NCBI GenBank assembly: GCA_022072085.1
Contig: JAJVII010000041.1
Location: forward strand, 62,001-126,000
Direction of reading: 5' to 3'
DNA length: 64,000 bases
DNA from: Phycisphaerae bacterium
GTDB lineage: Bacteria; Planctomycetota; Phycisphaerae; JAJVII01
This document shows, piece by piece, positions 1 through 64,000 of this stretch (the first letter of the stretch is position 1; each line of letters opens with the position of its first letter). The position numbers were made by a program, and so were the translations under genes. The notes under the pieces are model-generated. The model was not told the origin of the DNA, did no database searches, and worked only from the letters and a program-made list of their open reading frames with translations.

Positions 1-288
1 CGAGCACAGCGTGTTCAACTGTTCCCAGCCGCTGTCGTGTGCGAAGTAGGAGGTCGTCGGGACCGCGTCGGCAAGCACGCCGCGGGCCGTTTCCAGCGGC
101 CCGGCTGTGATCCACTCGCCGCCGGTCGCCGCGATCTGCGAGGGCCAGTCGCCGTTGGGATCGAACATCAGCCGAATCCGCCGGTCGACGGCCGCGCCCA
201 GCTCGCTCACGTCCGCGGCCGCGATCCAGCCGCCGGCCGACACGTGCCCGCTCGCGTCCTGGTTCGTCCAGCTCGTCGCGTAGCTCAT
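1..288 (-). CDS. Phage structural protein, partial (hypothetical)
   Basis: Last visible gene of the leftward phage module, cut by the window edge after 96 codons. The ATG at 286-288 overlaps the TGA of the preceding gene as ATGA, which indicates translational coupling and fixes the start. The visible part begins MSYATSWTNQ and is rich in Trp, Gly and Ala with no transmembrane segment or signal peptide. I recognise no family. Its position after the fibre/baseplate-like genes suggests a virion or tail-tip protein, but that is inference from context only. Confidence 0.6.
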   Translation of the reverse strand, partial: MSYATSWTNQDASGHVSAGGWIAAADVSELGAAVDRRIRLMFDPNGDWPSQIAATGGEWITAGPLETARGVLADAVPTTSYFAHDSGWEQLNTLCS

Positions 289-887
289 CGGTACACCGCG
301 TGCAGGGGATAGGTGAAGAACCGCCGCGTCGTCGGCGGGTCGCCGGTGTCCTGCTCCTCGAAGACACGCACCACGGCGCCGGCCGGCACGTCCGCGGTCG
401 CGCCGGCGTCGACGGTCAGCTCCCACGTGTTGTAGGCCGTCACGTCGGCCGATCCGCCGGCGTTGGCGAACGTCGTCGCGCCGCTCGGCGTCTGGCGGCG
501 GACGGTGTAGGCCGGCCCCGTGCCGCTGACGATCTTGGCCCAGTAGCTCGCGGCGTCACCCGTCTGGCCGCCGCTCGCGACGGCCTGCGCGAACAGCCAC
601 AACCCCTGGCTCGGCCAGGCCAGCACGACCGTGCCGGCCGCGATCGCTCCGTCTTGGTCGTAGGGCTCGGCCACGTTCACCGCCTCGATCTGGAGCCCCT
701 CCAGGCCAGCCGGCGAGGCGCCTGCGCCAGCATCGTCGGCCGCTTGCAGCGTGTAGCGGTTGTAGCCGACGTTCTCGACGACCAGCGCCAGCCGCGGCGT
801 CGCGTCGGCGCCGACGCCGTCCGCCGGGGCGGGCGGCAGGTCGGCCAGCCGCGATTCCAGTTCCGCGCGTGTCACCACCTCGGTCAT
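285..887 (-). CDS. Phage hypothetical protein (tail region)
   Basis: A protein of 200 residues starting MTEVVTRAELESRL. The start at 887 is chosen because AAGGGAG lies about 8 nt upstream; an in-frame ATG at 908 would add seven residues and overlap the upstream gene. It has an N-terminal helical stretch and then a beta-rich body, with no motif I can name. The gene is coupled to its neighbours by a short spacer upstream and an ATGA overlap downstream, so it belongs to the same late transcript. A structural role is inferred from position. Confidence 0.6.
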   Translation of the reverse strand: MTEVVTRAELESRLADLPPAPADGVGADATPRLALVVENVGYNRYTLQAADDAGAGASPAGLEGLQIEAVNVAEPYDQDGAIAAGTVVLAWPSQGLWLFAQAVASGGQTGDAASYWAKIVSGTGPAYTVRRQTPSGATTFANAGGSADVTAYNTWELTVDAGATADVPAGAVVRVFEEQDTGDPPTTRRFFTYPLHAVYR

Positions 888-904
888 CGCACGCTCCCTT
901 CGCG

Positions 905-2710
905 TCACCGCGGCTCAAGTGAAAGTTCCAGGACCGTCTGCCACGCCCCTTCCAGGTCGTGCGTGACCGTCGCGATCAGCGGCTCGCGGGGCTGGTCCGC
1001 GTCGCCGGCAGCAAACGACAGGCCCGCCCCGCCGATGCCGCGCACGCGGTCGCCGACCTGCCAGGTCGCGCTCAGCCAGGGCAACTCCAGCCGCCCGCCC
1101 GTGGCCGCGGATGGATGGCGGGCGATCAACTCGTCCAGCATCGCGGCCGCGGCGCCGCGGTCGTCGGCCTCGTCGGCCGGTCCGCCGGCGAACTGCGAAC
1201 CGGCGTCCACCCGGCCCCGCGCGAATCTCCCGGGCAAGTCCACGACGTGCTCGACGGTACGCCGCCCGCTCGGCCGCACCGGGTCGGTGCGCTCCACGCG
1301 CAGCCGCCGGTCGCTTTCGAGCGTCGCGGTGACCCGGACCGCCAGCGTGCCCGCGACGGCCGCCTGCCAGTAATCCGGCGGCAGCGGGTCGTCGGCGATC
1401 CGCACGCCGGCTTCGTTGTCCAGCACCTCGACGCGCCCGGGATGCCGCCGCCAGCTCGCGCCCGAGTCGTAGCTGACTTCGACCACGACGCCGCGCGACC
1501 GCCCGTCGTCGTCGCTCGACAGGCAGGGCAGCAGCCGTCGCGGCCGCAGCAGCGTCGCGCCGCCGAACAGGTCCGCCAGGTTCGCCGCCGGCCCGCGGCT
1601 GAAGGGCTCGACGCTCCAGTCGCCGCTCTCGTTGAGCACCCAGCGGCGATAAACGTCGCGCACCGCCGCGAAGCCGGCGCTCTGGCGCGTGAACGTCCGG
1701 TGATCGCCGCTCTCCAGGCCGGGGTCCCACCCGGCCACCAGGGAGAAGGTCGATTCCACCCGCTCGCGCTCGCCCAGGCCGATCCAGACGTGCCGTGCAT
1801 CGTCGTGGTCGAACCCCAGCCGCCCGCCGGCGATGTTGGTGGCCGTCGGATTCATCGACGCCCCGGCCCGCTGATGCCGCATCACCACGATGCGATCGCC
1901 GCCGCGTCCGAACCAGCGCATCCGCCAGCCCGCCCCGCCCAGCAGCGACTGGAGCGGCTCGATCGCGAATCCCGCGCCGGCCAGGTCCGCGAGTTTCTCC
2001 AGCGACTCCAGCAGACCTGCGCCGGTCAGTTCCAGACTGCGCGGGCGGACCTGGCCGCAGACCGACTCGACGCGCTGCCGCGAGGGCAGGGCGATCCGCT
2101 CGTCGGAGGCCAGGTGGACCGCGAGCAGATAGTTGATCGCGTCCGCGACCGACCAGAACGCTCCGCCTCCGGGCCGCTCGTCGCAGACATAGGTCAACCT
2201 CCCGTTGATCTCCGCTTCCGACAGCGACCGCGTCGGCCGCCCGTCGCGATTGAAGATCAGCCGGGCCGCGTCGATGAAGGCGACCGAATCGTCCGCGCCG
2301 ACGCCGTGCCGCCCGACCAGCCGCGTGCCGCCGTGGCGGTGCGTGACTCCGTCGAACGCATCCAGCAGCACGCGCCGGCGGCCGCCGTCGAACTCGACGC
2401 GGACCGCCGACAGGTGGCCGTCGAAGACAGGCCAGTCGGCGATCCCGCCGGGCCAGCTCGAGCGGACAATGCGGGCGCGGATGCGGCTGCCACGGTTGGC
2501 CAGCCGCCGCGCGTTGCCGAAGTCGGCCGACCGGCTGGTCCACTCGAACGTCGCCCGAGCGCCGGCCGCTCCCGCGCGCTGCTGCACGCGGACCAGCGAA
2601 AGCCCGGCCGTCTCGGCGCCCTCGACCTGCACCGCCGCCCGCCAGGGCCGCCGCGCCCGCCATGCGGCCGCGGGACGCGGACGCAGGATGATCGTTCCGC
2701 TCGTCATCAT
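905..2710 (-). CDS. Phage protein, possible baseplate hub or tail protein
   Basis: A protein of 601 residues starting MMTSGTIILRP. The start is set by GGAGG about 6 nt upstream and by ATGATGA overlap with the TGA of the preceding gene. A longer in-frame extension to 2827 lies wholly within that gene and is unlikely. The body is an even mixture of beta-strand-like segments with many Trp, Arg and Gly residues and no transmembrane segment. The order (after capsid, connector and fibre genes) and the size suit a tail or baseplate component, but no diagnostic motif is visible and the call is contextual. Confidence 0.5.
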   Translation of the reverse strand: MMTSGTIILRPRPAAAWRARRPWRAAVQVEGAETAGLSLVRVQQRAGAAGARATFEWTSRSADFGNARRLANRGSRIRARIVRSSWPGGIADWPVFDGHLSAVRVEFDGGRRRVLLDAFDGVTHRHGGTRLVGRHGVGADDSVAFIDAARLIFNRDGRPTRSLSEAEINGRLTYVCDERPGGGAFWSVADAINYLLAVHLASDERIALPSRQRVESVCGQVRPRSLELTGAGLLESLEKLADLAGAGFAIEPLQSLLGGAGWRMRWFGRGGDRIVVMRHQRAGASMNPTATNIAGGRLGFDHDDARHVWIGLGERERVESTFSLVAGWDPGLESGDHRTFTRQSAGFAAVRDVYRRWVLNESGDWSVEPFSRGPAANLADLFGGATLLRPRRLLPCLSSDDDGRSRGVVVEVSYDSGASWRRHPGRVEVLDNEAGVRIADDPLPPDYWQAAVAGTLAVRVTATLESDRRLRVERTDPVRPSGRRTVEHVVDLPGRFARGRVDAGSQFAGGPADEADDRGAAAAMLDELIARHPSAATGGRLELPWLSATWQVGDRVRGIGGAGLSFAAGDADQPREPLIATVTHDLEGAWQTVLELSLEPR

Positions 2711-4803
2711 CGCACCTCCGCGATCAGCATGCCGATGACCGGCGCCTCGCTCGGCTGCGTGCAGGCCGTCCGCCACGCGACGGGGCCGGCTGCGCCCGCC
2801 GATGCGGCCCGCACGCCGACGCGCCACGACTGCCCGGTCGCCAGCGGCAGCGACGTCCAGCCGAACAGGCCCGCTTCGCCCGCGTCGACCGACACTTCCG
2901 CCGCCGCCCCGATCGCGAGCAACTCCTCCGGCGATTGGCCGGTCGCGGGGCCGACGAAAATCTCGAATCGCTCAGCCGCCACACCGCCCGGGGCGTCGAC
3001 GTATCGCCACGCGACGGCCAGCCGCGCGCCCGCCGTAGGCTGGACCGTCAGCGACCGCAGCGGCGCCGGCGCGGGCGGGAACAGTTGGCCGCTCGCGTCC
3101 AGCGCGACGCACCGCACCGCGTGCGGGTCTGCCAACTCATTGCCGGCCGAGTCGACCGGGCGGAGTTCCAGCGTCCACTGCCCGCCCGCCGACCAGTCCA
3201 GCGGGGGCAGCGTCACCGCTGCGACGCCGGGCGGGGCGGCCGCGATCAGTTCAGCCGGTGCGAAGCCGGTCGGCGGGCCTGGGCGGCGGTACCCGTGCCA
3301 GCCGGCCAGGGGGAAGGCGACGACGGCCAGGGGGTCGCCGGCTGCCGTCATGAAATCGTCAATGTAGGGAGTGGCCAGGCAAAAGGCCTCGGCCCAGGTG
3401 TGGCCGACGCGGAGCGACTCGAACAGGGCCCCCGGCCGAAGCGCGGCGGTCACCAGCGGCTCGTCGGTCGGCCCGGCGGTCAGGGCGTAGCCGGCGGCCA
3501 GGGCCAGCGGACACCACCGCGAGGTCGCCACGCTCCGCAGCGTCGTCATCGCGTAGCTGTCGCCGTCGTAGAACAGAGCCCTGACCCCCGACCCCTGATC
3601 CCCGAAAAAGTCGGCCGACCCCGTCGTCGAGTGCCAGCCGAAGTAGGCGTCGTCGTCGGTCAGTTCGTCGAAGACGACGTTGCTGCCCGGGTCGCTGGCG
3701 GCGCTCAGCTCCGTGGCCAGCTTCAGCCGTTGCCGCAGCAGGCCGTTGGCCCAGCTCTCCAGCTCATCCTCATAGCCCTCGTAGCCGGCCCCCTGGAGGC
3801 CGTAGGGGTCGATCCAGAGCGTGCCGGCCAGCGTCACGCCCTCCAGGGCCACGGCTCGATCGACCAGGGCCTCGGCGTCGGCCAGCGTGGGCCCGTCCAT
3901 GCGATGCACCAGATAGGCCACCCCCGCGGCGTCCAGGGCCGCCCGCGTCAGCCGGGTGGCGGCGGTGACCGAGGCCCCCGTCGCGTCGTAGAGGGGGTTA
4001 GTGGTCCGGGCCGACCGGGCCGATCCCAGCCGCATCAGCCGCGACGCGGCCGAGTAGTTGGACCCGCCGGCCGAAAACGACCCCGGCACGTGGTAGCCCA
4101 GGACGATCGTCGTGATGTTGGCCGCGACGGCCGTGTTGAGATTTAGCCAATCGCCTAAAGGTGTCTCAACCTCCGCCTGGAAGGTCGCGTAGTCGGCCAG
4201 GTTCTCGTTGGCCGTGCAGGGCACGCGGCACCAGTGGGCCCGGGGGATGGAGCGGGCAGAGCGGTAGTATTCGCCCCACGCCTCGCTGTCGGCGTCGCCG
4301 CGTCGCGTCACAATCAGCGTGGTCTGGGCACATGGCGCCGCCTCCCCCACGGACCACGGACCACTGACCACAGACCCCTGCACGTCCGCGTAGCTCGTGC
4401 CGATCTTGATTTCGTCCAGGTCGATCGTCGCGGTGACCGACCCGCTGCCGGCGACGACGCCGACCTGGAGGGCGGAGATGCTGCCGGCGTTGCTCAGCCC
4501 CGTCACCGCCAGGTCCGCGATCCCATCCAGCCAGCTCGACCGGCTGCCCAGCCCGGCCGACGCGAGTTGAAATCGGACCACGATCCGCTGCCAGCGGTCC
4601 TCGGCCAGGACGACGCTGGACGTGCTGGCCCCAGCCGAGTCGGTGATCCGCAGCAGCCAGCCGCCGGCGGCGGTCGAGTAGACGTAGCTCACGTGATGCG
4701 TCCCGGCCGACCCGGCCAGGATCCGCACGGTCGCCCCGTCGGTGGCGGAATAGCCGCTGTGCAGGTTTTGCCACCAGGCGATGTAGAGGTCGGACTGGCT
4801 CAC
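2707..4803 (-). CDS. Phage LamG-like protein with TIGR03790-like central domain
   Basis: A protein of 698 residues with a GTG start, TTGGAG about 8 nt upstream. Residues ~1-155 look like a LamG/concanavalin-type jelly roll, with alternating strands around GGWLLRI and RWQRIVVRF. Residues ~170-450 resemble the TIGR03790 family, seen in YYRSARSIPRAHW, then VPCT, then TTIVLGYHVPG. The C-terminal ~170 residues look like two fibronectin-type repeats. It sits among fibre and baseplate-like genes, so it may be a tail adhesin. Two short stretches, SGPWSVGE and FGDQGSGVR, are encoded by tandem GGACCAC and GACCCCTGATCCCC words like those in the intergenic palindromes. The TIGR03790 match is from memory and needs a profile search. 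Confidence 0.55.
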   Translation of the reverse strand: MSQSDLYIAWWQNLHSGYSATDGATVRILAGSAGTHHVSYVYSTAAGGWLLRITDSAGASTSSVVLAEDRWQRIVVRFQLASAGLGSRSSWLDGIADLAVTGLSNAGSISALQVGVVAGSGSVTATIDLDEIKIGTSYADVQGSVVSGPWSVGEAAPCAQTTLIVTRRGDADSEAWGEYYRSARSIPRAHWCRVPCTANENLADYATFQAEVETPLGDWLNLNTAVAANITTIVLGYHVPGSFSAGGSNYSAASRLMRLGSARSARTTNPLYDATGASVTAATRLTRAALDAAGVAYLVHRMDGPTLADAEALVDRAVALEGVTLAGTLWIDPYGLQGAGYEGYEDELESWANGLLRQRLKLATELSAASDPGSNVVFDELTDDDAYFGWHSTTGSADFFGDQGSGVRALFYDGDSYAMTTLRSVATSRWCPLALAAGYALTAGPTDEPLVTAALRPGALFESLRVGHTWAEAFCLATPYIDDFMTAAGDPLAVVAFPLAGWHGYRRPGPPTGFAPAELIAAAPPGVAAVTLPPLDWSAGGQWTLELRPVDSAGNELADPHAVRCVALDASGQLFPPAPAPLRSLTVQPTAGARLAVAWRYVDAPGGVAAERFEIFVGPATGQSPEELLAIGAAAEVSVDAGEAGLFGWTSLPLATGQSWRVGVRAASAGAAGPVAWRTACTQPSEAPVIGMLIAEVR
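3575..3605. repeat. In-frame repeat words (GATCCCC/GACCCCT family)
   Basis: Tandem words CTGACCCCCGACCCCTGATC lie inside the LamG/TIGR03790-like reading frame and are read as part of FGDQGSGVR. The same words build the intergenic palindrome at 5767-5838. The reading frame continues unbroken on both sides. Confidence 0.5.
4336..4382. repeat. In-frame repeat words (GGACCAC family)
   Basis: Words CACGGACCACGGACCACTG lie inside the same reading frame and are read as SGPWSVGE. They match the right arm of the intergenic palindrome at 4821-4877, only 450 bp away. Confidence 0.55.
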
Positions 4804-4820
4804 TGCGGTTGCTCCAAGAG

Positions 4821-4877
4821 TGGCTAGTGACTAGTGGCTAGTGGCTCGAGCCACGGACCACGAGCTACGGACCACTA
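4821..4877. repeat. Palindromic element, GTGGCTAGT/GGACCAC words
   Basis: The left arm repeats GTGGCTAGT-like words and the right arm repeats GGACCAC/CTACGGACCAC words. The centre is a perfect 14-bp palindrome, GTGGCTCGAGCCAC (4841-4854). The right arm supplies the TAG stop codon of the LamG gene that ends at 4875. Confidence 0.6.
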
Positions 4878-5750
4878 GAAACTCCTCGTCTGCACGTAGC
4901 CCGTCGTCATCACGCTGTCGTAGCTGGCGTAGAGGGCCGCCACCTGCGTCGGGGTCAGGCAGACGCTGAACATCGTCACGTCGTCCGCGGCCCCCAGCGT
5001 GAACCGCTCGGCCGTGTCGATGTAGGTCACGTGCCCGATGTGCGTCGCCAGGCCGTTGTTGTAGGGGGCCCCCGAGGGCGTCCCGCTGCTGCCCAGGTTG
5101 GTCATCGTCTCGGCCGCCCCGTTGACGTAGAGCAGCAGCGTCGAGCCGTCCCAGGTCAGCACGACGAACCACCACGTCCCGTTGGTCAGCGTCGTGCTGC
5201 CGTAGCGGGTGACGAAGTTGGTTCCGTTGCTGGACACCCCGCCGACCGGCAGACCGCTGCCCGGCGTGCTGTTGTAGTAGAGGACGAAGCTCCGCTGGTT
5301 GGTGCTGGCCTTCCAGTTGCCGGCGATGATGTCGCGGCTGGAGGTGTTATTGCGGCCGGGCTTGATCCACGCCGCCAGCGAGAAGGTCGATCCGACCGTC
5401 AGGGCCCCGACGCTCACGTAGTTGGCCCCGCCGAAACTGAACGCGTTGCCGGTGACCGCCTTGGCCCCGGCGACGTAGGCGGGCGTGCCGGTCCACGTCC
5501 CGTTGTTGCTGCCGACCGCGTCGTTGGCGTTGTCGTTGCCCGCCCAGCGGTTGGTCACGCCGGAGGGGTAGGTCGGCCCGGCGGTCCCGCTGACGGAGAT
5601 CCGCAGGCCGTGGGGCTGGCCGTCGGGCCCGAGGATTTCGGGGAACCCGCCGGCGGCGGACCGGGCGACGACGCCCCCGGCGTGCGACACGTCGGCGTAG
5701 ACGCTCGCCAGGCCGGCCGGCTCGTGGCCGAGATGTTGTAGAAGGGCCAT
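4875..5750 (-). CDS. Phage LamG (concanavalin-like) domain protein
   Basis: A protein of 291 residues starting MALLQHLGHE, with TTTGGAG about 9 nt upstream. Residues ~60-270 form one LamG/laminin-G-like jelly roll: FSFGGANYVSVG, then FSLAAWIKPG, then RSFVLYYN, TWWFVVLTWDGSTLLLYVNG and IGHVTYIDTAERFTLGAADDV. Such domains bind glycans, and in phage tail genes they usually decorate fibres or the capsid. The last codons and the stop come from the palindromic element at 4821-4877, so the original C-terminus may have been replaced. It lies between a fibre-like and a TIGR03790-like gene. Confidence 0.75.
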   Translation of the reverse strand: MALLQHLGHEPAGLASVYADVSHAGGVVARSAAGGFPEILGPDGQPHGLRISVSGTAGPTYPSGVTNRWAGNDNANDAVGSNNGTWTGTPAYVAGAKAVTGNAFSFGGANYVSVGALTVGSTFSLAAWIKPGRNNTSSRDIIAGNWKASTNQRSFVLYYNSTPGSGLPVGGVSSNGTNFVTRYGSTTLTNGTWWFVVLTWDGSTLLLYVNGAAETMTNLGSSGTPSGAPYNNGLATHIGHVTYIDTAERFTLGAADDVTMFSVCLTPTQVAALYASYDSVMTTGYVQTRSF

Positions 5751-5766
5751 GTCGCTTCGCTCCAAA

Positions 5767-5838
5767 GGTCAGGGGGTCAGAGGTCGGGGGTCAGGGGGTC
5801 GGTCTGACCGATCCCCGATCCCCGATCCCCGATCCCCA
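5767..5838. repeat. Palindromic element, GGTCAGGGGTCAGGG / GATCCCC words
   Basis: The left arm repeats GGTCAGGGG-like words four times and the right arm repeats GATCCCC four times, with GGTCTGACC near the centre. It fills the gap between two phage genes and lies about 12 bp from the end of the downstream fibre-like gene. Confidence 0.6.
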
Positions 5839-5849
5839 GCCTATGAGTC

Positions 5850-6734
5850 TTACACCGTCGACAGCGTCGCCCCGAAGCTGCTGACGACCGACCAGGCCGA
5901 GCCCCGGCTGACCAGCAGGACCATGTCGCCGGTGTTGGCCAGGGTGATCGTGTTGTTGCCCGTGTCGTTCAGGGCGGCGGCGGCGGTGATGACGCAGTTG
6001 CCGCTCAGGACGTCGGCGCAGATCAGCAGCAGTTCCCCGACCAGGCCGGACGGCGCGGTCAGCGAGCGCGTCTCGGCCCCGCCGGTCCCGATGACGCAGC
6101 GGCCGTCGTCGCCGTCGGCGTTGATCGACCCGCCGTTGCCCGGGTCGGTGATGTCGTTGCGGAGGTTGCCGTTGGCGTGGCTGTGCAGCGTCGTCGCCCC
6201 GCCGCCGGTCAGCTCGTTGAGGTTGGCCGCCGTGACGTCGGCCGAGGCCCCGTCCAGCTTGTTCAGCTCCGCCGGCGTCGCGGTGAGGATGCTGGTCAGG
6301 CTGCCCAGCAGGGCGTAGCCGCGGAGGTCGGTGACGTCGTCAGGCGTGTAGGTCCCGTCGGCCACCGCGATCGACGCCAGCTTGATATGCTCCGTCGCCG
6401 GCCACCCGTCCCCGTCGATCCCCACCTGCACGTCCCCCCCGTCATCCAGCCAGACGTAGTTGGTGTCGTTGTCGGTGAGGGCCAGCGAGTCCCCGCCGGC
6501 GTAGCTGACCAGGCCGCCGGCCACCTGGCAGCGGCCCGGCTTGACCTCGGCGGTCAGGTCGCCGGTCTGGAAGACCCGTAGCCCGATCGGCGCGAGGTTG
6601 GCCAGCAGCCGATAGAGCAGCTTGCGGAACTCCAGGTAGTAGGGGGCGGTGCCGGTCTCGATGAACTGCACGCCGCTCTGTTCGTCGGCGGTCAGCGCCA
6701 GCAGCACGTCGTCGTCGGGATACAGCTCGTTCAT
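5850..6734 (-). CDS. Phage tail fibre-like protein
   Basis: A protein of 294 residues starting MNELYPDDDV, with CGGAG about 8 nt upstream. The central part contains LTATPAELNKLDGASADVTA followed by NLNELTGGG and LHSHAN. These AELNKLDG-type repeats are typical of tail fibre and collar proteins in tailed phages, where they form trimeric shafts. The C-terminus (ITLANTGDMVLLVSRGSAW) is beta-rich, as expected for a trimerising tip. The frame stays open upstream, but that extension overlaps the next gene antisense-free in another frame and has shadow-type composition, so it was not used. Confidence 0.75.
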   Translation of the reverse strand: MNELYPDDDVLLALTADEQSGVQFIETGTAPYYLEFRKLLYRLLANLAPIGLRVFQTGDLTAEVKPGRCQVAGGLVSYAGGDSLALTDNDTNYVWLDDGGDVQVGIDGDGWPATEHIKLASIAVADGTYTPDDVTDLRGYALLGSLTSILTATPAELNKLDGASADVTAANLNELTGGGATTLHSHANGNLRNDITDPGNGGSINADGDDGRCVIGTGGAETRSLTAPSGLVGELLLICADVLSGNCVITAAAALNDTGNNTITLANTGDMVLLVSRGSAWSVVSSFGATLSTV

Positions 6735-6763
6735 GGCATGCTCCGTGAAGGTCAAACTTGAAC

Positions 6764-7525
6764 TCAAAGGGTCTGCCAGGCCAGCGACAGTCGGCCGCCT
6801 GTGTCCTGGCTGATGCTCATCTCCGCAACGCGCGGCGGCGGCTCGACGATGGTGACGGCGGCCTCGGGCGGATCGGCGACGGCGTTGCCCAGCCGGTCGC
6901 GGGCGACGGCGGCCAGCCGATGCTCGCCGGCGGCCAGCGGCTCGCTCAGCCAGCTCAGCCAGTCGGCGTCGAACCCCCATTCGCCGATGCCGAACGCCCC
7001 GCGTCCCAGGCCAAGCGCCTGTGCCGCGTCGTAGCCGAAGCCGCCTTCCCCCTGTGAGCAAAGGCCGAACCCCCATCGCCCGGCGGAGTTGGCGAACCAG
7101 TCGATCGGCCGATCGCTCAGCGGCGTCTGGAAGTCGATCTCGCCCCCGCCGCCGTTGCCGAAAATCTCGACGCTCGCCTCGCTGCCCGCGGCCGCCAGTC
7201 GCGGCCATCGCAGCAGCGCCCGGCTGCCGCGCTGCTGCGGCGTAAGCAGGCCCGCGTGGTCGCCGTCGGCAGACGCAACGTCGGTCGCGATCAGCGCGAC
7301 CGCCAGCGTGTCGCCGCTGTCGGCGGGCGCGACCATCTCGCGGCGGGCCGGGTCGTCGCAGACCGCCGCCAGTTGTCCGTTCACGTAGACCTGCACCGCG
7401 CCGTCGGGTGCGTCGGTCGGCCGATCCCATGCGACGACGATCGCGCCAGGATCGACCTGGCCATCCTCGCCGTCGGCGAGGAAGCCTGCGCGGACCAGGT
7501 TGTCGGGCAGGACCTCGGCGTTCAC
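6764..7525 (-). CDS. Phage hypothetical protein (tail region)
   Basis: A protein of ~253 residues. I prefer the GTG at 7523-7525 because TTGGAG lies 7-8 nt before it; a TTG at 7537 falls inside that ribosome binding site. The N-terminal part resembles a fibronectin-like strand pattern (GAIVVAWDRPTDAPDGAVQVYVNG). The C-terminus carries another beta-sandwich pattern ending RLSLAWQTL. Glycine-rich turns are frequent and no enzymatic motif is visible. It is probably a fibre-attachment or baseplate-associated structural protein, by position. Confidence 0.55.
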   Translation of the reverse strand: MNAEVLPDNLVRAGFLADGEDGQVDPGAIVVAWDRPTDAPDGAVQVYVNGQLAAVCDDPARREMVAPADSGDTLAVALIATDVASADGDHAGLLTPQQRGSRALLRWPRLAAAGSEASVEIFGNGGGGEIDFQTPLSDRPIDWFANSAGRWGFGLCSQGEGGFGYDAAQALGLGRGAFGIGEWGFDADWLSWLSEPLAAGEHRLAAVARDRLGNAVADPPEAAVTIVEPPPRVAEMSISQDTGGRLSLAWQTL

Positions 7526-7526
7526 G

Positions 7527-8360
7527 TCAGGCTCCAAGTTGTTCGAGGGTCATTCGGTATCCGACGCACGCGGCCGCGCCGTCGGCGGCCGGGGTCAGCA
7601 CGCGGCCCCACTCGATCTCGCTGACGCGCACGTCGGCGAAGACCCGGCCGTCCGGCGCCGTCAGCGTGTGCAGCGTGCCGCGGGCCAGCGACTCAAGGTC
7701 GGCCACCTGGACCAGCAGGTCCGCCCCGCCGTCGCCGACCAGCCGCCCGACCAGCCGCATCGGCCGAACGCTCGCGCCCAGCTCCACGCTCACCGTGCCG
7801 TCCAGCCCCGCGAAGTTGCGGTCCACGCGCCGCCTTCGCCAGCCGCCGACCGCCAGCACGTGCGGCCCGCTGGCCAGCGGCGACTCGCCGTCGATGGTCA
7901 CGCGATCGGCCTGGGCCTGCGGCGTCAGCCCGTCGGGCGGCAGCAGCCAGCAGGCCGCCCGTACCAGCATCGAGCCCATCGGCGGGGCCTGGTCGCGACC
8001 CGGCGCGACCGCCAGTATCTCGGTCGCCGCCCCGCCCGGACCCGGCAGGGCCAGCCCGCCCTGCGACGGATCGGCCAGCAGCGCCGCGACGACGCCGTCG
8101 GCCAGCTCGGCCAGGCCGGCCGCGTTGGCTGCCGTCGAGCCGTCGCGCCGCCAGATCGTCAGGTCGAACTCCGCGCGGGCCAGGCCGTCGAGGAAGTCGC
8201 CCGGCGCCGGCCGATGCCAGCGCGACAGGTTCAGCGTGGCCGCCGGCAGTGGCGCCGCGTCGGGCGGCCTGGCGTCCGCGGTGACGTGCACGGCGGCCAG
8301 CCCGCCCGTTGCGGCCGCGGCACGCAGCGCGGCGGTCAGTTGTTTCAGTTGCATGGTCAT
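7527..8360 (-). CDS. Phage hypothetical protein (tail/connector)
   Basis: A protein of 277 residues starting MTMQLKQLTAAL, with a short spacer to the preceding gene. Residues ~1-110 contain FDLTIWRRDGSTAANAAGLAELADGVVAAL, resembling tail-completion/connector proteins that pair strands with a long helix. Residues ~130-277 are strand-rich and end WGRVLTPAADG...GYRMTLEQLGA, resembling the C-termini of phage tail-tube or baseplate-wedge proteins. Neither match is strong. It is translationally linked to the next gene, whose GTG follows this stop by one base. Confidence 0.5.
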   Translation of the reverse strand: MTMQLKQLTAALRAAAATGGLAAVHVTADARPPDAAPLPAATLNLSRWHRPAPGDFLDGLARAEFDLTIWRRDGSTAANAAGLAELADGVVAALLADPSQGGLALPGPGGAATEILAVAPGRDQAPPMGSMLVRAACWLLPPDGLTPQAQADRVTIDGESPLASGPHVLAVGGWRRRRVDRNFAGLDGTVSVELGASVRPMRLVGRLVGDGGADLLVQVADLESLARGTLHTLTAPDGRVFADVRVSEIEWGRVLTPAADGAAACVGYRMTLEQLGA

Positions 8361-8363
8361 GGT

Positions 8364-9017
8364 TCAGTCCCTTCGCAGGCGCGGGGCGCCGGGGTCGCGA
8401 ACGACGTCCGCCTCGCCGTCGCCGTCGGCGTCCAGGCCGACGCGGACGCGGGCCAGGCCGCGCTCGAAGAGCCGGCGATAGTGCGACGCTTTGGTCCAGT
8501 AGCCGTCGGCCGACGACGCCCCGGCGGCCGCCCCGGCCAGCAGCGCCGCCAGCACGCCGTGGGCGCTGACGGTCCGCAGGGCGTCGGGGTCGGCGATGTC
8601 GTCGGCGCTCCAGCGACTGCCCGGATCTCCCGGGGCCACGCCGATGGCGGTGAGCATCTCCATCGCGACCGCGGAGGTCTGGGCCGCGAAGCTCGTGATC
8701 CGCCAGGTCAGTCCGCTGCCGGCGACGGTCGGCACGATGGGCGCCCCGTCCACCGTCGAGCGAAGCGCCGAAACGGCGAGCTGCGTCGCCGAGTCGACCG
8801 AGGTGATCTCCAGAGCCGCGGGCCCGGCCGACGACTCGACGTGCAGGACCATGCCCGCGTCGACGCCGGCAGCCAGGAAGTCGGCCGACAGCGCGATGAA
8901 GGCCGCGCCATCCAGTTCGCCGTCGTCGCCGGCGGCCAGCGTCTGGGCCGGCCAGGCGAGTTCCGCGAACAGCCGCGGCTCGAAGATCAGGAGATCGCGA
9001 TCGTCGGAAAAGGTCAT
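8364..9017 (-). CDS. Phage head-tail connector-like protein
   Basis: A protein of 217 residues starting MTFSDDRDLLIFEP. It lies directly downstream of the major capsid gene, where gp6/gp15-type head-tail connectors usually sit. The C-terminal half is helical (SADDIADPDALRTVSAHGVLAALLAGAA, then YWTKASHYRRLFERGLARVRVGLDADGDGEAD). The last segment resembles the tail of connector proteins built on the pattern YRRLFE..L..V. Only weak pattern support is available; gene order is the main argument. Confidence 0.5.
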   Translation of the reverse strand: MTFSDDRDLLIFEPRLFAELAWPAQTLAAGDDGELDGAAFIALSADFLAAGVDAGMVLHVESSAGPAALEITSVDSATQLAVSALRSTVDGAPIVPTVAGSGLTWRITSFAAQTSAVAMEMLTAIGVAPGDPGSRWSADDIADPDALRTVSAHGVLAALLAGAAAGASSADGYWTKASHYRRLFERGLARVRVGLDADGDGEADVVRDPGAPRLRRD

Positions 9018-9058
9018 GAGGTCATCTCCGTCTGCGGGTCGGTCAAACCGGTCCAGTG

Positions 9059-9168
9059 TGGAATGCGGAGTTCGGAATGCGAAATGAAGAGGCGGCCGAT
9101 CCCGTCACTGACGAACGTTGCGGGCCGCGAACCGGATTCCGCACTCCGCCTTCCTCATTCCGCATTCC
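9059..9168. repeat. Palindromic element, GGAATGCGGA word family
   Basis: The left arm (9059-9091) repeats GGAATGCGGAGTTCGGAATG-type words and the right arm (9136-9168) mirrors them as ATTCCGCACTCCGCC and CATTCCGCATTCC. About 45 bp of unrelated sequence separate the arms. The same words occur inside mnmG (25826-25918) and at the end of the phage ATPase gene (17581-17609). It lies between the capsid and connector genes. Confidence 0.7.
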
Positions 9169-9212
9169 CTCCGGGGCTGCCCTCGCGCCCGCCGCAAAGT
9201 CGCGGGGGGCCC

Positions 9213-9240
9213 GAGGGTCGCCCCGAAAGGGGGCAACCCG
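9213..9240 (-). terminator. Hairpin after the capsid gene, possible terminator
   Basis: On the minus strand, GGGTTGCCCCC-TTTC-GGGGCGACCC forms a stable hairpin 16 nt past the stop codon of the major capsid gene. There is no clear U-tract, so it may act as a terminator, an attenuator or a 3'-end stabiliser. A hairpin here would help set capsid expression apart from the tail genes. Confidence 0.35.
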
Positions 9241-9255
9241 TGGCGTGGGAGGGCG

Positions 9256-10416
9256 TCACGCCAACCCGTCGATCACGCCGTGGGCGTTCTCGTTGCGCAG
9301 CTCCAGCGTGTATTCGCCGATGAGCTGGCCGTGCTCGTAGTCGCCGGTCGCGCTCAGGGGCTTGTAGTGGAAGCTGCGTCCGGCCATCGCCAGCACCGCG
9401 GTCTTGCGGCTGTCCAGCAGGATGACCTTGTCGCCCGGGACCCAGCGGCTGAGCACGACGCGGCAGACGCCGAAGTCGCTCTCGTAGACGCTGACGCGGT
9501 CGCGGTAGGTCGTCTCGCCGGAATCGACGCTGCGGCTGGCCGACAGGAAGCCGTTGATCTGCCGCTTCTGCGACCCGCCGACCAGGATCGTGTCGACCCG
9601 GCCGCTGGACTGGTCCCAGATCGCCCGCAGCGCCGCGTTGAGCATCTCCTCGTCCAGCACGCCCGCCTCGCCGGCCGGGAAGCCGTCCTGCCCCGGCGTG
9701 AAGCGGTTGGTCGAGATCAGCGAGAGCATCCCGCTCATCGTGCGGCGGACGTCGGCCGACCCGGCCGGCGTCGCGGCGGCGGAGCGGCCGTTGATCACGG
9801 TGTTCTCCAGGTCGCGCAGCAGCTCGCGCAGGCGCTCCTGCTTCTGGTAGTCCAGCTCGTCGGCGACGGCGATCTGCCGCACGGCCAGCTCGCTGCCCGA
9901 GGCCATCACCGTGCGGGTGAAGATCTGGGTGTAGTTGGCCTTCCGCTGGCGGACGGTGAAGCGCGGGTCGTCGGCCTGCCCGCCCTCCAGCGCCGCGTTG
10001 CCCAGGATCCGCAGCGACTGACCGTCGGAGAGGTCCTCCGGCGTGCTGCCGCCGTAGCCGCGGGTCACGGTGATCGTGCCGTTCTCGGCGTCGACCGCGG
10101 TGACCAGCATCCGCTCGGCGCTGTCCTCGGGGGCGAGCTGGTCGCCCGCGCGGAACCGCGTCGCGTTGTCCACGCCGAAGGTGTCGTCCACGTCCGGGTC
10201 GGTGAAGACGGCCTGGTCGATCGTGTCGCTGTTGGGCAGCAGCGCGTCCTCCAGCCACTCGTGCACGGTGGAGTGGGCCGACCGCAGCGGGTCGCCCAGG
10301 TGGTCCAGCAGCGGCGTCTCGAACGGCGAGACGATTGCGACCAGGTCGGCGACGTCCTCGGCGGTTTCGGGCAGCGTCGCGCCGCCGCTGTAGGTGGCCT
10401 TGCCGGTGAAACTCAT
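9256..10416 (-). CDS. Phage major capsid protein (DUF5309/SU10-like)
   Basis: A protein of 386 residues, typical for an HK97-fold capsid subunit without a fused protease. The N-terminus has the pattern seen in DUF5309-type capsid proteins: KATYSGGATLPETAEDVADLVAIVSPFETPLLDHLG. Further support comes from FTRTVMASGSELAVRQI, the long helix around LDYQKQERLRELLRDLENTVINGR (spine-helix region) and the C-terminal FHYKPLSATGDYEHGQLIGEYTLELRNENAHGVIDGL, typical of the A-domain end. It lies directly after the scaffold-like gene, the usual order. The family assignment is from pattern memory. Confidence 0.8.
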   Translation of the reverse strand: MSFTGKATYSGGATLPETAEDVADLVAIVSPFETPLLDHLGDPLRSAHSTVHEWLEDALLPNSDTIDQAVFTDPDVDDTFGVDNATRFRAGDQLAPEDSAERMLVTAVDAENGTITVTRGYGGSTPEDLSDGQSLRILGNAALEGGQADDPRFTVRQRKANYTQIFTRTVMASGSELAVRQIAVADELDYQKQERLRELLRDLENTVINGRSAAATPAGSADVRRTMSGMLSLISTNRFTPGQDGFPAGEAGVLDEEMLNAALRAIWDQSSGRVDTILVGGSQKRQINGFLSASRSVDSGETTYRDRVSVYESDFGVCRVVLSRWVPGDKVILLDSRKTAVLAMAGRSFHYKPLSATGDYEHGQLIGEYTLELRNENAHGVIDGLA

Positions 10417-10482
10417 GCGATTCTCCTTGCCAATGGGTTGTGGTCTTCTGCGTTCAGTTCAAGTCACTCGATCGAATCGGGC

Positions 10483-10604
10483 GGGAACACGGATTTCACA
10501 GAGCGGACGGATTACGCGGATGATGCGGTCGGCTCGGCGGAACTCTTCCGACACTTCCCGATTCCGCCCGTGCAATCCCTTCCTTCCGTGAAATCCGTGT
10601 TCCC
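10483..10604. repeat. Palindromic element with 17-bp perfect inverted ends
   Basis: GGGAACACGGATTTCAC at 10483-10499 is mirrored exactly by GTGAAATCCGTGTTCCC at 10588-10604. Inside the arms are CGGACGGATTACGCGGATG words similar to those at 54011-54037. It occupies most of the space between the scaffold-like and capsid genes, and its right end is followed within 5 bp by the scaffold stop codon. Confidence 0.7.
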
Positions 10605-10608
10605 TTCT

Positions 10609-11181
10609 TCATCGGAAGCGCCGCCGGATGGCCAGGTAGCGGTTCACGTCTTCGGGCCTGCCGCCGGCGGCCGCCCGGGCCGCCTCGCGGAGCTGTTCGG
10701 CGCCGGGCTTCTCGCCGGGCCCGCGGCGCGTCCGCGTCGGCGTGGTCATCGTCGGCGCCCCCGGCCGATCCGGCGCCGCGGGCAGCGCCGTGCCGGCCAG
10801 GAGGTACGGTTTCTCGGCGAGCAACTGCTCGATCACCGCGTCCAGTTCCGCGGCCTCGGGCGCGACGCCCGGGACCAGCCTGGCCTCGGCCAGCAGCAGC
10901 GCCGCCTCGATGTCGGCGACGTTGCGGCCGGCCAGCCGGTCGACCAGCGCCGTCCGCCGTTGCAGGGCCAGCAGGTCGGACTCGGCCGACTGCCGCGCCT
11001 GCCGCTCGGCGGCGAGCTGCTCGTCCAGCTCCGCGGCCCGCCGCTCGGCCGACTGCGCCCGGCGCCGGTAGCGGATGGACTCGCTGACCGGAACCAGGCG
11101 GTCATCGGCCTCGGCGGCCGGCGGGGAGGGGACCTCGGTCTCTTCACGCGTCTGCGTGTTGTCGGGACTCTGCTGAGTCAT
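10609..11181 (-). CDS. Phage capsid scaffold-like coiled-coil protein
   Basis: A protein of 190 residues, highly charged and Ala/Glu/Arg-rich. Residues ~35-80 form a strong predicted coiled coil (RYRRRAQSAERRAAELDEQLAAERQARQSAE). The C-terminus is basic, ending RYLAIRRRFR. This composition, the small size and the position between portal and major capsid genes fit an internal scaffolding protein, whose basic C-terminus normally contacts the capsid subunit. There is no sequence motif to prove it. Confidence 0.6.
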   Translation of the reverse strand: MTQQSPDNTQTREETEVPSPPAAEADDRLVPVSESIRYRRRAQSAERRAAELDEQLAAERQARQSAESDLLALQRRTALVDRLAGRNVADIEAALLLAEARLVPGVAPEAAELDAVIEQLLAEKPYLLAGTALPAAPDRPGAPTMTTPTRTRRGPGEKPGAEQLREAARAAAGGRPEDVNRYLAIRRRFR

Positions 11182-11201
11182 GGGGGCTCCTTGGGTCGGG
11201 G

Positions 11202-11341
11202 CAATGTCGAATGACGAATGCCGGATGTCGAATCAATGTCGAAACTCGAATATCGAATGCATGCGGAATGCCGGTCGGTCTTGCCGTGACGTTCGCCCGT
11301 TCGTCATTGGGCGTTCGTCATTCACTCGTCATTCGTCATTT
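11202..11341. repeat. Palindromic element, AATGTCGAATGACG word family
   Basis: The left arm (11202-11260) repeats AATGTCGAATGACGAATG and CGAATATCGAATG words. The right arm (11299-11341) mirrors them as TTCGTCATT repeated four times. It shares words with the element at 62327-62410. The right arm runs into the portal gene and encodes its last residues and stop. Confidence 0.7.
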
Positions 11342-12806
11342 CGCCGGCGGCGTCCGCGTATCCCAGTTCAGCCAGGATTCGCCCGCGGTCCACTCCAAGC
11401 TGCTGCTTGAGCAGCGCCTCATTCAGTTTGCTCGCCTGGTCCTCGGGCAGCATCGGCGGCCAGTGAATGCGGATGCGCCGGTCGGCCGGGGCGGTCTTCA
11501 GCACGCCGGTCGCGTCCAGCCACGCCAGCACGAGTTCGGCGATCTGCTCGACGCCGCGGCCGTAGGTCAGCCGCTTGCGGGCGGTCTTGGCCAGCAGCGG
11601 CATCAGCGTCACCCGCAGCGCCGCGGCGCTGGTCAGGTTGCCGATGCGCCCGCCGATCAGCCCGGCCGCCACCGACGGCACCGCGGAAATCTTGTCCATG
11701 GCCTCGCGGGTCTGGGCGATGTGCAGGTCTTCGCTGGGGCTGCCGCTGTCGCCGCCGAACTCCTGGATCGACGCGTCGGGGTTGTCGGTGCTCCACATCC
11801 GCCCCGGCGCGACCGGCCGATCCTCGAAGTTCTCGATTCCTCGGCCGAGATACATCCGGAACGACTGGAAGCTGATCCGGTTGGCCCGGTCGCTCAGCCG
11901 CGTGTTCAGCTCGTCCTGCGTGGGGATCAGCCGATCGACCTCGCTGACGCCTTCGTAGCAGAAGGGCTGGGCCATGTTCTGCACGTGCACGACGGGGATG
12001 CGGCCGAGCGGGTTGTCGCCCTGGCCGACCAGCTCGCCGTCGATGTAGCGCTGCCACGCGTGCGGGCCGAGAATCTCGGTGACCGCCGCGGCCGCCGGCG
12101 AGCCCAGGCCGTCCAGGCTGTTGCGCCCCTGGCGGAAGTGCTGCACGTAGTAGTCCGTCGCCTGGCAGTCGTCGGGCGAGAGGATCGGCACGGCGCGGTC
12201 GGCTTCGATCGTCTCCAGCACGATCCGCGACGCGGCCCGGGCCGGGTCGGCGCCGGCGGCGTTGCGCCCGCCGGCGTCCGGCCCGTTCACCCGCAGCAGC
12301 ACGTCGACGAACCCGTAGACGTGCCCGAGCAGGGCCATCTCCTGAAGCAGGAGCATGCCGCCGTTGGCTTCAAGGGCAGCCTTTATGGCGTCTTCGATTT
12401 TCTGCCGAAGCTCAAGGTCGGCGGCCATGCTCTGGATCCGGATCTCCTGCCCGAACAGGAAGTGAACCATCGCGTCGATCCGCCAGGCGATGTCGTTCTC
12501 GATGACGACCTCCTTGCGGCGGACCGCGTCGATCCGCTCGCCGCCGAAGATCGCCCCGTAGCGGTCGTGGCGGAACCCGGTGATCCGCGGCGGCAGGCCG
12601 AACTCCTGGGCCTGCACGTACGGCCGGCTCGACTCGCTCGCGTCTACCGCCGAGCCCAGGGCCGCGCCGGCCCGCTGGTCGTTGCGGTAGTAGGCCATCA
12701 GCCGCTCGAACCGCACCGCCGACTCGGTCGCGGCGTCGGCGACCATGCGGGCCAGGAAGTCGGCGTCCAGCGGCGGGCGGTCGAAGATGGAAAGGTCGAA
12801 TCGCAT
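11322..12806 (-). CDS. Phage portal protein
   Basis: A protein of 494 residues starting MRFDLSIFDRPPL, with GGGAG about 9 nt upstream. Its size and profile fit a tailed-phage portal protein: VIENDIAWRIDAMVHFLFGQEI in the clip/wing region, MLLLQEMALLGHVYGFVDVLLRV, then GRIPVVHVQNMAQPF and SEVDRLIPTQDELNTRLSDRANRISFQSFRMYL near the stem helix. It also has SAAALRVTLMPLLAKTARKRLTYGRGVEQIAELV, a common portal crown/barrel pattern. The C-terminal MTNDE and stop come from the palindromic element at 11202-11341. It is separated from the terminase by a cargo segment. Confidence 0.8.
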   Translation of the reverse strand: MRFDLSIFDRPPLDADFLARMVADAATESAVRFERLMAYYRNDQRAGAALGSAVDASESSRPYVQAQEFGLPPRITGFRHDRYGAIFGGERIDAVRRKEVVIENDIAWRIDAMVHFLFGQEIRIQSMAADLELRQKIEDAIKAALEANGGMLLLQEMALLGHVYGFVDVLLRVNGPDAGGRNAAGADPARAASRIVLETIEADRAVPILSPDDCQATDYYVQHFRQGRNSLDGLGSPAAAAVTEILGPHAWQRYIDGELVGQGDNPLGRIPVVHVQNMAQPFCYEGVSEVDRLIPTQDELNTRLSDRANRISFQSFRMYLGRGIENFEDRPVAPGRMWSTDNPDASIQEFGGDSGSPSEDLHIAQTREAMDKISAVPSVAAGLIGGRIGNLTSAAALRVTLMPLLAKTARKRLTYGRGVEQIAELVLAWLDATGVLKTAPADRRIRIHWPPMLPEDQASKLNEALLKQQLGVDRGRILAELGYADAAGEMTNDE

Positions 12807-12864
12807 CAGCTCGTTCTCCCGTGAGCGGCGTCGTCGGATCGCTCCCCCCGTAAGAGGGCGCGGT

Positions 12865-12995
12865 TGTCCGGGTCCGTGTCGCGCCGCGACGCCGGCAGCC
12901 CCCGCCGCCGCGCCGCAACGCGTGGCCGGCCCGTGCGATGCGAAAGTTGAAAGGGATTCGGGATTTCGCAGAACGCCCGTACAGGTTGTGCGCGC
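12865..12995 (-). promoter_or_regulatory. Paired 20-bp motif upstream of the portal operon
   Basis: Read on the minus strand, GCGCGCACAACCTGTAC (12979-12995) and GCGACACGGACCCGGACA (12865-12882) are two versions of one motif, start to start 114 bp apart. The same motif pair at the same 114-bp offset lies upstream of the phage ATPase gene at 18453-18584. They may be regulator or sigma-factor binding sites. The rest of the 370-bp stretch 12807-13176 is GC-rich with no gene that I can support. Confidence 0.45.
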
Positions 12996-13176
12996 AATCC
13001 GCCGCAACCGCCGCGGCCCGCGCGTCTTGCCGCCATGCCTTCACCGGCCTGCATTGGCCTGTATCCGAGGGGACCGCGCGCAAGACGATGGATGCTGATT
13101 CACCAAGGGAGGGGGGAGGGGGCTGGGAAGACAGGGAGACTCTCGAAGACTTCTTGCGCGGGCGGCCGTTGAGTCT

Positions 13177-13551
13177 CTAGCTGGCTGGATTGTCGTCCTG
13201 GAGTTCACGAATCTTCTGTATGACGGCCAACAAGTGCTTCGTGGGCAGGAACCCCTTCACATCAAGGATGTCACTCGGCTTGAATGCCACCAGCCAATCG
13301 CAGACCGCGACGCTTCGTTTGCGCAAGCCCGTCTGCACTTTGCCTTGCGCTGCCCATGGCAGTTCCACGCATCTCGATGAATCGTCGGGGAAATCACTGG
13401 TCGAAATAGCCACCCCGACGATTTCCTCGTCGAGCACTTGGTCTTCTGGCTGGCTTATGATGAGGACTGGTCGGGCCTTCGGCTCACCGCGAGGTGGCTT
13501 CACGTTCGCCAGAACGATGCTTCCCTGCTCCCACTCTCGCATGGGTGTCAC
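13177..13551 (-). CDS. PemK/MazF-like toxin-type endoribonuclease
   Basis: A protein of ~124 residues. The fold signature is clear: WEQGSIVLANV (first strands of the SH3-like barrel), KARPVLIIS, then VAISTSDFP and a helix at the C-terminus. PemK/MazF proteins cleave mRNA or act as toxins, normally with an antitoxin directly upstream. Here the upstream gene (13561-13797) is not a recognisable antitoxin but could serve as one. The start may be GTG at 13551 or ATG at 13542; neither has a strong ribosome binding site. It sits inside the phage module as probable cargo. Confidence 0.65.
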   Translation of the reverse strand: MTPMREWEQGSIVLANVKPPRGEPKARPVLIISQPEDQVLDEEIVGVAISTSDFPDDSSRCVELPWAAQGKVQTGLRKRSVAVCDWLVAFKPSDILDVKGFLPTKHLLAVIQKIRELQDDNPAS

Positions 13552-13560
13552 GGAATCGAC

Positions 13561-13797
13561 CTACTTCTGAGCGGCAGAGAAAGGATCGTCGTTAGCGTCC
13601 CACCATGCCTGCGGCGGGGGAAATGTCCGGGTCCACTCAAGCAACTTGGCGTTGGAGGGAGTGGACTCTGCAACAGCGGCGGACACTGCACAGATGTTCT
13701 CGAAGTAATAGACAGCCCTGTAATGCCAGTCCGCCACTTGCGACTGTGTCTTGGTCTGAGGCTGTTGTCCGTTAGGCATCTGTAGAGCGTCAGGCAT
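13561..13797 (-). CDS. Small hypothetical protein, phage cargo segment
   Basis: A protein of 78 residues starting MPDALQMPNG, with AAGGAG 7 nt upstream inside the end of the preceding gene; the two overlap by 8 bp. It carries WHYRAVYYFENICAVSAAVAES followed by WTRTFPPPQAWWDANDDPF. It has no signal peptide and no obvious DNA-binding motif. It sits 9 bp upstream of the PemK/MazF-like gene, so an antitoxin or immunity role is possible but unsupported by motif. Confidence 0.55.
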   Translation of the reverse strand: MPDALQMPNGQQPQTKTQSQVADWHYRAVYYFENICAVSAAVAESTPSNAKLLEWTRTFPPPQAWWDANDDPFSAAQK

Positions 13798-14221
13798 CGC
13801 CTTGCTCCTTGTCTTTCTCGGGTCTTCCAACAAGGCTAACCCGGAACGGGCGCTGGTTAACTATCTCTCCGTCTGCCTTCAGAATGATCCAATACTTCCC
13901 CTCTGCTGGAAACTGCAAGTTGCCGAATTCTACATGGAAATCTCGAATCATCAAGGGGCTGTCCATCTGCAATGGCCCGCGCATCTCCACGATCTGCGCA
14001 CCGGTTTTCTCGTGCTCGATGCTCAACGACAGGTCAACCTTCCCTCGACCATCAGTCAAGGTGAAGAGTATGCACATCTTCGAATGGATGGCGGGAAGGC
14101 CATGGGTCGTTATGTTGTTGAACACGCCAACGACGATCAGCTTCTTTGTGTTTTCATCGCGATATATCGCATCGCAGACGATAAAGGACAGACACGTTGG
14201 TTTCTCATGCATATCGTTCAT
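13790..14221 (-). CDS. DUF6941-like protein, phage cargo segment
   Basis: A protein of 143 residues. The pattern SFIVCDAIYRDENTKKLIVVGVFNNI, then MCILFTLTDGRGKVDLSLSIEH, matches my memory of DUF6941 proteins, small beta-sandwich proteins common in planctomycetes that have no known function. The base composition is visibly less GC-rich than neighbouring phage genes (for example ATGAATTGATGC-type codons), which together with genes 13177-13797 suggests a recent separate acquisition between portal and terminase. Start ATG 14221 or the in-frame ATG four codons later. Confidence 0.6.
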   Translation of the reverse strand: MNDMHEKPTCLSFIVCDAIYRDENTKKLIVVGVFNNITTHGLPAIHSKMCILFTLTDGRGKVDLSLSIEHEKTGAQIVEMRGPLQMDSPLMIRDFHVEFGNLQFPAEGKYWIILKADGEIVNQRPFRVSLVGRPEKDKEQGDA

Positions 14222-14278
14222 GACCTCGTTCTATCGGCATATTCCCAGCATCAATTCATTGTAGTGTGCGGCTCCCAC

Positions 14279-15757
14279 TCAGTAAAGCCGCACCTTCACG
14301 CGGGCGGCTCGGCGGGCGAAGTGGTTCACGAAGAAGTAGCGCAGGGCATCGACCGGGTGATCGTGCACGCCGTCCTTGAACGGCGTCGCCGGGTCGCCGC
14401 CTTCGTCCGGCGTGCGATAGCGGTAGCACTCCATCGCCGCGATCAGTTTGACGCACGACGGGTCGATCGACAGCGTCGGGTGGCCGGCCTCGCCGTCGAG
14501 ATGGCGGCGGATCAGTTCCAGGCCGTCGCCGATCTTCGACGCGATCGCCCGCGTCTTGATGCCCATCTCGGCCAACTCGCCGCGCGCCGTCGTGCCGGTC
14601 ATCTGGTCCGCCTGGCCGCCGGACGGGTCGCAGTAGCTCATCCGCACCGGCCCGGGGTCCAGCTCCTTCACGCGGGCCGCGTTGGCCAACAGCGTCGCAC
14701 GCGCCTGCACGAGTTCGCGCAGCACGTGCACGTCGCCGCGGCCTGTCACCTGCACCCAGAGGCAGACGAACGGGTTGACGTAGCCGAAGTCCATCGCGCG
14801 GTAGAGTTCCAGCGTCGGGTCGCACTTCAGCGGGCGCACGTGCCGCGGCCGCGCGAACCGCTCGAACACCGCCTCGCGCCGGCTCGGCCGGAGACAGAGC
14901 ATTTCGCTTTCCCACGTCTCGCGTCCGACGCGCCGCCGGGCGGCTGCCAGGTCGGCGATCCGCACGTGGCCGCACTGGGCGCGGCGTTTCGCGCGCAGCC
15001 TGCCGCCGCAGTCCTCCCACAGCGGACAGGCCGGACATTCGCCGGCCGGCGCCGTGCACCGTTCCGCCACGTCCAGGGCACACCAGTGGAACACTCGCCC
15101 GCCGCCGCGGCGCACGTCGTCAACCAGCCGTTGCATCAGCCCGCCGGGCCGGTGCATCGTGCTGAACGCTTCAAGCGCGCCGCGCGACAGGTCGGGCCCG
15201 CGGCCGCGGCTTTCGGTGACGAGCTGGCAGCTCGTCCAGACGTCGTGGTCGAACAGCTCGACCTCGTCGCAGCGCATCTTCTGCACGCGGTTGCCGCGGA
15301 CCGACCGCTGGGACTGGGCGAGGATCTCGACCTCGCTGCCGTTGTCCAGCTCGACCCGCCGCGCGCCGACGTGGCTGCTGCGGCTGGCGATGCGGTGGCC
15401 GTAGCGCGACTGGAGCATGTCACCGAGATAGCGATACATCCGCCGGCTCTGGTCGAGCGACCCGCCGAGGATTCGCACCCGCGTCCCCGGGCGGTGCAGC
15501 ATGTCCAGCAGCGTGATGATCGCCCCCAGCGTCGTCTTGCCGCCGCCGCGGTTGGCCCACACGACCGCGTCGGTGAACGCCTGTGAGTAGGCCGCCCACA
15601 GGTAGTCCATCGGCGCGCAGTGGTGCTCGCAGAACGCCTCGCCGGGGACGTGCAGGTCGAAGACCCGGTGCAGCCAGCGGCCGAGCACTTCCGAATTCTT
15701 CGGCCGAATGGCCAGTATCCGCGCCCGTTGCTCCGAGGCCTCGTTGTCAAACTTCAT
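14279..15757 (-). CDS. terL: Phage terminase large subunit
   Basis: A protein of 492 residues. The ATPase domain has Walker A ANRGGGKTT at ~68-76 and Walker B KMRCDEVELF at ~160-169 with the catalytic Glu next to the Asp. The C-terminal RNase H-like nuclease has acidic residues at ~D323 (AMDFGYVNP), ~D377 (YCDPSG) and ~D470 (HDHPVDALRYF). A Cys cluster at ~241-262 (CPACPLWEDC then QCGH) may bind zinc, a feature of some terminases. It packages DNA into the prohead through the portal. The start overlaps the small-subunit gene by 11 bp. Confidence 0.9.
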   Translation of the reverse strand: MKFDNEASEQRARILAIRPKNSEVLGRWLHRVFDLHVPGEAFCEHHCAPMDYLWAAYSQAFTDAVVWANRGGGKTTLGAIITLLDMLHRPGTRVRILGGSLDQSRRMYRYLGDMLQSRYGHRIASRSSHVGARRVELDNGSEVEILAQSQRSVRGNRVQKMRCDEVELFDHDVWTSCQLVTESRGRGPDLSRGALEAFSTMHRPGGLMQRLVDDVRRGGGRVFHWCALDVAERCTAPAGECPACPLWEDCGGRLRAKRRAQCGHVRIADLAAARRRVGRETWESEMLCLRPSRREAVFERFARPRHVRPLKCDPTLELYRAMDFGYVNPFVCLWVQVTGRGDVHVLRELVQARATLLANAARVKELDPGPVRMSYCDPSGGQADQMTGTTARGELAEMGIKTRAIASKIGDGLELIRRHLDGEAGHPTLSIDPSCVKLIAAMECYRYRTPDEGGDPATPFKDGVHDHPVDALRYFFVNHFARRAARVKVRLY

Positions 15758-16127
15758 CTTCGTCCTCGGTGTCGGCCAGCAGGGCTTCGGCCTCCTCGTC
15801 GGTGGGAACGGGGACCTCAGGCAGCGCCTCGACCGGCGGGCCCTTTGGCTTTCGCCGGTCGGGCGGGATCGCGACCACGTCGCGGCTCGTTTCGTCCGCG
15901 TCGGGTTCGGCGCCCAGCCTCCGATGCTCCAGACTCGTCGTCTGACGCTCCTCGATCAGCCTGAGGTACCTGGCGAACACCTTGTCCTTGTCGATCCACT
16001 GCATCAGCGTCCAGACGCCGAGCTGCATCCGGGCGGCGGCTTTGCGGGGGCTCCAGTCGGGGTTGTCAAAGAGCAGCCGCAGCAGCCTTCGCTTGCGGGC
16101 GTTCTTTACGGGGAATGCGCTTGCCAT
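15747..16127 (-). CDS. Phage terminase small subunit-like protein
   Basis: A protein of 126 residues starting MASAFPVKNARKRR, with AGGAGAG 6 nt upstream. The N-terminal ~55 residues look like a helix-turn-helix (NPDWSPRKAAARMQLGVWTLMQWI) as in small terminase subunits that recognise the packaging site. A following helix, VFARYLRLIEERQT, may form the oligomerisation part. The tail is acidic and ends DTEDEDEV. Its overlap with the large-subunit gene and the HTH support the call. Confidence 0.7.
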   Translation of the reverse strand: MASAFPVKNARKRRLLRLLFDNPDWSPRKAAARMQLGVWTLMQWIDKDKVFARYLRLIEERQTTSLEHRRLGAEPDADETSRDVVAIPPDRRKPKGPPVEALPEVPVPTDEEAEALLADTEDEDEV

Positions 16128-16171
16128 GGCTGCTCTCCTGTCAAGGGCTGACGATTCCGTCCTGCGCCGAC

Positions 16172-16819
16172 TCATTTGCGACGCAGAGCCGTCTTCCGTC
16201 TCCAGTAGTAGACCGGCCGGTCGGCCAGCCGCAGTTCGTTCATGCCCGCCCGCGCGAAGAACGGCACGTAGGCCCCCATCCGCGCGAACGCCTCGATCAG
16301 CGGAGCGTCCAGCGAGCCGAGCACCCGCCGCACCAGCCGCGTCGACAGGCCCAGCCCGCGATAAAGCGGGTGCACGATCACCCGGCTGATCGTCAGCACC
16401 TCGCGGTTCAGCCGCGAGAGTCCGACGCGGACGTTCGGCGGGGTGAAGTAGCGTCCGCATGTCGCCTCGTCCCGGGCGGCCGACCGCAGCGGCGGATAGC
16501 TGACCACCGCGACGGCGGCCACGCGCGGGTAGCCGCCCGTCCGCCAGAGCGGGCCGGCCCCGCGCGTCATCCCGGCCCGCATTGTCCAGACCGAGTGAAC
16601 CGTTGCCGGCCGACCGCTGAGATAGTGACGCTCTGCCAGCCCGAGGTAGTCCGCGAACGCCCCGCGCCCGAAGCGAAACGACAGGCCGAGATGGCTCTGA
16701 AGAGAAGGTTCGATGTTTGAAGATCGAAGTTCGAAGTCGGAGAAGAGGGGAACGGAGAGGACGCCAGACGGCTCTCCTCTTTCCTGCTTCGAACGTCGAA
16801 CAGCGAACGTCGAACTCAT
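16172..16819 (-). CDS. GNAT-fold acyltransferase-like protein (partner of phage ABC ATPase)
   Basis: A protein of 215 residues. The start overlaps the TGA of the previous gene as ATGA with GGAGGAG 6 nt upstream. Residues ~140-180 carry GNAT motif A (TISRVIVHPLYRGLGLSTRLV), with R/Q-x-x-G-x-G as RGLG. Residues ~98-112 give the central strands. This resembles the acetyltransferase half of COG2401, in which a GNAT domain is fused to an ABC ATPase; here the parts are separate genes. The phage Mu Mom DNA modifier is also a GNAT-fold protein. The first ~38 residues (SSTFAVRRSKQERGE...) are encoded by the palindromic element 16708-16819 and are probably not part of the ancestral fold. Confidence 0.65.
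   Translation of the reverse strand: MSSTFAVRRSKQERGEPSGVLSVPLFSDFELRSSNIEPSLQSHLGLSFRFGRGAFADYLGLAERHYLSGRPATVHSVWTMRAGMTRGAGPLWRTGGYPRVAAVAVVSYPPLRSAARDEATCGRYFTPPNVRVGLSRLNREVLTISRVIVHPLYRGLGLSTRLVRRVLGSLDAPLIEAFARMGAYVPFFARAGMNELRLADRPVYYWRRKTALRRK
16708..16819. repeat. Palindromic element, TTCGAACTTCGAAC family, translated as a protein N-terminus
   Basis: The left arm (16708-16740) has GTTCGATG, GATCGAAGTTCGAAGTCGG words and the right arm (16787-16816) mirrors them as CTTCGAACGTCGAACAGCG and AACGTCGAAC. Related elements lie at 18385-18420 and 29758-29863. The whole element is inside the GNAT reading frame. Confidence 0.7.
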
Positions 16820-17460
16820 TCGATCTCCTCCGCCGGGCCCAGGCAGTCGAACTTGGCCACGTCGGCCGGCGTCTGCTCGGACGGGTTCACCGACGCGTCC
16901 ACGCGGCCGGCCACCTGGAGGGCCCTGGTCACCAGTTCGCTGCAGAACAGCCGCCGCAGGTCCGGGCGGCGCGATCGCGTCCAGGCCAGCGGGAACGTCA
17001 GCACCCGCAGCCACAGCGGCTGCCGCTCCCACCAGTCCAGGCCGGCCTGGAGCGCGCCGAGCATATCGTAGGGAACCGCCGACGCGTGCTGCTGCGTCAG
17101 CCAGCGGACCATCGCGTGGCGGTCGCCGTCAGCCAGCGGGCGCCGCAGCGGCGCCCACCACATCCGCCCGTCGCACGCCGCCGCGACCTGGCTGAGCAGG
17201 TGCATCTGCACGCCGCGGCGAATCTCGCCGGTCACGTCCGGCTGATCGTTCAGCGTCGTCGACTCGATCATCATCAGCCGCGGACGATCGACCCCGCCGA
17301 CCCCCGCGACCCAGCAGGCCAGCCCGCAGTGGCTGTAGAGCGACCCGGTCTGCCGCTTGATGAGCCCGGCGGCCGCCCCCTTGCCGTCCAAGAGAATCAC
17401 GTCGCCGCAGCGGACACGCGGGCGAATCAGGGCGTATGGCGTTGTCGTATTCGTCGTCAT
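16816..17460 (-). CDS. YiiX/YebB-like permuted NlpC/P60 cysteine peptidase
   Basis: A protein of 214 residues. The N-terminal RCGDVILLDGKG...GLIKRQTGSLYSHCGLACW carries the GD and SH (H~44) pattern, and the C-terminal LFCSELVTRALQ carries the candidate nucleophile C~173. This order, His before Cys, is that of circularly permuted YiiX-type NlpC/P60 proteins. Known members act on peptide or lipid-acyl bonds. It has no signal peptide. It is translationally coupled to the GNAT gene and follows the ATPase gene, so the three form a cassette. The substrate is unknown; a role in lysis is less likely given the position at the packaging end. Confidence 0.65.
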   Translation of the reverse strand: MTTNTTTPYALIRPRVRCGDVILLDGKGAAAGLIKRQTGSLYSHCGLACWVAGVGGVDRPRLMMIESTTLNDQPDVTGEIRRGVQMHLLSQVAAACDGRMWWAPLRRPLADGDRHAMVRWLTQQHASAVPYDMLGALQAGLDWWERQPLWLRVLTFPLAWTRSRRPDLRRLFCSELVTRALQVAGRVDASVNPSEQTPADVAKFDCLGPAEEIE

Positions 17461-17480
17461 GTTCGTTTCCAGGCAAGGAG

Positions 17481-17562
17481 TCAGGGGTCAGGAGTCAGGG
17501 GTCAGGTCTTACGCCTGGCGTCTGCCTTTCCTTCCCCTCTCCCTCGCGTGCGAGGGAGAGGG
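17481..17562. repeat. TCAGGGG tandem words plus 12-bp perfect hairpin
   Basis: Words TCAGGGGTCAGGAGTCAGGG occupy 17481-17506. A perfect 12-bp inverted repeat follows, CCCTCTCCCTCG (17535-17546), loop CGTG, then CGAGGGAGAGGG (17551-17562), and GCAGGGTGAGGG after it. The last part resembles a CCCTCTCCC...GGGAGAGGG repeat that I recall as common in many bacterial genomes. It fills the gap between the ATPase and peptidase genes. Confidence 0.65.
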
Positions 17563-17578
17563 CAGGGTGAGGGTGTCT

Positions 17579-18355
17579 TCATTCCGCATTCCGCACCCCG
17601 CACTCCGCAACGTGCATTTCTCCCTCGCACGTCTTGGTCCAGATCCAGTCGGCCGCCAGGGCGTCGGTCAGGTCGTCGTGGGCCGACGCGACAACGACGG
17701 ACACGCCCGGCGTGCGGGCCAGCCACCGCCGCAGGTTGGCCGCCAGGATTCGCGCCGTCAGCCGATCCAGCCCCGCCCCGAACTCGTCGATGCACAGGAG
17801 GAGGGGAACGGCGGAAGTGCTGAGTGCTGAGTTCTGAGTGCCGAAAGAGGCGGCTGAGCCTGAGCCCAGCAGGCCCTCGACATTCGCGTAGAGCCGGGCC
17901 AGGGCCAGCCGCTCGGCCTGGCCGGCCGACAGGCACGTCGCCGGCAGCAGCCACAGTCGCGGCTCGCCCAGGCCGGCCGAGCAGAGCAGCCGCAACGCGT
18001 CACGCAGCCCGCGGCCGCTCACGCGCAGCATCTCGTCCAGCGTCGAACGTCGCCCCGTGGTCGTTGGTGCAGCCAGCATGCCGATGACCACGCGGCGGCG
18101 GCGGCGCGGCCCGCGGGGCCATCGCCGGGCCAACTCGGCCAGCACGCGGCTCTTGCCCGAGCCCGACGAGCCGATCACGCAGGCGATCTGCCCGGCAGCC
18201 AGCGTGACGGCCGTCGGGACGAGCAGCGTCCGCGGGCCGGCGTCGAACGCGGCGTCCATCTCGAACAGCCGCGCGACCCGGCGCGTCCGCGCGTTGCTCA
18301 CGGCCCGCCGGGGCAGACGGATCGCGAGGGTCAGGTTGACGGCTGAGTCGAGCAT
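17579..18355 (-). CDS. Phage ABC-type ATPase (COG2401-like)
   Basis: A protein of 258 residues. Walker A GSSGSGKS at ~62-69, ABC signature LSAGQ at ~142-146 and Walker B LLLCIDE at ~185-191 are all present, with a switch His in VVASAHDD. There are no membrane segments and no permease gene nearby, so it is not an importer or exporter. Its partner GNAT gene downstream points to the COG2401 ATPase/acetyltransferase family. Two parts come from repeat words: FGTQNSALSTSA between the signature and Walker B, and the last residues [10 protein letters not shown] with the stop. It is the first gene of the phage late cluster. Confidence 0.75.
   Translation of the reverse strand: MLDSAVNLTLAIRLPRRAVSNARTRRVARLFEMDAAFDAGPRTLLVPTAVTLAAGQIACVIGSSGSGKSRVLAELARRWPRGPRRRRRVVIGMLAAPTTTGRRSTLDEMLRVSGRGLRDALRLLCSAGLGEPRLWLLPATCLSAGQAERLALARLYANVEGLLGSGSAASFGTQNSALSTSAVPLLLCIDEFGAGLDRLTARILAANLRRWLARTPGVSVVVASAHDDLTDALAADWIWTKTCEGEMHVAECGVRNAE
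17581..17609. repeat. ATTCCGC tandem words at the end of the ATPase gene
   Basis: ATTCCGCATTCCGCACCCCG and ACTCCGCA repeat the GGAATGCGG word family. They encode the final [10 protein letters not shown] and lie directly at the stop codon of the ATPase. Confidence 0.6.
17813..17850. repeat. In-frame repeat words (GTGCTGAGT family) in the ATPase gene
   Basis: AAGTGCTGAGTGCTGAGTTC and TGAGTGCCGAAAG words are read as SFGTQNSALSTSA on the minus strand, between the ABC signature and Walker B. They keep the frame open in a place where the protein tolerates a loop. Confidence 0.55.
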
Positions 18356-18384
18356 GGGCGAAGCCCTACGGTTCGGAGTTGGTT

Positions 18385-18420
18385 CTTCTCTTCTCCGACG
18401 TCGAACGCCGAACTGTAAAC
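18385..18420. repeat. Partial TTCGAACGTCGAA-family element
   Basis: TTCTCTTCTCCGACGTCGAA followed by CGCCGAACTGTAAACGTC resembles one arm of the elements at 16708-16819 and 29758-29863. No mirrored arm is visible, so this may be a degenerate copy. It lies in the upstream region of the phage ATPase gene. Confidence 0.4.
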
Positions 18421-18452
18421 GTCAGATTCCTTCTCCCGTATTGGGGCCCGAA

Positions 18453-18584
18453 TGTCCGGGTTTGTGTCGCGCCGGACGGGGCGGGGCAGGGCAGGAAGCG
18501 CGGCAAGTGCCGGCCGGACGTAGGGCTGCGACGCGTGTGGCCGGTTTCGCTTTCCCGCGGGGACGCGTACGGTTTGTGCGCGCG
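18453..18584 (-). promoter_or_regulatory. Paired 20-bp motif upstream of the phage ATPase gene
   Basis: On the minus strand, GCGCGCACAAACCGTAC (18567-18583) and GCGACACAAACCCGGACA (18453-18470) are two copies of one motif with consensus GCGCGnCACAAACCnGkAC. Their start-to-start distance is 114 bp, the same as for the copy pair at 12865-12995. Both pairs lie upstream of leftward phage operons. A short hairpin CTGCATT-N7-AATGCAG follows at 18621-18641. No gene is supported between 18356 and 18730. Confidence 0.5.
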
Positions 18585-18730
18585 CCGGGATCGGTTACCC
18601 GTGCTGCGGCCGGGAGTTGGCCTGCATTTTCGCCGAATGCAGAGTCTTGCAGGCAGTTGCAGTCCGGCGTGCGCCAACGCCCGGCGGGCGGCATAGAATC
18701 TGGCACTCACCTACTGGGAAGGAGGCTGAC

Positions 18731-19753
18731 ATGACGCGGGCGATGATGGCAGTCGCGGTCCTGCTGCTGGCGGCCGGTCCGGCGGCGGCGGAGGTCAAGT
18801 CCATGATGGTCGACTACAACCAGGGCGGCACGAAACTCTCGGGCTACCTCGCGTGGGACGACGCCCAGGCCGGCCCGCGCCCGGGGGTGCTGATCTGCCA
18901 CGCGTGGCGCGGGCTGGACGCCTACAGCCGCTCGCGCGCCGAACAACTCGCCGGCATGGGCTACATTGCGTTCGCGCTGGACATGTACGGCAAGGACGTA
19001 GTGGCCACTAACAACGCGACGGCCGCCGCTTTGTCCGGGGCGCTCAAACGCGACGTCCCGCTGATGCGGGCCCGGGCGTCGGCCGGGCTGGCCGTCCTGA
19101 CCTCGCAGAAGAACGTCGATCCCAAACGCATCGCGGTCATCGGCTATTGTTTCGGCGGGACGGTCGCGCTGGAACTGGCCCGCGGCGGGGCGGACGTCGC
19201 GGGCGTCGTTGCTTTCCACGGCGGGTTGGACACGCCGCATCCCGAGCAGACCCGCAACGTCAGGCCCAAGATTCTTGTCTGCCACGGCGGCGACGATCCG
19301 CACGTCACGCCCGAGCAGGTGCTGGCGTTCTGGAAGGAGATGAAGGACGCCGGGGCGGACTACCAGATTCTCGTACTCAGCGGCGCGGTCCACGCCTTCA
19401 GCGATCCGTCCGCGGGCAACGACCCGAGCAAGGGGGCCGCCTACAGCAAGCAGGCCGACGAACGTTCCTGGTCGGCCATGAATACCTTCTTCGCCGAGGT
19501 ATTCGCCCCGCCCCCTGGCCCGAAATCGCTGGGCGACATGGCCCCGACGACTGCGCCGCCGCCGGCCCAGTCCGACGCCCAGGCCCCTCCGGCCCCCGCG
19601 CCGGGCGAGCAGCAGGCCGACGCGACGCCCGCGCCGACCACCCAGCCCGACCAGAAGGACAAGACCATCAGCGACCAGGTGAACGACGCCATCGAGGGCG
19701 CCAAGAAAGACCTCGACGAGGCGAGCAAGAAGCTCAACGACCTGTTCAAGTGA
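18731..19753 (+). CDS. Secreted dienelactone hydrolase family protein
   Basis: A protein of 340 residues with a signal peptide (MTRAMMAVAVLLLAAGPAAA). The start has GGAAGGAGG 7 nt upstream. The alpha/beta-hydrolase triad is visible as C~140 in VIGYCFGG, D~188 in CHGGDDPH and H~221 in SGAVHAF, the arrangement of dienelactone hydrolases, which hydrolyse lactone or ester bonds. The C-terminal ~100 residues are a Pro/Ala/Gln linker with TTQP and a helical end (NDAIEGAKKDLDEASKKLNDLF). It ends 8 bp inside the convergent HTH gene. It is host-like, yet it lies between the phage module and the lysogeny-type switch. Confidence 0.85.
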   Translation: MTRAMMAVAVLLLAAGPAAAEVKSMMVDYNQGGTKLSGYLAWDDAQAGPRPGVLICHAWRGLDAYSRSRAEQLAGMGYIAFALDMYGKDVVATNNATAAALSGALKRDVPLMRARASAGLAVLTSQKNVDPKRIAVIGYCFGGTVALELARGGADVAGVVAFHGGLDTPHPEQTRNVRPKILVCHGGDDPHVTPEQVLAFWKEMKDAGADYQILVLSGAVHAFSDPSAGNDPSKGAAYSKQADERSWSAMNTFFAEVFAPPPGPKSLGDMAPTTAPPPAQSDAQAPPAPAPGEQQADATPAPTTQPDQKDKTISDQVNDAIEGAKKDLDEASKKLNDLFK

Positions 19754-20228
19754 TCGACGTGTCGCCCGGCTGCGACCGCCAGTCCTTCTCGAGTCGGCGG
19801 AGTTTGGAGGTCAGCGCCGCGATCCAGCGGCGGATCGCGAACAGGCTCACCTCGAACCGCGCCGCCAGGCCGCGCTGCGAGACGCCGTGAAAGACCCACG
19901 CCCGCGCCAGCCGCCGTTCGCGCGGGGTCAGCCTGGCCCAGTGACGCCGGGCCGCGATGAACCGCGGGTGACGCAGCCGGGCGAGCAACGCGTCGAGCCG
20001 CCGCTGAAGCCGGCCGCGGCTGATGCCCATGATCTCAGCCAGCGACGCGATCGGCTGGCCGTGTTCGATGACCGCCCGCACCAGCCGTCGCTGGCCGGGG
20101 GGCAGGGATCTGGCCAGTTCGAGGGTCAGGTCGGCCGCCGACATCCAGGCCCCGCGGCGGTCCTGCCGGGAGGTGACCGACTCGTCGCCGTGCAGGTTGA
20201 ACCCCCGGGGCCTGTCTTCGTAAGCCAT
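19746..20228 (-). CDS. Helix-turn-helix protein (sigma region 4-like), phage switch
   Basis: A protein of 160 residues with two HTH-like repeats: PIASLAEIMGISRGRLQRRLDALL (~57-80) and VSQRGLAARFEVSLFAIRRWIAALTSKL (~115-142). The spacing and the strong basic character resemble sigma-70 region 4 or late-gene activators of phages. It is divergent from the S24 repressor gene with an AT-rich operator region between them, as in a lysis-lysogeny switch, so it may be the first lytic gene. The start at 20228 has GGTGG close upstream. Confidence 0.6.
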   Translation of the reverse strand: MAYEDRPRGFNLHGDESVTSRQDRRGAWMSAADLTLELARSLPPGQRRLVRAVIEHGQPIASLAEIMGISRGRLQRRLDALLARLRHPRFIAARRHWARLTPRERRLARAWVFHGVSQRGLAARFEVSLFAIRRWIAALTSKLRRLEKDWRSQPGDTSIT

Positions 20229-20286
20229 TTTCCACCAGTAGATTATGGGTGATTCCCGCCCGTCTTCCCGCCGCGGGTATTATACC

Positions 20287-20316
20287 ACAATATATTGTAA
20301 ACACAAGACATTGTGT
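20287..20316. promoter_or_regulatory. Two ACAA-N4-TTGT operator-like palindromes
   Basis: ACAATATATTGT (20287-20298) and ACAAGACATTGT (20303-20314, extended to ACACAAGACATTGTGT at 20301-20316) share the pattern ACAA-N4-TTGT, centred 16 bp apart. They lie in an AT-rich 230-bp gap between the divergent HTH and S24 repressor genes in an otherwise very GC-rich region. The likely binder is the repressor encoded to the right. Confidence 0.6.
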
Positions 20317-20459
20317 ATAAAATATTTTGTCCAAATGCATCGTGTATGTTGCTTCATTTCAATATACGTGATAAATTATTGCAGACACAGTGCTTCGCAA
20401 GGCAGCCGTCCGGCCCGTTCGCCCGTTGCGACGCGAGGCCGGGGGGCAAGGAGGCGGGC

Positions 20460-21236
20460 ATGTCCTTCGGACTGATTCTCAAGGCCAAGCGTGAGGAACT
20501 CAACCTGACCCAGGACCAGTTGGCCGAGATGACCGACATCAGCAAGCCGTACCTGTCGGCGGTGGAGACGGGGCGTGCGGTCAATCCGCCCAGCGAGGCG
20601 AAGTTGCGGCGTCTGGAGAAGGCGCTTCAGTTTGCGCCCGGGCAGTTGCTTCGGCTGGCCCGGCTGGAGCGGACGCCGACCGCGGTGCGCGAGGAGATGG
20701 AGCGGCTGCGGGCCGAGAACCGGAAGTTCCGGTCCGTGCTCGAGGGCGGCGACCTCGACGAGCTTTACAAGAGCGGCAAGTTGGCCGAGTTGGCCGGCGT
20801 GCTGCCGTCGCGGCGGGCGGCCAAGGCGCTGGACTCGGGCATCTGGGTTCCGGTGATCAACCGCGTGTCAGCCGGCTATCCGCAGTGGCACGGCGACATG
20901 GATTATCCGCCGGGCGTGGCGGACGACTACGTCCGCTGCCCTGACCTGCACGATCCGCAGGCGTTCGCCGCGCGCGTCGCGGGCGACTCGATGGAGCCGA
21001 AATACCGCGAAGGGGATATCGTGATCTTCTCGCCGCAGGCCGACGTGGCTGACGGCGACGACTGCTTCGTCCGCCGGGCCGACACGCACGAGACGAATTT
21101 CAAGCGCGTGTTCCAGGAGGGCGAGGACCAATTGCGACTCCAGCCGCGCAATGAGAAGTATCCGCCGCAGACGCTGTCGCGGGAACAGGTGAACGGTCTG
21201 TACAAGGCGGTCTACCGCGTGGAGAAGCTGGGGTAG
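20460..21236 (+). CDS. S24-type phage repressor (XRE HTH + LexA-like peptidase)
   Basis: A protein of 258 residues starting MSFGLILKAKREELN, with AAGGAGG 6 nt upstream. Residues ~5-60 are an XRE HTH (LTQDQLAEMTDISKPYLSAVETGR). Residues ~130-258 are an S24 peptidase domain with Ser~177 in VAGDSMEPKYREGDIVIF and Lys~215 in NFKRV. An Ala-Gly pair in RVSAGYP (~138) is a plausible self-cleavage site. This is the architecture of CI-type repressors, which hold a prophage silent until RecA-promoted cleavage. The two ACAA-N4-TTGT sites upstream are the probable operators. Confidence 0.85.
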   Translation: MSFGLILKAKREELNLTQDQLAEMTDISKPYLSAVETGRAVNPPSEAKLRRLEKALQFAPGQLLRLARLERTPTAVREEMERLRAENRKFRSVLEGGDLDELYKSGKLAELAGVLPSRRAAKALDSGIWVPVINRVSAGYPQWHGDMDYPPGVADDYVRCPDLHDPQAFAARVAGDSMEPKYREGDIVIFSPQADVADGDDCFVRRADTHETNFKRVFQEGEDQLRLQPRNEKYPPQTLSREQVNGLYKAVYRVEKLG

Positions 21237-21302
21237 GGGTGCGCGGGCTGTTGCGACTTCGCAGATATCCGCGAGAAGTTGAGCAGCCCTTCTTCGGCCA
21301 GG

Positions 21303-21322
21303 CCCCGTCGCTTGCGACGGGG
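21303..21322. terminator. Perfect 9-bp hairpin in a convergent gap
   Basis: CCCCGTCGC-TT-GCGACGGGG is a perfect GC hairpin between the ends of the convergent repressor and TPR genes. The position suits a bidirectional terminator, but there is no T-tract on either side. Confidence 0.35.
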
Positions 21323-21409
21323 GGCGTGACGTGAGGCAAGGACGCGTCGCAGAAGGCCATCTCGGCCGCGAGCGGCCGACGCTGGATGAGCGAACCAAAT
21401 CGAAACAAC

Positions 21410-22744
21410 TCACCGGAACAGCAACGCGCGCATCAGCCAGCCGAGCGGGCCGGGGAGGCTCGCCAGGCGGAGGCGACGGCGGAGTCTGCGGAGCGCGAGG
21501 TCGGCTGGGGCGGCGGCCAGACCCGCGTCGGCCGCGACGATCGCGTCGGCCCACTGCCGCGTGCGGGCCAGCAGGTCCGCGAGCCGGTAGTGCGTCGCCG
21601 CGTTGGTCGGTTCCAACGCCAGCGCCTTGCGGCAGCAGGCGATGGCCTCGGCGAACTGGCCCTGCACGGTCAGCGCGACCGAGAGCAACTGCACCCCCTT
21701 GACGTCGTTGGGCTCCTGGGCCAGCAGCGTGCGGGCGGCCCGCTCGGCAATCGCGGGCTCGTTGATCTCCAGCGCCAGGCTGGCGGCCTGCTCGATCACG
21801 TCGAGCTGGTCGTGCTTGAGGGCTAGTTCCTCGCCGATCCAGCGGGCGGCCTCGGCGTCGTTGTCCTCTTCCATCGAAATCTGGGCCATGCCCAGCCGCA
21901 CCCAGACCTGGTCGTTGTCCAGCCGCAGCGAGCGTTCCATCGCCAGGCGTGCGGCTTCGAGATTGCCGATGGCCAACTCGGCCTCGCCCAGCAGGCTCCA
22001 GCCGTAGCTGCTGGCCGGCTCGAGGTCGAGGGCGTGGCGGAATTTCTCGCGGGCGGCTTCGGGCTGCTCGTTCTCCAGCGACAGCCGGCCCTGCTCGAGC
22101 AGTGCGTCGATGTGCCCCGGGTCGCGGCGGAGCTGGGCGCGGAAGTGCCGCCGGGCGGCCCGCCGATTGCCCAGGTCGCGATACGCGTAGCCGATGCGGT
22201 AGTGAACGTCGCCGTGGTCGGGGTCGATGTTGAGCACCTGCTGCCAGCAGCCGATCGCGTCCTTCAGCCGCCCGCGGCGATAGAGGCTCTCGCCGAGGTT
22301 GAACAGGCAGAAGGGGCACTCGTCCGAGAGCTGGCGGGCGAGATAGAACATCTCCTCGGCCTTCTCGTGGTCGCCCAGATCGGTGTAGGCCATGATCCGG
22401 TTGCAGTAGCTCGGCTCGTAGTCCGGGTCGAGCTGCTGGCAGCGTTCGAAATGCTGAAGCGCGGCCTGCGGCGCGCCGGTGCGGGTCAGGTCGATGCCCA
22501 GGGCGTTGAGCGATTCGATGTCCTCGGGCTCCAGGGCCAGCGCGCGGCGGAATGCGCCCACGGCCTCGTCGTATCGCCCGAGCTGGTCGAGCGTGAGACC
22601 GAGGTCGAAGTGCCAGAGGTGGTTGTTCGGGTTGATCTTGACGGCCGCCTGGAGTTCCGCCAGGGCCTGCTCCCATTTGCCGCGTTCGAACAACTCGTGG
22701 GCCTTCTCGGCCCGCCGTTCGGCTTCCTGCCAATCGTCATGCAT
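21410..22744 (-). CDS. TPR-repeat protein
   Basis: A protein of 444 residues starting MHDDWQEAERRAEKA. Tetratricopeptide motifs are continuous from ~5 to ~420, e.g. NHLWHFDLGLTLDQLGRYDEAVGAFRRALALEPED and ATHYRLADLLARTRQWADAIVAADAGLAAAP. There is no signal peptide, so it is probably cytoplasmic or bound through partners. The C-terminal ~25 residues (LRLASLPGPLGWLMRALLFR) are hydrophobic/basic and could contact the membrane. TPR proteins act as protein-protein scaffolds; the partner is unknown. Confidence 0.85.
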   Translation of the reverse strand: MHDDWQEAERRAEKAHELFERGKWEQALAELQAAVKINPNNHLWHFDLGLTLDQLGRYDEAVGAFRRALALEPEDIESLNALGIDLTRTGAPQAALQHFERCQQLDPDYEPSYCNRIMAYTDLGDHEKAEEMFYLARQLSDECPFCLFNLGESLYRRGRLKDAIGCWQQVLNIDPDHGDVHYRIGYAYRDLGNRRAARRHFRAQLRRDPGHIDALLEQGRLSLENEQPEAAREKFRHALDLEPASSYGWSLLGEAELAIGNLEAARLAMERSLRLDNDQVWVRLGMAQISMEEDNDAEAARWIGEELALKHDQLDVIEQAASLALEINEPAIAERAARTLLAQEPNDVKGVQLLSVALTVQGQFAEAIACCRKALALEPTNAATHYRLADLLARTRQWADAIVAADAGLAAAPADLALRRLRRRLRLASLPGPLGWLMRALLFR

Positions 22745-22922
22745 GTTGGGCACTGCCCTCCGAGGGCGGCCGCGGGGTCCCGGCGTCACACCGGCCATCC
22801 GACCCGCGCAGACCTCATCCGCCAATTTTCCATTATACCGCCGGCTGAAGAAAAGGGGAGTGCCGGCGGGATTGACAAGTCGCGGAGGATCGAATCAGAT
22901 TCCTTGCCAGGAGACGCTTCTC

Positions 22923-23204
22923 ATGGCTCTGACGTTCGAATGGGATCAGGAGAAGGCTCGCCGCAACGAGAGTAAGCACGGCGTGACCTTCGACGAGGGC
23001 AAGACGGTCTTCAACGATCCGTTCTCGATCACCATCCCGGACCCGGACCATTCCCTGGGTGAGGATCGCTGGCTGGACATCGGTCTTTCTTCTGACGGAA
23101 GGCTGATCGTCGTGTGGTATACTGAAAGAGAGGATCGCATACGCCTCATCGGTTGCCGCCGGGCGACACCGGCGGAGGAATGGTGTTACAGAAATGAAAG
23201 ATAA
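22923..23204 (+). CDS. brnT: BrnT-family toxin
   Basis: A protein of 93 residues. It shows the BrnT pattern: FEWDQEKARRNESKHGVTFDEGKTVFNDP, then PDHSLGEDRW, then GRLIVVWYTEREDRIRLIGCRRATPAE. BrnT is a RelE-fold ribonuclease toxin. The gene overlaps the next gene by 11 bp (ATGAAAGATAA), as is typical of toxin-antitoxin pairs with the toxin first. The downstream protein is not classical BrnA. Confidence 0.85.
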   Translation: MALTFEWDQEKARRNESKHGVTFDEGKTVFNDPFSITIPDPDHSLGEDRWLDIGLSSDGRLIVVWYTEREDRIRLIGCRRATPAEEWCYRNER

Positions 23205-23445
23205 CGATAAGTCCGACGGGTCGATGCGCGGCGAATACAACTTCTCCAAAGGGGAACGCGGCAAGCACCACCGGGCCTACCGCGCGGGCCACATGGTGCG
23301 AGTGACCAAGGCCGACGGCACGGTCGAGCAAAGACACTTCACTCTCGACGACGGCGCCGTCATGCTCGACCCCGACGTCAAGGCCCGCTTCCCCGACTCC
23401 GAATCGGTCAACCGGGCCTTGCGCAAACTGATCGCCAAGAACTGA
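23194..23445 (+). CDS. Probable antitoxin partner of BrnT (not BrnA-like)
   Basis: A protein of 83 residues. It contains MRGEYNFSKGERGKHHRAYR and then MVRVTKADGTVEQRHFTLDDGAVMLDPDVKARFPDSESVNRALRKLI. The C-terminal part resembles a ribbon-helix-helix or antitoxin DNA-binding region (ARFPDSESVNRALRKLIAK). The N-terminal MR.EY.FS.G.RGK pattern is widespread in antitoxins of varied toxins. It starts inside the brnT stop region, so the two are translated together. Confidence 0.65.
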   Translation: MKDNDKSDGSMRGEYNFSKGERGKHHRAYRAGHMVRVTKADGTVEQRHFTLDDGAVMLDPDVKARFPDSESVNRALRKLIAKN

Positions 23446-23482
23446 GAGACTTCCAACTCGATTCGGACATCAAGGGGAGGCC

Positions 23483-24337
23483 ATGCGGAACTCTTTCATT
23501 TTGGGGATGGGGATATTGCTTGCTTTCGTCGCAGGCTGCCAGTCGTCGCCTGCGGAGCAGCCGACAGCGGCAGGTTTGCAGGCGTTCATTGACGGCGCGA
23601 TTCAGCGGGCCAACCGCCGGGCGGCCGACCTGGACGGCAAGACCTTCGTTCAGGAAGAGGCTCGCAGGCGGATGATCTTCTTCATTCCGGAACGTACCGA
23701 CCTGCCGCCGGTGTCGCGTCCCAGGATTCTTGGTCTGGAACCGGAACTCCAGGAAGACAACCTTCATCCGCCGCCAGGAGCCCAGTGCAATAAGTGGATC
23801 GATCGCTATGCACTGGCTCAGCAGGTGGATTACCGATACCGTCTTGTGAAGTCGGGTCCTATTGAACCGGACGCGAAGGGCAGGCCATCGGCATCCATCG
23901 AGTTGGTGGTCGTCTGGCACTACCGGGTCGGGACCGCCGAATCGGAAAGACCGATACCCCCGACACCGTCTGGCATGAAGATATGGCCCCCTCCTGAGTA
24001 CCCAAAATTCTTTGGTGCAGAAATGGGCGGGCATAGCCGCGAACTGCCCGGCGTTCGCCTGCCAGGGCGTGTCGCCGTAGATGAAGTCAGCCCTTTGGTC
24101 GGGCAGGCGGTGATGCGGATGAACGCTTCTCCATTGAAGCCAAAATGTGGAATCGTGGTGGTGAAGGCTTACTACCTGGCGACGCGGGACGATTACCACA
24201 TCGCTGCCGGGCAGCGGTGGTATATCGATACGGATGCCGGTCCCTGCCAGTTGCCCGAGATGGCCTATCTCTACCATGGGAAACGCGGGCAGCGGGAGGG
24301 CGTCGTGTCTTTCCCTGCCACCGCACCGGATGAATGA
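23483..24337 (+). CDS. Hypothetical lipoprotein
   Basis: A protein of 284 residues with a type II signal peptide: MRNSFILGMGILLAFVAGCQ, lipobox with Cys at 20, so it is membrane-anchored. The mature part has Trp-rich and Pro-rich segments (VVVWHYRV, IPPTPSGMKIWPPPEYPKFFG) and a C-terminal strand-rich region (CGIVVVKAYYLATRDDYHIAAGQRWYIDTDAG). No family is recognised. Codon use is less GC-rich than neighbours. GGGGAGG precedes the ATG. It stands alone between a TA pair and convergent mnmG. Confidence 0.65.
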   Translation: MRNSFILGMGILLAFVAGCQSSPAEQPTAAGLQAFIDGAIQRANRRAADLDGKTFVQEEARRRMIFFIPERTDLPPVSRPRILGLEPELQEDNLHPPPGAQCNKWIDRYALAQQVDYRYRLVKSGPIEPDAKGRPSASIELVVVWHYRVGTAESERPIPPTPSGMKIWPPPEYPKFFGAEMGGHSRELPGVRLPGRVAVDEVSPLVGQAVMRMNASPLKPKCGIVVVKAYYLATRDDYHIAAGQRWYIDTDAGPCQLPEMAYLYHGKRGQREGVVSFPATAPDE

Positions 24338-24385
24338 CAAGCAGCCCGCCCCTTCGTGGCCTTTCGTGTCGAAACTCAAACGGTC

Positions 24386-26311
24386 TCAACTTGCCGCCGG
24401 GGGGTGGGCTCGGCGGTGACGCTCGAGGTGGACCAGCAGGACCGCGAGGTCCGACGGGCTGATGCCGCTGATTCGGCCGGCCTGGCCGAGGCTGCGCGGG
24501 CCGAAACGGGCCAATTTCTCGCGGGCCTCGAGGCGGAGCTGCGTCACGGCGGCGAAGTCGAAACCGTGCGGGATCGCCCGGTCCTCCATGCGACGGAACC
24601 GCTCGATCTGCCGCGCCGACTGCTCGATGTAGCCGGCATACCGGCAGGCGATTTCGACCTGGCGGATCACCTCGGCCGAGGCGTTCGCGCCAGCCAGCGC
24701 GGGGTACGTCTCAGCCAACTCAGCCCAGGTCGCGCCCGGTCGGCGGAGCAGGTCGCGGCCGGTGCGGCCGCTGTCGATGCGGATCGCCTCCAGCCGGCGC
24801 ATGCAGTCGGCGATGGCGGCCTGTTTGTCGGCCAATCGGCGGACGCGGGCTGGCTCGGCGACGCCCCACGCCTCAGCCAGCGGGGTCAGCCGCTGGTCCG
24901 CGTTGTCGGATCGCAGCAGCAGCCGGTGCTCGGCCCGGCTGGTGAACATGCGATAGGGCTCCTCGGTTCCCTTGGTCACCAGGTCGTCGATCATCACGCC
25001 GATGTAGGCCTGGTCGCGGCCGATTGTGATCGGCGCCCGCCCGGCGGCGAAGCGGGCGGCGTTGACGCCCGCGACGATCCCCTGGCCCGCGGCCTCCTCG
25101 TAGCCGCTGGTGCCGTTGATCTGGCCGGCCAGGAACAGCCCCTCGACGCGCTTGGCCATCAGCGTCGCGTCGATCTGCGTCGGCGGGGCGAAGTCGTACT
25201 CGACCGCGTAGCCGAAGCGGAGGATGGCCGCCCGCTCCAGGCCCGGGATCGCGTGGACCATCGCCTCCTGCACGTCGCGCGGCAGCGAGGTGCTGATGCC
25301 GTTGCAGTAGATTTCGTTGGTGTTGCGGCTCTCGGGCTCCAGGAAAATCTGGTGGCGGGTCTTGTCGGCGAAACGCACGATCTTGGTCTCGATGCTCGGG
25401 CAGTAGCGCGGGCCGGTCGAGGCGATCTGGCCGCTGTACATCGGGGCCCGGTGCAGGTTGGCCCGGATCATGTCGTGGACCTCGGCGTGGGTCCAGGTGA
25501 TCCAGCAGTTCAGTTGCTCGACGTCGACGCGGTCGTTCAGGAAGCTGAACGGGACCGGCTCGGCGTCGCCGGGCTGCACTTCCAGGCGGCTGAAGTCCAC
25601 TGTCTCAGCCGCCAGCCGCGGGCAAGTCCCCGTCTTCAGCCGACCGAGTTCGATGCCCAGCTCGCGCAGCGAGTCGGACAGCGTCTCGGCGGCCCCCTCG
25701 CCGATCCGCCCGCCGGCGGTCTTGCGTTCCCCTTCGTGCATCAGTCCGCGCAGGAACGTGCCGGTCGTGACGACGACGGCCGACGCGCGCAGCTCGCGCC
25801 CGTCGGCCAACACGACACCGGCGATCTTCCAATGCGGAGTGTGGAGTGCGGAATGCCGAACGGAAGAATTTCCGGCGTCCGTTTCCTCATTCCGCATTCC
25901 GCATTCCGAGTTCCGCACTGGCGCCGCATGTGCCACCAGTCGTTCCGCGCAGCCCTCGACGACGGTGATGTTCGGATCGTCGGCCATCGCTCGCTGGAGC
26001 CAGTCGCTGTAGGCATATTTGTCGGCCTGGGCCCGCGGCGACTGGACGGCCGGCCCCTTGCTGCGGTTGAGCATGCGGAACTGGATGCCGGTGGCGTCGA
26101 TGGCCCGGCCCTGGAGTCCGCCCAGGGCGTCGACCTCGCGGGTCATCTGCCCCTTCGCGAGCCCGCCGACGGCCGGGTTGCAGCTCATCGTCCCGATGCG
26201 GTCGGCGCGCAGCGTAACCAGCGCGCAGCGCCCGCCGCTGCGGGAGACAGCCGACGCCGCCTCGGTCCCCGCGTGCCCGCCGCCGATCACGATGACGTCA
26301 AAGTCGAGCAT
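24386..26311 (-). CDS. mnmG: tRNA uridine-5-carboxymethylaminomethyl modification enzyme MnmG (GidA)
   Basis: A protein of 641 residues that with MnmE forms cmnm5U at tRNA wobble position 34. The FAD motif GGGHAGTE is at 10-17, CNPAVGG at 44-50, then GLAKGQM, and the C-terminal [15 protein letters not shown]. Homologues are usually ~615-630 residues. Residues ~132-162 ([20 protein letters not shown]...) do not belong to the family and are encoded by the palindromic element at 25826-25918, inserted in frame between AHAAPV and [10 protein letters not shown]. Whether the protein tolerates this as a surface loop is inference; the rest of the sequence is intact. Confidence 0.95.
25826..25918. repeat. 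In-frame palindromic element in mnmG (GGAATGCGGAATGC family)
   Basis: AATGCGGAGTGTGGAGTGCG at 25831-25850 is mirrored by CATTCCGCATTCCGCATTCC near 25889-25908. It has the same words as 9059-9168 and 17581-17609. Its length is a multiple of three in effect, because the frame continues with recognisable MnmG sequence on both sides. Translated, it reads [13 protein letters not shown]... on the coding strand. Confidence 0.8.
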
Positions 26312-26482
26312 CCGTCCTTCGCTGATCCGGGAGAGTCGCCCGTCACGGTTGGACCGGACATTGTAGCCGAATCCGAGCCAAACGGGGAATGGAGTCCGCG
26401 CCGAGCGGCCGATCTCTTCCGCTTGGCTGCGCGGGCAGCTATGATGGATGTCGTCACTTCCGGGGCTCCAGCGAACAGGTGC

Positions 26483-27190
26483 ATGTTGAACTTGAACTCA
26501 AGCGCAAACTCAAGCCCGGCAGCCCGACCTGAAGCGGCGCCGTCCGCCGAGATCCGCCGCCCGCTCAAGACTCGATCGCGGGCCTGGGCGCAGGCGCTGG
26601 CCCGCTGGCTGGGCGGGCGCGGCGTGCAGCCGAACCAGATTTCGCTGGCCGGCGTTGCCTTCGCCCTGCTCGGCGGCGGGCTGCTGCTGCTCAGCCGACT
26701 GGAGCCGGGGTGGTGGCGGGCGCTGGCGGCGATCGGTGCGGCCGCCTGCGTGCAACTTCGGCTGATGTGCAACATGCTCGACGGGCTGGTCGCCGTCGAA
26801 GGCGGGCGCGGCCGGCCGAGCGGGGCCATCTACAACGAGCTGCCTGACCGCTTCGAGGACGCGGTGCTGCTGGCCTGTGCGGGCTACGCGGTCCGCTGGC
26901 TGAGCTGGGCGGCGGCGCTGGGCTGGGCGGCGGCAGTGCTGGCGGTCATCACGGCCTACGTGCGGGCGCTGGGGGCGTCGGTCGGCGCGGGCCAGGATTT
27001 CCGCGGTCCGCTGGCCAAGCCGCAGCGGATGTTCCTGCTCACCGTCGCGTGCCTGGCCAGCGCGGCCGAGTGGCTGGCTGGCGGGCGCGGCTGGGCGATG
27101 CCCGTCGCACTGGGGTTGATCGTCGTCGGCACGGCGGCGACGGCGTGGCGGCGGGCGGCCGGCGTCGTCCGCGAGCTGGAGTCGAAATGA
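26483..27190 (+). CDS. CDP-alcohol phosphatidyltransferase family protein
   Basis: A protein of 235 residues from the ATG at 26483; an ATG at 26441 is also possible. It has several membrane helices (e.g. [36 protein letters not shown]). The family signature D-x2-D-G-x2-A-R-x8-G-x3-D-x3-D is partly kept as [20 protein letters not shown] then [10 protein letters not shown]: the first and third Asp read as Asn and AR reads as AV. I recall a subfamily with this variant. It is the first gene of a trio with plsC and cdsA (ATGA overlap with plsC), pointing to phospholipid synthesis. Confidence 0.7.
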
Positions 27191-27792
27191 TCGCGCGGCT
27201 GATCGTCGGACTGGTTCGGCTGATCACCGGCATGACGGCGCGGTGGGCCGGCCCGTCGCGCCCGGACCGGCCCTGCGTCTACTTCGCCAACCACGCCAGC
27301 CATCTGGACGCGGTGGTGATCTGGGCGGCGCTGGACCGCGAGCGGCGGCGGCGGACGCGGCCGGTCGCGGCGCGAGACTACTGGCAGCGCGGCGCGCTGC
27401 GACGATACCTCGCAGCGCGGGTGTTTCATGCGGTGCTGATCGAGCGGCATCGCGTCACGCGGGCCAACAACCCGCTGGACGACCTGGCTGGGGCGCTGGA
27501 GGCGGGCTTCTCGCTGATCATGTTCCCCGAGGGCACGCGGGCGGCGGACCGCGAGGAACTGCACGAGTTCCAGGCCGGCATCTACCACCTGGCCCGCCGC
27601 GTCGAGGGCCTGCCGCTGGTGCCGGTGCACCTGGAGAACCTCAACCGCATCCTGCCCAAAGGCGAGGTGCTGCCCGTGCCGCTGCTGGGCTCGGCGACGT
27701 TCGGCGAGCCCATCTCGCTCGGGCCTGACGAGAGCAAGGAAGAGTTCCTCGCCCGCGCCCGGCAGGCGGTCATCGCACTGGAGGCCGACTGA
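27187..27792 (+). CDS. 1-acylglycerol-3-phosphate acyltransferase family protein (PlsC-like)
   Basis: A protein of 201 residues. Motif I NHASHLD (HX4D) at ~36-42 and motif III FPEGTR at ~112-117 identify a PlsC-type acyltransferase, which transfers an acyl chain to lysophosphatidic acid or a similar acceptor at the membrane. The ATG overlaps the previous TGA (ATGA), and the TGA overlaps the next ATG (TGATG), so the three genes are translated in series. It is short for the family, without an obvious N-terminal anchor. Confidence 0.85.
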   Translation: MIARLIVGLVRLITGMTARWAGPSRPDRPCVYFANHASHLDAVVIWAALDRERRRRTRPVAARDYWQRGALRRYLAARVFHAVLIERHRVTRANNPLDDLAGALEAGFSLIMFPEGTRAADREELHEFQAGIYHLARRVEGLPLVPVHLENLNRILPKGEVLPVPLLGSATFGEPISLGPDESKEEFLARARQAVIALEAD

Positions 27793-28733
27793 TGCCGCAC
27801 CTGGACCGCGAAACGATCTGGCTGTTCGCCGGCGTGCTGGGCGCGCTCGTGCTGGCTAGCGCGATCGGCGCCCTGCTCAGGTGGCGCTTCGGGCGCGGTC
27901 GGGCGGCCGAGACCCTCCGCAACCTCAACGCCCGGATCGTCTCGTGGTGGGCGATGTGCGCCGTGTTCGCCGTGGCGCTGCTGACCGGCGGCGTCGGGTC
28001 GATCGTCCTGTTCGCGATCGTCTCGCTGCTGGCGCTGCGCGAGTTCATTACGCTGACCCCCACCCGCCGCGGCGATCACCGCACGCTGGCCTGGGTCTTC
28101 TTCGTCATCCTGCCGTTCCAATACTGGCTGCTGTACGACCGGTGGTACGGCCTGTTCGCGATCTTCATCCCGGTCTACGCCTTCCTGTTCATCCCGATCC
28201 GCAGCGCCCTGGCCGGCCAGACGGAAGACTTTCTGGAGCGGACCGCCAAGATTCAGTGGGGCCTGATGGTCTGCGTCTACTGCGTCAGCCACGCCCCGGC
28301 GCTGCTGATGCTCAAGCTGCGGAACTACGAAGGCCAGAACATGAAGCTGCTGCTGTTCCTGGTGATCGTGGTGCAGATCAGCGACGTGCTCCAATACGTG
28401 TGGGGCAAGACTCTCGGCCGACACGCGATCGCCCCGCACGTCAGCCCGAGCAAGACGTGGGAGGGCTTCATCGGCGGCGTGCTGGGCGCGACCGGCGTGG
28501 GGACGGCCATGTGGTGGGCGACGCCCTTCAACGTGTGGCAGGCGGCGGCGATTTCGCTGCTGATCGCGCTGCTGGGCTTCGCCGGCGGGCTGGTGATGTC
28601 GGCCATCAAGCGCGACCGCGGCGTGAAGGACTACGGCCACCTGATCGGCGGCCACGGCGGCATGATGGACCGCATCGACAGCCTCTGCTTCGCCGCCCCG
28701 ATCTTCTTCCACGTCCTGCGGTATTACTTCTGA
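27792..28733 (+). CDS. cdsA: Phosphatidate cytidylyltransferase (CdsA-like)
   Basis: A protein of 313 residues with about eight membrane helices. The family signature is complete near the C-terminus: SAIKRDRGVKDYGHLIGGHGG then MMDRIDS. It makes CDP-diacylglycerol from phosphatidic acid and CTP. It follows the PlsC and CDP-alcohol genes with overlapping start and stop, so acceptor acylation, CDP activation and head-group transfer are encoded together. The product head group cannot be read from the sequence. Confidence 0.9.
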   Translation: MPHLDRETIWLFAGVLGALVLASAIGALLRWRFGRGRAAETLRNLNARIVSWWAMCAVFAVALLTGGVGSIVLFAIVSLLALREFITLTPTRRGDHRTLAWVFFVILPFQYWLLYDRWYGLFAIFIPVYAFLFIPIRSALAGQTEDFLERTAKIQWGLMVCVYCVSHAPALLMLKLRNYEGQNMKLLLFLVIVVQISDVLQYVWGKTLGRHAIAPHVSPSKTWEGFIGGVLGATGVGTAMWWATPFNVWQAAAISLLIALLGFAGGLVMSAIKRDRGVKDYGHLIGGHGGMMDRIDSLCFAAPIFFHVLRYYF

Positions 28734-28817
28734 GGAAGAGGTCGGGGATCAGGGCAGCGTGTTCCGAAGTGGATCCGCCTTCGCGGCCCTTGGGGGCCCT
28801 TCGTGGGGGAATCTCTC

Positions 28818-29741
28818 TTACGCGAACAGGGCGTCGACGAAGGACTCGGGGTCGAAGGGCTCGATGTCCTCGGGGTGCTCGCCCAGGCCGACGAACTTCA
28901 CCGGCAGGTCGAGTTCGTTGCGGATGGCCACCACGATGCCGCCCTTGGCGGTGCCGTCGAGCTTCGCGAGAACGATGCCCGTCACCTCGGCCACGTCGCG
29001 GAACTGCTTGGCCTGGCTGATCGCGTTCTGCCCGGTCGTCGCGTCCAGCACCAGCAGCACCTCGTGCGGGGCGCCGGGCAGCTTGTTGGCGACGACCTTG
29101 CGGATCTTGCCCAGCTCGCGCATCAGGTTTTCCTTGGTGTGGATGCGGCCGGCGGTGTCGATCAGCAGCACGTCGGCGTTGCGGGCGATGGCCGCCTCGC
29201 AGGCGTCGTAGGCCACCGCGCCCGGGTCGGCGCCCATCTGGTGCTTGACGATCTGCACGCCGGTCCGCTCGCTCCAGATGGTGAGCTGCTCCACGGCGGC
29301 GGCTCTAAACGTGTCGCACGCGCCGAGGATCACCTTCTTGCCCTGCTGGGTCAGCCACCAGGTCAGCTTGGCGACCGAGGTCGTCTTGCCCACGCCGTTG
29401 ACCCCGGCGACCAGGATCACCGTCGGGCCCGAGGGGGCCCAGCGCAGCGACCGGTCGGCCTCGGGCCAGTACATCTTCATCTCGGTCTTGAGCGCCTCGA
29501 TCACGTCGTCGGTCGTCGCGATGCGCTTCTCGCGGTAGGCGGTCTTGAGGTCCTCGATGATCTTGGCGACGTTGCGGACGCCGATGTCGGCGGCGATGAG
29601 CTGCTCTTCCAGGTCGTCCAGGAGCTGCTCGTCGAGCTTGCGCCCCGCCGGCAGCACGGCGCGCAGCGACCCGACGAACAGGCTGCGGGTCTTGCTCAAC
29701 CCCTTCTTCAGTTTCTCGACGGCCTTGCGGAAGAACGCCAT
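28818..29741 (-). CDS. ftsY: Signal recognition particle receptor FtsY
   Basis: A protein of 307 residues starting MAFFRKAVEKLKKG, with GAGG 6 nt upstream. The N-terminal four-helix bundle is at ~1-95. The GTPase P-loop GVNGVGKTT is at ~113-121, then DTFRAAA, DTAGR, TKLDGTAKGG (here AKLDGTAKGG) and VGLGE. It docks SRP-ribosome complexes at the membrane. It lacks the long acidic A-domain of E. coli FtsY. A frame extends upstream through the palindromic element at 29758-29863, but FtsY homology begins at MAFFRK. Confidence 0.95.
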   Translation of the reverse strand: MAFFRKAVEKLKKGLSKTRSLFVGSLRAVLPAGRKLDEQLLDDLEEQLIAADIGVRNVAKIIEDLKTAYREKRIATTDDVIEALKTEMKMYWPEADRSLRWAPSGPTVILVAGVNGVGKTTSVAKLTWWLTQQGKKVILGACDTFRAAAVEQLTIWSERTGVQIVKHQMGADPGAVAYDACEAAIARNADVLLIDTAGRIHTKENLMRELGKIRKVVANKLPGAPHEVLLVLDATTGQNAISQAKQFRDVAEVTGIVLAKLDGTAKGGIVVAIRNELDLPVKFVGLGEHPEDIEPFDPESFVDALFA

Positions 29742-29757
29742 GGCAATCCTCAAAGGA

Positions 29758-29863
29758 GTTCGACGTTCGAAGTCGGAACCGGAGTCGGAGGAGAAGGTTC
29801 GGCTTACGAGTCTCGCGCAGTCTTTCCCGGCGTCGAACTTCGAACCTAGAACTTCGAACTTTG
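29758..29863. repeat. Palindromic element, TTCGAACTTCGAAC family
   Basis: GTTCGACGTTCGAAGTCGG (29758-29777) mirrors GTCGAACTTCGAACCTAG and AACTTCGAAC (29832-29861). It lies between nusB and ftsY and shares words with 16708-16819. Confidence 0.7.
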
Positions 29864-29866
29864 CTC

Positions 29867-30280
29867 TCACTTCACTTCGGCCGCCAGCCGCCTGCGGGCG
29901 GCGTCCAGCAGGCCGTTGATAAAGTGGCCCGAGTCGGCCGTCGAGTATCGCTTGCCCAGCTCGATGGCCTCGTTGATGACCACGCGCGGCGGGATGTCCG
30001 GGCAGCAGGTGAGCTGGTAGATGCCCATCCGCAGAATGTTGCGGTCGGTGGCGGCCATCCGCTCGACCGACCAGCGCTCGGTGAGCTGGTCGAGCAGGGC
30101 GTCGCTCTCGCGGTGGCGGGCCCAGGCGCCGCGGGCCAGCGAGCGGGCGAACTGCCGGGCCTCGGCGTGGTGGCTCTGGGTCAGGAAAGCGTCGAGCTCC
30201 GCCTCGAACGCGTCGCCCTGCACGTCATACTGGCACAGGGCCTGGAGGGCCAGTTCGCGTCCTCGGCGGCGGGGATTCAT
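29867..30280 (-). CDS. nusB: Transcription antitermination factor NusB
   Basis: A protein of 137 residues. It has the NusB pattern RRGRELALQALCQYDVQGD at the N-terminus, then MAATDRNILRMGIYQLTCCPDIPPRVVINEAIELGKRYSTADSGHFINGLLDAA. NusB binds boxA RNA with S10 in rRNA antitermination. The start overlaps the ribH stop (ATGA), the common ribH-nusB arrangement. Confidence 0.95.
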   Translation of the reverse strand: MNPRRRGRELALQALCQYDVQGDAFEAELDAFLTQSHHAEARQFARSLARGAWARHRESDALLDQLTERWSVERMAATDRNILRMGIYQLTCCPDIPPRVVINEAIELGKRYSTADSGHFINGLLDAARRRLAAEVK

Positions 30281-30780
30281 CGTTTGGGGCCCCGCGACTT
30301 GGCCGACAGCGAATCGACCTGCCCCAGGACGCTGATCATCTCGACAGCCGACGCGACGGCCTTGGCGCCCGCGTTGCCGACCTTGCCGCCGGCCCGGTCG
30401 ATGGCCTGCTCCAGCGAGTCGGCAGTGATGATTCCGAAGATCGTCGGCACGCCGGTGGCCAGGCCGACCTGGGCGACGCCCTTGGCGGCCTCGCCGGCGA
30501 CGTACTGGTAGTGATCGGTCTGCCCGCGGATGACCGCGCCCAGGCAGCAGACAGCCTGATACTTGCCGCTCTCCGCCAGCCGCCGCGCGACCATCGGAAT
30601 CTCAAAGCTCCCCGGGACCCAGACGACGTCGGCCGACGCCGGGTCCATGCCCAGCCGGGCCATCTCTTCCAGGGCCCCGGCGACCAGGCGGTCGCTGATG
30701 AACTTGTTGAACCGCGACGCGACCAGTGCCAGTTGGCCCGACGGCGGCGGCGACAGTCTGCCTTCAATCGTGGATGTCAT
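30277..30780 (-). CDS. ribH: 6,7-dimethyl-8-ribityllumazine synthase
   Basis: A protein of 167 residues that joins the dihydroxybutanone phosphate unit to the pyrimidine in riboflavin synthesis. It shows ASRFN (substrate binding), VPGSFEIPM and CLGAVIRGQTDHYQYV with the catalytic His, and FGIITADSLEQAIDRAGGKVGNAGAKA. It has a promoter-like sequence directly upstream (30812-30840). First gene of ribH-nusB-(ftsY). Confidence 0.95.
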   Translation of the reverse strand: MTSTIEGRLSPPPSGQLALVASRFNKFISDRLVAGALEEMARLGMDPASADVVWVPGSFEIPMVARRLAESGKYQAVCCLGAVIRGQTDHYQYVAGEAAKGVAQVGLATGVPTIFGIITADSLEQAIDRAGGKVGNAGAKAVASAVEMISVLGQVDSLSAKSRGPKR

Positions 30781-30811
30781 AGCCAGGCTCCCTTATGCTG
30801 GGCAAGCCGGT

Positions 30812-30840
30812 ATGATAAGCTGACCCATAAGGGTTTGCAA
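30812..30840 (-). promoter_or_regulatory. Sigma-70-type promoter of ribH-nusB
   Basis: On the minus strand, TTGCAA (30840-30835) and TATCAT (30817-30812) are separated by 17 nt, close to consensus, about 32 bp from the ribH start. Confidence 0.6.
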
Positions 30841-30848
30841 GGCAACAC

Positions 30849-30894
30849 GGGGACAGGTCCGTTTTCGCGTCTTCGCGAAAACGGACCTGTCCCC
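30849..30894. repeat. Perfect 21-bp hairpin (GGGGACAGGTCCGTTTTCGC)
   Basis: The left arm 30849-30869 and right arm 30874-30894 are exact mirrors around TCTT. GGGGACAGGTCC-type hairpins are known to me as widespread extragenic palindromes sometimes linked to Y1 (REP-associated) transposases; none lies in this window. It sits between the divergent ribH and UbiA-type genes. It lacks a T-tract and may be a mobile palindrome, not a terminator. Confidence 0.75.
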
Positions 30895-30913
30895 CTCTCC
30901 GCACACGAGGCCC

Positions 30914-31912
30914 ATGCGGAAGCTCGTCCAATATCTTCGCCTGATGCGGTTCCCGCTGGTCTTCACGGCCGTCGGCGACGCGTGGGCGGTGCGCTGGCTG
31001 GGCGGCGGATTCGACGGCGAGGGCCCCTGGGCGATGCCACCGGCGGGGCAACTCGCGATGCTCGCAGCCGTCAGCTTCGGCCTCTACGGCCTGGGCATGG
31101 TGCTCAACGACGCGATGGACGCCCGGCGTGACGCCGCGACCCAACCCGACAAACCGATCCCCAGCGGCGCCGTGCCGCGATGGACGGCCGACCTGCTGGC
31201 GGGCAGCCTGTGGCTGGCAGCGCTAACCGTTGCGTGGTTCTACGGTCGAGCCACGTTCGGGGTCGCGTTTGCGGCCTCCGTCCTGATCGTGGGCTACGAC
31301 GTGGGTCTGAAATCCATCCCCGTGGTCGGCCTGCTGCTGCTGGGCCTGATCCGCGCGGTGCAGTGTCAGATTTCCGGGGTGGGTTATGCGGGCGAGGCCG
31401 CCAACCTCACGCTCTGGGCGTCGCTGTTCCTGTTCACGCACGTCGCGGCCGTGAGTTGGATCGCCTATGTGCTGGAGGGCAAGCAGCCGGCGCTCAGCCC
31501 GGCCGGCCATCGGTTGCTGGGCGGCCTGATCGCCACGCTGGACCTCGGCCTCCTGCTTCTGCTGTCGCTGACCTTGTCGGAAAGCGACGGACTGGGCGTC
31601 AGCCTTGGCTTGCTGGCTGAACGGATGTCGCACCTGGCGATTCCGCTGTCAGCCGCGGCGGCCTACCTCTTCCTGCTGCTGCGGATTCTCCGAAGCCGTC
31701 GCTGGCCGACGGGCCCGGACAAGGGGCGGATGGCCATGCGGATGGGGCTGATGTGGCTGCTGGTCTACGACGCGGCCTTCTGCGCCGCCGGCGGCCGATG
31801 GTCCGGCGTCGCGGCCATGGCGGGCCTGTTCGTCCTGATGCTCGCCGCCAGCCGATGGATGCTGAAGATGCGACGCGGCCGTGGCCTGTCCAACGGCCCG
31901 ATTCCGGGATAA
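30914..31912 (+). CDS. UbiA-family prenyltransferase
   Basis: A protein of 332 residues with about eight to nine membrane helices. The first Asp-rich motif is NDAMDARRDAATQPDKPIPSG (~60-80), the N-D-x2-D-x3-D type that binds Mg-prenyl diphosphate. The second motif is weaker, around IVGYDVGLKSIPVVG (YD..LK). UbiA enzymes prenylate aromatic or glycerol-phosphate acceptors in quinone, heme or lipid synthesis; the acceptor cannot be told here. It has no operon partner of known pathway, although ispG, which feeds prenyl synthesis, is three genes downstream. Confidence 0.8.
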   Translation: MRKLVQYLRLMRFPLVFTAVGDAWAVRWLGGGFDGEGPWAMPPAGQLAMLAAVSFGLYGLGMVLNDAMDARRDAATQPDKPIPSGAVPRWTADLLAGSLWLAALTVAWFYGRATFGVAFAASVLIVGYDVGLKSIPVVGLLLLGLIRAVQCQISGVGYAGEAANLTLWASLFLFTHVAAVSWIAYVLEGKQPALSPAGHRLLGGLIATLDLGLLLLLSLTLSESDGLGVSLGLLAERMSHLAIPLSAAAAYLFLLLRILRSRRWPTGPDKGRMAMRMGLMWLLVYDAAFCAAGGRWSGVAAMAGLFVLMLAASRWMLKMRRGRGLSNGPIPG

Positions 31913-31952
31913 AATATCGTCAGGATTCCGTCATTGACGCGGAGGTGCCGGG

Positions 31953-32195
31953 ATGGCGTCCTACAAGATCAATAAGGTGATGAACGAGGCGCTGAAGATG
32001 CCCGTCGCCGACCGCGCCTTGCTGGCTGAGCGCCTGATCCGCAGCCTGGATAAGCAGCAGGATACGGATGTTGAGGCTGCCTGGCAGGAGGAAATCGAAC
32101 GGCGGCTGCGGCAGATTGACTCGGGCTCTGCCGAACTGATTCCCTGGGAGGTCGTTCGGGATAGCCTGAGGAAGCGGTTACGTGAGCCACGTTAG
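31953..32195 (+). CDS. Addiction-module antitoxin (TIGR02574-like)
   Basis: A protein of 80 residues, with GGAGG 6 nt upstream. The pattern EALKMPVADRALLAERLIRSLD then EAAWQEEIERRLRQIDSGSAELIPWEVVR matches the small antitoxins annotated as addiction module protein. It overlaps the next gene by 14 bp, as is typical of antitoxin-toxin pairs with the antitoxin first. Confidence 0.85.
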   Translation: MASYKINKVMNEALKMPVADRALLAERLIRSLDKQQDTDVEAAWQEEIERRLRQIDSGSAELIPWEVVRDSLRKRLREPR

Positions 32196-32496
32196 ATTTC
32201 ACCCTGAAGCATTTCGGGAGTTGCAGGAAAGCCAGGACTGGTATGAGTTGCAGCAGCCGGGGCTTGGCGCCGACTTCCTCGACGAGGTGGCTGGAGCGGT
32301 GGAGGCCATACGTGAAAATCCCCTCCGGTGGGCGGCGATCGGCCGGACCGTTCGACGACGGATCGTTCACCGCTTTCCCTACGGCATCGTGTACCGGGTC
32401 GCGAGTGAGGAAATCCAGATCGTAGCCGTCATGCACCTGCAACGCCGGCCCGGGTACTGGTTGAGCCGTCTGTCCGGCGAAGAAGAAACCGAATGA
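32182..32496 (+). CDS. RelE/ParE-family toxin
   Basis: A protein of 104 residues, GTG start. It shows HPEAFRELQESQDWYELQQPGLGADFLDEV then IGRTVRRRIVHRFPYGIVYRVASEEIQIVAVMHLQRRPGYWLSRL, a clear RelE/ParE pattern with basic catalytic/contact residues. RelE members cut mRNA at the ribosome and ParE members poison gyrase; the end of the sequence with HxxRxPxYW is typical of the ParE-like type. It overlaps the ispG start. Confidence 0.9.
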   Translation: MSHVRFHPEAFRELQESQDWYELQQPGLGADFLDEVAGAVEAIRENPLRWAAIGRTVRRRIVHRFPYGIVYRVASEEIQIVAVMHLQRRPGYWLSRLSGEEETE

Positions 32497-33698
32497 TGTT
32501 CACACACGACGGGACAAGACGCGTGAGGGTCGGCAACGTGCCTATCGGCGGCGGGGCGCCGGTGAGCGTGCAGACCATGACCGACACCTATACGCACGAG
32601 ATTGACAAGACCGTCGCGCAGATTCGGCGGATGGCCGCCGGCGGGGCGGACCTCGTCCGCGTCGCGGTCCCGCACAAGGCCGACACAGACGCCCTTCGCG
32701 AGATCGTCGGCCAGTCGCCCGTGCCGATCGTCGCCGACGTTCACTTCCACTTCGACCGGGCGCTGGAGGCGGTGGCGGCCGGCGTGCATAAGATCCGCCT
32801 GAACCCCGGCAACATCAAGGACCGGGCGGCCGTGCTCCGCGTCATCGACGCCTGCCGCGACGCGGGCGTCCCCATCCGCGTCGGCGTCAACGAGGGCGGC
32901 GTCGTCGAGCGGTCCGACGCCGAGCAGCGCCGCCGCGACAAGGCCATGACACTGGTCGATCTGATGGTCGCCAGGTTGGCCGACTACATCCGCATCTTCG
33001 AGCAGGCGAAGTTCGAGGACGTGGTCCTGTCGGCCAAGAGCATCAACGCCCGCACGGTCATCGACGTCTACACCGAAATCGCGAAGCGCTGGGACTACCC
33101 GCTGCACCTGGGCGTCACGCACGCCGGCCCGCCCGAGACCGGGACCATCCGCAGCAGCGTCGCGCTGGGCACGTTGCTGGCCCAGGGCATCGGCGACACG
33201 ATCCGCGTCAGCTTCGCCGCCGACCCGATCACCGAGGTCGAAGCCGGCAAGGAAATCCTCTACGTCCTGGGCCTGCGCAAGCGCACCGAGCCCGAGCTGA
33301 TCGCCTGCCCCACCTGCGGCCGCATCGAGGTGGACCTCATCAAACTCGTGCAGCAGGTGAAGGCCCGGCTGGCTGATCTGCACAGCGACGTGAAGGTCGC
33401 GATCATGGGCTGCGTGGTGAACGGGCCCGGCGAAGCCGAGGGGGCCGACGTGGCCGTCTTCGCCGGCAAGGGCCGCGGCGTGATCTACCGCGACTCGATC
33501 CAGACGCGCACCGTCCCCGAAGCCGATATGCTCGACGCCCTGCTGGCCGAGTGCCGCACCTGGGAAGCCAACAAGCACAAGCCCCTCGCCCAGCGCCGGG
33601 CCGAGGCCATCGCCGCCGGCGGCCGGGCTGTTGACGACGAGCCGCTGGCCGACGGCACCCCCACCGGCGGCCTGGTGCAGATCGACACGCAGACCTGA
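32493..33698 (+). CDS. ispG: 4-hydroxy-3-methylbut-2-enyl diphosphate synthase IspG (GcpE)
   Basis: A protein of 401 residues. It reduces methylerythritol cyclodiphosphate to HMBPP in the MEP pathway. The [4Fe-4S] ligands are C~272, C~275 (ACPTCGR) and C~307 with E~314 (MGCVVNGPGE). The barrel shows GGGAPVSVQTMTDT, VADVHFHFD and KIRLNPGNI. The start overlaps the RelE-type gene, so this essential enzyme is translated from the end of a TA pair. Confidence 0.95.
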   Translation: MMFTHDGTRRVRVGNVPIGGGAPVSVQTMTDTYTHEIDKTVAQIRRMAAGGADLVRVAVPHKADTDALREIVGQSPVPIVADVHFHFDRALEAVAAGVHKIRLNPGNIKDRAAVLRVIDACRDAGVPIRVGVNEGGVVERSDAEQRRRDKAMTLVDLMVARLADYIRIFEQAKFEDVVLSAKSINARTVIDVYTEIAKRWDYPLHLGVTHAGPPETGTIRSSVALGTLLAQGIGDTIRVSFAADPITEVEAGKEILYVLGLRKRTEPELIACPTCGRIEVDLIKLVQQVKARLADLHSDVKVAIMGCVVNGPGEAEGADVAVFAGKGRGVIYRDSIQTRTVPEADMLDALLAECRTWEANKHKPLAQRRAEAIAAGGRAVDDEPLADGTPTGGLVQIDTQT

Positions 33699-33706
33699 AG
33701 CTCGCC

Positions 33707-34447
33707 ATGAGCCTCGACGCCGACCCGCCCCCGACGTTCGCCGCCGAATACGCGGACCCGCACCACGCCGTCATGGACTGGCGGCTGGGGTATTCGCGCG
33801 TGCTGCGGCTGGCGGGCGAACTGGCCGGCCGGCGAGTGCTGGACTACGGCTGCGGGACGGGGCGGTTCGCCCGCGTGCTGGCGGAGCGCGGCGCGAAGGT
33901 GACCGGCGTGGACATCGACGCCGCCGCCATCGCCGCGGCCAACGCCCGCGGGCCCGGCACGATGGACTTCCACCTGATCGCCAGTGCGGGCCTGCCGATG
34001 GTCGCGGCCGGCTCGATCGACCTGGCGGTGGCGGCGTTCGTGCTCTGCTGCGTGCGGACGGTGGCGGAGCTGGGGGCGATCCTTTCGGCGGTGCGCGACC
34101 GCCTGGCTTGGGGCGGGCGATTCATCGTCCTGGAGCCGCATCCCGGCGCGATCGGCCACGAGTTCGTCTCCGAGCGTCGCGACCTGCTGGGCCGACGCGT
34201 CGGCGGCGCCCCGGTCGATGTCCGCGTGCGCAGCGGCGGCGGTTACCATGACTACTGGCACGCTCGCGCCGACTACGAGTCATTGTTCGCCGCTGCCGGC
34301 TTTGCGACCGATGCGATTGAAGAGCCGTTGGCTGTTCCCGCCCCCGGGGAGTCCTTCTGGCGCAACGAAACTTTCCAGCCCCCGTTCGTGCTGTTCCGCC
34401 TGTCGAAGCTGAAACTCAGTCCGCCTCAGCCAGCCGTTCGCCGGTGA
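33707..34447 (+). CDS. Class I SAM-dependent methyltransferase
   Basis: A protein of 246 residues. Motif I VLDYGCGTGRFARVL (~45-60), motif II with the acidic VTGVDIDAAAI, and motif post-II SIDLAVAAFVLCCV fit a type 11 methyltransferase. The substrate is not evident; a small molecule is likely. It follows ispG by 8 bp. Its end overlaps the convergent sulfatase gene by 32 bp, which is unusual for unrelated genes. Confidence 0.8.
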   Translation: MSLDADPPPTFAAEYADPHHAVMDWRLGYSRVLRLAGELAGRRVLDYGCGTGRFARVLAERGAKVTGVDIDAAAIAAANARGPGTMDFHLIASAGLPMVAAGSIDLAVAAFVLCCVRTVAELGAILSAVRDRLAWGGRFIVLEPHPGAIGHEFVSERRDLLGRRVGGAPVDVRVRSGGGYHDYWHARADYESLFAAAGFATDAIEEPLAVPAPGESFWRNETFQPPFVLFRLSKLKLSPPQPAVRR

Positions 34448-35843
34448 AGAATCGCAGCAGGGGGTCGCGGTCGCGGACCATCGCGGCGCGAAGCCTTTGG
34501 CGCATGTCGGCCAGCAGGTCGGCAGCCGACGGGTCGTCGGCCAGGTTCCTCATTTCGTGCGGGTCACGGGCCAGGTCGTACAACTCGTCGCAATCGGGCG
34601 CGTTGAAGATGTACTTGGCGATCCGCGTGCGGATCATCCGTTGCTCGTAGGGCCCCTGGTGACCGTGGAACTCGACGCGAATCTCGTCGCCGTCGCGAAC
34701 CGAGTCGGCCCGCCCGGCCAGGACCGGCGCCAGCGAGACGGCGTCCAGCCCGCTCGGCGCCGCGGCCCCGGCCAGTTCCAGCACCGTCGGCATCAGGTCC
34801 ATGTTGTAGACCGCTGCGCCGCTGCGTCTGCCACCGGGCATTCCCGGCACGCGGGCGATCAGCGGGATGCGGCAGATTTCGTCGTAGAGATGGGGCCCTT
34901 TGTCGGCCAGGCGGTGGCTGCCCATCATGCCGCCGTGGTCGGTGGTGTAGAAGACGGCAGTGTCATCGGCCACGCCCAATTCCCCCAGGGCCGCCAGCAG
35001 TCGGGCCACCACGTCGTCGATCAGCGTGACATAGCCGTAGCACATGGCCGTCAGGCGGGCCCAGTCGTCCCAGTTGAAATCCTGAATGCCCCAGTAGCGC
35101 TGGCAGGCGCGCTGAATGGCCGGCTTGCCCGCCAGGTCGTCGTCGAAACTGGCCGGGCGGGGCATGTCGCCCGGGCCGAACATCTCCGCGTAGCGGCGCG
35201 GGATGATGAACGGCTCGTGCGGGCCCCAGAAGTCGACGCGTGCGAAGAACGGCCGCCCGGCGTCGACGGCGCTGCGAACGGCTGCGATGCTGCGGGCGAC
35301 GACATAGTGCTCCACGCAGGCGTCGTCGGAACCCTCCTGGATGGCGGCCATCAGCGGCCCGCGCCGTCCGCCGGGCCGGCGGGCATAGACGCAATCGCTC
35401 AGCGCTCGCGTGGAGCCGATCTCGCCAAGGTAGGCCAGGTAGTCCGGATGGTTGTCGGGGTATCCGTAGCGCGGGTGGAAGATGCCCTCGAAGCCGCACG
35501 CAGCCGGCGACAGGCTCGTCCCCACGTGCCACTTGCCCGACAGGGAGCAGCGATAGCCGCGGGCCGCCAGCATCTCGGCGACGGTCACCGGTCGGCCGAC
35601 GAAGTCCTTGCCGCCGGGCAGACCCGACTCGGGATTGCAGATGATGCCGTGGTGCAGCGGACGCAGACCGGTGATCAGCGACGCCCGGGCCGGTCCGCAG
35701 ATCGGCGCGGGGCAGTAGGCTTCGTCGAACACGACACCTTCGCGGCCGAGCCGATCGAGGGCCGGCGTGCGGGCCAAGCCGTTGCCATAGACGCCCAGCG
35801 AGTCGCGCCGTTGCTGGTCGGACTGAATGAGCAGGATGTTCAT
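34416..35843 (-). CDS. Sulfatase (formylglycine-type)
   Basis: A protein of 475 residues starting MNILLIQSDQQRR, with AGGAG 6 nt upstream. The modification motif is ICGPARASLITG (C~49, C-x-P-x-R), where an anaerobic or aerobic sulfatase-maturing enzyme makes formylglycine. Metal site residues are in SDQ (D~9) and TDHGGMMGSH. No signal peptide is visible, so it may be cytoplasmic. It desulfates sugars or choline-sulfate-like substrates and pairs with the SGNH hydrolase upstream in a two-gene operon. Confidence 0.9.
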   Translation of the reverse strand: MNILLIQSDQQRRDSLGVYGNGLARTPALDRLGREGVVFDEAYCPAPICGPARASLITGLRPLHHGIICNPESGLPGGKDFVGRPVTVAEMLAARGYRCSLSGKWHVGTSLSPAACGFEGIFHPRYGYPDNHPDYLAYLGEIGSTRALSDCVYARRPGGRRGPLMAAIQEGSDDACVEHYVVARSIAAVRSAVDAGRPFFARVDFWGPHEPFIIPRRYAEMFGPGDMPRPASFDDDLAGKPAIQRACQRYWGIQDFNWDDWARLTAMCYGYVTLIDDVVARLLAALGELGVADDTAVFYTTDHGGMMGSHRLADKGPHLYDEICRIPLIARVPGMPGGRRSGAAVYNMDLMPTVLELAGAAAPSGLDAVSLAPVLAGRADSVRDGDEIRVEFHGHQGPYEQRMIRTRIAKYIFNAPDCDELYDLARDPHEMRNLADDPSAADLLADMRQRLRAAMVRDRDPLLRFFTGERLAEAD

Positions 35844-35863
35844 GCGAAGCTCCTGTCGGCGGC

Positions 35864-36925
35864 TTACATCCCCAGAGCCCGGCGCAGGACCGGTTCGAGG
35901 CAGTCGGCCATCCGCGTCATGCCCGCGTCGGCGGGGTGCAGGGCGTCGGGCAGCAGGTCGCGGCCGTCGCCGCCGATCACGGCCAGCCCCTCGACCAGGA
36001 ACAGCTTGCGATCGCCCGCGGCGATGGCGTCGCGCACGGCTGACTCCACCGCGTCGCGATAGGCCTGCATCGGCTCGCCGACCGCGTTGCCCTTCGGCTC
36101 GTCGTCCAGCCCGCGCCACAGCGGCGAGAGGCAGACGATCGGCGCGTCGGGCCGGGCGCTGCGGATCGTACGCAGCATCGCACGGTAGTCCGCCGCCAGC
36201 ACGTCGGCCTTGCTCACCGCCTGTCCGGCGCTGTTGGTCCCCACGGCGATGGTCATCGCGCCCCAGTCGTCGCGCGAGAGGAAGTAGGCCGTCTCCTGCG
36301 ACCGCGCGAAGCCCTTGCCCGAGAAGCCGAGGTTGAGCGCCTCCACGCCGAGGCGCGATGCGAGTTGGAAAACGTAGCTGCGCGACGGCCGCGTGGCCGA
36401 CGCCCCCTGCGTGATCGAGTCGCCATAGCAGAGCAGCCGAACCCGCGGAGCAGGGCGGGGGCCCGGTCCGCCGACGGCAGCGCCGGCCGGCAGAACGATC
36501 TCGGCCAGCCGCACGTGGCTGCGATAGGAGAACAGCAGCCGCCAGTCGCGCGGCCGCCGGGCCTGGGCGCCGGCGGCCTTGGGGCTGAGCTTGAACGTGT
36601 GCGACTCGACCTGCCCGCTGCACGCCAGCGGCGACTCGAGAATCTGCTCGCCGCCCGCGCCGTCGGCGACGACGGCCTGCACGTAGCTGGTCACTTCCGG
36701 CTTGGTCGTGTCGGCTGACAGTTGCACGGTCAGCTCGGCTGCGTCGGTGCGCAGGCGGACCTCGACGCCGGCGGCCATGCGGGCGAGGTTGGCCATCTGC
36801 TCCTCCCAGCCGCTCATCGCCGTCTCAGGGATGCGCGACAGCAGCAGGCCTGCGCCGTCAGCCGATCGGCCCTCGGAGTTGAAGTAAGTCAGGCGCGGAT
36901 CGTCGGGTAGCAGGATGCTCGACAT
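35864..36925 (-). CDS. SGNH/GDSL hydrolase
   Basis: A protein of 353 residues starting MSSILLPDDPRL, with GGAGG upstream. The block I Ser is in YGDSITQG (S~170), block II Gly in LGFSGKG, block III Asn in VGTNSAG and block V in DALHPADAG, so all four catalytic blocks are present. The first ~155 residues form a beta-rich domain, probably carbohydrate-binding. SGNH enzymes remove acetyl or other esters from glycans, and linkage with the sulfatase fits degradation of sulfated, acetylated polysaccharides. No signal peptide is visible. Confidence 0.85.
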   Translation of the reverse strand: MSSILLPDDPRLTYFNSEGRSADGAGLLLSRIPETAMSGWEEQMANLARMAAGVEVRLRTDAAELTVQLSADTTKPEVTSYVQAVVADGAGGEQILESPLACSGQVESHTFKLSPKAAGAQARRPRDWRLLFSYRSHVRLAEIVLPAGAAVGGPGPRPAPRVRLLCYGDSITQGASATRPSRSYVFQLASRLGVEALNLGFSGKGFARSQETAYFLSRDDWGAMTIAVGTNSAGQAVSKADVLAADYRAMLRTIRSARPDAPIVCLSPLWRGLDDEPKGNAVGEPMQAYRDAVESAVRDAIAAGDRKLFLVEGLAVIGGDGRDLLPDALHPADAGMTRMADCLEPVLRRALGM

Positions 36926-36956
36926 GGTCAAACCTCCAAACGTGGTCTGGACGACA

Positions 36957-36974
36957 TTTTGATGGAAATCAAAA
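36957..36974. promoter_or_regulatory. FNR/CRP-type box between SGNH hydrolase and iron locus
   Basis: TTTTGATGGAAATCAAAA contains TTGAT-N4-ATCAA, the core consensus known for FNR-type regulators. It is centred about 40 bp upstream of the SGNH start (leftward) and ~120 bp upstream of the promoter of the iron locus. The AT-rich gap 36926-37125 contrasts with the GC-rich surroundings. Confidence 0.45.
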
Positions 36975-37059
36975 GGGAACGCAATGGCGGTATTTTGAAT
37001 GACGTAAGTCAAATAAAGCAAGCAGTTTGTGTCATTGTGGTTTGGTTCTATCAGCAGGG

Positions 37060-37089
37060 GTTTGCATTGCAAACAAACTGTTATATAAT
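37060..37089 (+). promoter_or_regulatory. Promoter and overlapping palindromic operator of the iron locus
   Basis: TTGCAT (37062-37067) and TATAAT (37084-37089) with a 16-nt spacer form a strong promoter. GTTTGCATTGCAAAC (37060-37074) is a perfect palindrome overlapping the -35 element, placed for repression, most simply by the DtxR-like protein encoded directly downstream. Confidence 0.6.
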
Positions 37090-37125
37090 TAAAACACTTG
37101 CCCGGGATCGGGCGAAAGAGGTCCG

Positions 37126-37674
37126 ATGCACACCTGGAAACAGTTCGACCGGAACGTCATCACACACTCGGCGGCGCATCATCTGATGGCCATCGACACG
37201 CTGATGCACGAGCACGGCTATGCGCGTGTGTCAGACGTCGCCCGGTTGCTGGAGATCACGCGGGGCAGCGTGTCGATCAGCCTCAAGCCGCTCAAGGCCG
37301 AAGGTTTGGTCGAGCAGGACGAGAACCGGTTTATCCGCCTGAGCGAGCGGGGTCAGAGGCTGGTCGATATTCTGCGGGCTCGCCACTACATCATCAAGAA
37401 GTTTATGACCGCGGTGCTGGGCGTCGGCGAGGAGCGGGCCGAGATCGACGGCTGCAAGATTGAACACCTGCTGTCGGCCGAAACCAGCGAGAGACTGACC
37501 GCGCTGCTTCGGTTCATCGACTCGGGCGCCGAGTCGGCCGACCGGTTCATCGAAGAGTTTCACCGGTTCAACGAGGCCTGCCTCCACGACGCCCAGGCCT
37601 GCCCCAGTTGCCAGGATCAGTGCCTCTACGACCTGGCCAGCCAGAAGCTACAGGATGCTGTCGCCGAGAAATGA
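37126..37674 (+). CDS. DtxR/MntR-family metal-dependent regulator with Cys-rich tail
   Basis: A protein of 182 residues. The winged HTH is at ~20-80 (LMHEHGYARVSDVARLLEITRGSVSISLKPLKAEGLVEQ). The dimerisation and metal-binding helices follow (RHYIIKKFMTAVLGVGEERAEIDGCKIEHLLS). The C-terminus ends in ACPSCQDQCLYDLASQK, a CxxCxxxC cluster I do not recall in DtxR itself and which could bind a metal or Fe-S unit. It is the first gene of the iron locus and overlaps the ferritin-like gene as ATGA. Confidence 0.8.
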   Translation: MHTWKQFDRNVITHSAAHHLMAIDTLMHEHGYARVSDVARLLEITRGSVSISLKPLKAEGLVEQDENRFIRLSERGQRLVDILRARHYIIKKFMTAVLGVGEERAEIDGCKIEHLLSAETSERLTALLRFIDSGAESADRFIEEFHRFNEACLHDAQACPSCQDQCLYDLASQKLQDAVAEK

Positions 37675-38120
37675 CCATGAAACAGCCCGTCTCCTGCACA
37701 CAGACCGAGTTGGTGGACGAACTCAACCGCATGCTGGCCGAGGAGGTCGAGGCCTCGCTGCGCTACATGCACCTGATGATGGTCATCCACCCGCAGGAAG
37801 AGCGGATCATGACGCTGCTGAACGAGGCCTACGACGAGACAATCGAGCACGCCCAGATGGTCGGCGAGCGGATTCGCGAGGTCGGCGGGCTGCCGCGGCT
37901 GGACATCCGGCTGGGCCTGCCCGGCGAACCGATCCCCCCGCGCGAGGCGCTGGCCCAGGTGCTGACGTTCGAGGAGGCGGCGCTGGAGGGCTACCAGGAA
38001 CTGCTGGATCGCGTGCGAAAGGCCGGCGGCGACGCCGAGATGATCGAGTTTCTCAGCAAGCAGGTCGAACTGGAAACCGAGCATGTGGAAATGTTCAGGA
38101 ACCTGCTGAACGACGAGTGA
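37671..38120 (+). CDS. Ferritin-like (bacterioferritin-type) protein
   Basis: A protein of 149 residues. Four helices carry ligand pairs EEVEASLRYMHL, ETIEHAQM (ExxH), EEAALEGYQELL and ETEHVEMF (ExxH), the di-iron pattern of ferritin-like proteins. It is shorter than classical bacterioferritin and may be a Dps-like or encapsulated type. Its place in an iron-uptake operon, coupled to the regulator, fits iron storage or detoxification. Confidence 0.8.
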   Translation: MTMKQPVSCTQTELVDELNRMLAEEVEASLRYMHLMMVIHPQEERIMTLLNEAYDETIEHAQMVGERIREVGGLPRLDIRLGLPGEPIPPREALAQVLTFEEAALEGYQELLDRVRKAGGDAEMIEFLSKQVELETEHVEMFRNLLNDE

Positions 38121-38213
38121 CAGGCCGGGCGCCGGGTGGCAAGTGCAGGCACGAGCGCCTCGCCCGCGGCCCGCGAAGAACCAGACCCGTTTTTCGACGA
38201 GGATGCGACTGCG

Positions 38214-38528
38214 ATGAGCCAGGTTTCCGCGTATTGCTGTGACGAGGCTTTCACTCCCCCGATGCCGCTGACGCTGGCCCGGGCGGGCCAATGGGTCCGC
38301 GTCGCCGCTGTGAGCGGCGGATGCGGCGCCGCCGAACACCTGGCCGACATGGGCCTGCTGACCGGCGAACAGGTGCAGGTGGTCCGTCCGTCGGCCGGCG
38401 GCCCGGTGCTGATCGCGCTCAAACAGGGGCGCGTTGCGCTGGGACGCGGTCTGGCCCAGAAGATCATGGTGCAGTTGGTTGAGCCCGCCGGCGTCGCGGC
38501 CCCGCAGCCGGCGTCCGTGCCCGCCTGA
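38214..38528 (+). CDS. feoA: FeoA-domain protein
   Basis: A protein of 104 residues. Residues ~17-90 form an SH3-like FeoA domain (PLTLARAGQWVRVAAVSGG, EHLADMGLLTGEQVQVV, GGPVLIALKQGRVALGRGLAQKIMVQ). The N-terminus has a CC pair (AYCCDEAF). FeoA proteins assist the FeoB transporter at the cytoplasmic side. A second FeoA gene follows. Confidence 0.9.
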   Translation: MSQVSAYCCDEAFTPPMPLTLARAGQWVRVAAVSGGCGAAEHLADMGLLTGEQVQVVRPSAGGPVLIALKQGRVALGRGLAQKIMVQLVEPAGVAAPQPASVPA

Positions 38529-38541
38529 AAGAGCGTTCGCG

Positions 38542-38769
38542 ATGACACTGGACCAGTTGCAGGTCGGGCAGTCGGCCCGCGTGGTCGGCTACCTCAACGA
38601 CGACGAGGCGCTGTTGCAGCGGATTCTCGAGATGGGCGTCAACCGCGGCATCACGGTCAAGCTGGTCCGCGTTGCGCCCCTGGGCGATCCGCTGGAGGTC
38701 AGCCTCCGCGGCTACCAGCTTTCGGTCCGCCGCAGCGAGGCCAAGCTGATCCAGGTCGAACCGGCGTAG
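38542..38769 (+). CDS. feoA: FeoA-domain protein, second copy
   Basis: A protein of 75 residues. It is a plain FeoA domain (TLDQLQVGQSARVVGYLND, RILEMGVNRGITVKLVRVAPLGDPLEVSLRGYQLSVRRSEAKLI). It starts 13 bp after the first FeoA. The two share the fold but are divergent in sequence, which argues for separate functions. Confidence 0.9.
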   Translation: MTLDQLQVGQSARVVGYLNDDEALLQRILEMGVNRGITVKLVRVAPLGDPLEVSLRGYQLSVRRSEAKLIQVEPA

Positions 38770-38805
38770 AGGAGTGCCCACGCTTTCGAACGGCGGGAGT
38801 TTGCA

Positions 38806-41091
<2,286 letters not shown>

Positions 41092-41100
41092 AGGAGCCGC

Positions 41101-41313
41101 ATGGGCTGGCAGGATCTCATTGCGATGCTCGTCGTGGCGGCCGCCGCCGGGTGGGTCGTCTGGCGGCGCGTGCGGCGGGGGCGGGCAGGGGCCTCCCCCT
41201 GCGGCGGGTGCAGCGGCTGCGCCGCGGCGCGCCCAGACGAAGCCGCGCGGACCAGTCGCAACTTCGTCCCCCTCGACTCCCTCACCGGCCGCCATCCCGG
41301 AAAAGGCGTCTGA
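41101..41313 (+). CDS. FeoB-associated Cys-rich membrane protein
   Basis: A protein of 70 residues. One membrane helix (LIAMLVVAAAAGWVVW) is followed by a basic stretch and SPCGGCSGCAA, a CxxCxxC motif. It follows feoB by 9 bp and matches the Cys-rich proteins often encoded after feoB (PF12669 type). Probable role: a metal or redox site at the membrane next to FeoB. The tail resembles none of the palindromic repeats. Confidence 0.8.
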   Translation: MGWQDLIAMLVVAAAAGWVVWRRVRRGRAGASPCGGCSGCAAARPDEAARTSRNFVPLDSLTGRHPGKGV

Positions 41314-41382
41314 CACTTCTTTCGCCGGCTTGCGGGGGCTGCCCGGTTGTGGATATCCTCATGTCGCCAAAAGGAGTCTGAC

Positions 41383-41763
41383 ATGACGCGACTGCTGATC
41401 GCCTCGATGCTGGTGGCCGCGCTGGGGATCGCCGGCTGCGGCGACAAGACCGGCCCGGACGGCAAGCCCGCGACGACCCGCACGCCGCCCCCCGACCCCA
41501 ACTCGCCGGGCGTGCAGGCCGGCAAGATCGTCTTTCAGGACAACTGCCAGCAGTGTCACCAGGCCGACGGCTCGGGCACGACGCAGGCCCGGACCAACCT
41601 GCGCGGCGTCTTCGGCCGCCTGGACGAGGGGAAGATTCGCGACACGATCGTTCACGGCCGCAACTTCATGCCCGGCGTGCCCGACCTGAGCAAGCCGGAG
41701 CGCAAAGCCGACATGGACCACCTCATGGAGTACCTCCGTTGGCTGACCGCGCCCAAGACGTGA
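41383..41763 (+). CDS. Lipoprotein cytochrome c
   Basis: A protein of 126 residues with AAGGAG 6 nt upstream. The lipobox is GIAGC (Cys ~19). The heme site is CQQCH (~55-59, CxxCH) and the likely axial Met is in NFMPGV. The rest (VFGRLDEGKIRDTIVHGR, MEYLRWLT) is a class I cytochrome c fold. It is a membrane-anchored single-heme electron carrier. It lies about 70 bp after the Feo locus, but in the gap there is no clear promoter. Confidence 0.9.
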   Translation: MTRLLIASMLVAALGIAGCGDKTGPDGKPATTRTPPPDPNSPGVQAGKIVFQDNCQQCHQADGSGTTQARTNLRGVFGRLDEGKIRDTIVHGRNFMPGVPDLSKPERKADMDHLMEYLRWLTAPKT

Positions 41764-41791
41764 TCGTCGCCTGCCGGCAGCGGAGCCGCCC

Positions 41792-42769
41792 GTGACGCGC
41801 GATCCGTCGATCACCGACCTCGACACGCCGCATGGCCCCGCCGGCGGCGCGGACGGCGGCCAGCAGGCCGTGCTTTCGTCCGGCGTGGGTCGGCGGTTCG
41901 CGGTGTTCGCGTGCCTGCTGATGCTGGCCCACGTCCTGATGCCCTGGACGGTCTACCGCCCGCCGGGCCGCCCGCTCGAAGCCAGCTACTGGTGGAACCT
42001 CGTCACCGATTACTCGCTGAGCGATCCGCTGCTGCTTCAGATTCTCTGGATGGGCCTGGCGCCGCTGGCGCTGGCGACGGCGGCCGCGGTGCGGACGCTG
42101 CGCAACCGCGGCCTGCTGCTGCTGTCGCTGGGCACGATCGGTCTGGTGATGGAAGGCTGGAGCGTTGTCGTGGGCTGGCGGGGCACGTCGCTGGAGCTGC
42201 TCAACCCCACGCACCTGATTGTCATCGTCGCACTGGGGGTCATCATCGGCGGGGCCCTGGCCGGCGCCCAGTTTCGCCTGGTGTGGCTGCGGCCTGACCT
42301 TCGCCGCCAGCGCTGGATGGCGGCGGCTGTCGGCGTCACGCTGCTGCTGGGCCTGGCCCTGCTGGGGGTGATGGTCGCCATCGCCGGCGGACGCCCGGGC
42401 AGCATCATCCGCGAACTGATCCCCGCGCCGATGGGCGGCGACTACAGCCTGCTGACGGCCTGCTCCCTGCTGATGTTCTTGCTGATCGCACTGGCGTCGT
42501 GCCTGGCGCTGCTGCTGCCGGCAACCGGTCCGCTGCCGGCGCGGCTGGCGCGGCGGCTGCTCCATCTGCCGGTCATCCTCACCCCGGCGGCCGTTGCGAT
42601 ATCGACCGCGCACGGCTCGCTCATGCACGCCGCCCGTTCCAGCCTGGCGCCGTTCATGGAGGCCCGCGTGCTGGCGGCCTTTGCGATCTACTGGTTCTGC
42701 CTCAGCTTCGGCGGCGAACTGCTGCTGGCGATCACCTACGGCGCGATCGACGAGGAGGAGCGATTCTGA
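41792..42769 (+). CDS. Polytopic membrane protein, unknown function
   Basis: A protein of 325 residues with about eight membrane helices (e.g. FAVFACLLMLAHVLMPWTV, WMGLAPLALATAAAV, LLLGLALLGVMVAIAGG) and a cytoplasmic N-terminus. No known family is recognised. The sequence ends GAIDEEERF and the stop lies at the start of the next gene, so the two are translated together. It may be redox-linked, given the cytochrome c upstream, but nothing in it shows this. Confidence 0.6.
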   Translation: MTRDPSITDLDTPHGPAGGADGGQQAVLSSGVGRRFAVFACLLMLAHVLMPWTVYRPPGRPLEASYWWNLVTDYSLSDPLLLQILWMGLAPLALATAAAVRTLRNRGLLLLSLGTIGLVMEGWSVVVGWRGTSLELLNPTHLIVIVALGVIIGGALAGAQFRLVWLRPDLRRQRWMAAAVGVTLLLGLALLGVMVAIAGGRPGSIIRELIPAPMGGDYSLLTACSLLMFLLIALASCLALLLPATGPLPARLARRLLHLPVILTPAAVAISTAHGSLMHAARSSLAPFMEARVLAAFAIYWFCLSFGGELLLAITYGAIDEEERF

Positions 42770-43140
42770 CGCACGCCCGACTCCGGCAGCGGTTGGCCGA
42801 CCTCAAGGTCCGGGCCCACGCCCTCTACCTGGCCGCCCGCGACCGCCGCACCGGCTGGCTGCCGCGGATCATCCTGGCCGCCGTTGCCGCCTACGCCCTC
42901 TGCCCGCTGGATCTGATCCCCGACTTCATCCCCGTCCTCGGCCTTCTGGACGACCTGGTCTTGCTGCCGGCGGGTATCGGTCTGGCGGTGCGGCTGATCC
43001 CGCGCGAAGTGTGGGAGCAGTCGTTGGCCCGCGCCCGGGAAGCGGCGGAATCCGATCGCCCGCGCCCCTGGTCCGCGACGGTGCTCATTGTGCTCGTCTG
43101 GCTGGCGGCGGCGGGGCTGGTGCTCTGGCTGGTGCTTTGA
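42766..43140 (+). CDS. YkvA/DUF1232-family membrane protein
   Basis: A protein of ~124 residues. Residues ~35-80 hold the DUF1232 pattern AAVAAYALCPLDLIPDFIPVLGLLDDLVLLPAGIGLAVRLIP (conserved P-DLIPDFIP-GLLDD). A C-terminal helix anchors it. No ATG fits: a CTG at 42766 overlaps the previous stop behind GAGGAGGAG; a TTG at 42793 is the alternative. A non-AUG start would be unusual. Function of the family is unknown. Confidence 0.7.
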   Translation: MTHARLRQRLADLKVRAHALYLAARDRRTGWLPRIILAAVAAYALCPLDLIPDFIPVLGLLDDLVLLPAGIGLAVRLIPREVWEQSLARAREAAESDRPRPWSATVLIVLVWLAAAGLVLWLVL

Positions 43141-43287
43141 CTGCTACTGCTCAGACCGCCGGCCGATTGCTGCGGAAGGGGCCCTCGCGGAGAGGGAAAG
43201 CATCGCCGCACGGTTGCGTTTAGACTATATTGGCATCGGCGCCCGATCCGGCGCCGCGGACACGCGGGGGAAGACGAAAGGAACAAG

Positions 43288-44571
43288 ATGAAGCCGTACC
43301 TGTTGGCTCTCCTGCTGGCTGCGATCCTGACGTTGCCCTCCGTCGCCCGCGCCGACGAACCGACCGCGCAGCCCCAGGCCGCTCCGACCACGCAGCCGCA
43401 GCACGTCCCCACGACCCAGCCGGCCCGGCGTGTCAAGGTTCCCGACGTGACGGCCGAGCAGTTCGCGAAGATGACCCCGCAGCAGAAGGTGCTGGTTCTG
43501 CGACAGGCCGAGGTCGCGATGGCCGCCGCCGCCATCGGCAAGGACTTCGCCGCCGCCGAGGAGGCCGCCCGCAAGCTTGTCGAACTGATGCCCGAGCAGG
43601 CGAACTTCCACTATGCGCTGGCCGGCATGCTCGCCCTCCAGCACAAGGACGAAGCGGCGCTGGACGCCCTGGCCGACGCGGTCGGGCACGGCCTGTCCGA
43701 TGCTTACCAGGTGCTCCACAGCAAGGCGTTCGAGCCCTACGTGGGCAACGAGCGATTCAAGAACCTGGTCGTGAAGATGCGCGCCGCCGACAAGGAGGCC
43801 GCCGACAAAGCGTACGAGAAGCCCGGCGCCGCCCAGGCTGGCGTCAAGGTGGTTGAGGGCGATCCGCAAGACGGGCTGCGCTGGCGGCTCTATGTTTCAG
43901 CCAAGGCCGACAAGGAGCATCCGCAGAAGCTGGCGATCTGGCTGCACCCGGCCGGCGCGTCCTCCAACGCCCAGGTCGAGCACCTCCTGGTCCCCCTGCT
44001 GACTGGGCGCGGCTTCTGCCTGCTGATGCCGACGGCCATGAACTGGGCCAACTGGACGACGCAGGACGCCCAGCGTCTGCAGGCCGTCTCGGTCCCCGAC
44101 GCCGCGAAGACCGAAGGGGTGGACGCCGCCAAGCCGATGCTGATCGGCTTCAGCGCCGGCGGGCAGCTCGCCCTCCAGCTCTATCGCAACGCCCCGGGCA
44201 ACTACGGCGGGCTCGTGCTCGACGCCGCCTACCCCCTGGCCGGCATCCAGCGCGGCGCCAACGGGCAGAACCGCGTGAGCATCTTCCTTCCGCCGGCCAA
44301 CGACGCCGTGCGGAGTTGCCCGGTCTTCTCGCTGGTGGGCGAGCGCGACAACGGCCTGCTCATCTGGACCGAAGCCGAGGACCGCTGGCGCAAGCAGGGC
44401 GTGCCGCTGACGCTGATCGTCGTCAAAGGCGCCGCCCATGAGTGGCTCTTCGGCGACTCCCAGCGCGCCCGGCTGGCCGACTGGCTCGACCAGGTCGCCG
44501 CCGGCAAGATGCCCGGCGTTCCGACCACGCAGCCGGCCAACACGCCGCCGGGCGAGGGCGAGATCTATTGA
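43288..44571 (+). CDS. Secreted alpha/beta-hydrolase with N-terminal TPR-like region
   Basis: A protein of 427 residues with a signal peptide (MKPYLLALLLAAILTLPSVARA). A linker with TTQP repeats follows. Residues ~60-160 are helical with TPR-like periodicity, and ~190-400 form an alpha/beta hydrolase: nucleophile Ser in IGFSAGGQ and His in KGAAHEW near the C-terminus. Likely an esterase or peptidase of the polyhydroxybutyrate-depolymerase/LpqC type. The TGA overlaps the next gene's TTG as TTGA. Confidence 0.8.
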   Translation: MKPYLLALLLAAILTLPSVARADEPTAQPQAAPTTQPQHVPTTQPARRVKVPDVTAEQFAKMTPQQKVLVLRQAEVAMAAAAIGKDFAAAEEAARKLVELMPEQANFHYALAGMLALQHKDEAALDALADAVGHGLSDAYQVLHSKAFEPYVGNERFKNLVVKMRAADKEAADKAYEKPGAAQAGVKVVEGDPQDGLRWRLYVSAKADKEHPQKLAIWLHPAGASSNAQVEHLLVPLLTGRGFCLLMPTAMNWANWTTQDAQRLQAVSVPDAAKTEGVDAAKPMLIGFSAGGQLALQLYRNAPGNYGGLVLDAAYPLAGIQRGANGQNRVSIFLPPANDAVRSCPVFSLVGERDNGLLIWTEAEDRWRKQGVPLTLIVVKGAAHEWLFGDSQRARLADWLDQVAAGKMPGVPTTQPANTPPGEGEIY

Positions 44572-45428
44572 TCTCCGTTCCGCTGCCCAGCCCGATCATC
44601 CCGCGCAACTTGCCCGACCCGTTCGTCCTGGCAGGCGGGCAGGGGTATTACCTGTTCGCCACCGGCCAGGCCGACGACGGCCGACGCCTGCCCATCTGGT
44701 TCTCGCGCGACCTGCGCAACTGGCGGTTCGTCCGCGGGGCCGTTACGGCCGGCGAGCCCGGGGCGTGGAACCGTCGCAACTTCTGGGCGCCGGAGGTGCT
44801 CGTCCGCGAGGGGCGCTACTGGCTCTACTACACCGCGATGCCCGACGATACGCCGGGCAACACGGGCAACCGCGTCGGGCTGGCCGTCGCCGATAGGCCT
44901 GAGGGGCCCTACGAGGATTGCGGCGTCGTCGTGCCGCACGCCTCACTGGACGGCAGCCCCTTCGTCGACACCGACGGGTCCGCGTGGCTCTTCTACACCG
45001 CGGAGTTCCGCACCGCCGCCGACAGCATGACGCCCGGCCGAGTGTATGTCGATCGGCTGATTGAGCCCGGCCGCGTCGCCGGCGAGCCGGCCGAGCTGCT
45101 GGGCGCGCACGAATGGCAGGAGGGCCCCGTCTGCATCCGCCGCGACGGACGCTACTTGCTGCTGTTCTCGCTGGGCAACTGGGGCGACGCGACCTACCGC
45201 GTCTGCTGGGCGTCGAGCGACGGGCTTGGCGGGCCGTTCGTCGAGTCGCCTCAGCCGCTGCTGGTCGGCGACGACATCCAGATCGGCCCGGGCCACTGCA
45301 ACGTCTTTGCCGCCGACGGCGCGACCTGGCTGGTCTACCACGCCTGGACGCCCGACCGCGCGGCCGGTCGCCAGCCGTGCATCCGCCGCCTGGACTGGGT
45401 CGGCGGCTGCCCGGTCCTGGCGCGGTAG
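44568..45428 (+). CDS. Glycoside hydrolase family 43-like protein
   Basis: A protein of 286 residues, TTG start overlapping the previous stop, with GAGGGCGAG upstream. It has five-bladed beta-propeller features. Candidate catalytic residues are D~17 in LPDPFVLAG (base), D~128 in SLDGSPFVD (pKa modulator) and E~185 in EWQEGPVCI (acid). NFWAPEV is also typical of GH43. It has no signal peptide, which is unusual given its secreted neighbour. It cleaves arabinose- or xylose-containing glycans in known members. Confidence 0.85.
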   Translation: MISVPLPSPIIPRNLPDPFVLAGGQGYYLFATGQADDGRRLPIWFSRDLRNWRFVRGAVTAGEPGAWNRRNFWAPEVLVREGRYWLYYTAMPDDTPGNTGNRVGLAVADRPEGPYEDCGVVVPHASLDGSPFVDTDGSAWLFYTAEFRTAADSMTPGRVYVDRLIEPGRVAGEPAELLGAHEWQEGPVCIRRDGRYLLLFSLGNWGDATYRVCWASSDGLGGPFVESPQPLLVGDDIQIGPGHCNVFAADGATWLVYHAWTPDRAAGRQPCIRRLDWVGGCPVLAR

Positions 45429-45544
45429 AGTTTCGTTTCCCGGCCCCCTTGAGATCGCCCGCCCGCGCGGCCTACGATAGGTCAGACCACGATTCACCTC
45501 TTTGAATCCCACGCGACTCGACCGTTCGCACCGGAGACCCTGGC

Positions 45545-46777
45545 ATGGCCGAGGACCAGAGCCGCCGCCGTCGCAAGTGGACGATCCTTCTGCTCGTCCT
45601 GCTGCCGCTCCTGGTCGCTGGCGCGACGGTCGCGATCGTCCTCGTGGTCATGCACTCCGGCCACGGTCACGACGACGGCGGCTACGCGCCGTACACGCTG
45701 GACGTCGCCTATGACCGCGCCCCCTTCGTCGAGCTGATCTACGAGCAGGACTTCGGCGACCTGGCCTCTGCCCCGCCCGCCGCGGACGGCCCCGCCCAGC
45801 CGCGGCTGGGCTACGTCCATCGGCCCGAGGCCGCCAAGCTCTTCCGCTATCGCGGCACGGGCGAACTGGCAGCCGGACGGATGCTCGTCGGCCGAAAGAT
45901 GGCGTTCCTCTATTCGCACGATGCCCGCTGGGACCACGCGGCCTGGTCGGACCTGTCGGCTGTCGGCAACGGGCCGTTCGCCTGGCAGATCGACGCCCAG
46001 CCCGAGCCCGCCGTCGCGGTGGGCGACGTGTTCGCGTCGATCCGCGTGCCGGCGGCCGTGACCGTTGCGCCGGCCGACAACGGCGCTGCGACGGTGACCG
46101 TCGGCGAGAAGGCGACGCAACTGACGCCCGGCGAACGCCAGGTGGTCTGGACCGGCAGCCGATCGTTTGCGTTGGCCGATTATCTGGCCGAGGCCCGCAG
46201 GATCGATCCGCACCTGCCCGAACTGGACGACGCGAAGCTGGCGCAGGCCAAGCCGTTCCTGGGCGTCGGCGACGACGGCAAGGTGACGCTGTTCGCCCGG
46301 CTGACCGCGATCAATCACGGGCCGACCGACGTCGCCGGGGTGGACCTGGGCTGGATCGCCGACCAGGCCCGCCAGGCCGCCGATCGCGGCGAGTATGACA
46401 AAGCCGACGTGCTGATCGCGACCTACCGCAACATCTACCCCGAGGACGGCGCGATGCGCGACCTTCAGGCGACGGCGGCCCGGCGGCGGGAGACGCGGAG
46501 CGAGCGCGTTCGGCTGGCGGGCGCGGTGCGGCTGCCCGAGCCGCTGGCGGCCGAGAAGGGACCGGCGCAGGTCGCCCTGCGGCGGGCGAGCGACCCGGCC
46601 GGTTCGTTCCTGGCGGCGACGGTCGTGACCGACGGACGATACGAACTGTTCGCGCCGGCCGGCGAATACGAGGTGCAACTGATCGCCCCGGGCTACAAGG
46701 CCATGGGTCGGAACGTGACACTCGAAGGGGCCAAGGAGCTGGACATTGAACTCACCCCCGCGGACAAATTGCAGTAG
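45545..46777 (+). CDS. Membrane-anchored protein with C-terminal regulatory-like domain
   Basis: A protein of 410 residues. A single N-terminal membrane helix (WTILLLVLLPLLVAGATVAIVLVVM) with a basic cytoplasmic end makes it a type II-like anchor. Residues ~55-290 are strand-rich with LYSHDARWDHAAWSDLS. Residues ~325-405 (VRLAGAVRLPEPL...GRYELFAPAGEYEVQLIAPGYKAMGRNVTLEGAKELDIEL) look like a carboxypeptidase-regulatory or surface-type Ig fold. It is 4 bp upstream of the zincin gene, suggesting that it acts with it. Function unknown. Confidence 0.6.
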   Translation: MAEDQSRRRRKWTILLLVLLPLLVAGATVAIVLVVMHSGHGHDDGGYAPYTLDVAYDRAPFVELIYEQDFGDLASAPPAADGPAQPRLGYVHRPEAAKLFRYRGTGELAAGRMLVGRKMAFLYSHDARWDHAAWSDLSAVGNGPFAWQIDAQPEPAVAVGDVFASIRVPAAVTVAPADNGAATVTVGEKATQLTPGERQVVWTGSRSFALADYLAEARRIDPHLPELDDAKLAQAKPFLGVGDDGKVTLFARLTAINHGPTDVAGVDLGWIADQARQAADRGEYDKADVLIATYRNIYPEDGAMRDLQATAARRRETRSERVRLAGAVRLPEPLAAEKGPAQVALRRASDPAGSFLAATVVTDGRYELFAPAGEYEVQLIAPGYKAMGRNVTLEGAKELDIELTPADKLQ

Positions 46778-46781
46778 GGGG

Positions 46782-49700
46782 ATGCCGCTCCTGGCGGCGC
46801 TGGCGGCGATGTTGCTGCCGGCCGCCGGCGCCGCGCGCGGCGACGACGGGCCGGTGAACGTCAGCTACAGCTACTGGTCCAAGGCCTGGACGCTCAAGTT
46901 CCCCGGCGATCCCTACTCGTTCACCTATCCGGCGTCGGGGGAGTTCCCCGGAGACATGGGCTCGACGGGCGTCGCCCGCGACGACGGCGGCACGATCATC
47001 GTGCCCAACTACGTGCTCAACGCGCGGATGTCGCTGAACGCCGCGCGGGCCTACTTCGACTCCCACGGCCTGCCCTGCAAGAGCCCGCCGTCGACCGTCA
47101 GCTTCGTCACGATGGAGGAATACTCGGGCCTGTTCACGCCGGGCTATTTCTGGGACAGCATCGAGATCGACGGCCGCCAGAGCGCGACCTGGCTGCTGGC
47201 CGTGCCCGTGCACGAGTGGTTCCACGCCGTGCAGCGGAACAACTGGGGGGCGTTCGCGGTCAGCCGCATCAGCCAGTTCACCGGCCGAAGCAGCTACGAC
47301 TACAAGGTCGCGGTGGAGGGGACCGCGGAGTGGGCGACGGACCTGCCGATCCGGCTGACGCCGCGCGGGATCAGCCGCTCGATGCTCGGCCTGGACGGCG
47401 ACGGGCCGGCGTCGGTGGTCTACCTCGGTCAGATCAACACCTACTACACGCGGCGATACACGTGGGCCCAGCCGGACATGCGCAGCCGGGGCGTCTTCGA
47501 GGACTACCTTACCGACAAGGAGCGGAAGTGGACGCCGTACCTGACGGTGTTCTTCTGGAAAAGCTTCGCCCGGCGGACCGGCGGCGGCGAGAAGGACCTG
47601 GAGATCATCAAGAAGTTCTGGGAGGCGCTGGCGTCGCGCAACTACCGCGGCCGCTCGCAGCTCATCGAGTCGATCGGCTCGCAGTCGTCGCGCCCCGGCG
47701 GCCGCGACGAGCGGTTCCGCAAGATCTACGAGGACTACGTCGCCGACGCCATCGCCCAGGTGGACACGACCGGAGCGGCCGGCTTCAACGACGACGCCTT
47801 CTTCGAGATGGACACGACCTATTTCACCACCGACCGCACGATGACCGGCTACTACAGCACGAGGCCCACCGAGATTCCCCCTGCCGACGCGGACAGCGAC
47901 TCGGAGGTGCATCGCCGCCTGGCCGCGATCGCGACCAAGGTCAGCGGCGCGCGGCCGCTGGGCTTTCGCGCCGTCGCGCTTCAGCTCTCGGACAAGGCCC
48001 CGCCGGACAAGGGCGCTACGCACCTGTTCCTGATGGCCCGCGGCGACCAGCCTCGGCCCGACGCCTGGGGCGCGGTCGCGCTGACGCACTTCGGCAAGGA
48101 TCCCGAATTGCGCGGCAACAAAGCCGAGTATCGCGACGGCGTGGCGGCCGGGCCCATCCGCATGGATCGGCTGAACTTCTCGCTCCAGGAGCCGACCGGC
48201 ACGCTGGACAGCCGGCCGCTGGCCTATTTCCACCTGCGCAACTTCAACCGCCTCGACCAGTGCGAGCGGATTTGGGTCGGGCTGATCGACACCGACGACC
48301 AGGACAAGGCCCAGTTCGCCGAGCTCTCCTATGCGGCGACGCCCTTCTTCGCGCCGCTGGTCGCCCCGGACGCCCCGGCCTCCGACGCGTCGAAACTCAC
48401 CGACAGCCGTGCGGTGCAGTTCATCTCCAGCCGCCCCGCGCGCAATTGGCCCGACGAGGGGTTCCATCCCGGCGACACGCTGACCGTCCGCGTCTGCGTC
48501 AGCGATGACGTGCACATCGGCAGCGGCGTGAACATCCAGCCCGAGCAGCGCACGCTGGCAATCGAAGTGCAGGGGGGCGACGGCAAGCCGATGGAGGTGA
48601 CCGACGATGGCCTGGACGCGGTGGCTGACGGCGCCGCGGGCGTCTTCGCCGCCGAACGCGGCTGTCGCGCCTACGACTATCGCTTCACGCTGCCCCAGCC
48701 GATGACGCCGTCGCAGGAGGGCCGCTGCCGCATCCGGTTCACCGTCTCCAGCCTGCTGCGGCTCGGCCGCGAGGATCGGTCCGAGGACCGCACCTTCGCC
48801 TTCGACGTGTCGCAGGCGCGGCCGGCCGTCGCGAACGTCGAGTTCAGGCGGCCCGGCGAGCCCTATCCGACGCGGTTCTACGACAGCCTGTCCGGCGCGA
48901 TGAAGCCGATCACGCCGGGCGAGGTGAATTTCGACATCCTCTTCGACCGCGATATGAACAAGGCCAAGCCAGCCGATGTGAAGCTCAACGACGAATCGCT
49001 GACGGGGCAGTGGGCCGACGACGGCCGGCACTTCCGCGGCAGCTTCACCGTGCCCGACGGGGCGGCGTTCGCGTCGGCCAAGGGCGTGCGTCGGCTGAGC
49101 GTGCAGGCCGAGTCGGCCACCGGCACGCTGATGGATGCCGACCCGCAGGCGGGCGGCGATCAGCCGGACACGTCGCACCGCGTCGTGGTCGACGCCGTGC
49201 CGCCGATGGTCGCGAGCCTGGATGTGGTGAGCGCCTCGGGCAAGTTCTACGACGCCCGCTGGGCCGGCGGGCCCGACGCCGCCTTGCAGCGAAGCTGGCT
49301 GGACCGCGACGTGGAGGAGGCCCGCCGCGAGTTGGAGCTGCCCGTCGCCGAGATGCTGCCCGAAGGCGGCCACGTCGCGAGCGTCACTGTGAACCTCACC
49401 CAGCCGCTGTCGGCGCCGCCGAAGGTGACCGTCGGCAAACAGACGATCGCGATGAAGCAGGCCGGGCACGACCGCGTCTGGAGCGGGCAACTCGACGTGG
49501 ACGCCCTGCGCGACGCGACGCCGCGCTACCAGCCGATCCCTGTCGTCATCGAGGCGACCGACATCTACGGCAACGCCCTGGACGCTCACCCGGCGACGGT
49601 CGCCAGGCTGAAGTTGCCGGAGAGCGGCGCGCCGGCTGCGCCGGGCAACTGGTGGATCGGCTACGAAGCCGACTTCGCCGGGCCCGAGGCCGGCCACGGC

Positions 49701-50573
49701 GGGCCGGACCGCAACCATCGGCTGAACGCCTATACCCAGGGCGACGAGTGGCTGGACGAAGATGTGAAGCAGGGCGACAAACGCTACTTCCACATGGTGC
49801 AGCGCGGCGCGGGCGTGCAGGTGTTCTACGGCAGCAACGTGTATGACGGCAGCGTGTCCGGCGGACATCTCAGCGTCTTCCGCCGCAACCGTACGGTCCA
49901 GGAACTGGTCGACTCGAAGTGGTACATCAACTACAAGCTGGTCTCGACGCCTCCGCGCAGGACGCTGGAGCAGGTGATGGCCCGCTACGGGCCCGCCGGC
50001 CAGGTCGGCAGCAGCTACGAGATGGACCGCCGCAGCGACGACGAGTGGCGCGGCAACAGCTACGGCATCAGCATCCGATACGACGAGAGCAGCGGCGACC
50101 TGCGGCACTTCAGCGCCCGCGGCGATCCCTGGCCGCACATCTGGACCCGCATCAAGCCCGCCCCCAGCACGCAGCCGGACGAGGAAGCCAAGCCGCCGCC
50201 CAAGCCCTACAAGCCGGCTAAGCTCGTCGAGTTCTGGAACGCCTATCGCCTGGACCACCGCGTCGCCGGCGGGCTGCACATGATCGACATCCGCCGCGTT
50301 CGCTTCCGCCGCTACGACGACGACACCGCCTGGCTGGAGGTCTACCGCTACCCGGTCTCCTACCTGACCAACGAGCAGACCGGCAGGACGGGCTTCAACA
50401 TCCAGTGGAACTCGCAGGACGTGGATGTCTTCAAGCGGGCCCAGGGCAAGGAGCAGGCCGACCTGCTGAGCGAACGGGCCGCCGCGATGCGGACCGACAG
50501 CTTCCCCCGCGAGCAGGCCAACGCCCGCGTGCAGGCCATCCTCGGGCCGGACTCGACGCCGCTGTATCCGTGA
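46782..50573 (+). CDS. Large secreted HEXXH zincin-like protein
   Basis: A protein of 1263 residues with a signal peptide (MPLLAALAAMLLPAAGAARG). The start ATG follows AGGGGG closely; an in-frame TTG at 46746 is possible. At ~144-148 it reads VHEWFHAVQ (HEXXH) with a third ligand candidate E~183 in EGTAEWATD, a gluzincin-like pattern. The 1000 residues after it are beta-rich, with several Ig/bacterial repeat-like segments and a TQPDEEAKPPPKPYKPAK linker. It is probably a surface or secreted metallopeptidase acting on a protein or glycoprotein; I know no close family. Confidence 0.65.
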   Translation: MPLLAALAAMLLPAAGAARGDDGPVNVSYSYWSKAWTLKFPGDPYSFTYPASGEFPGDMGSTGVARDDGGTIIVPNYVLNARMSLNAARAYFDSHGLPCKSPPSTVSFVTMEEYSGLFTPGYFWDSIEIDGRQSATWLLAVPVHEWFHAVQRNNWGAFAVSRISQFTGRSSYDYKVAVEGTAEWATDLPIRLTPRGISRSMLGLDGDGPASVVYLGQINTYYTRRYTWAQPDMRSRGVFEDYLTDKERKWTPYLTVFFWKSFARRTGGGEKDLEIIKKFWEALASRNYRGRSQLIESIGSQSSRPGGRDERFRKIYEDYVADAIAQVDTTGAAGFNDDAFFEMDTTYFTTDRTMTGYYSTRPTEIPPADADSDSEVHRRLAAIATKVSGARPLGFRAVALQLSDKAPPDKGATHLFLMARGDQPRPDAWGAVALTHFGKDPELRGNKAEYRDGVAAGPIRMDRLNFSLQEPTGTLDSRPLAYFHLRNFNRLDQCERIWVGLIDTDDQDKAQFAELSYAATPFFAPLVAPDAPASDASKLTDSRAVQFISSRPARNWPDEGFHPGDTLTVRVCVSDDVHIGSGVNIQPEQRTLAIEVQGGDGKPMEVTDDGLDAVADGAAGVFAAERGCRAYDYRFTLPQPMTPSQEGRCRIRFTVSSLLRLGREDRSEDRTFAFDVSQARPAVANVEFRRPGEPYPTRFYDSLSGAMKPITPGEVNFDILFDRDMNKAKPADVKLNDESLTGQWADDGRHFRGSFTVPDGAAFASAKGVRRLSVQAESATGTLMDADPQAGGDQPDTSHRVVVDAVPPMVASLDVVSASGKFYDARWAGGPDAALQRSWLDRDVEEARRELELPVAEMLPEGGHVASVTVNLTQPLSAPPKVTVGKQTIAMKQAGHDRVWSGQLDVDALRDATPRYQPIPVVIEATDIYGNALDAHPATVARLKLPESGAPAAPGNWWIGYEADFAGPEAGHGGPDRNHRLNAYTQGDEWLDEDVKQGDKRYFHMVQRGAGVQVFYGSNVYDGSVSGGHLSVFRRNRTVQELVDSKWYINYKLVSTPPRRTLEQVMARYGPAGQVGSSYEMDRRSDDEWRGNSYGISIRYDESSGDLRHFSARGDPWPHIWTRIKPAPSTQPDEEAKPPPKPYKPAKLVEFWNAYRLDHRVAGGLHMIDIRRVRFRRYDDDTAWLEVYRYPVSYLTNEQTGRTGFNIQWNSQDVDVFKRAQGKEQADLLSERAAAMRTDSFPREQANARVQAILGPDSTPLYP

Positions 50574-50585
50574 GTCTTGCCGGCG

Positions 50586-51344
50586 TCACCACTCGCCCTT
50601 GCGGCCGAAGCGATCGCGGGCGGCCCGGGCGAAGGCGGCGGCGGCGACGTCGAAACGCTCCAGCATCTGTTCGCGCGTCAGGCCTGACGTTTCGCGGGCC
50701 GCGGCGATCATCGTGTCGCACTCGTTGCGGTCCATGAACATCGCGGCTTCCAGCAGGCCCTTCTCTTCGCCCGGCGGGACCGCGAGGAAGCCATGCTTGT
50801 CGGCGTGGACGAGCTGGCCGGGCACGATCTTTCGGCCGAACACCTCCACCTCGCAGCCCCAGCGGACCGGGCAACTGTGGGCGTGGCCGACGCAGGTCCG
50901 CCGGGCGATGGCCTTGAAGCCGGCGGCGGTCATCTCGTCCACGTCGCGGATCGCTCCGTCGATGATCGTGCCCACGCAATCCAGCGCCCGGTGGGTGTTG
51001 GCGGTCACCTCGCCCCAGAACGCCCCGACGCAGCGCGGCTTGTCCAGGTCCTGCACGATGACGATCTTCGGGCCCGGCAGCGACGCGACGTAGCGGCGGT
51101 ACTCGCTCCAGGCCGACGGGTTGCCGCGCTTGTGCCGCGACTGGCTGGGCTCCTGCACGACGGTCACGGCCCAGCCGACCATCGGGCCCATCTGCGGCAT
51201 ATAGTCGGTCACCGGTTCGAGGTTGAACGCGTCGGCGGCGGCGTCGTGTCCGGTCAGTTGCTCCCAGCCGTTGTAGATCGTCGGCGTGTTCCAGCGGCGG
51301 AGCGACAGCAGTTCGGCGTGGCTCAGCGGACGCGCGTCGGTCAT
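50586..51344 (-). CDS. RraA-like protein
   Basis: A protein of 252 residues. The core VGAFWGEVTANTHRALDCVGTIIDGAIRDVDEM and QLVHADKHGFLAVPPGEE matches the RraA family (GxxGE, GxRD pattern, metal-binding Asp). Family members include RNase E inhibitors and 4-hydroxy-4-methyl-2-oxoglutarate aldolases. Its N-terminal ~60 residues are extra. It lies 12 bp downstream of the glycoside hydrolase-like gene, so the aldolase role is the better guess. Confidence 0.8.
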   Translation of the reverse strand: MTDARPLSHAELLSLRRWNTPTIYNGWEQLTGHDAAADAFNLEPVTDYMPQMGPMVGWAVTVVQEPSQSRHKRGNPSAWSEYRRYVASLPGPKIVIVQDLDKPRCVGAFWGEVTANTHRALDCVGTIIDGAIRDVDEMTAAGFKAIARRTCVGHAHSCPVRWGCEVEVFGRKIVPGQLVHADKHGFLAVPPGEEKGLLEAAMFMDRNECDTMIAAARETSGLTREQMLERFDVAAAAFARAARDRFGRKGEW

Positions 51345-51356
51345 CGTCGTGCTCCA

Positions 51357-53192
51357 TCAGGTAAGTCTGCGGCTGGCAGCCGCGCAGGGGTCGAGCCTCG
51401 CCCGCTGCCCGTCGGGCCAGGCGAAGGCGACGGGGTCGCAGCTCGGGTTCACCGCCAGCGCGACAGTCCGATCGACGTCGCGCCACGCGGACAGGAAGAC
51501 ACCCGTCCGCTCGGCGGTGCTGTCCAGCAGATCGGCACAGAAGCCGCGCCCGCGGATCAGCGGCAGCAGCGGCAGCCGGGCGGCGCGGGCTCTGCAAACC
51601 AGCGCCCCAGCCGCCGCGTAGTCGCCGGTCAGCAGCCGCGGCGACAGCCAGCCGAGTTGGCTGCCGAACACCGCCTGCCGGGCGAGGCGGGCCATCATGC
51701 CCGCGGCCGGTCGGCCGTCGGACAAGGCGCCTTCCTTGGAGAAGTTGAAATTGTCCGCGAAGCTCGATGCCATGTCGCCGTAGATCGCGTGCCAGAGCGG
51801 AACGGGCCGGCCGAGCGACTCGTCAGGCCGCCCGCAGAAGTAGAGGAACGCGTCCACCTGGTCCACGAGCACCTCGGAGGCGTTCTCGATGGCCAGGATC
51901 GGTTCGCAACCGATGACGCGGGCGAAGTCCTCGCGGACGCCGGCGACCATCTCGCGCTGCCCCGCGGGCCAACTTGCCGCGCCGCCGGGCGGGTGGCCGT
52001 GGCGGTCGGCGTAGCAGCGCAGGCCGAATGCTGCGCCGAGTTGATCGACGTAGACCCCGGGCAGACCGAAGCCGGCTTCGGCCAGGTGCGTCGCGACCTC
52101 GCGGACCTTGGCGTGGTGGGCGCGCTGCGCGGGGCAGGTGACGGCCAGCTCGATGTAGTTGCTGGTCGCGTAGGTTTCGACTTCGCGCTTTCCGGCGACG
52201 TTCAGCACAGTCGTCGGCCTGCCGACTGCGGCGTAGCTGTCGGTCGTCGTGTCCCAGACGCGGCCGTTGATGTAGGGGATCGCGGGGATGCCGGCAGCCG
52301 CCAGGGCCCGGAACTGCCCGACGGCCCGCTCGCGCACGCCGACCCAGTTGGGGTAGCGCGTGTCGAAGCCGCCGTTCTGCCAGTTGTAGAAGTGGACGAT
52401 GACGGGGCAGGCCCACTCGGCGGCCAGAGCGACGGTGTCCTCGACTTCGTCGGGCGGGTAGCAGAAGCAGTTCTGGGTCAGCCAGACCGGGTCGACTGCC
52501 AGCAGCGGGTGCATCGGCCGCGGCGTCGCCAGGGCCGGGCGGATCTGCTCCTGGCGGCGGCGATAGTCGGCGGCTGCGGCGTCCCACCCGCCGGCGTGCG
52601 GGGCGAGCAGGATCTCGCAGGGCCCGTCGACCCGCCACGCGCCGCCGCGCCACTCGGGCACGCGGACGACCTGGAGCCGCACGCGGTCGCCGTGGCGCGA
52701 CGCGCGGAAAAACTTCAACTCCAACTCCGCGTCACGGGCCGACACCGACAGCCCGCCGGACGACGATTGGAGCACCATCAACTGCGAGCAGGCCGACCAG
52801 CCGGGGTAGTTGCCCGTCCAGTCCAGCGCGTCGGGGATCGGGTCGAGTTCGCGGCCCCAGCCGCTGGGCAGGACCAGCCGCCACCCGGCAGCCGGTGCGT
52901 CGAACTGGAGGGCGGCGTCGTAGAGCGCCCAGCCGTCAGCCAGCCTGGCTTCGCATCGCAGGGCGAAGGCGATCGCGCCGCCGGGCTCGTCGCGGCGGTC
53001 GAGCCAGACGGTCGCCAGCCCGGCCGACTGCGGGAACTCGACCAGTTGCATGAGCATCGGCGGGACGGTGACGGCGAGTGTCGCGTCGCCGTCGCGCCGG
53101 CGCAGCGCCAGGCGGATCGAGACGCCGACCTCCACGTCGCCCACGCCGGGGACGCGGATGCGGCAGGGCGCGGCCATTGGGGAGGCGCTCAT
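51357..53192 (-). CDS. DUF6259-like glycoside hydrolase-type protein
   Basis: A protein of 611 residues. The sequence ADYRRRQEQIRPALATP, HFYNWQNGGFDTRYPNWVG, ATSNYIELAVTCPAQRAHH, LPGVYVDQLGAAFGLRCYADRHGHPPGG and ILAIENASEVLVDQVDAFLYF fits DUF6259-type proteins, which have a TIM-barrel glycosidase look with acidic residues in VDQ and ENASE. There is no signal peptide. The N-terminal ~200 residues are beta-rich. It is coupled closely with the RraA-like gene (12 bp). Confidence 0.65.
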   Translation of the reverse strand: MSASPMAAPCRIRVPGVGDVEVGVSIRLALRRRDGDATLAVTVPPMLMQLVEFPQSAGLATVWLDRRDEPGGAIAFALRCEARLADGWALYDAALQFDAPAAGWRLVLPSGWGRELDPIPDALDWTGNYPGWSACSQLMVLQSSSGGLSVSARDAELELKFFRASRHGDRVRLQVVRVPEWRGGAWRVDGPCEILLAPHAGGWDAAAADYRRRQEQIRPALATPRPMHPLLAVDPVWLTQNCFCYPPDEVEDTVALAAEWACPVIVHFYNWQNGGFDTRYPNWVGVRERAVGQFRALAAAGIPAIPYINGRVWDTTTDSYAAVGRPTTVLNVAGKREVETYATSNYIELAVTCPAQRAHHAKVREVATHLAEAGFGLPGVYVDQLGAAFGLRCYADRHGHPPGGAASWPAGQREMVAGVREDFARVIGCEPILAIENASEVLVDQVDAFLYFCGRPDESLGRPVPLWHAIYGDMASSFADNFNFSKEGALSDGRPAAGMMARLARQAVFGSQLGWLSPRLLTGDYAAAGALVCRARAARLPLLPLIRGRGFCADLLDSTAERTGVFLSAWRDVDRTVALAVNPSCDPVAFAWPDGQRARLDPCAAASRRLT

Positions 53193-53276
53193 GCGGGCAA
53201 TCTACCGCCGTCCCCGCTTGCCCACAAGCACGCGGCGCAGACGCCGCACCGAGGGCGGCCGTCGCGGCCGGCCGAC

Positions 53277-53861
53277 TTACAGCTTGATCTTCGTGCCCAG
53301 GAGCTTGAGGAACTCGGCCAGCCAGGCGGGGTGGCCGGGCCAGGCGACCGCGGTCACCAGGTTGCCGTCGACGACGGCCTTGTCGAAGGCGACCTGGCGG
53401 AACTTGCCGCCGACGGCGACCACGTCCGGATGGATCGAGGGGTAGGCGGTCAGCGTGCGGTCCTTGACGACGTCCGCGGCGACGAGGATCTGGGCGGCGT
53501 GGCAGATGGCCGCGACGGGCTTGCCCGCCTTGAAGAAGTGCCTCACGATCGCGATCACGTGCTCGTTGAGCCGGATGTATTCCGGTCCCCGGCCGCCCGG
53601 GAGGACCAGTGCGTCGTAGTCGGCCGGGTCGATGTCGTGGAAGTCCGCGTTGAGTGCGAAGCGGTGGCCGGGCAGTTCGTGATAGGTCTGGGCCCCGTCG
53701 GCGAAGTCATGCACAGCCGTCGGGATCTTGTCGCCGGCGTGACGGTTGGGGCAGGCGGCGTGAACGACGTGGCCGACGGCCTGGAGCGCCTGGAACGGCA
53801 CCATCACCTCGTAGTCCTCGACGTACTCGCCGACGAGCATCAGAATCTTCCTGGCGGCCAT
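53277..53861 (-). CDS. DJ-1/PfpI-family protein
   Basis: A protein of 194 residues starting [19 protein letters not shown], with AAAGGA 6 nt upstream. The nucleophile elbow is [11 protein letters not shown] (Cys) with E in [10 protein letters not shown] and the His next to Cys. This matches the DJ-1/PfpI superfamily, which includes intracellular proteases, glyoxalase III-type and deglycase-like proteins. Probably single-domain and cytoplasmic. Confidence 0.9.
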
Positions 53862-54010
53862 GGGGTGTCCTTTCGGTTGTGGATGTGCGGCTTCATGCGC
53901 AATCATAAGCGAGCCCCCGGCCCCCGTCACGGGGCGGGCTTCTTCGGCGGTGTGCAGGCGATGCGGTGAATCGTCCCCCTGTCGCCGCGGCCGGGAGGAG
54001 GGAAATACAT

Positions 54011-54198
54011 CCGCAGATTACGCAGATTACGTAGATTCAAGATCAAGGAAAGACAAGAGAACCGCGAATGGACGCGAATGAACGCGAGTAGAGAAGTAGG
54101 GAGACTTGGGCCTTCCCTCCCTCATTGGCGGCCATTCGCGTGAATTCGCGGTTCTCCCGCTTCTTGGTACACGTCTGCGTAACTGCGTAATCTGCGAG
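54011..54198. repeat. Nested palindromic element, two word families
   Basis: The outer arms use CGCAGATTACGCAGATTACG (54012-54031) mirrored by CTGCGTAACTGCGTAATC (54175-54192). The inner arms use GAGAACCGCGAATGGACG (54057-54074) mirrored by ATTCGCGTGAATTCGCGG (54134-54151). The inner pair lies wholly within the outer pair. It fills most of the 380-bp gap 53862-54242, which holds no gene I can support. Confidence 0.75.
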
Positions 54199-54242
54199 TG
54201 GGTTCTCTTCTCCGCTCCCTCCGTCGCGCCCCCCGAGGGCGT

Positions 54243-55004
54243 TCAGCGGTCGGCGGACTGGCGGCTGATGAGGGCGGCGATGTAGCCGGCGGCGAACCCG
54301 TTGTCGATGTTCACGACGCTCACGCCCGCGGCGCAACTGTTGAGCATCGTCAGCAGCGGGGCGATCCCCCCCAGGTGGGCGCCGTAGCCGACGCTGGTCG
54401 GCACGCCGACGACCGGGCTGCTCACCAGTCCGCCCACCACCGACGCCAGCGCCCCCTCCATGCCCGCGACGACCACTAACACCTTGGCGCGGTGGATGTC
54501 CTCCAGGCGGCCGAGCAGTCGGTGCAGGCCGGCGACGCCAACGTCGTAGATTGTCGTCACCGGAGCGCCCATGATCTCGGCTGTCACGCGGGCCTCCTCG
54601 GCGACGGGCAGGTCGCTGGTCCCGGCGCTGATGATGCCGACCAGGCCCGCGTTGCCGACTTGCGGCTCGGTCTGTCGCAGCGTGATGGCCCGGGCGGTCG
54701 CGTGATGCCGGGCTGAGGGGAACTTCCTCAGCACGGCCGCCACCTGCTCGTCGCCGGCGCGGGTGGCCAGCACGTCGCCGCCGTGCTCAGCCAGGCGCGT
54801 GAAGATCGTGACGACCTGCTCGACGGTCTTGCCGGGGCAGTAGATGACCTCCGGGAAACCGCAGCGGAGGCGGCGGTGATGGTCGATGGTCGCGAATTCG
54901 AGGCTCTCGAAAGGCAACCGCCGCAGCCGCTCGATGGCGTCGGCCAGGTCGATCTGGCCGGCTTTGAACTGATTGAGCAGGTCCGCGAGCTGGTTGGGTT
55001 CCAT
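54243..55004 (-). CDS. larB: Nickel pincer cofactor carboxylase LarB
   Basis: A protein of 253 residues. The pattern EVIYCPGKTVEQV, then ISAGTSDLPVAEEA, DVGVAGLHRLL, VAGMEGALASVVGGL and VPTSVGYGAHLGGIAPLLTMLNSC, VNIDNGFAAGYIA, is that of LarB, which carboxylates nicotinate adenine dinucleotide in NPN cofactor synthesis for lactate racemase. larC, larE or larA are not seen in the window. It stands alone with palindromic sequence on its downstream side. Confidence 0.9.
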   Translation of the reverse strand: MEPNQLADLLNQFKAGQIDLADAIERLRRLPFESLEFATIDHHRRLRCGFPEVIYCPGKTVEQVVTIFTRLAEHGGDVLATRAGDEQVAAVLRKFPSARHHATARAITLRQTEPQVGNAGLVGIISAGTSDLPVAEEARVTAEIMGAPVTTIYDVGVAGLHRLLGRLEDIHRAKVLVVVAGMEGALASVVGGLVSSPVVGVPTSVGYGAHLGGIAPLLTMLNSCAAGVSVVNIDNGFAAGYIAALISRQSADR

Positions 55005-55126
55005 AAGCGTTCTCCGTCGGGTCAGCTTACTATATCCGTCGCGTGGCGCGAATGGTCGTGGGAATATTCCGTTGCGTTCGGGCTCTCAGACGCGGGTCGA
55101 TCACGTCTCACCCGCGGGAGAGAACC

Positions 55127-55630
55127 ATGACGCGCTCTGCACTGCTGCCGATGCTCGTTGCCATCCTCGCGCTGGTCGCCTGCCTGGCCGGCTGCGACCG
55201 GGCGGGGTACGGGGACATCGCGATCGACATCCTGCTGGACCCGGAGGCCGAGGCGATCGGCCGACAACCGGACCCGACGGTCGGGGTCGAGTTGGCCGGG
55301 GGATCCTTCCACGGCGACATTGCCGTGCGCCTGGCGATCGGTTCCAGGGATGCGACAACGTTGGCCCGGGACGACGGGGCGCGGGCGGGCTTGCCGGTCC
55401 GTTCAATTCAGATCACCGAGAGCTGGTTCCTGCATCCGGCGGCGCCCATCAACATCCATCCCGATCTGCTGCCGTTCGTGAAGCGCAACGAAGTGCGGCG
55501 GACCAACGGCGGATGGGACGTCGTGCAGCGGATCGTCGTGGTCGGTCCGGTGAAGCTCGTGCCCACCCCCAAGCCGGTGGCCAAGAGTCCGCTCGGGCCT
55601 TGCCCCGCGACGCAGGGAAAGGGCGTCTGA
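55127..55630 (+). CDS. Hypothetical lipoprotein
   Basis: A protein of 167 residues with the lipobox CLAGC (Cys ~23). GGGAG lies upstream of the ATG. The mature part is a single small beta domain (DIAIDILLDPEAEAIGR, VRSIQITESWFLHP, VQRIVVVGPVKLV) with a polar C-terminal tail. It has no recognised family. It faces LarB on the other strand and ends ~12 bp from the convergent GNAT gene. Confidence 0.65.
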   Translation: MTRSALLPMLVAILALVACLAGCDRAGYGDIAIDILLDPEAEAIGRQPDPTVGVELAGGSFHGDIAVRLAIGSRDATTLARDDGARAGLPVRSIQITESWFLHPAAPINIHPDLLPFVKRNEVRRTNGGWDVVQRIVVVGPVKLVPTPKPVAKSPLGPCPATQGKGV

Positions 55631-55642
55631 CGCCTTCCCCGG

Positions 55643-56143
55643 TCAGGGGGGCGTGGGTTGGGGCGCAGCCGGGGCCAGGCGCTTGGTCAGGTAGCGGGCA
55701 GAGCCCCAGTCGTTGGTGAACACGCCGTGCTCATCGAACTCGTAGCCCAGGTGGGGATAGAGCCGCTGGGCCCGGGCGTAGCTCTCGGTCAGGCCCACGC
55801 CGATGCCCATCACCGGGCAGCCGCGCTCGATGGCCACGTGTTCGCAGGCCCGCACGATGGCCGAGCCGATCCCGCGCCCGCGCAGCGGCTCGACGACGCT
55901 CATGCTGTTGATCTCGGGGATGCCGGCCTCGGCGAACGGCGGGTAGTTGGAGACCCAGATCACGCTGGCGACGCCGACGGCCTTGCCCTCCAGCCACGCC
56001 ACCAGCGTGACACGCAGCCCGGTGCGGTTGGCCTCCAGCACGCGGGCCCAGCGCTCGGCCGACTTGTCCGGGTCGCGCGGGGCGAAGTCGCGGATGATGG
56101 CCGGGATATCGTCGTGGGCCAGCGGCCTGATGTCGAGGTTCAT
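55643..56143 (-). CDS. GNAT-family N-acetyltransferase
   Basis: A protein of 166 residues. Motif A VVEPLRGRGIGSAIVRACEHVAIERG (RGRGIG, acetyl-CoA binding) is clear, with strands VTLVAWLEGKAVGVASVIW before it. The end (SYARAQRLYPHLGYEFDEHG) is motif B. It lies 8 bp upstream of tsaD's stop on the same strand, so it is probably co-transcribed with tsaD; RimI is often found near tsaD, but this is not typical RimI. Confidence 0.85.
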   Translation of the reverse strand: MNLDIRPLAHDDIPAIIRDFAPRDPDKSAERWARVLEANRTGLRVTLVAWLEGKAVGVASVIWVSNYPPFAEAGIPEINSMSVVEPLRGRGIGSAIVRACEHVAIERGCPVMGIGVGLTESYARAQRLYPHLGYEFDEHGVFTNDWGSARYLTKRLAPAAPQPTPP

Positions 56144-56151
56144 GGTGTCTC

Positions 56152-57219
56152 CTAACTGGCGACGGCCGACAGGTCGAGGCCGGCCGTCTGGCCGGCTTGC
56201 AGGCGGTAGTAGCCCAGGCCGGCGTGCATCGCGGCGTTGTCGGTGCAGTACTTCGGCTGGGCCAGCAGGATCTCGATGCCCTCGCGCGCGGCGGCGGCCG
56301 ACAGCTCTCGCCGCAGGGCGCTGTTGCAGGCGACGCCTCCGCCGACGAAGATCCGACGCACGCCGGCGCGGGCGGCGGCCATCAGCGTCTTGCCGACGAG
56401 CACCTCGACGACGGCGGCCTGGAAGCTGGCGGCCAGGTCGGCCTTGTCCTGCTCGCTCATCGTGTCGGCGCGGGATTCGCCCTTCATGTTCTGGCCTCGG
56501 ACCTGGTAGAGGACGGCGGTCTTGATGCCTGCGAAACTGAAGTCGAGGCTGTCGCGGGCGAGCCAGGAGCGGGGCAGGGCGAAGCGTTTGGGATCGCCGC
56601 CGCGGGCCAGGCGGTCGATGATGGGCCCGCCGGGGTAGCCGAGATGGAGGATGGCCGCCACTTTGTCGTAAGCCTCGCCGGCGGCGTCATCGATGCACCG
56701 TCCAAGCGTCCGCGGCGGCGAAAAGTGGACCAGGTCCACTTTTTCTCCGGAAAGTGGACCTGGTCCACTTTTCTGGAGGTGGTAGAGGCTGGTGTGGCCG
56801 CCGCTGACGACCAGGGCGACGGCCGGCAACAGGTCGGCCGGCCCGCGGTCCAGGTCCAGCATCGGCGAAAAGGCGTGGCTGTGGATATGGTCCACCCCCA
56901 CCAGCGGCAGACCCCACGCCCAGGCCAGCGTCTTGGCGGCCGTCACGCCCACCAGCAGCGAGCCGACCAGCCCGGGCCGATGGGCGACGACGACGCCGTC
57001 CAGGTCGCCCCGTCCGACGCCGGCGGCGGACAGGGCTTCGGCCACCACGGCGTTGATCCGCTCGATGTGGGCCCGGCTGGCGATCTCCGGAACCACCCCG
57101 CCATATTTGACGTGCAGGGCGATCTGCGAGGCGACGATGGACGAGAGCACGCGCCGGCCGTCGGCGACGACGGCGGCGGCCGTCTCATCGCAACTGGATT
57201 CGATACCCAGCAGATTCAT
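56152..57219 (-). CDS. tsaD: tRNA N6-adenosine threonylcarbamoyltransferase TsaD
   Basis: A protein of 355 residues starting MNLLGIESSCDETA, with GAGGTGAG upstream. It makes t6A37 in ANN-decoding tRNAs with TsaB and TsaE. Motifs: IESSCDE, VVPEIASRAH (metal His), VDHIHSHAF (second His) and GRCIDDAAGEAYDKVA. Homologues read GGHTSLYHV directly to that last motif; here ~21 residues (QKSGPGPLSGEKVDLVHFSP) are inserted, encoded by the two palindromes at 56721-56771. The insert replaces the usual short loop near the active site and the frame is kept. Confidence 0.95.
   Translation of the reverse strand: MNLLGIESSCDETAAAVVADGRRVLSSIVASQIALHVKYGGVVPEIASRAHIERINAVVAEALSAAGVGRGDLDGVVVAHRPGLVGSLLVGVTAAKTLAWAWGLPLVGVDHIHSHAFSPMLDLDRGPADLLPAVALVVSGGHTSLYHLQKSGPGPLSGEKVDLVHFSPPRTLGRCIDDAAGEAYDKVAAILHLGYPGGPIIDRLARGGDPKRFALPRSWLARDSLDFSFAGIKTAVLYQVRGQNMKGESRADTMSEQDKADLAASFQAAVVEVLVGKTLMAAARAGVRRIFVGGGVACNSALRRELSAAAAREGIEILLAQPKYCTDNAAMHAGLGYYRLQAGQTAGLDLSAVAS
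56721..56771. repeat. In-frame double palindrome in tsaD (AAAAGTGGACC)
   Basis: AAAAGTGGACC-A-GGTCCACTTTT (56721-56743) is followed by AAAGTGGACC-T-GGTCCACTTT (56751-56771). Each is a perfect palindrome around one base, and together they form a larger inverted repeat with spacer TCTCCGG. This lies within the tsaD reading frame between the family motifs and is not part of any homologue I know. Confidence 0.85.
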
Positions 57220-57323
57220 GCACTCACCTCGGCAGCCTTCCAGGGGCCGGTTCGTCAGCTTAACACGCGAACGACGCCCGGGCAACCGGGGCGGGGAGGG
57301 GACGCGAGGGCACGAGATTCCGA

Positions 57324-57352
57324 TTGGCCCGGGGTTGACAACGGAGTAGGAT
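57324..57352 (+). promoter_or_regulatory. Promoter-like sequence, pseudopilin 1
   Basis: TTGGCC (57324-57329) and TAGGAT (57347-57352) are 17 nt apart. The other two pseudopilin genes have TAGnAT -10 elements too (58599, 59843), which supports three separate transcription starts. Confidence 0.4.
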
Positions 57353-57420
57353 TCGTGTCGTTGAATTGCCTGTCGCCCGCGAAGGGGCAACGCAGTTCCG
57401 CAGGTGTTTCGGAAACGGAT

Positions 57421-58524
57421 ATGAGACAGTCCAGACAACGCGCCGCCGCAGGCTTCACGCTGGTGGAGTTGATGATTGCCGTGGGGCTGCTGGCGATGAT
57501 CTTCGTCGTGGCCGGGTACATCTTCCAGACGTCGGTGACGGCGATCGGCCAGGCGCAGGCCAGCAACGAGATGGTGATGAGCCTGGCGGCATTCGACAAG
57601 GTCATCCGCCAGGACCTGGCGGCGATCGAGCCCGGCGGGTTCCTGGGAATGGGCCGGCGGGAGCAGGACGGCTACGGGACGGGCATGGACTCGGCCCAGG
57701 GGCTGAAGAAGAAGTACCGCAAGGACTGGATGATGTTCTACATCACCACCGAGCGGTGCAGCCCGATGGACCCGCGGGCGATCGGGCAGTGGGCCCGTGT
57801 GTTCTACGGTCCGGGGCAGACAGCCGACCCCAACGACTCGGGGGCCAGCGACCTGGTGAGCAACTGGGTCCTGATGCGTCACCAGGTGCTGTTGTGTCCC
57901 AAGCTGCGGATGGACAAGAACGCCATCGAAGCGACGTCCGGGCCCAGCGGCTGGAGCGACCCGGTGGGTCCGTTCCTGGGCATCGAGTGGCCTCAGGAAG
58001 GCGACTATCCGGGGATGGAGCGGAGCTACTGGCGGGCGACGGATACCTACAGGTTCAGGCGGATGCACTGGTGGTGGTACTGGAACTACGGCTGGTGCGG
58101 CACGGTGAGCACGCCCTGGGTATACGACCGCGTCTCCCGGACCAACCCTGAAAAGCCGCAGAGGGCCTACAGCGAGCCGGACTTCTACCACAATGTGCCG
58201 GGCCTGGGCGGCGGGCTGAAGGTGAACTTCTCGGCGCTGGGGCACTGCGACTTCAAGGTGCAATACGCCATGAAGGAGGATCTGGGGACGACGATCGCCT
58301 GGCGCGATCCGCCGGCTGTCGGCGGATCGGGCAACCCAGCCGACCCCAACTACAACGCTTCTGACCCGGTGCACAACACCAGCCAGACCAACCAGGACGG
58401 GCGGCTGATGTTCACGCCCGGCGACCGCTGGCCGGCTCTGCTGAAGATCACGGTCCGCGTCTTCGACCCGCTGGCCCGGCTGGTGGACGGGCGGACGATG
58501 GACGTGATCATGATGCTTCCCTGA
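57421..58524 (+). CDS. Type II secretion pseudopilin (GspJ-like), copy 1
   Basis: A protein of 367 residues starting MRQSRQRAAAGFTLVELM. The prepilin site is G/F with the hydrophobic N-terminal helix (FTLVELMIAVGLLAMIFVVA), processed by a prepilin peptidase. The large globular part (~330 residues) is far above the usual ~200 of GspJ minor pseudopilins and shares GRR, DPRAIGQW, WVLMRHQ, WRAT, NYGWCG, TPWVY and TTIAWRDPPAVG blocks with the two following genes. It may be a minor pilin of a planctomycete secretion or fibre system. Function is inferred from the N-terminus only. Confidence 0.75.
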   Translation: MRQSRQRAAAGFTLVELMIAVGLLAMIFVVAGYIFQTSVTAIGQAQASNEMVMSLAAFDKVIRQDLAAIEPGGFLGMGRREQDGYGTGMDSAQGLKKKYRKDWMMFYITTERCSPMDPRAIGQWARVFYGPGQTADPNDSGASDLVSNWVLMRHQVLLCPKLRMDKNAIEATSGPSGWSDPVGPFLGIEWPQEGDYPGMERSYWRATDTYRFRRMHWWWYWNYGWCGTVSTPWVYDRVSRTNPEKPQRAYSEPDFYHNVPGLGGGLKVNFSALGHCDFKVQYAMKEDLGTTIAWRDPPAVGGSGNPADPNYNASDPVHNTSQTNQDGRLMFTPGDRWPALLKITVRVFDPLARLVDGRTMDVIMMLP

Positions 58525-58575
58525 CCCGCCGGCTGAGCTCTCGCCGATGGCGGTCCGCCTGCTTCCCGCCGGAAC

Positions 58576-58604
58576 TTTGCACAACCGCGACACTTCAATA
58601 GAAT
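58576..58604 (+). promoter_or_regulatory. Promoter, pseudopilin 2
   Basis: TTTGCA (58576-58581) and TAGAAT (58599-58604) are 17 nt apart, a good sigma-70-type match, 62 bp before the GTG start. Confidence 0.55.
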
Positions 58605-58665
58605 GAGGCGAGACGGTCGCCCTGCTGCGCAGGCACGGGACCGACATGGGCGAAAGGACTGCCAG

Positions 58666-59781
58666 GTGAGGTTCTCGATTCGACATCCGGCCGGGGGCTT
58701 CACGCTGGTGGAATTGATGATTGCCGTTGGCCTGCTGGCGATGATCTTCGTGGTAGCCGGCTACATCTTCCAGACCTCGGTGACGGCGATCGGCCAGGCC
58801 CAGGCCAACAACGAAATGGTCATGAGCCTGACGGCGTTCGACCGCCAGATCCGTTTCGATCTGGACACGCTGGAGCACGAGGGGTTCCTGGTGATCGGGC
58901 GGCGCAGCCAGCAGGCCTATCCCAGCGGCGACGAGGCGAGGTTGGGCCTCAAGAAGGATCTGCGCAACGACTGGATGTCGTTCTACGGGACGACCGAGTT
59001 GGCCAGCCCGGTCGACCCGCGGGCGATCGGGCAGTTTCAGCGGATCTTCTACGGCCAGGGGGACGTGACCAACCCCTCCAGTTCCGACTACAGCAACGTG
59101 GCGACCAACTGGGTGCTGATGCGCCAGCAGGTGCTGGTGATGCCTGCCCTGCGCGTCGCGGTCTCGACGATCGAAGGGGCCTACGAGGCGTCGCACAACT
59201 ACGACACCGCGGGCATCAGCGCCGGACTGGAATGGCCCCAGATGGGCGACAAAGGCGGCAAGGAACGCACCTACTGGCGGGCGACGCAGAGTTACACCTA
59301 CCGCCGCTTCTACTGGTGGTGGCATTACAACTACGGGTGGTGCGGCAGCTTCTCCACGCCGTGGGTCTACGCCCGCGGCGGCGGTCAGGATGCCAGCGCG
59401 ACGGCCTACTACGAGCCGACCTTCTACGTCAACCCGGCCGGCATCGGGCACGGACAGTGGCGGATGGGCATCCTGCCGCACTGTGCCCAGTTCCGCGTGC
59501 AGTACGCGATGAGCGAGGACCTGGGCACGACGATCGCCTGGCGCGACCCGCCGGCCGTCGGCGACTCGAATAACCTGGTCGACCCCAACTATAACGCCGC
59601 CGATCCCCTCTACGGCGGCGGGCTGGCCGGCGGCCGATCCCGCACCAACAACGACGGGCGGCTGGTCTTCGGCCCCGGCGACCGCTGGCCCAGGCTGCTG
59701 CGGATCAACGTTCACATCTATGACCCGCTCTCGCGGCTGGCCGGCGGACGGACGGCCGAGATCGTGATCCCCGTTCCGTGA
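58666..59781 (+). CDS. Type II secretion pseudopilin (GspJ-like), copy 2
   Basis: A protein of 371 residues, GTG start with AAAGGA upstream. The N-terminus MRFSIRHPAGGFTLVELM is followed by the same helix as copy 1. Globular region has blocks shared with copies 1 and 3 and differs in loop lengths, including SSTIEGAYEASHNYDTAGI and YARGGGQDASATAYYEPTFY. It is preceded by its own promoter-like sequence, so the three genes are a tandem family instead of a single operon. Confidence 0.75.
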   Translation: MRFSIRHPAGGFTLVELMIAVGLLAMIFVVAGYIFQTSVTAIGQAQANNEMVMSLTAFDRQIRFDLDTLEHEGFLVIGRRSQQAYPSGDEARLGLKKDLRNDWMSFYGTTELASPVDPRAIGQFQRIFYGQGDVTNPSSSDYSNVATNWVLMRQQVLVMPALRVAVSTIEGAYEASHNYDTAGISAGLEWPQMGDKGGKERTYWRATQSYTYRRFYWWWHYNYGWCGSFSTPWVYARGGGQDASATAYYEPTFYVNPAGIGHGQWRMGILPHCAQFRVQYAMSEDLGTTIAWRDPPAVGDSNNLVDPNYNAADPLYGGGLAGGRSRTNNDGRLVFGPGDRWPRLLRINVHIYDPLSRLAGGRTAEIVIPVP

Positions 59782-59819
59782 GACGCGGGCACGCTTCCGT
59801 CGTTCGCAGTCTTATCTCC

Positions 59820-59848
59820 TTTTCTCTGCCTCCCAAGGGACGTAGTAT
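59820..59848 (+). promoter_or_regulatory. Weak promoter-like sequence, pseudopilin 3
   Basis: TAGTAT (59843-59848) is 17 nt from TTTTCT (59820-59825). The -35 is poor; the -10 fits the TAGnAT pattern of the other two copies. Confidence 0.3.
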
Positions 59849-59887
59849 CTTGTACGGAATGATTCTCTCCTGTCCGGAGAGCTTGAG

Positions 59888-61000
59888 ATGCGGCTCGCGT
59901 CGATCCAGTCCGGCCCGTCGATTCCACGCCGCACCGGCGCGTTCACGCTGGTCGAGTTGATGATCGCCGTCGGTCTGCTGGCGATGATTTTCGTGGTGGC
60001 CGGCTACATCTTTCAGACGTCGGTCTCGGCGATCAGCAAGGCTGAAGCCAACAACGAAATGGTGATGAGCCTGACGGCCTTCTCCAAGCAGTGCCGCTAC
60101 GACATGCAGGCCATCGAGCACAACGGGTTCCTGGTGATCGGCCGACGCCAGCAGGACGCCTTCGCGTCCACCGCCGACGAGAGCGAGAACATCAAACGGA
60201 CCTTCCGCAACGACTGGATGATGTTCACGATGACCACCGAACAGCCCAGTGTGGTGGACCCGCGGGTGATCGGGCAGTGGGAGCGGATATTCTACGGCCA
60301 GGGGGACGTGACCAACCCGAGCAACTCGCAATACAGCAAGTATGCGACCGACTGGGTCCTGATGCGCCACCAGATCCTGATGATGCCCAAGCTGCGGATC
60401 AGCACCAGCGAAATGGAAGCGGCGATGAAGGACTACACCACCTGGACCACCGTTGCCGGCATCGACTGGAACGATTCGCCCGACTACCTCGGCAAGGAGC
60501 GCCAATTCTGGACCGCCATGCAGAGCTACACCTACCGCAAGCTCTACTGGTTCTGGATGATGAACTACGGGTGGTGCGGTTCGTACCCGATGCCCTGGGC
60601 CTATGCCCGCGGCGGCGGGCAGGACTCCACCGCCAAGACCTACTTCGAGCCGACCTACTGGCAGGATGCGAGCTTCTACTTCGGGGCGTCGGCCGGCCGA
60701 CGGTTCCAGTTGCTCGGCCACTGCGGCGATTTCAAGGTTCAGTACGCCATGAGCGAGGACCTCGGCTCGACGATCGCCTGGCGCAACCCGCCGGCCGTCG
60801 GCGACTCGTCCAACCCCCAGGATCCCAGTTACAACGCCTCGGACCCGGTGAACAGCGACCGCACCAACCAGGACGGCCGACTCATGTTCGGCCCCGGCGA
60901 TCGCTGGCCCAGCCTGCTGAAGATCCACGTCCACATCTACGACCCGCTCAACCGTCTCGTGGACGGCCGGGCCATGGATATCGTCGTCCCGATGAACTGA
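59888..61000 (+). CDS. Type II secretion pseudopilin (GspJ-like), copy 3
   Basis: A protein of 370 residues with a longer leader (MRLASIQSGPSIPRRTGAFT) before the same LVELMIAVGLLAMIFVVA helix. Downstream, DPRVIGQWERIFYGQGDVTNP, NYGWCGSYPMPWAYARGGGQD and HCGDFKVQYAMSEDLGSTIAW match copy 2 more closely than copy 1. The three copies are strongly alike in the N-terminal helix and diverge in the outer surface, as expected for paralogs acting in one complex or in different conditions. Confidence 0.75.
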   Translation: MRLASIQSGPSIPRRTGAFTLVELMIAVGLLAMIFVVAGYIFQTSVSAISKAEANNEMVMSLTAFSKQCRYDMQAIEHNGFLVIGRRQQDAFASTADESENIKRTFRNDWMMFTMTTEQPSVVDPRVIGQWERIFYGQGDVTNPSNSQYSKYATDWVLMRHQILMMPKLRISTSEMEAAMKDYTTWTTVAGIDWNDSPDYLGKERQFWTAMQSYTYRKLYWFWMMNYGWCGSYPMPWAYARGGGQDSTAKTYFEPTYWQDASFYFGASAGRRFQLLGHCGDFKVQYAMSEDLGSTIAWRNPPAVGDSSNPQDPSYNASDPVNSDRTNQDGRLMFGPGDRWPSLLKIHVHIYDPLNRLVDGRAMDIVVPMN

Positions 61001-61120
61001 TTCGCGAGTTCCACGTCGCCGCCGGATTCTCCCACCACCATTGCCAGCCGGGCGGGTTCTTTGGCCTTATGGGCGATCTTCCATCCAGCCTGGAACCGAA
61101 ACTGAAAGGGGCGAACGCAT

Positions 61121-62321
61121 GCCCGCACCTCGTCGCCTGTTGACGATCCTGCTGACCGGTCTTGTGCCGGCCCTTGTCGTGCCGGCCTTCGCCGCTGACG
61201 GCCCCTCGCTGGTGCAGAAGCTGCTGCCCGGCGCCGACGGAATCCCCGACCTCAAGCCGCTCGGGGCCCCCTGGAGGGTTGGCGCATTTCTCTATGTGCC
61301 GGCCGGCGAGAACCAGGTCCTCGTCTTCAGCGTCGCCGACGACGGCAAACTGACCTACAGGCAGGCCTTGGTCGTCAAGGTCGAGCAAGGCCAGGCTGTC
61401 GGCTATATGACCAAGGTCGTCGGCGACCGCCTCTACGCCGTCGAGCGGATCGGCAAGGGCTACCAGAGCCGCACCTTCGTCAGCGCGTCGCTGGCCGTCT
61501 ATGAGTTCGACGCGAAGACGGGCGATCGCAAGGAACTCGGCCGCGCCGCCTGCCCTGAGACGGCCGGTCTGGCCCTGTCGGCCGACGGTCGCACGGCCTA
61601 TCTGCTGCCCAAGGCCCCGGGCACATTGTTGCGTTTCGGCATCGATGAAAAGGGCGCGGTCGCCAAGGCCGGCGAGGACAGCAACGACGCCTTCGTCGGC
61701 CAGGACCTCCAGTTCAGCCCCGATGGAAAGCAGCTCTACTGGCAGCACGCCGCCTTCGACAAGGAGGCCAACCAGGACACGACGCTCGTGCAGATCGCCG
61801 ACGTGAAGGCCGACGGCTCGGTCGCCTGGCGGAAGAGCGTGACGTTCAAGGCCCCCAATCCGGGCCAACTGCACTTCCACCGGCTGACGATGTCGCCCGA
61901 CGGCGGGCACCTCTACCTCTACGCCTGGGGCTACACCCGCGGCAACAACTTCGCCCCGACTTACGCCCGCGACCCCAAGAGCGGCGATCTGACGCCGCTG
62001 GAGGCTGGGAACGACTTCAGCGGAAAGATGTTCACCATCGACTTCCTCACCCCCGAACTGGGCGTCTGCCGGAGCTGGAAGTTCGGCGAGGCCAGCGCCA
62101 TCACGCTGTTCCGCCGCGACGTCAAGACCGGCCAACTGACCGACTGCGGCGACATTCCCGGCGTGACCCGGATCGGCTGGATCAGTTGGGCGGGCGTGCA
62201 GTACGACGCGAAGCTCGCACGCCTTTATGTGACGGGCAACGACATGAACAAGGGCCTGCGCGGCGTCTACGTCGTCGCCCTCAAGCCCGACCACTGGACG
62301 CCCAAGGCCAAGACGAAGTAG
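61121..62321 (+). CDS. Secreted beta-propeller-like protein
   Basis: A protein of 399 residues with a signal peptide (RRLLTILLTGLVPALVVPAFA). AAAGGGG lies before the ATG. The body contains repeats like VGAFLYVPAGENQVLVFSV, GLALSADGRTAYLLPKAPG and LTMSPDGGHLYLYAWG, the lactonase/NHL-like propeller pattern with DG-type turns. Substrate unknown. It follows the pseudopilins and could be their cargo, by position only. Its stop is followed within 6 bp by the palindromic element at 62327. Confidence 0.65.
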
Positions 62322-62326
62322 CAGGC

Positions 62327-62410
62327 AATGTCGAATGCGAAACGGGGCAGGAAGAACCCGGGGCTCTTCGCCTTCTTCCACTCGACACTCGACATTCGTC
62401 ATTCGACATT
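62327..62410. repeat. Palindromic element, AATGTCGAATGCG family
   Basis: The left arm is AATGTCGAATGCGAAACGGG and the right arm is CTCGACACTCGACATTCG then TCATTCGACATT, with mirrored GAAGAA/TTCTTC words inside. It shares words with 11202-11341, 51 kb away. It lies between the propeller-like and TPR genes. Confidence 0.7.
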
Positions 62411-62542
62411 TCCTCGGCCTTTCCCCCCTGCAAAACCCCCTCGTATCGCGCCGGCCCGCCATTGCCCTGACCGGCTGCCCGCATTACCATAAGCCTGTTA
62501 CGACATCCCGCATCCGTCTGGCCAGGTCAGGAGGCGAAAACG

Positions 62543-64000
62543 ATGAATCGGCGAACCGTTCTGTCCGTCGCTCTGGGGTCTCTCTGCCTGGCGGCCTGGG
62601 CCGCTGCGCCGCTGCGGGCCCAGCCGGCCGGCGGGTCCACCGCCGCCGACAACACTTACTTCATGGGCACCTGGCACTACGGCGAAGGACGCTGGACCCA
62701 GGCGGCGGAGGAATTTCAGAAGTACCTCCAGAAATACCCCGACCAGCCCCGGGCGGCCGACGCCATGTTCGGTCTGGCCCAATCGCAGTTCCAGTTGGGC
62801 AAGTACAAGGAGTCGGCTGAGACCTTCAAGCAGCTCCGCGAGACCTACAAGACCTTCGACAAGTCGGCTGAGGCCCAGTTTCAACTCGGCCAGTGCTACC
62901 TGGGCACGCAGCAACTCAAGCTGGCGGCTGACGCCTTCGGCGAGACGGCGTCGCGGTTCAAGAGCCACTACCTGGCCGAGTGGGCCGAGGCCAAGCGCGC
63001 CGAGTGCTACCTGAACCTCGGGCAGCACCCGCAGGCCGAGGGCATCCTCGAGCCGCTGGTCGAGAAGTACGTCCGCGGCCCGCAGGCAGCCAAGAACCTG
63101 GCGGCCCGCATGGCGACGCTCAAGGGGGTCAACCCGCAACTGGCCGACTCGTTCAAGAGCCTGATCACCCGCGCCGACTGGAACCTGTCGATGGCCCAGT
63201 TCGGGCAGAAGAAGTACGAGCAGGCCGCCCGCGGGTTCGCCGACTTCCTGGAGCGCAACCCCTCCAGCGAGCTGGCCGAGTTCGCACGCTATCACCGTGC
63301 CCAGTCGCTCTACTTCCTCAAGCAGTACGACCAGGCCGCCAAGAGCTACGAGCAGGTGGTGTCGGCCAACGGGCGGCTGGCGCCGGCGGCGGCGTTCGAG
63401 CGGGCCCTGGCCATCTACCACACCGGCGACCTGCCCGCGGGCGCCAAGGCCTTCGCCGAGGCGGCCGAGAAGTTCCCCAAGGCCCCCGAGGCCGACAAGG
63501 CTCGCCTCTACGCCGGAACCTGCCTCTACGAGAACAACAACTTCGAGCAGGCCATCTCGCACTTCGACGAACTGATCACGGCCAACAAGCCCGGGCTCAC
63601 CGACGAGGCCAAGTACTGGAAGGGCATGGCCCTGCTCAAGCGCGACCGCGCCGGCGAGGCCCAGAAGGTCTTCGAGGAAGCCATCCGCTCGCACCCGCAG
63701 AGCGCCCGTCTGGCCGACCTGCGGCTGGCCCAGGCCGACAGCCTGCTGGCCCAGAAGAAGTATCCCGAGGCGGCGTCGGCCTACGAGGCCTTCGTCACCT
63801 CGCATCCGACGCACGCAGCCGTTCCGCGGGCGCTCTACACCGCGGCCCAGTCGCTGCACTACGCCGGGCAGTGGGACGCGTCGGGCAAGGTCTGCGACCG
63901 GTTCCTGACCGGCTACCCGACCGACGCCCACGTGCCGGAAGTGCTGTTCATCGCGGCTGAGGACCAGTTCTGGCTCAAGAACTACCCCGCGGCCCAGAAG
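62543..64000 (+). CDS. Secreted TPR-repeat protein, partial (3' end missing)
   Basis: At least 486 residues, open to the right window edge. GGAGG lies 9 nt before the ATG. A signal peptide (MNRRTVLSVALGSLCLAAWAAAPLRA) is followed by tetratricopeptide repeats from ~35, such as YFMGTWHYGEGRWTQAAEEFQKYLQKYP, LGQCYLGTQQLKLAADAF and LYENNNFEQAISHFDEL. It resembles YbgF/BamD-like periplasmic TPR proteins in the pattern. In planctomycetes such genes often precede TolQ/TolR or ExbB/ExbD genes, which the window does not reach. Confidence 0.8.
   Translation, partial: MNRRTVLSVALGSLCLAAWAAAPLRAQPAGGSTAADNTYFMGTWHYGEGRWTQAAEEFQKYLQKYPDQPRAADAMFGLAQSQFQLGKYKESAETFKQLRETYKTFDKSAEAQFQLGQCYLGTQQLKLAADAFGETASRFKSHYLAEWAEAKRAECYLNLGQHPQAEGILEPLVEKYVRGPQAAKNLAARMATLKGVNPQLADSFKSLITRADWNLSMAQFGQKKYEQAARGFADFLERNPSSELAEFARYHRAQSLYFLKQYDQAAKSYEQVVSANGRLAPAAAFERALAIYHTGDLPAGAKAFAEAAEKFPKAPEADKARLYAGTCLYENNNFEQAISHFDELITANKPGLTDEAKYWKGMALLKRDRAGEAQKVFEEAIRSHPQSARLADLRLAQADSLLAQKKYPEAASAYEAFVTSHPTHAAVPRALYTAAQSLHYAGQWDASGKVCDRFLTGYPTDAHVPEVLFIAAEDQFWLKNYPAAQK

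Follow-up and report, generated by a model that had tools for sequence, protein, structure and literature searches.

Several described systems come close to the feature analysed here. The intervening sequences (IVSs) of 23S rRNA, for example in Coxiella burnetii, are selfish stem-loops with inverted ends and an S23 (PF05635) ORF in the loop; they replace a former helix loop and are sporadic and horizontally acquired (PMC4990558). In Geobacter, three tandem TCTCCGTS[Y] words are paired on opposite strands, and the same intergenic regions also hold clusters of multicopy sequences. The two Geobacter papers present such words as 'global regulator binding sites', possibly for IHF/HU, with an undefined function (PMC2700814, PMC2996986).

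The locus studied here lies in a 64,000-nucleotide stretch of a Phycisphaerae genome (the source genome), the whole of which we call the window. Positions 54012-54196 form a hairpin of two nested shells, B around C, with about three words per arm (shell B, CGCAGATTA, period 9; shell C, CGCGAATGGA, period 10). In the outer palindrome, CGCAGATTACGCAGATTACGTAGATT (54012-54037) pairs with 54173-54196, and in the inner one, CGCGAATGGACGCGAATGAACGCGAGTAG (54063-54091) pairs with 54122-54150. A preliminary description had read the locus as one palindrome within another, with spacing kept while bases drift. Both points are borne out by the coordinates and the word parse, as the periods are fixed at 9 and 10 and the 1-3 nt after each 7-mer are the most variable. 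The features are, in order:

53277-53861, minus strand: downstream gene (ORF), presumably DJ-1/PfpI-like as named by inspection; its start lies 150 nt from the element
54012-54037, plus strand: outer shell B, left array of three CGCAGATTA words, period 9; the same words occur in at least 120 contigs
54038-54062, plus strand: purine-rich left linker between B and C, seen in the sequence and common to other copies
54063-54091, plus strand: inner shell C, left array of three CGCGAATGRA words, period 10, an 'S' type arm
54092-54121, no strand assigned: core (loop side) of the nest; clear heptamers are absent here, and several other copies have period-7 cores
54122-54150, minus strand: inner shell C, right array, reverse complement CGCGAATTCACGCGAATGGCCGCCAATGA, a 'T' type arm
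54151-54172, minus strand: right linker between C and B, seen in the sequence
54173-54196, minus strand: outer shell B, right array GTCTGCGTAACTGCGTAATCTGCG
54243-55004, minus strand: upstream gene (ORF with homologues in relatives), which we take by inspection to be LarB/AIR-carboxylase-like; 46 nt separate its stop codon from the element

The element is intergenic, and the protein genes on either side are codirectional. Its RNA folds with -105 kcal/mol on the plus strand and -99 on the minus strand (z about -10), and none of 200 shuffles folded as well. Shell A, outermost in many other copies, is absent here, and the loop of this copy holds no ORF, S23 or other; the copy itself carries no gene. 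An Rfam search of the window gave no match. We rejected an rRNA IVS as the identity of the element, considering that it lies between protein genes, has no Rfam match and has no S23 ORF in its loop. In a homologue search, the same-family genome G001 gave no larB match, and the remaining relatives are distant. The feature is probably composite: small mobile elements, ended by inverted tandem-word arrays, are nested in one another and carry no gene here. The same kind of element, apparently mobile, occurs in at least 12 bacterial phyla.

In the source genome, which was examined as stretches around matches, blastn gave 81 matches, which fall in about 40 places; searching again with related words added A-only, D-only and mixed elements. 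The two word families of the preliminary description thus both recur beyond this locus, with about 60 relatives of the window element, 52 of them two-armed. Further shells consist of A (CACAGAGG, period 8), D (CACGAAGGAC, period 10) and E (CGCCAAG) words. Shells A, B, C and D were each found singly, and the combinations, from outside to inside, were A>B>C, B>C, B>D, B>E, A>D and D>E. The order was constant: B lay outside C (44:0), A outside B (21:0) and A outside C (21:0). Period-7 arrays formed the cores of five copies (L010, L013, L014, L015 and L016), a further layer. At a contig break (end of L234 and start of L245, contigs C24 and C21), two A elements share the terminal repeat GATTATGAAAAATCCTGAG, and ends resembling it were also seen at L031 and L247.

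The 52 two-armed elements sit just after stop codons (median distance 22 nt), with 15 convergent and 2 divergent gene contexts (p = 0.002), the genes being codon-model calls made for this analysis, not annotation. Such placement, together with the very stable folds of both strands, is what would be expected of functional transcription terminators or mRNA 3'-end stabilisers that are selected on RNA structure and in which nesting reflects stem extension. However, sense and antisense folding energies are equal, and in codirectional contexts G.T mismatches are about as common as A.C mismatches (109 vs 101, p = 0.63, with modest power), so that no RNA-level signature is seen. A strong T tract is absent, and the sole terminator-like match at the window element is weak. 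Selection on RNA structure would also leave unexplained the recurrence of the same words in many phyla and the genes found inside hairpins. We consider this explanation unlikely.

The words of the different shells share one grammar, a CRCNRAK 7-mer plus 1-3 variable bases. When palindromic tandem 7-mers were searched for free of any grammar, 70 of the 75 arrays in source-genome loci fitted CRCNRAK. Given that these loci had been chosen for holding such words, the cross-phylum loci weigh more; there, with the query word set aside, about 22 of about 42 arrays fitted, against about 1.4% by chance. At period 8, the pattern matched in 23 of 59 Planctomycetota genomes, and matches were far fewer with a reversed control; this control is only partly independent, given that a long array may match it as well. 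As an extreme expansion, a planctomycetotal genome of 12.3 Mb (G076) held 438 period-8 CRCNRAK matches, in which CACGGAGG and CGCAAAGG words predominate. The exact B arm, CGCAGATTNCGCAGATTNCGCAGATT, occurred in at least 120 contig stretches with titles naming at least 12 phyla, and in 14 viral-contig stretches, sometimes between genes. In three loci on IMG/VR contigs (L265-L267), B palindromes lie between viral genes, a possible route between phyla. A search of a phage collection with the B element gave no match, and among plasmids the element was found in Gemmatirosa only.

The TCTCCGTS[Y] words of Geobacter are the reverse complement of our A-type words. The arrays could instead be chromosome-architecture or regulator binding sites, at which a conserved protein would recognise three tandem words in pairs on opposite strands, a role proposed for Geobacter metallireducens. 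This would be consistent with a grammar that phyla share even though the bases between words differ, and with the paired three-word sites on opposite strands in the Geobacter paper (PMC2700814). This proposal does not sit well with arrays that enclose genes, with copies made unit by unit in both orientations, or with presence/absence polymorphism and target duplication in sister elements, and we consider it quite improbable. It is possible that the words are bound by the element's own protein, which would fit the mobile-element reading. Unlike the present analysis, the Geobacter accounts, in their available portions, draw no link to GxxExxY or S23 and contain neither a nesting rule nor a cross-phylum grammar.

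The source genome encodes six GxxExxY (PF13366) and eight S23/IVP (PF05635) genes. Inverted CRCNRAK arrays flank 6/6 of the GxxExxY genes (five by a strict detector, L372 by eye), consisting of D words at L368, A words at L369, CACAGAT at L370 and CACGGAT at both L371 and L372; those at L373 are the C words of the window itself. Inverted arrays of other words, mostly of period 7, flank 8/8 of the S23 genes (the strict detector found six, and L364 and L365 were recognised by eye). B words accompany GxxExxY at L049, at L150 and, in the same-family genome G001, at L325, and in another genome (G013) inverted word arrays enclose one GxxExxY gene and one S23 gene. Among named isolates, GxxExxY lies between arrays in Bacteroides (L384), Sphingomonas (L387) and Bernardetia (by eye), and S23 in Nostoc, Pseudanabaena, Trichormus, Geminocystis (by eye) and Picosynechococcus. 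Clear arrays were absent from the plasmid GxxExxY genes of Prevotella, Treponema, Fusobacteria and Persicobacter, and the S23 gene of G013 (L348) has CRCNRAK words; gene and word class are thus not strictly paired. On the Fusobacteria ZRK30 plasmid (L390), the GxxExxY gene is flanked by a direct, not inverted, repeat, CAGATTTAATCCGTGTACCTAT. The inverted-repeat score of the flanks was 21-30 for the six source-genome GxxExxY genes, compared to a mean of 11.3 and a maximum of 19 for 48 control genes of the window. Among genes sampled by routes other than the words, 10 of 18 GxxExxY and 12 of 20 S23 genes scored above the control maximum.

The family assignments are TIGR04256 and PF13366 for GxxExxY, and TIGR02436 and PF05635 for S23. 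GxxExxY is PD-(D/E)XK-like, with conserved D and (E/D)xK residues. A PDB sequence search with it gave no match. By predicted structure (pLDDT 91.7), its nearest neighbour is SSO0001, which we take to be a Cas4, followed by alkaline/RecE exonucleases and MGME1, all of them PD-(D/E)XK nucleases. To our knowledge, S23 has no known enzymatic activity. The S23 elements have the same layout as the 23S rRNA IVSs, whereas the word elements are intergenic, have tandem-word arms and are mostly gene-less and nested, and their CRCNRAK class carries GxxExxY.

Comparison of filled and empty sites revealed that S23 elements, and one composite containing B words, have inserted. In plasmid C of Trichormus variabilis, a filled S23 site consists of AAAAAGTAAT and GTAATTAACAAAT on either side of an insert that runs from AAATCAGAATTC through the S23 gene to GTTCTTCTTT, whereas plasmids of Nostoc linckia and Aulosira laxa (98% identical) read AAAAAGTAATTAACAAAT; this is a clean empty site, and the target duplication is the 5-bp GTAAT. 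What remains at this site in Nostoc C052 is the left array with a portion of the gene. Filled and empty S23 sites were also observed at cas10/cmr3 (PCC 7003 vs PCC 7002) and at nrdB/nrdA (Nostoc edaphicum vs Calothrix). For a unit containing B words, Chloroploca mongolica and Khr17 provided two clean empty sites with 10-11-bp duplications, GGTTGGAATGC and GCCTTAATCG. Neither of the two outcomes that would have counted against the preliminary description, restriction to this locus and a lack of empty sites, was observed: about 60 copies were found, and the Chloroploca composite and the S23 word elements have empty sites, although none was obtained for the window locus. Among 54 cross-phylum B elements, we found no target duplication at the B boundary, and no CRCNRAK element showed an empty site or a target duplication at ends of its own. 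Insertion of a GxxExxY element is evidenced only by fabD and fabG, which adjoin each other in other alphaproteobacteria; no clean junction was seen.

The Chloroploca unit has IS1182-like ends, AGGGCTGATGCAAAGTC, which lie outside the B words, and the genome encodes an IS1182-family transposase (NF033551, 240 bits) beside the same end sequence. This suggests that the transposase, not GxxExxY, may have moved the unit. Since a same-ended IS1182-like unit without B also exists (L321), B looks like a passenger. In one assembly (G032), the distance between a AGGGCTGATGCAAAGTC end and the end of its contig is in many cases 35-54 nt, which looks like the collapse of a long repeated IS1182-like element during assembly. 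An abundant Chloroploca palindrome beginning with AGGGCTACGCTGAAAATGGGGGAACC and ending in AGGGCT/AGCCCT lies beside the B composite at L276 and in many places in G034.

The Chloroploca ends, duplications, empty sites and neighbouring transposase are the case for regarding the word elements as ordinary MITEs: a DDE insertion sequence (e.g., IS1182-like) would move them by the arrays, which would serve as terminal inverted repeats, and neither GxxExxY nor S23 would take part. The word elements do resemble MITEs in being non-autonomous, in their inverted ends and in the empty sites with target duplications of their sister classes. They differ in that no transposase with matching word-array ends was found among about 140 B arrays: no transposase-sized gene is bounded by CGCAGAT/B arrays there, and where arrays do flank a gene, it is GxxExxY or S23. 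Together with the position of the IS1182-like ends outside B and the B-less unit, this makes ordinary MITEs a very improbable explanation.

With regard to nesting, the preliminary description had suggested that one element inserted into the centre of another. Nesting by insertion is supported by the separate shells and by three further observations. First, at L029 a B>C composite splits the loop of an A-only element, TTCTTCATGCTTTCGG and onwards, that is common to L230, L238 and others. Second, in four Chloroflexales genomes the B shell is enclosed by a different outer palindrome. Third, the locus-specific outer flanks of 42 non-Chloroflexi cross-phylum B elements are palindromic (5.71 vs 4.42; 0/500 shuffles). 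These findings support insertion into existing palindromes, although older terminators hosting B, or decayed shells, could give the same palindromic flanks. The window copy itself would have arisen by insertions of B plus C.

The preliminary description had alternatively suggested that word duplication builds both arms in place. This is unsupported in the source genome, where the C arms fall into two types, S and T, and copies tend to hold one of each in either orientation. Within a copy, C arm identity is 0.799 against 0.820 for shuffled pairs (1992 of 2000 shuffles higher), and the A and B arms show no greater likeness within a copy than in shuffled pairs. In addition, the left B array is missing alike in L023, L025 and L028, despite different gene contexts. 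The distinct S and T arms kept in both orientations suggest that elements are copied as units, and the low within-copy identity together with the shared missing array suggests that arms are inherited, not matched in place. One observation points the other way: at an orthologous Chloroploca site (L291/L318), both arms changed together from three words to two and from GATTA/TAATC to GATGA/TCATC. This is what replication slippage and template switching within the hairpin, expanding and mirroring words in place, would produce. As such local growth does not account for the arm comparisons in the source genome and would leave the same words across phyla unexplained, we consider it extremely unlikely.

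We tentatively propose, as a serious possibility rather than the probable case, that these units represent a new class of mobile element, in which CRCNRAK-ended units would be moved by a word-recognising GxxExxY nuclease of Cas4/RecB fold that opens palindrome or hairpin centres; the 23S rRNA IVSs and cyanobacterial heptamer repeats would be S23-using relatives, and nested palindromes such as that of the window would record successive insertions. In the reading that we consider probable, each shell (A, B, C, D and so on) is one element with arms of about three CRCNRAK 7-mers, each plus 1-3 variable bases. The fuller form carries the GxxExxY gene, with its PD-(D/E)XK nuclease fold, between the arms, and a sister class has heptamer arms around an S23/IVP four-helix-bundle gene. 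The gene-less forms multiply and insert mostly intergenically just past stop codons, presumably mobilised by GxxExxY or by relatives acting in trans. Hairpin loops may be the preferred targets, and insertions often hit the middle of an existing palindrome and so generate nested shells.

If this reading is true, a common anatomy would connect several separate puzzles: the origin of the 23S rRNA IVSs, the roles of GxxExxY and S23, and the intergenic tandem words of Geobacter and cyanobacteria. If confirmed, it would also describe a very widespread and very small type of mobile DNA that inserts between operon genes (fabD/fabG, nrdB/nrdA, cas10/cmr3), where it could fragment or process transcripts. 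In the main texts of the open-access literature, we found no text that joins the Geobacter sites with S23 IVSs or GxxExxY with such arrays, and a full-text search for the word strings returned nothing.

REP/BIME sequences, like the word elements, are intergenic palindromes near gene ends that occur in many copies, whereas the word elements have tandem-word arms, are much longer and flank no Y1 gene. The preliminary description had pointed to Y1/REP transposases. The source genome has three Y1 genes, none of which is flanked by word arrays, and REP/REPIN with RAYT was rejected as the identity of the window element on the grounds that no Y1 gene is flanked by the repeat. One of the Y1 genes (L042, C54:28727-29068) is flanked by perfect palindromes, AAAGTGGACCTGGTCCACTTT, that are unrelated to the word elements and likely belong to a separate REP/RAYT-like system.

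Follow-up and report, generated by a model that had tools for sequence, protein, structure and literature searches.

REPINs, as defined by Bertels and Rainey (2011, PMC3116915), are inverted doublets which fold into one hairpin. They occur together with singlets and with a cognate REP-associated tyrosine transposase (RAYT) that carries the same repeat nearby, and are expected in high copy number, in the hundreds, at extragenic positions. A second group, the TIRYTs or TIRtrons (Di Nocera et al. 2013, PMC3733652), consists of HUH Y1 transposases bounded by terminal inverted repeats (TIRs) instead of GTAG REPs. Their repeats form families that are dispersed in some genomes, some are self-complementary and many are arranged in dimers or clusters; the motif GGGGWSAS is common to some TIRs only. 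TIRYTs have been linked to RAYT subclass 2.1, whose members have a helix-turn-helix extension at the C-terminus and near whose genes PMC6006769 found no REP-like structures. REPs of the GTAG and CGTC families also lie in frame within genes in several phyla, including Opitutus terrae (Verrucomicrobia). More than half of these intragenic elements are dimers or groups coding for 20-30 residues, and REPs may also lie near, or supply, the stop codons of their neighbours (PMC3733652). The Rickettsia palindromic elements (RPE) of 105-146 bp (Ogata et al., as cited in PMC2229807) are palindromic selfish DNA in frame in conserved, probably functional proteins. Two of them, RPE-4 and RPE-6 of R. conorii, were assigned to the CGTC families, for which PMC3733652 found no associated transposase. 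Genic repeats of the TIR type are not described in the cited sections of PMC3733652, and none was found in the open-licence literature (titles and beginnings of abstracts; subscription papers are mostly outside this set).

The window, i.e. the whole stretch of DNA analysed, is 64,000 nucleotides long and belongs to a Phycisphaerae genome of 5.49 Mb in 72 contigs. An earlier note on this DNA had reported a palindromic element inserted in frame in tsaD, an essential tRNA-modification gene. As shown in Table 1, the element is real. It is made up of two units of AAAAGTGGACC(A/T)GGTCCACTTTT, each of 23 nt and separated by 6 nt, and is read in the tsaD frame. The claim that the two palindromes are inverted copies of each other was borne out as well. 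The arm given earlier has to be corrected in one detail: the palindrome pair is present, but the first arm of the second palindrome is GAAAGTGGACC, which has one mismatch to the arm that had been quoted. With up to one mismatch allowed, the half-site matched four times in the whole window, always inside the tsaD doublet, while shuffled sequences gave a mean of 0.24 matches and a largest count of 2. When folded as DNA, positions 56721-56772 (52 nt) formed a single 22-bp hairpin of -25.2 kcal/mol (z -9.6). Three doublets gave z values of -9.6 to -11.4, and one single palindrome gave -3.8. The palindrome is free of stop codons in all six frames. Stop-free design as a signal of selection was considered and rejected, because shuffling the arms left 36% of palindromes equally free of stops.

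Table 1. Positions of the tsaD element, of the palindrome sites elsewhere in the genome (C, contig) and of the doublets at the RAYT locus L248.
Feature	Position	Strand	Remarks
tsaD coding region	56155..57219	-	355 codons, no internal stop; stop codon 56152-56154
Whole REPIN-like doublet, in frame in tsaD	56720..56773	.	23-nt perfect inverted repeat, arms 56720-56742 and 56751-56773 (100% complementary), 8 nt between arms
A-centred palindrome AAAAGTGGACCAGGTCCACTTTT	56721..56743	.	11-nt arms, centre A
T-centred palindrome GAAAGTGGACCTGGTCCACTTTT	56750..56772	.	centre T
Interval of the earlier note	56713..56775	-	tsaD frame reads KSGPGPLSGEKVDLVHF and neighbours; net +15 residues vs relatives
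In-frame site, GT2 glycosyltransferase	C16:71087
In-frame site, class-III aminotransferase	C27:2226
In-frame site, LuxE/LuxC-like	C46:13258
In-frame site, sulfatase	C57:13274
In-frame site, TIGR03960 radical SAM	C58:9573
RAYT gene	C54:28694-29392		PF01797 41.9 bits (cut-off 23); 233 residues
Doublet upstream of RAYT	C54:28619-28680		13 bases from the gene
Doublet at RAYT 3' end	C54:29366-29417		covers C-terminus and stop codon; 3'-end overlap with RAYT and ARMT1-like gene
3'-end overlap, SBF transporter	C64:1417
Sites next to a stop codon (at most one base away) or overlapping it by a base	C1:162469, C16:26214, C54:28619, C57:4090, C64:2533
Site preceding a possible start codon	C37:7188
Doublets at L248 (G011)	332-417, 1410-1495, 2201-2286		one copy in opposite orientation

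The tsaD product scored 375 bits against TIGR03723 (cut-off 296), and a search of the contigs of its own genome gave this one match only. Sixty relatives were searched, and the 29 best-scoring homologs of the 59 that matched were aligned. The stretch from SGGH to G..DDA has 30 residues here and 15 in 29 of the 29 class homologs, in agreement with the statement that TsaD normally has a short loop at this place; the extra residues, which the earlier note had proposed to look for in related planctomycetes, are absent from every aligned homolog. The note's figure of about 21 inserted residues holds in so far as extra residues are present, but the net gain is 15, and LYHL and LGR are separated by 23 residues. 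The nearest homologs in the aligned set are about 63% identical, so that a strain-level empty site lies outside the comparison. The one genome of the same family (87% complete) gave no match when searched for tsaD.

In the AlphaFold model of TsaD (mean pLDDT 91.4, a confident fold), residues ∼149-169 were disordered, with block pLDDT values of 52 and 61, between strands 143-148 and 170-175. The modelling proposed for the insert thus gave a TsaD of normal fold in which the disordered stretch caps a beta-hairpin. The closest structural match, over 328 residues with Z 45.1 and an rmsd of 1.6, was chain 6z81_B, the TsaD from a TsaBD complex. Of the 73 columns in which the 29 homologs are invariant, 70 are retained, including H111, H115 and D327, which we take to be the metal ligands. 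The altered residues are T175C, S230A and A298C, and T175C is close to the insert. Since the invariant residues are so largely retained, the enzyme is probably functional despite the insert, which would then be roughly neutral.

A count of the palindrome across the genome, with its genic share, had also been proposed. Twenty copies were found at 14 sites on 10 contigs, and six of the sites are inside genes and in frame. Twelve copies are exact, seven have one mismatch and one has three; a 21st match with three mismatches (C3:35907) was left out as probable chance. The reversed pattern had no match in the genome. At six sites the palindrome forms a doublet, its two units 3-16 nt apart, and the other eight hold singlets. 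The order is A-centred then T-centred in all five doublets with ordinary centres, and the sixth has a T-centred unit followed by a G-centred variant. Four of the eight palindromes inside genes read KSGPGPL and four read KVD(L/Q)VHF. None of 100 relatives carried the palindrome at up to three mismatches, while the reversed pattern gave one match in each of three of these genomes. The exact palindrome was also absent from genome_contigs, a set that possibly does not contain the genome itself. With copies nearly identical to one another and these two absences, the sequences fit a young, lineage-specific family.

Three genes for Y1_Tnp proteins are present in the genome, and one of them, on contig C54, is flanked by the palindrome. 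Its product contains the motifs NHWH and YVEANP. When the whole protein was scanned with Pfam, Y1_Tnp alone was found (residues 12-125 of 233). The family NF047646 (REP-associated tyrosine transposase) matched residues 3-141 of 233 with 74.9 bits (E 5.9e-21), below its cut-off of 80. A 24-nt inverted repeat spans the gene, and because the second doublet covers the 3' end, the element itself supplies the final residues and the stop codon of the transposase. The two remaining Y1 genes (C1:239990 and C6:6804) have no flanking copies of the palindrome. We consider it very probable that the tsaD insert is a copy of a short non-autonomous REPIN-like doublet, mobilised by the C54 RAYT/TIRYT-type HUH transposase and tolerated in coding DNA.

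Besides the six in-frame sites, two sites lie over gene 3' ends, another five are at a stop codon and one precedes a possible start; gene calls at the stop-touching sites and at C37 are open-frame calls only. Seven of the 14 sites are therefore over a gene 3' end or at a stop codon by open-frame gene calls, and the hairpin has an A-tract, a GC stem and a T-tract, as would suit bidirectional transcription terminators or RNA-stability elements retained for such use. This explanation is very unlikely. A terminator within an open gene, the position of 6 of the 14 sites, would cut the message short, and REPs are in general frequent near gene 3' ends (PMC3733652), so that the position of the sites does not discriminate in its favour.

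Two further host proteins could be sized at the site of the doublet or singlet. Compared with 29 of 29 aligned homologs, the radical SAM protein is longer by 11 alignment columns. By residue count it has 25 residues vs 14-15, a gain of 10-11, in the 26 of 29 homologs that could be read by regex. The GT2 glycosyltransferase has 22 residues vs 14-15 in 26 of 28 readable homologs (+7 or +8; row L118, unaligned at the site, was dropped). The same stretch has 12 residues in L105, from a genome of the same family, and 20 in L107, a homolog with a separate insert. Homologs at the aminotransferase and sulfatase sites were too distant, or their loops too variable, for sizing. The net gain is 45 nt vs the 52-nt doublet in tsaD, about 33 nt vs a 23-nt element in the radical SAM gene, and about 21-24 nt vs a 49-nt element in the GT2 gene (30 nt against L105, 6 nt against L107). 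As the gains differ from the element lengths, either the junctions were altered or drifted, or host bases were lost. The LuxE/LuxC-like frame on C46 that holds the palindrome also contains a stretch FEVRSSK...RTSNFELRT, which belongs to another repeat, built on TTCGAAGTTCGAA. This repeat was seen at L099 (C46) 2524-2601 and at L091 97-109, and as one-mismatch pairs at 16723-16800 and 29759-29844 of the window.

Relatives of the C54 RAYT were found at 21 loci in genome_contigs, 17 of them with 47-54% identity. Fourteen of the 17 are titled Planctomycetota, Phycisphaerae or Planctomycetaceae, and the others Kuenenia, Doudnabacteria and an unnamed bacterium (one each). A RAYT match was present in 49 of the 100 relatives. 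Twenty-nine loci were fetched, and 20 had enough flank for analysis (9 were dropped). A terminal inverted repeat of at least 11 nt was detected at 13 of these 20 vs 1 of 76 control genes (87 fetched, 11 dropped for too small a flank). No clear terminal repeat was detected at the remaining 7 of the 20. Both RAYT motifs were recognised by regex at 18 of 30 RAYT loci. The repeats are genome-specific in sequence, and many follow the plan of A-tract, GC-rich core and T-tract. In all four other genomes tried, the RAYT repeat was dispersed, with 9, 7, 7 and 5 copies and controls of 0. Several of these 28 copies lie in long open frames, taken without gene models; none of them, nor any of the three doublets of L248, was established as an in-frame insertion into a conserved gene. 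At L248 (G011) the palindrome is AAAAGGTTCC(A/T)GGAACCTTTT, in three A-then-T doublets, two of which bracket the RAYT. Their spacer of 40-41 nt is nearly conserved, in contrast to the variable 3-16 nt of the genome studied here. L248 is an independent parallel to the tsaD-palindrome family, with the whole architecture and another palindrome.

A near-invariant, perfect palindrome in about 20 genic and intergenic copies could also be a parS- or SBS-like site, bound by a protein that organises the chromosome or acts in regulation, which arose in place and is tolerated by genes. We hold this to be highly improbable: at up to three mismatches the palindrome occurs in 0 of 100 relatives, it is in part arranged in A-then-T doublets and it flanks a RAYT, three host proteins exceed their homologs in length at the site, and the RAYT relatives have different repeats of similar design. 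That the TsaD loop is an ordinary insertion with a coincidental palindrome, or an assembly artefact, is scarcely credible, as the same 23-mer recurs at 14 sites, all 29 aligned homologs have a 15-residue loop and no copy lies closer than ∼1.4 kb to a contig end, although the genome is a draft of 72 contigs and loop length varies at some other host sites.

Mobilisation of the doublet by the C54 RAYT is suggested by the linkage of gene and palindrome, by the repeats of similar plan at its relatives and by the hairpin. Single-stranded doublet DNA would fold into one hairpin, which the transposase would cut and rejoin at new sites. As the palindrome has no stop in six frames, a copy with a net length change divisible by three would be translated through. 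The tsaD copy would in this way have given rise to 15 extra residues at the beta-hairpin tip. Against this reading stand the 20 copies, which are few for a REP family, the missed NF047646 cut-off, the variable spacers, the 7 of 20 RAYT relatives with no clear terminal repeat, the net gains that differ from element length and the three altered invariant residues of TsaD.

The locus has in common with TIRYTs the HUH Y1 transposase with terminal inverted repeats instead of GTAG REPs, and dispersed, self-complementary repeats that are in part dimers. It differs in that 6 of its 14 sites are in frame in genes. The motifs HuH and Y---NP are present, but the middle W of NHWH is outside the residues listed for this position in PMC6006769 (L, V, I, F, Y, M). 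GGGGWSAS is absent from AAAAGTGGACC, which is indecisive because only some TIRs have this motif (PMC3733652). Inverted doublets forming one hairpin, singlets and a nearby cognate RAYT with the same repeat are shared with REPINs (PMC3116915). In contrast to those, there are 20 copies, no GTAG tag, unconserved spacers of 3-16 nt and genic placement at 6 of 14 sites. Like the intragenic GTAG and CGTC REPs, the monomers and dimers lie wholly within ORFs of known proteins or supply stop codons; unlike them, 0 of 28 outer boundaries of the palindrome sites have GTAG or CGTC tags. The cited sections of PMC3733652 do not name tsaD. The in-frame position in conserved, probably functional proteins is shared with RPE; in a comparison by length and tags, RPE are longer than the 52-nt doublet, which moreover has a linked RAYT (PMC2229807, PMC3733652).

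The earlier note took the palindromes for an independent, unrelated set tolerated by proteins. They are indeed dispersed, in frame and absent from the relatives searched, but a wholly independent kind is not supported, with a RAYT flanked by the palindrome and in-frame REPs already published. As in-frame REPs and TIR-type RAYT repeats have both been described, the tsaD insert is no new kind of element; measured against the cited sections of that literature, their combination here is new. In one genome, in-frame coding palindromes are tied to a RAYT that they also bracket on either side, in contrast to the CGTC elements, including the two Rickettsia types, for which no associated transposase was found (PMC3733652). 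Repeats termed extragenic can thus add peptides to an essential enzyme, and insert, insert-free homologs, host structure and probable mobilising enzyme together make a compact testable case. A bolder idea, which we think rather unlikely, is that a Planctomycetota RAYT lineage evolved protein-compatible terminal repeats, i.e. perfect, odd, stop-free palindromes extending even over the transposase C-terminus, with each genome having its own palindrome on the A-centre/T-centre plan, as here and in L248. If true, such repeats would give RAYT elements access to coding regions as places to insert in a dense genome.

Other inverted repeats were seen in the window. At 30849-30894 two divergent ORFs, presumably ribH-like and UbiA-like, are separated by the perfect inverted repeat GGGGACAGGTCCGTTTTCGCG, whose loop is 4 nt long. 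This repeat has GGGACAGGTCCGTT in common with the terminal repeat of the L195 RAYT and fits the GGGGWSAS TIR motif published in PMC3733652. Imperfect inverted repeats at 10483-10604 (37 nt, 81%) and 54057-54156 (29 nt, 86%) are possibly further small palindromic elements.
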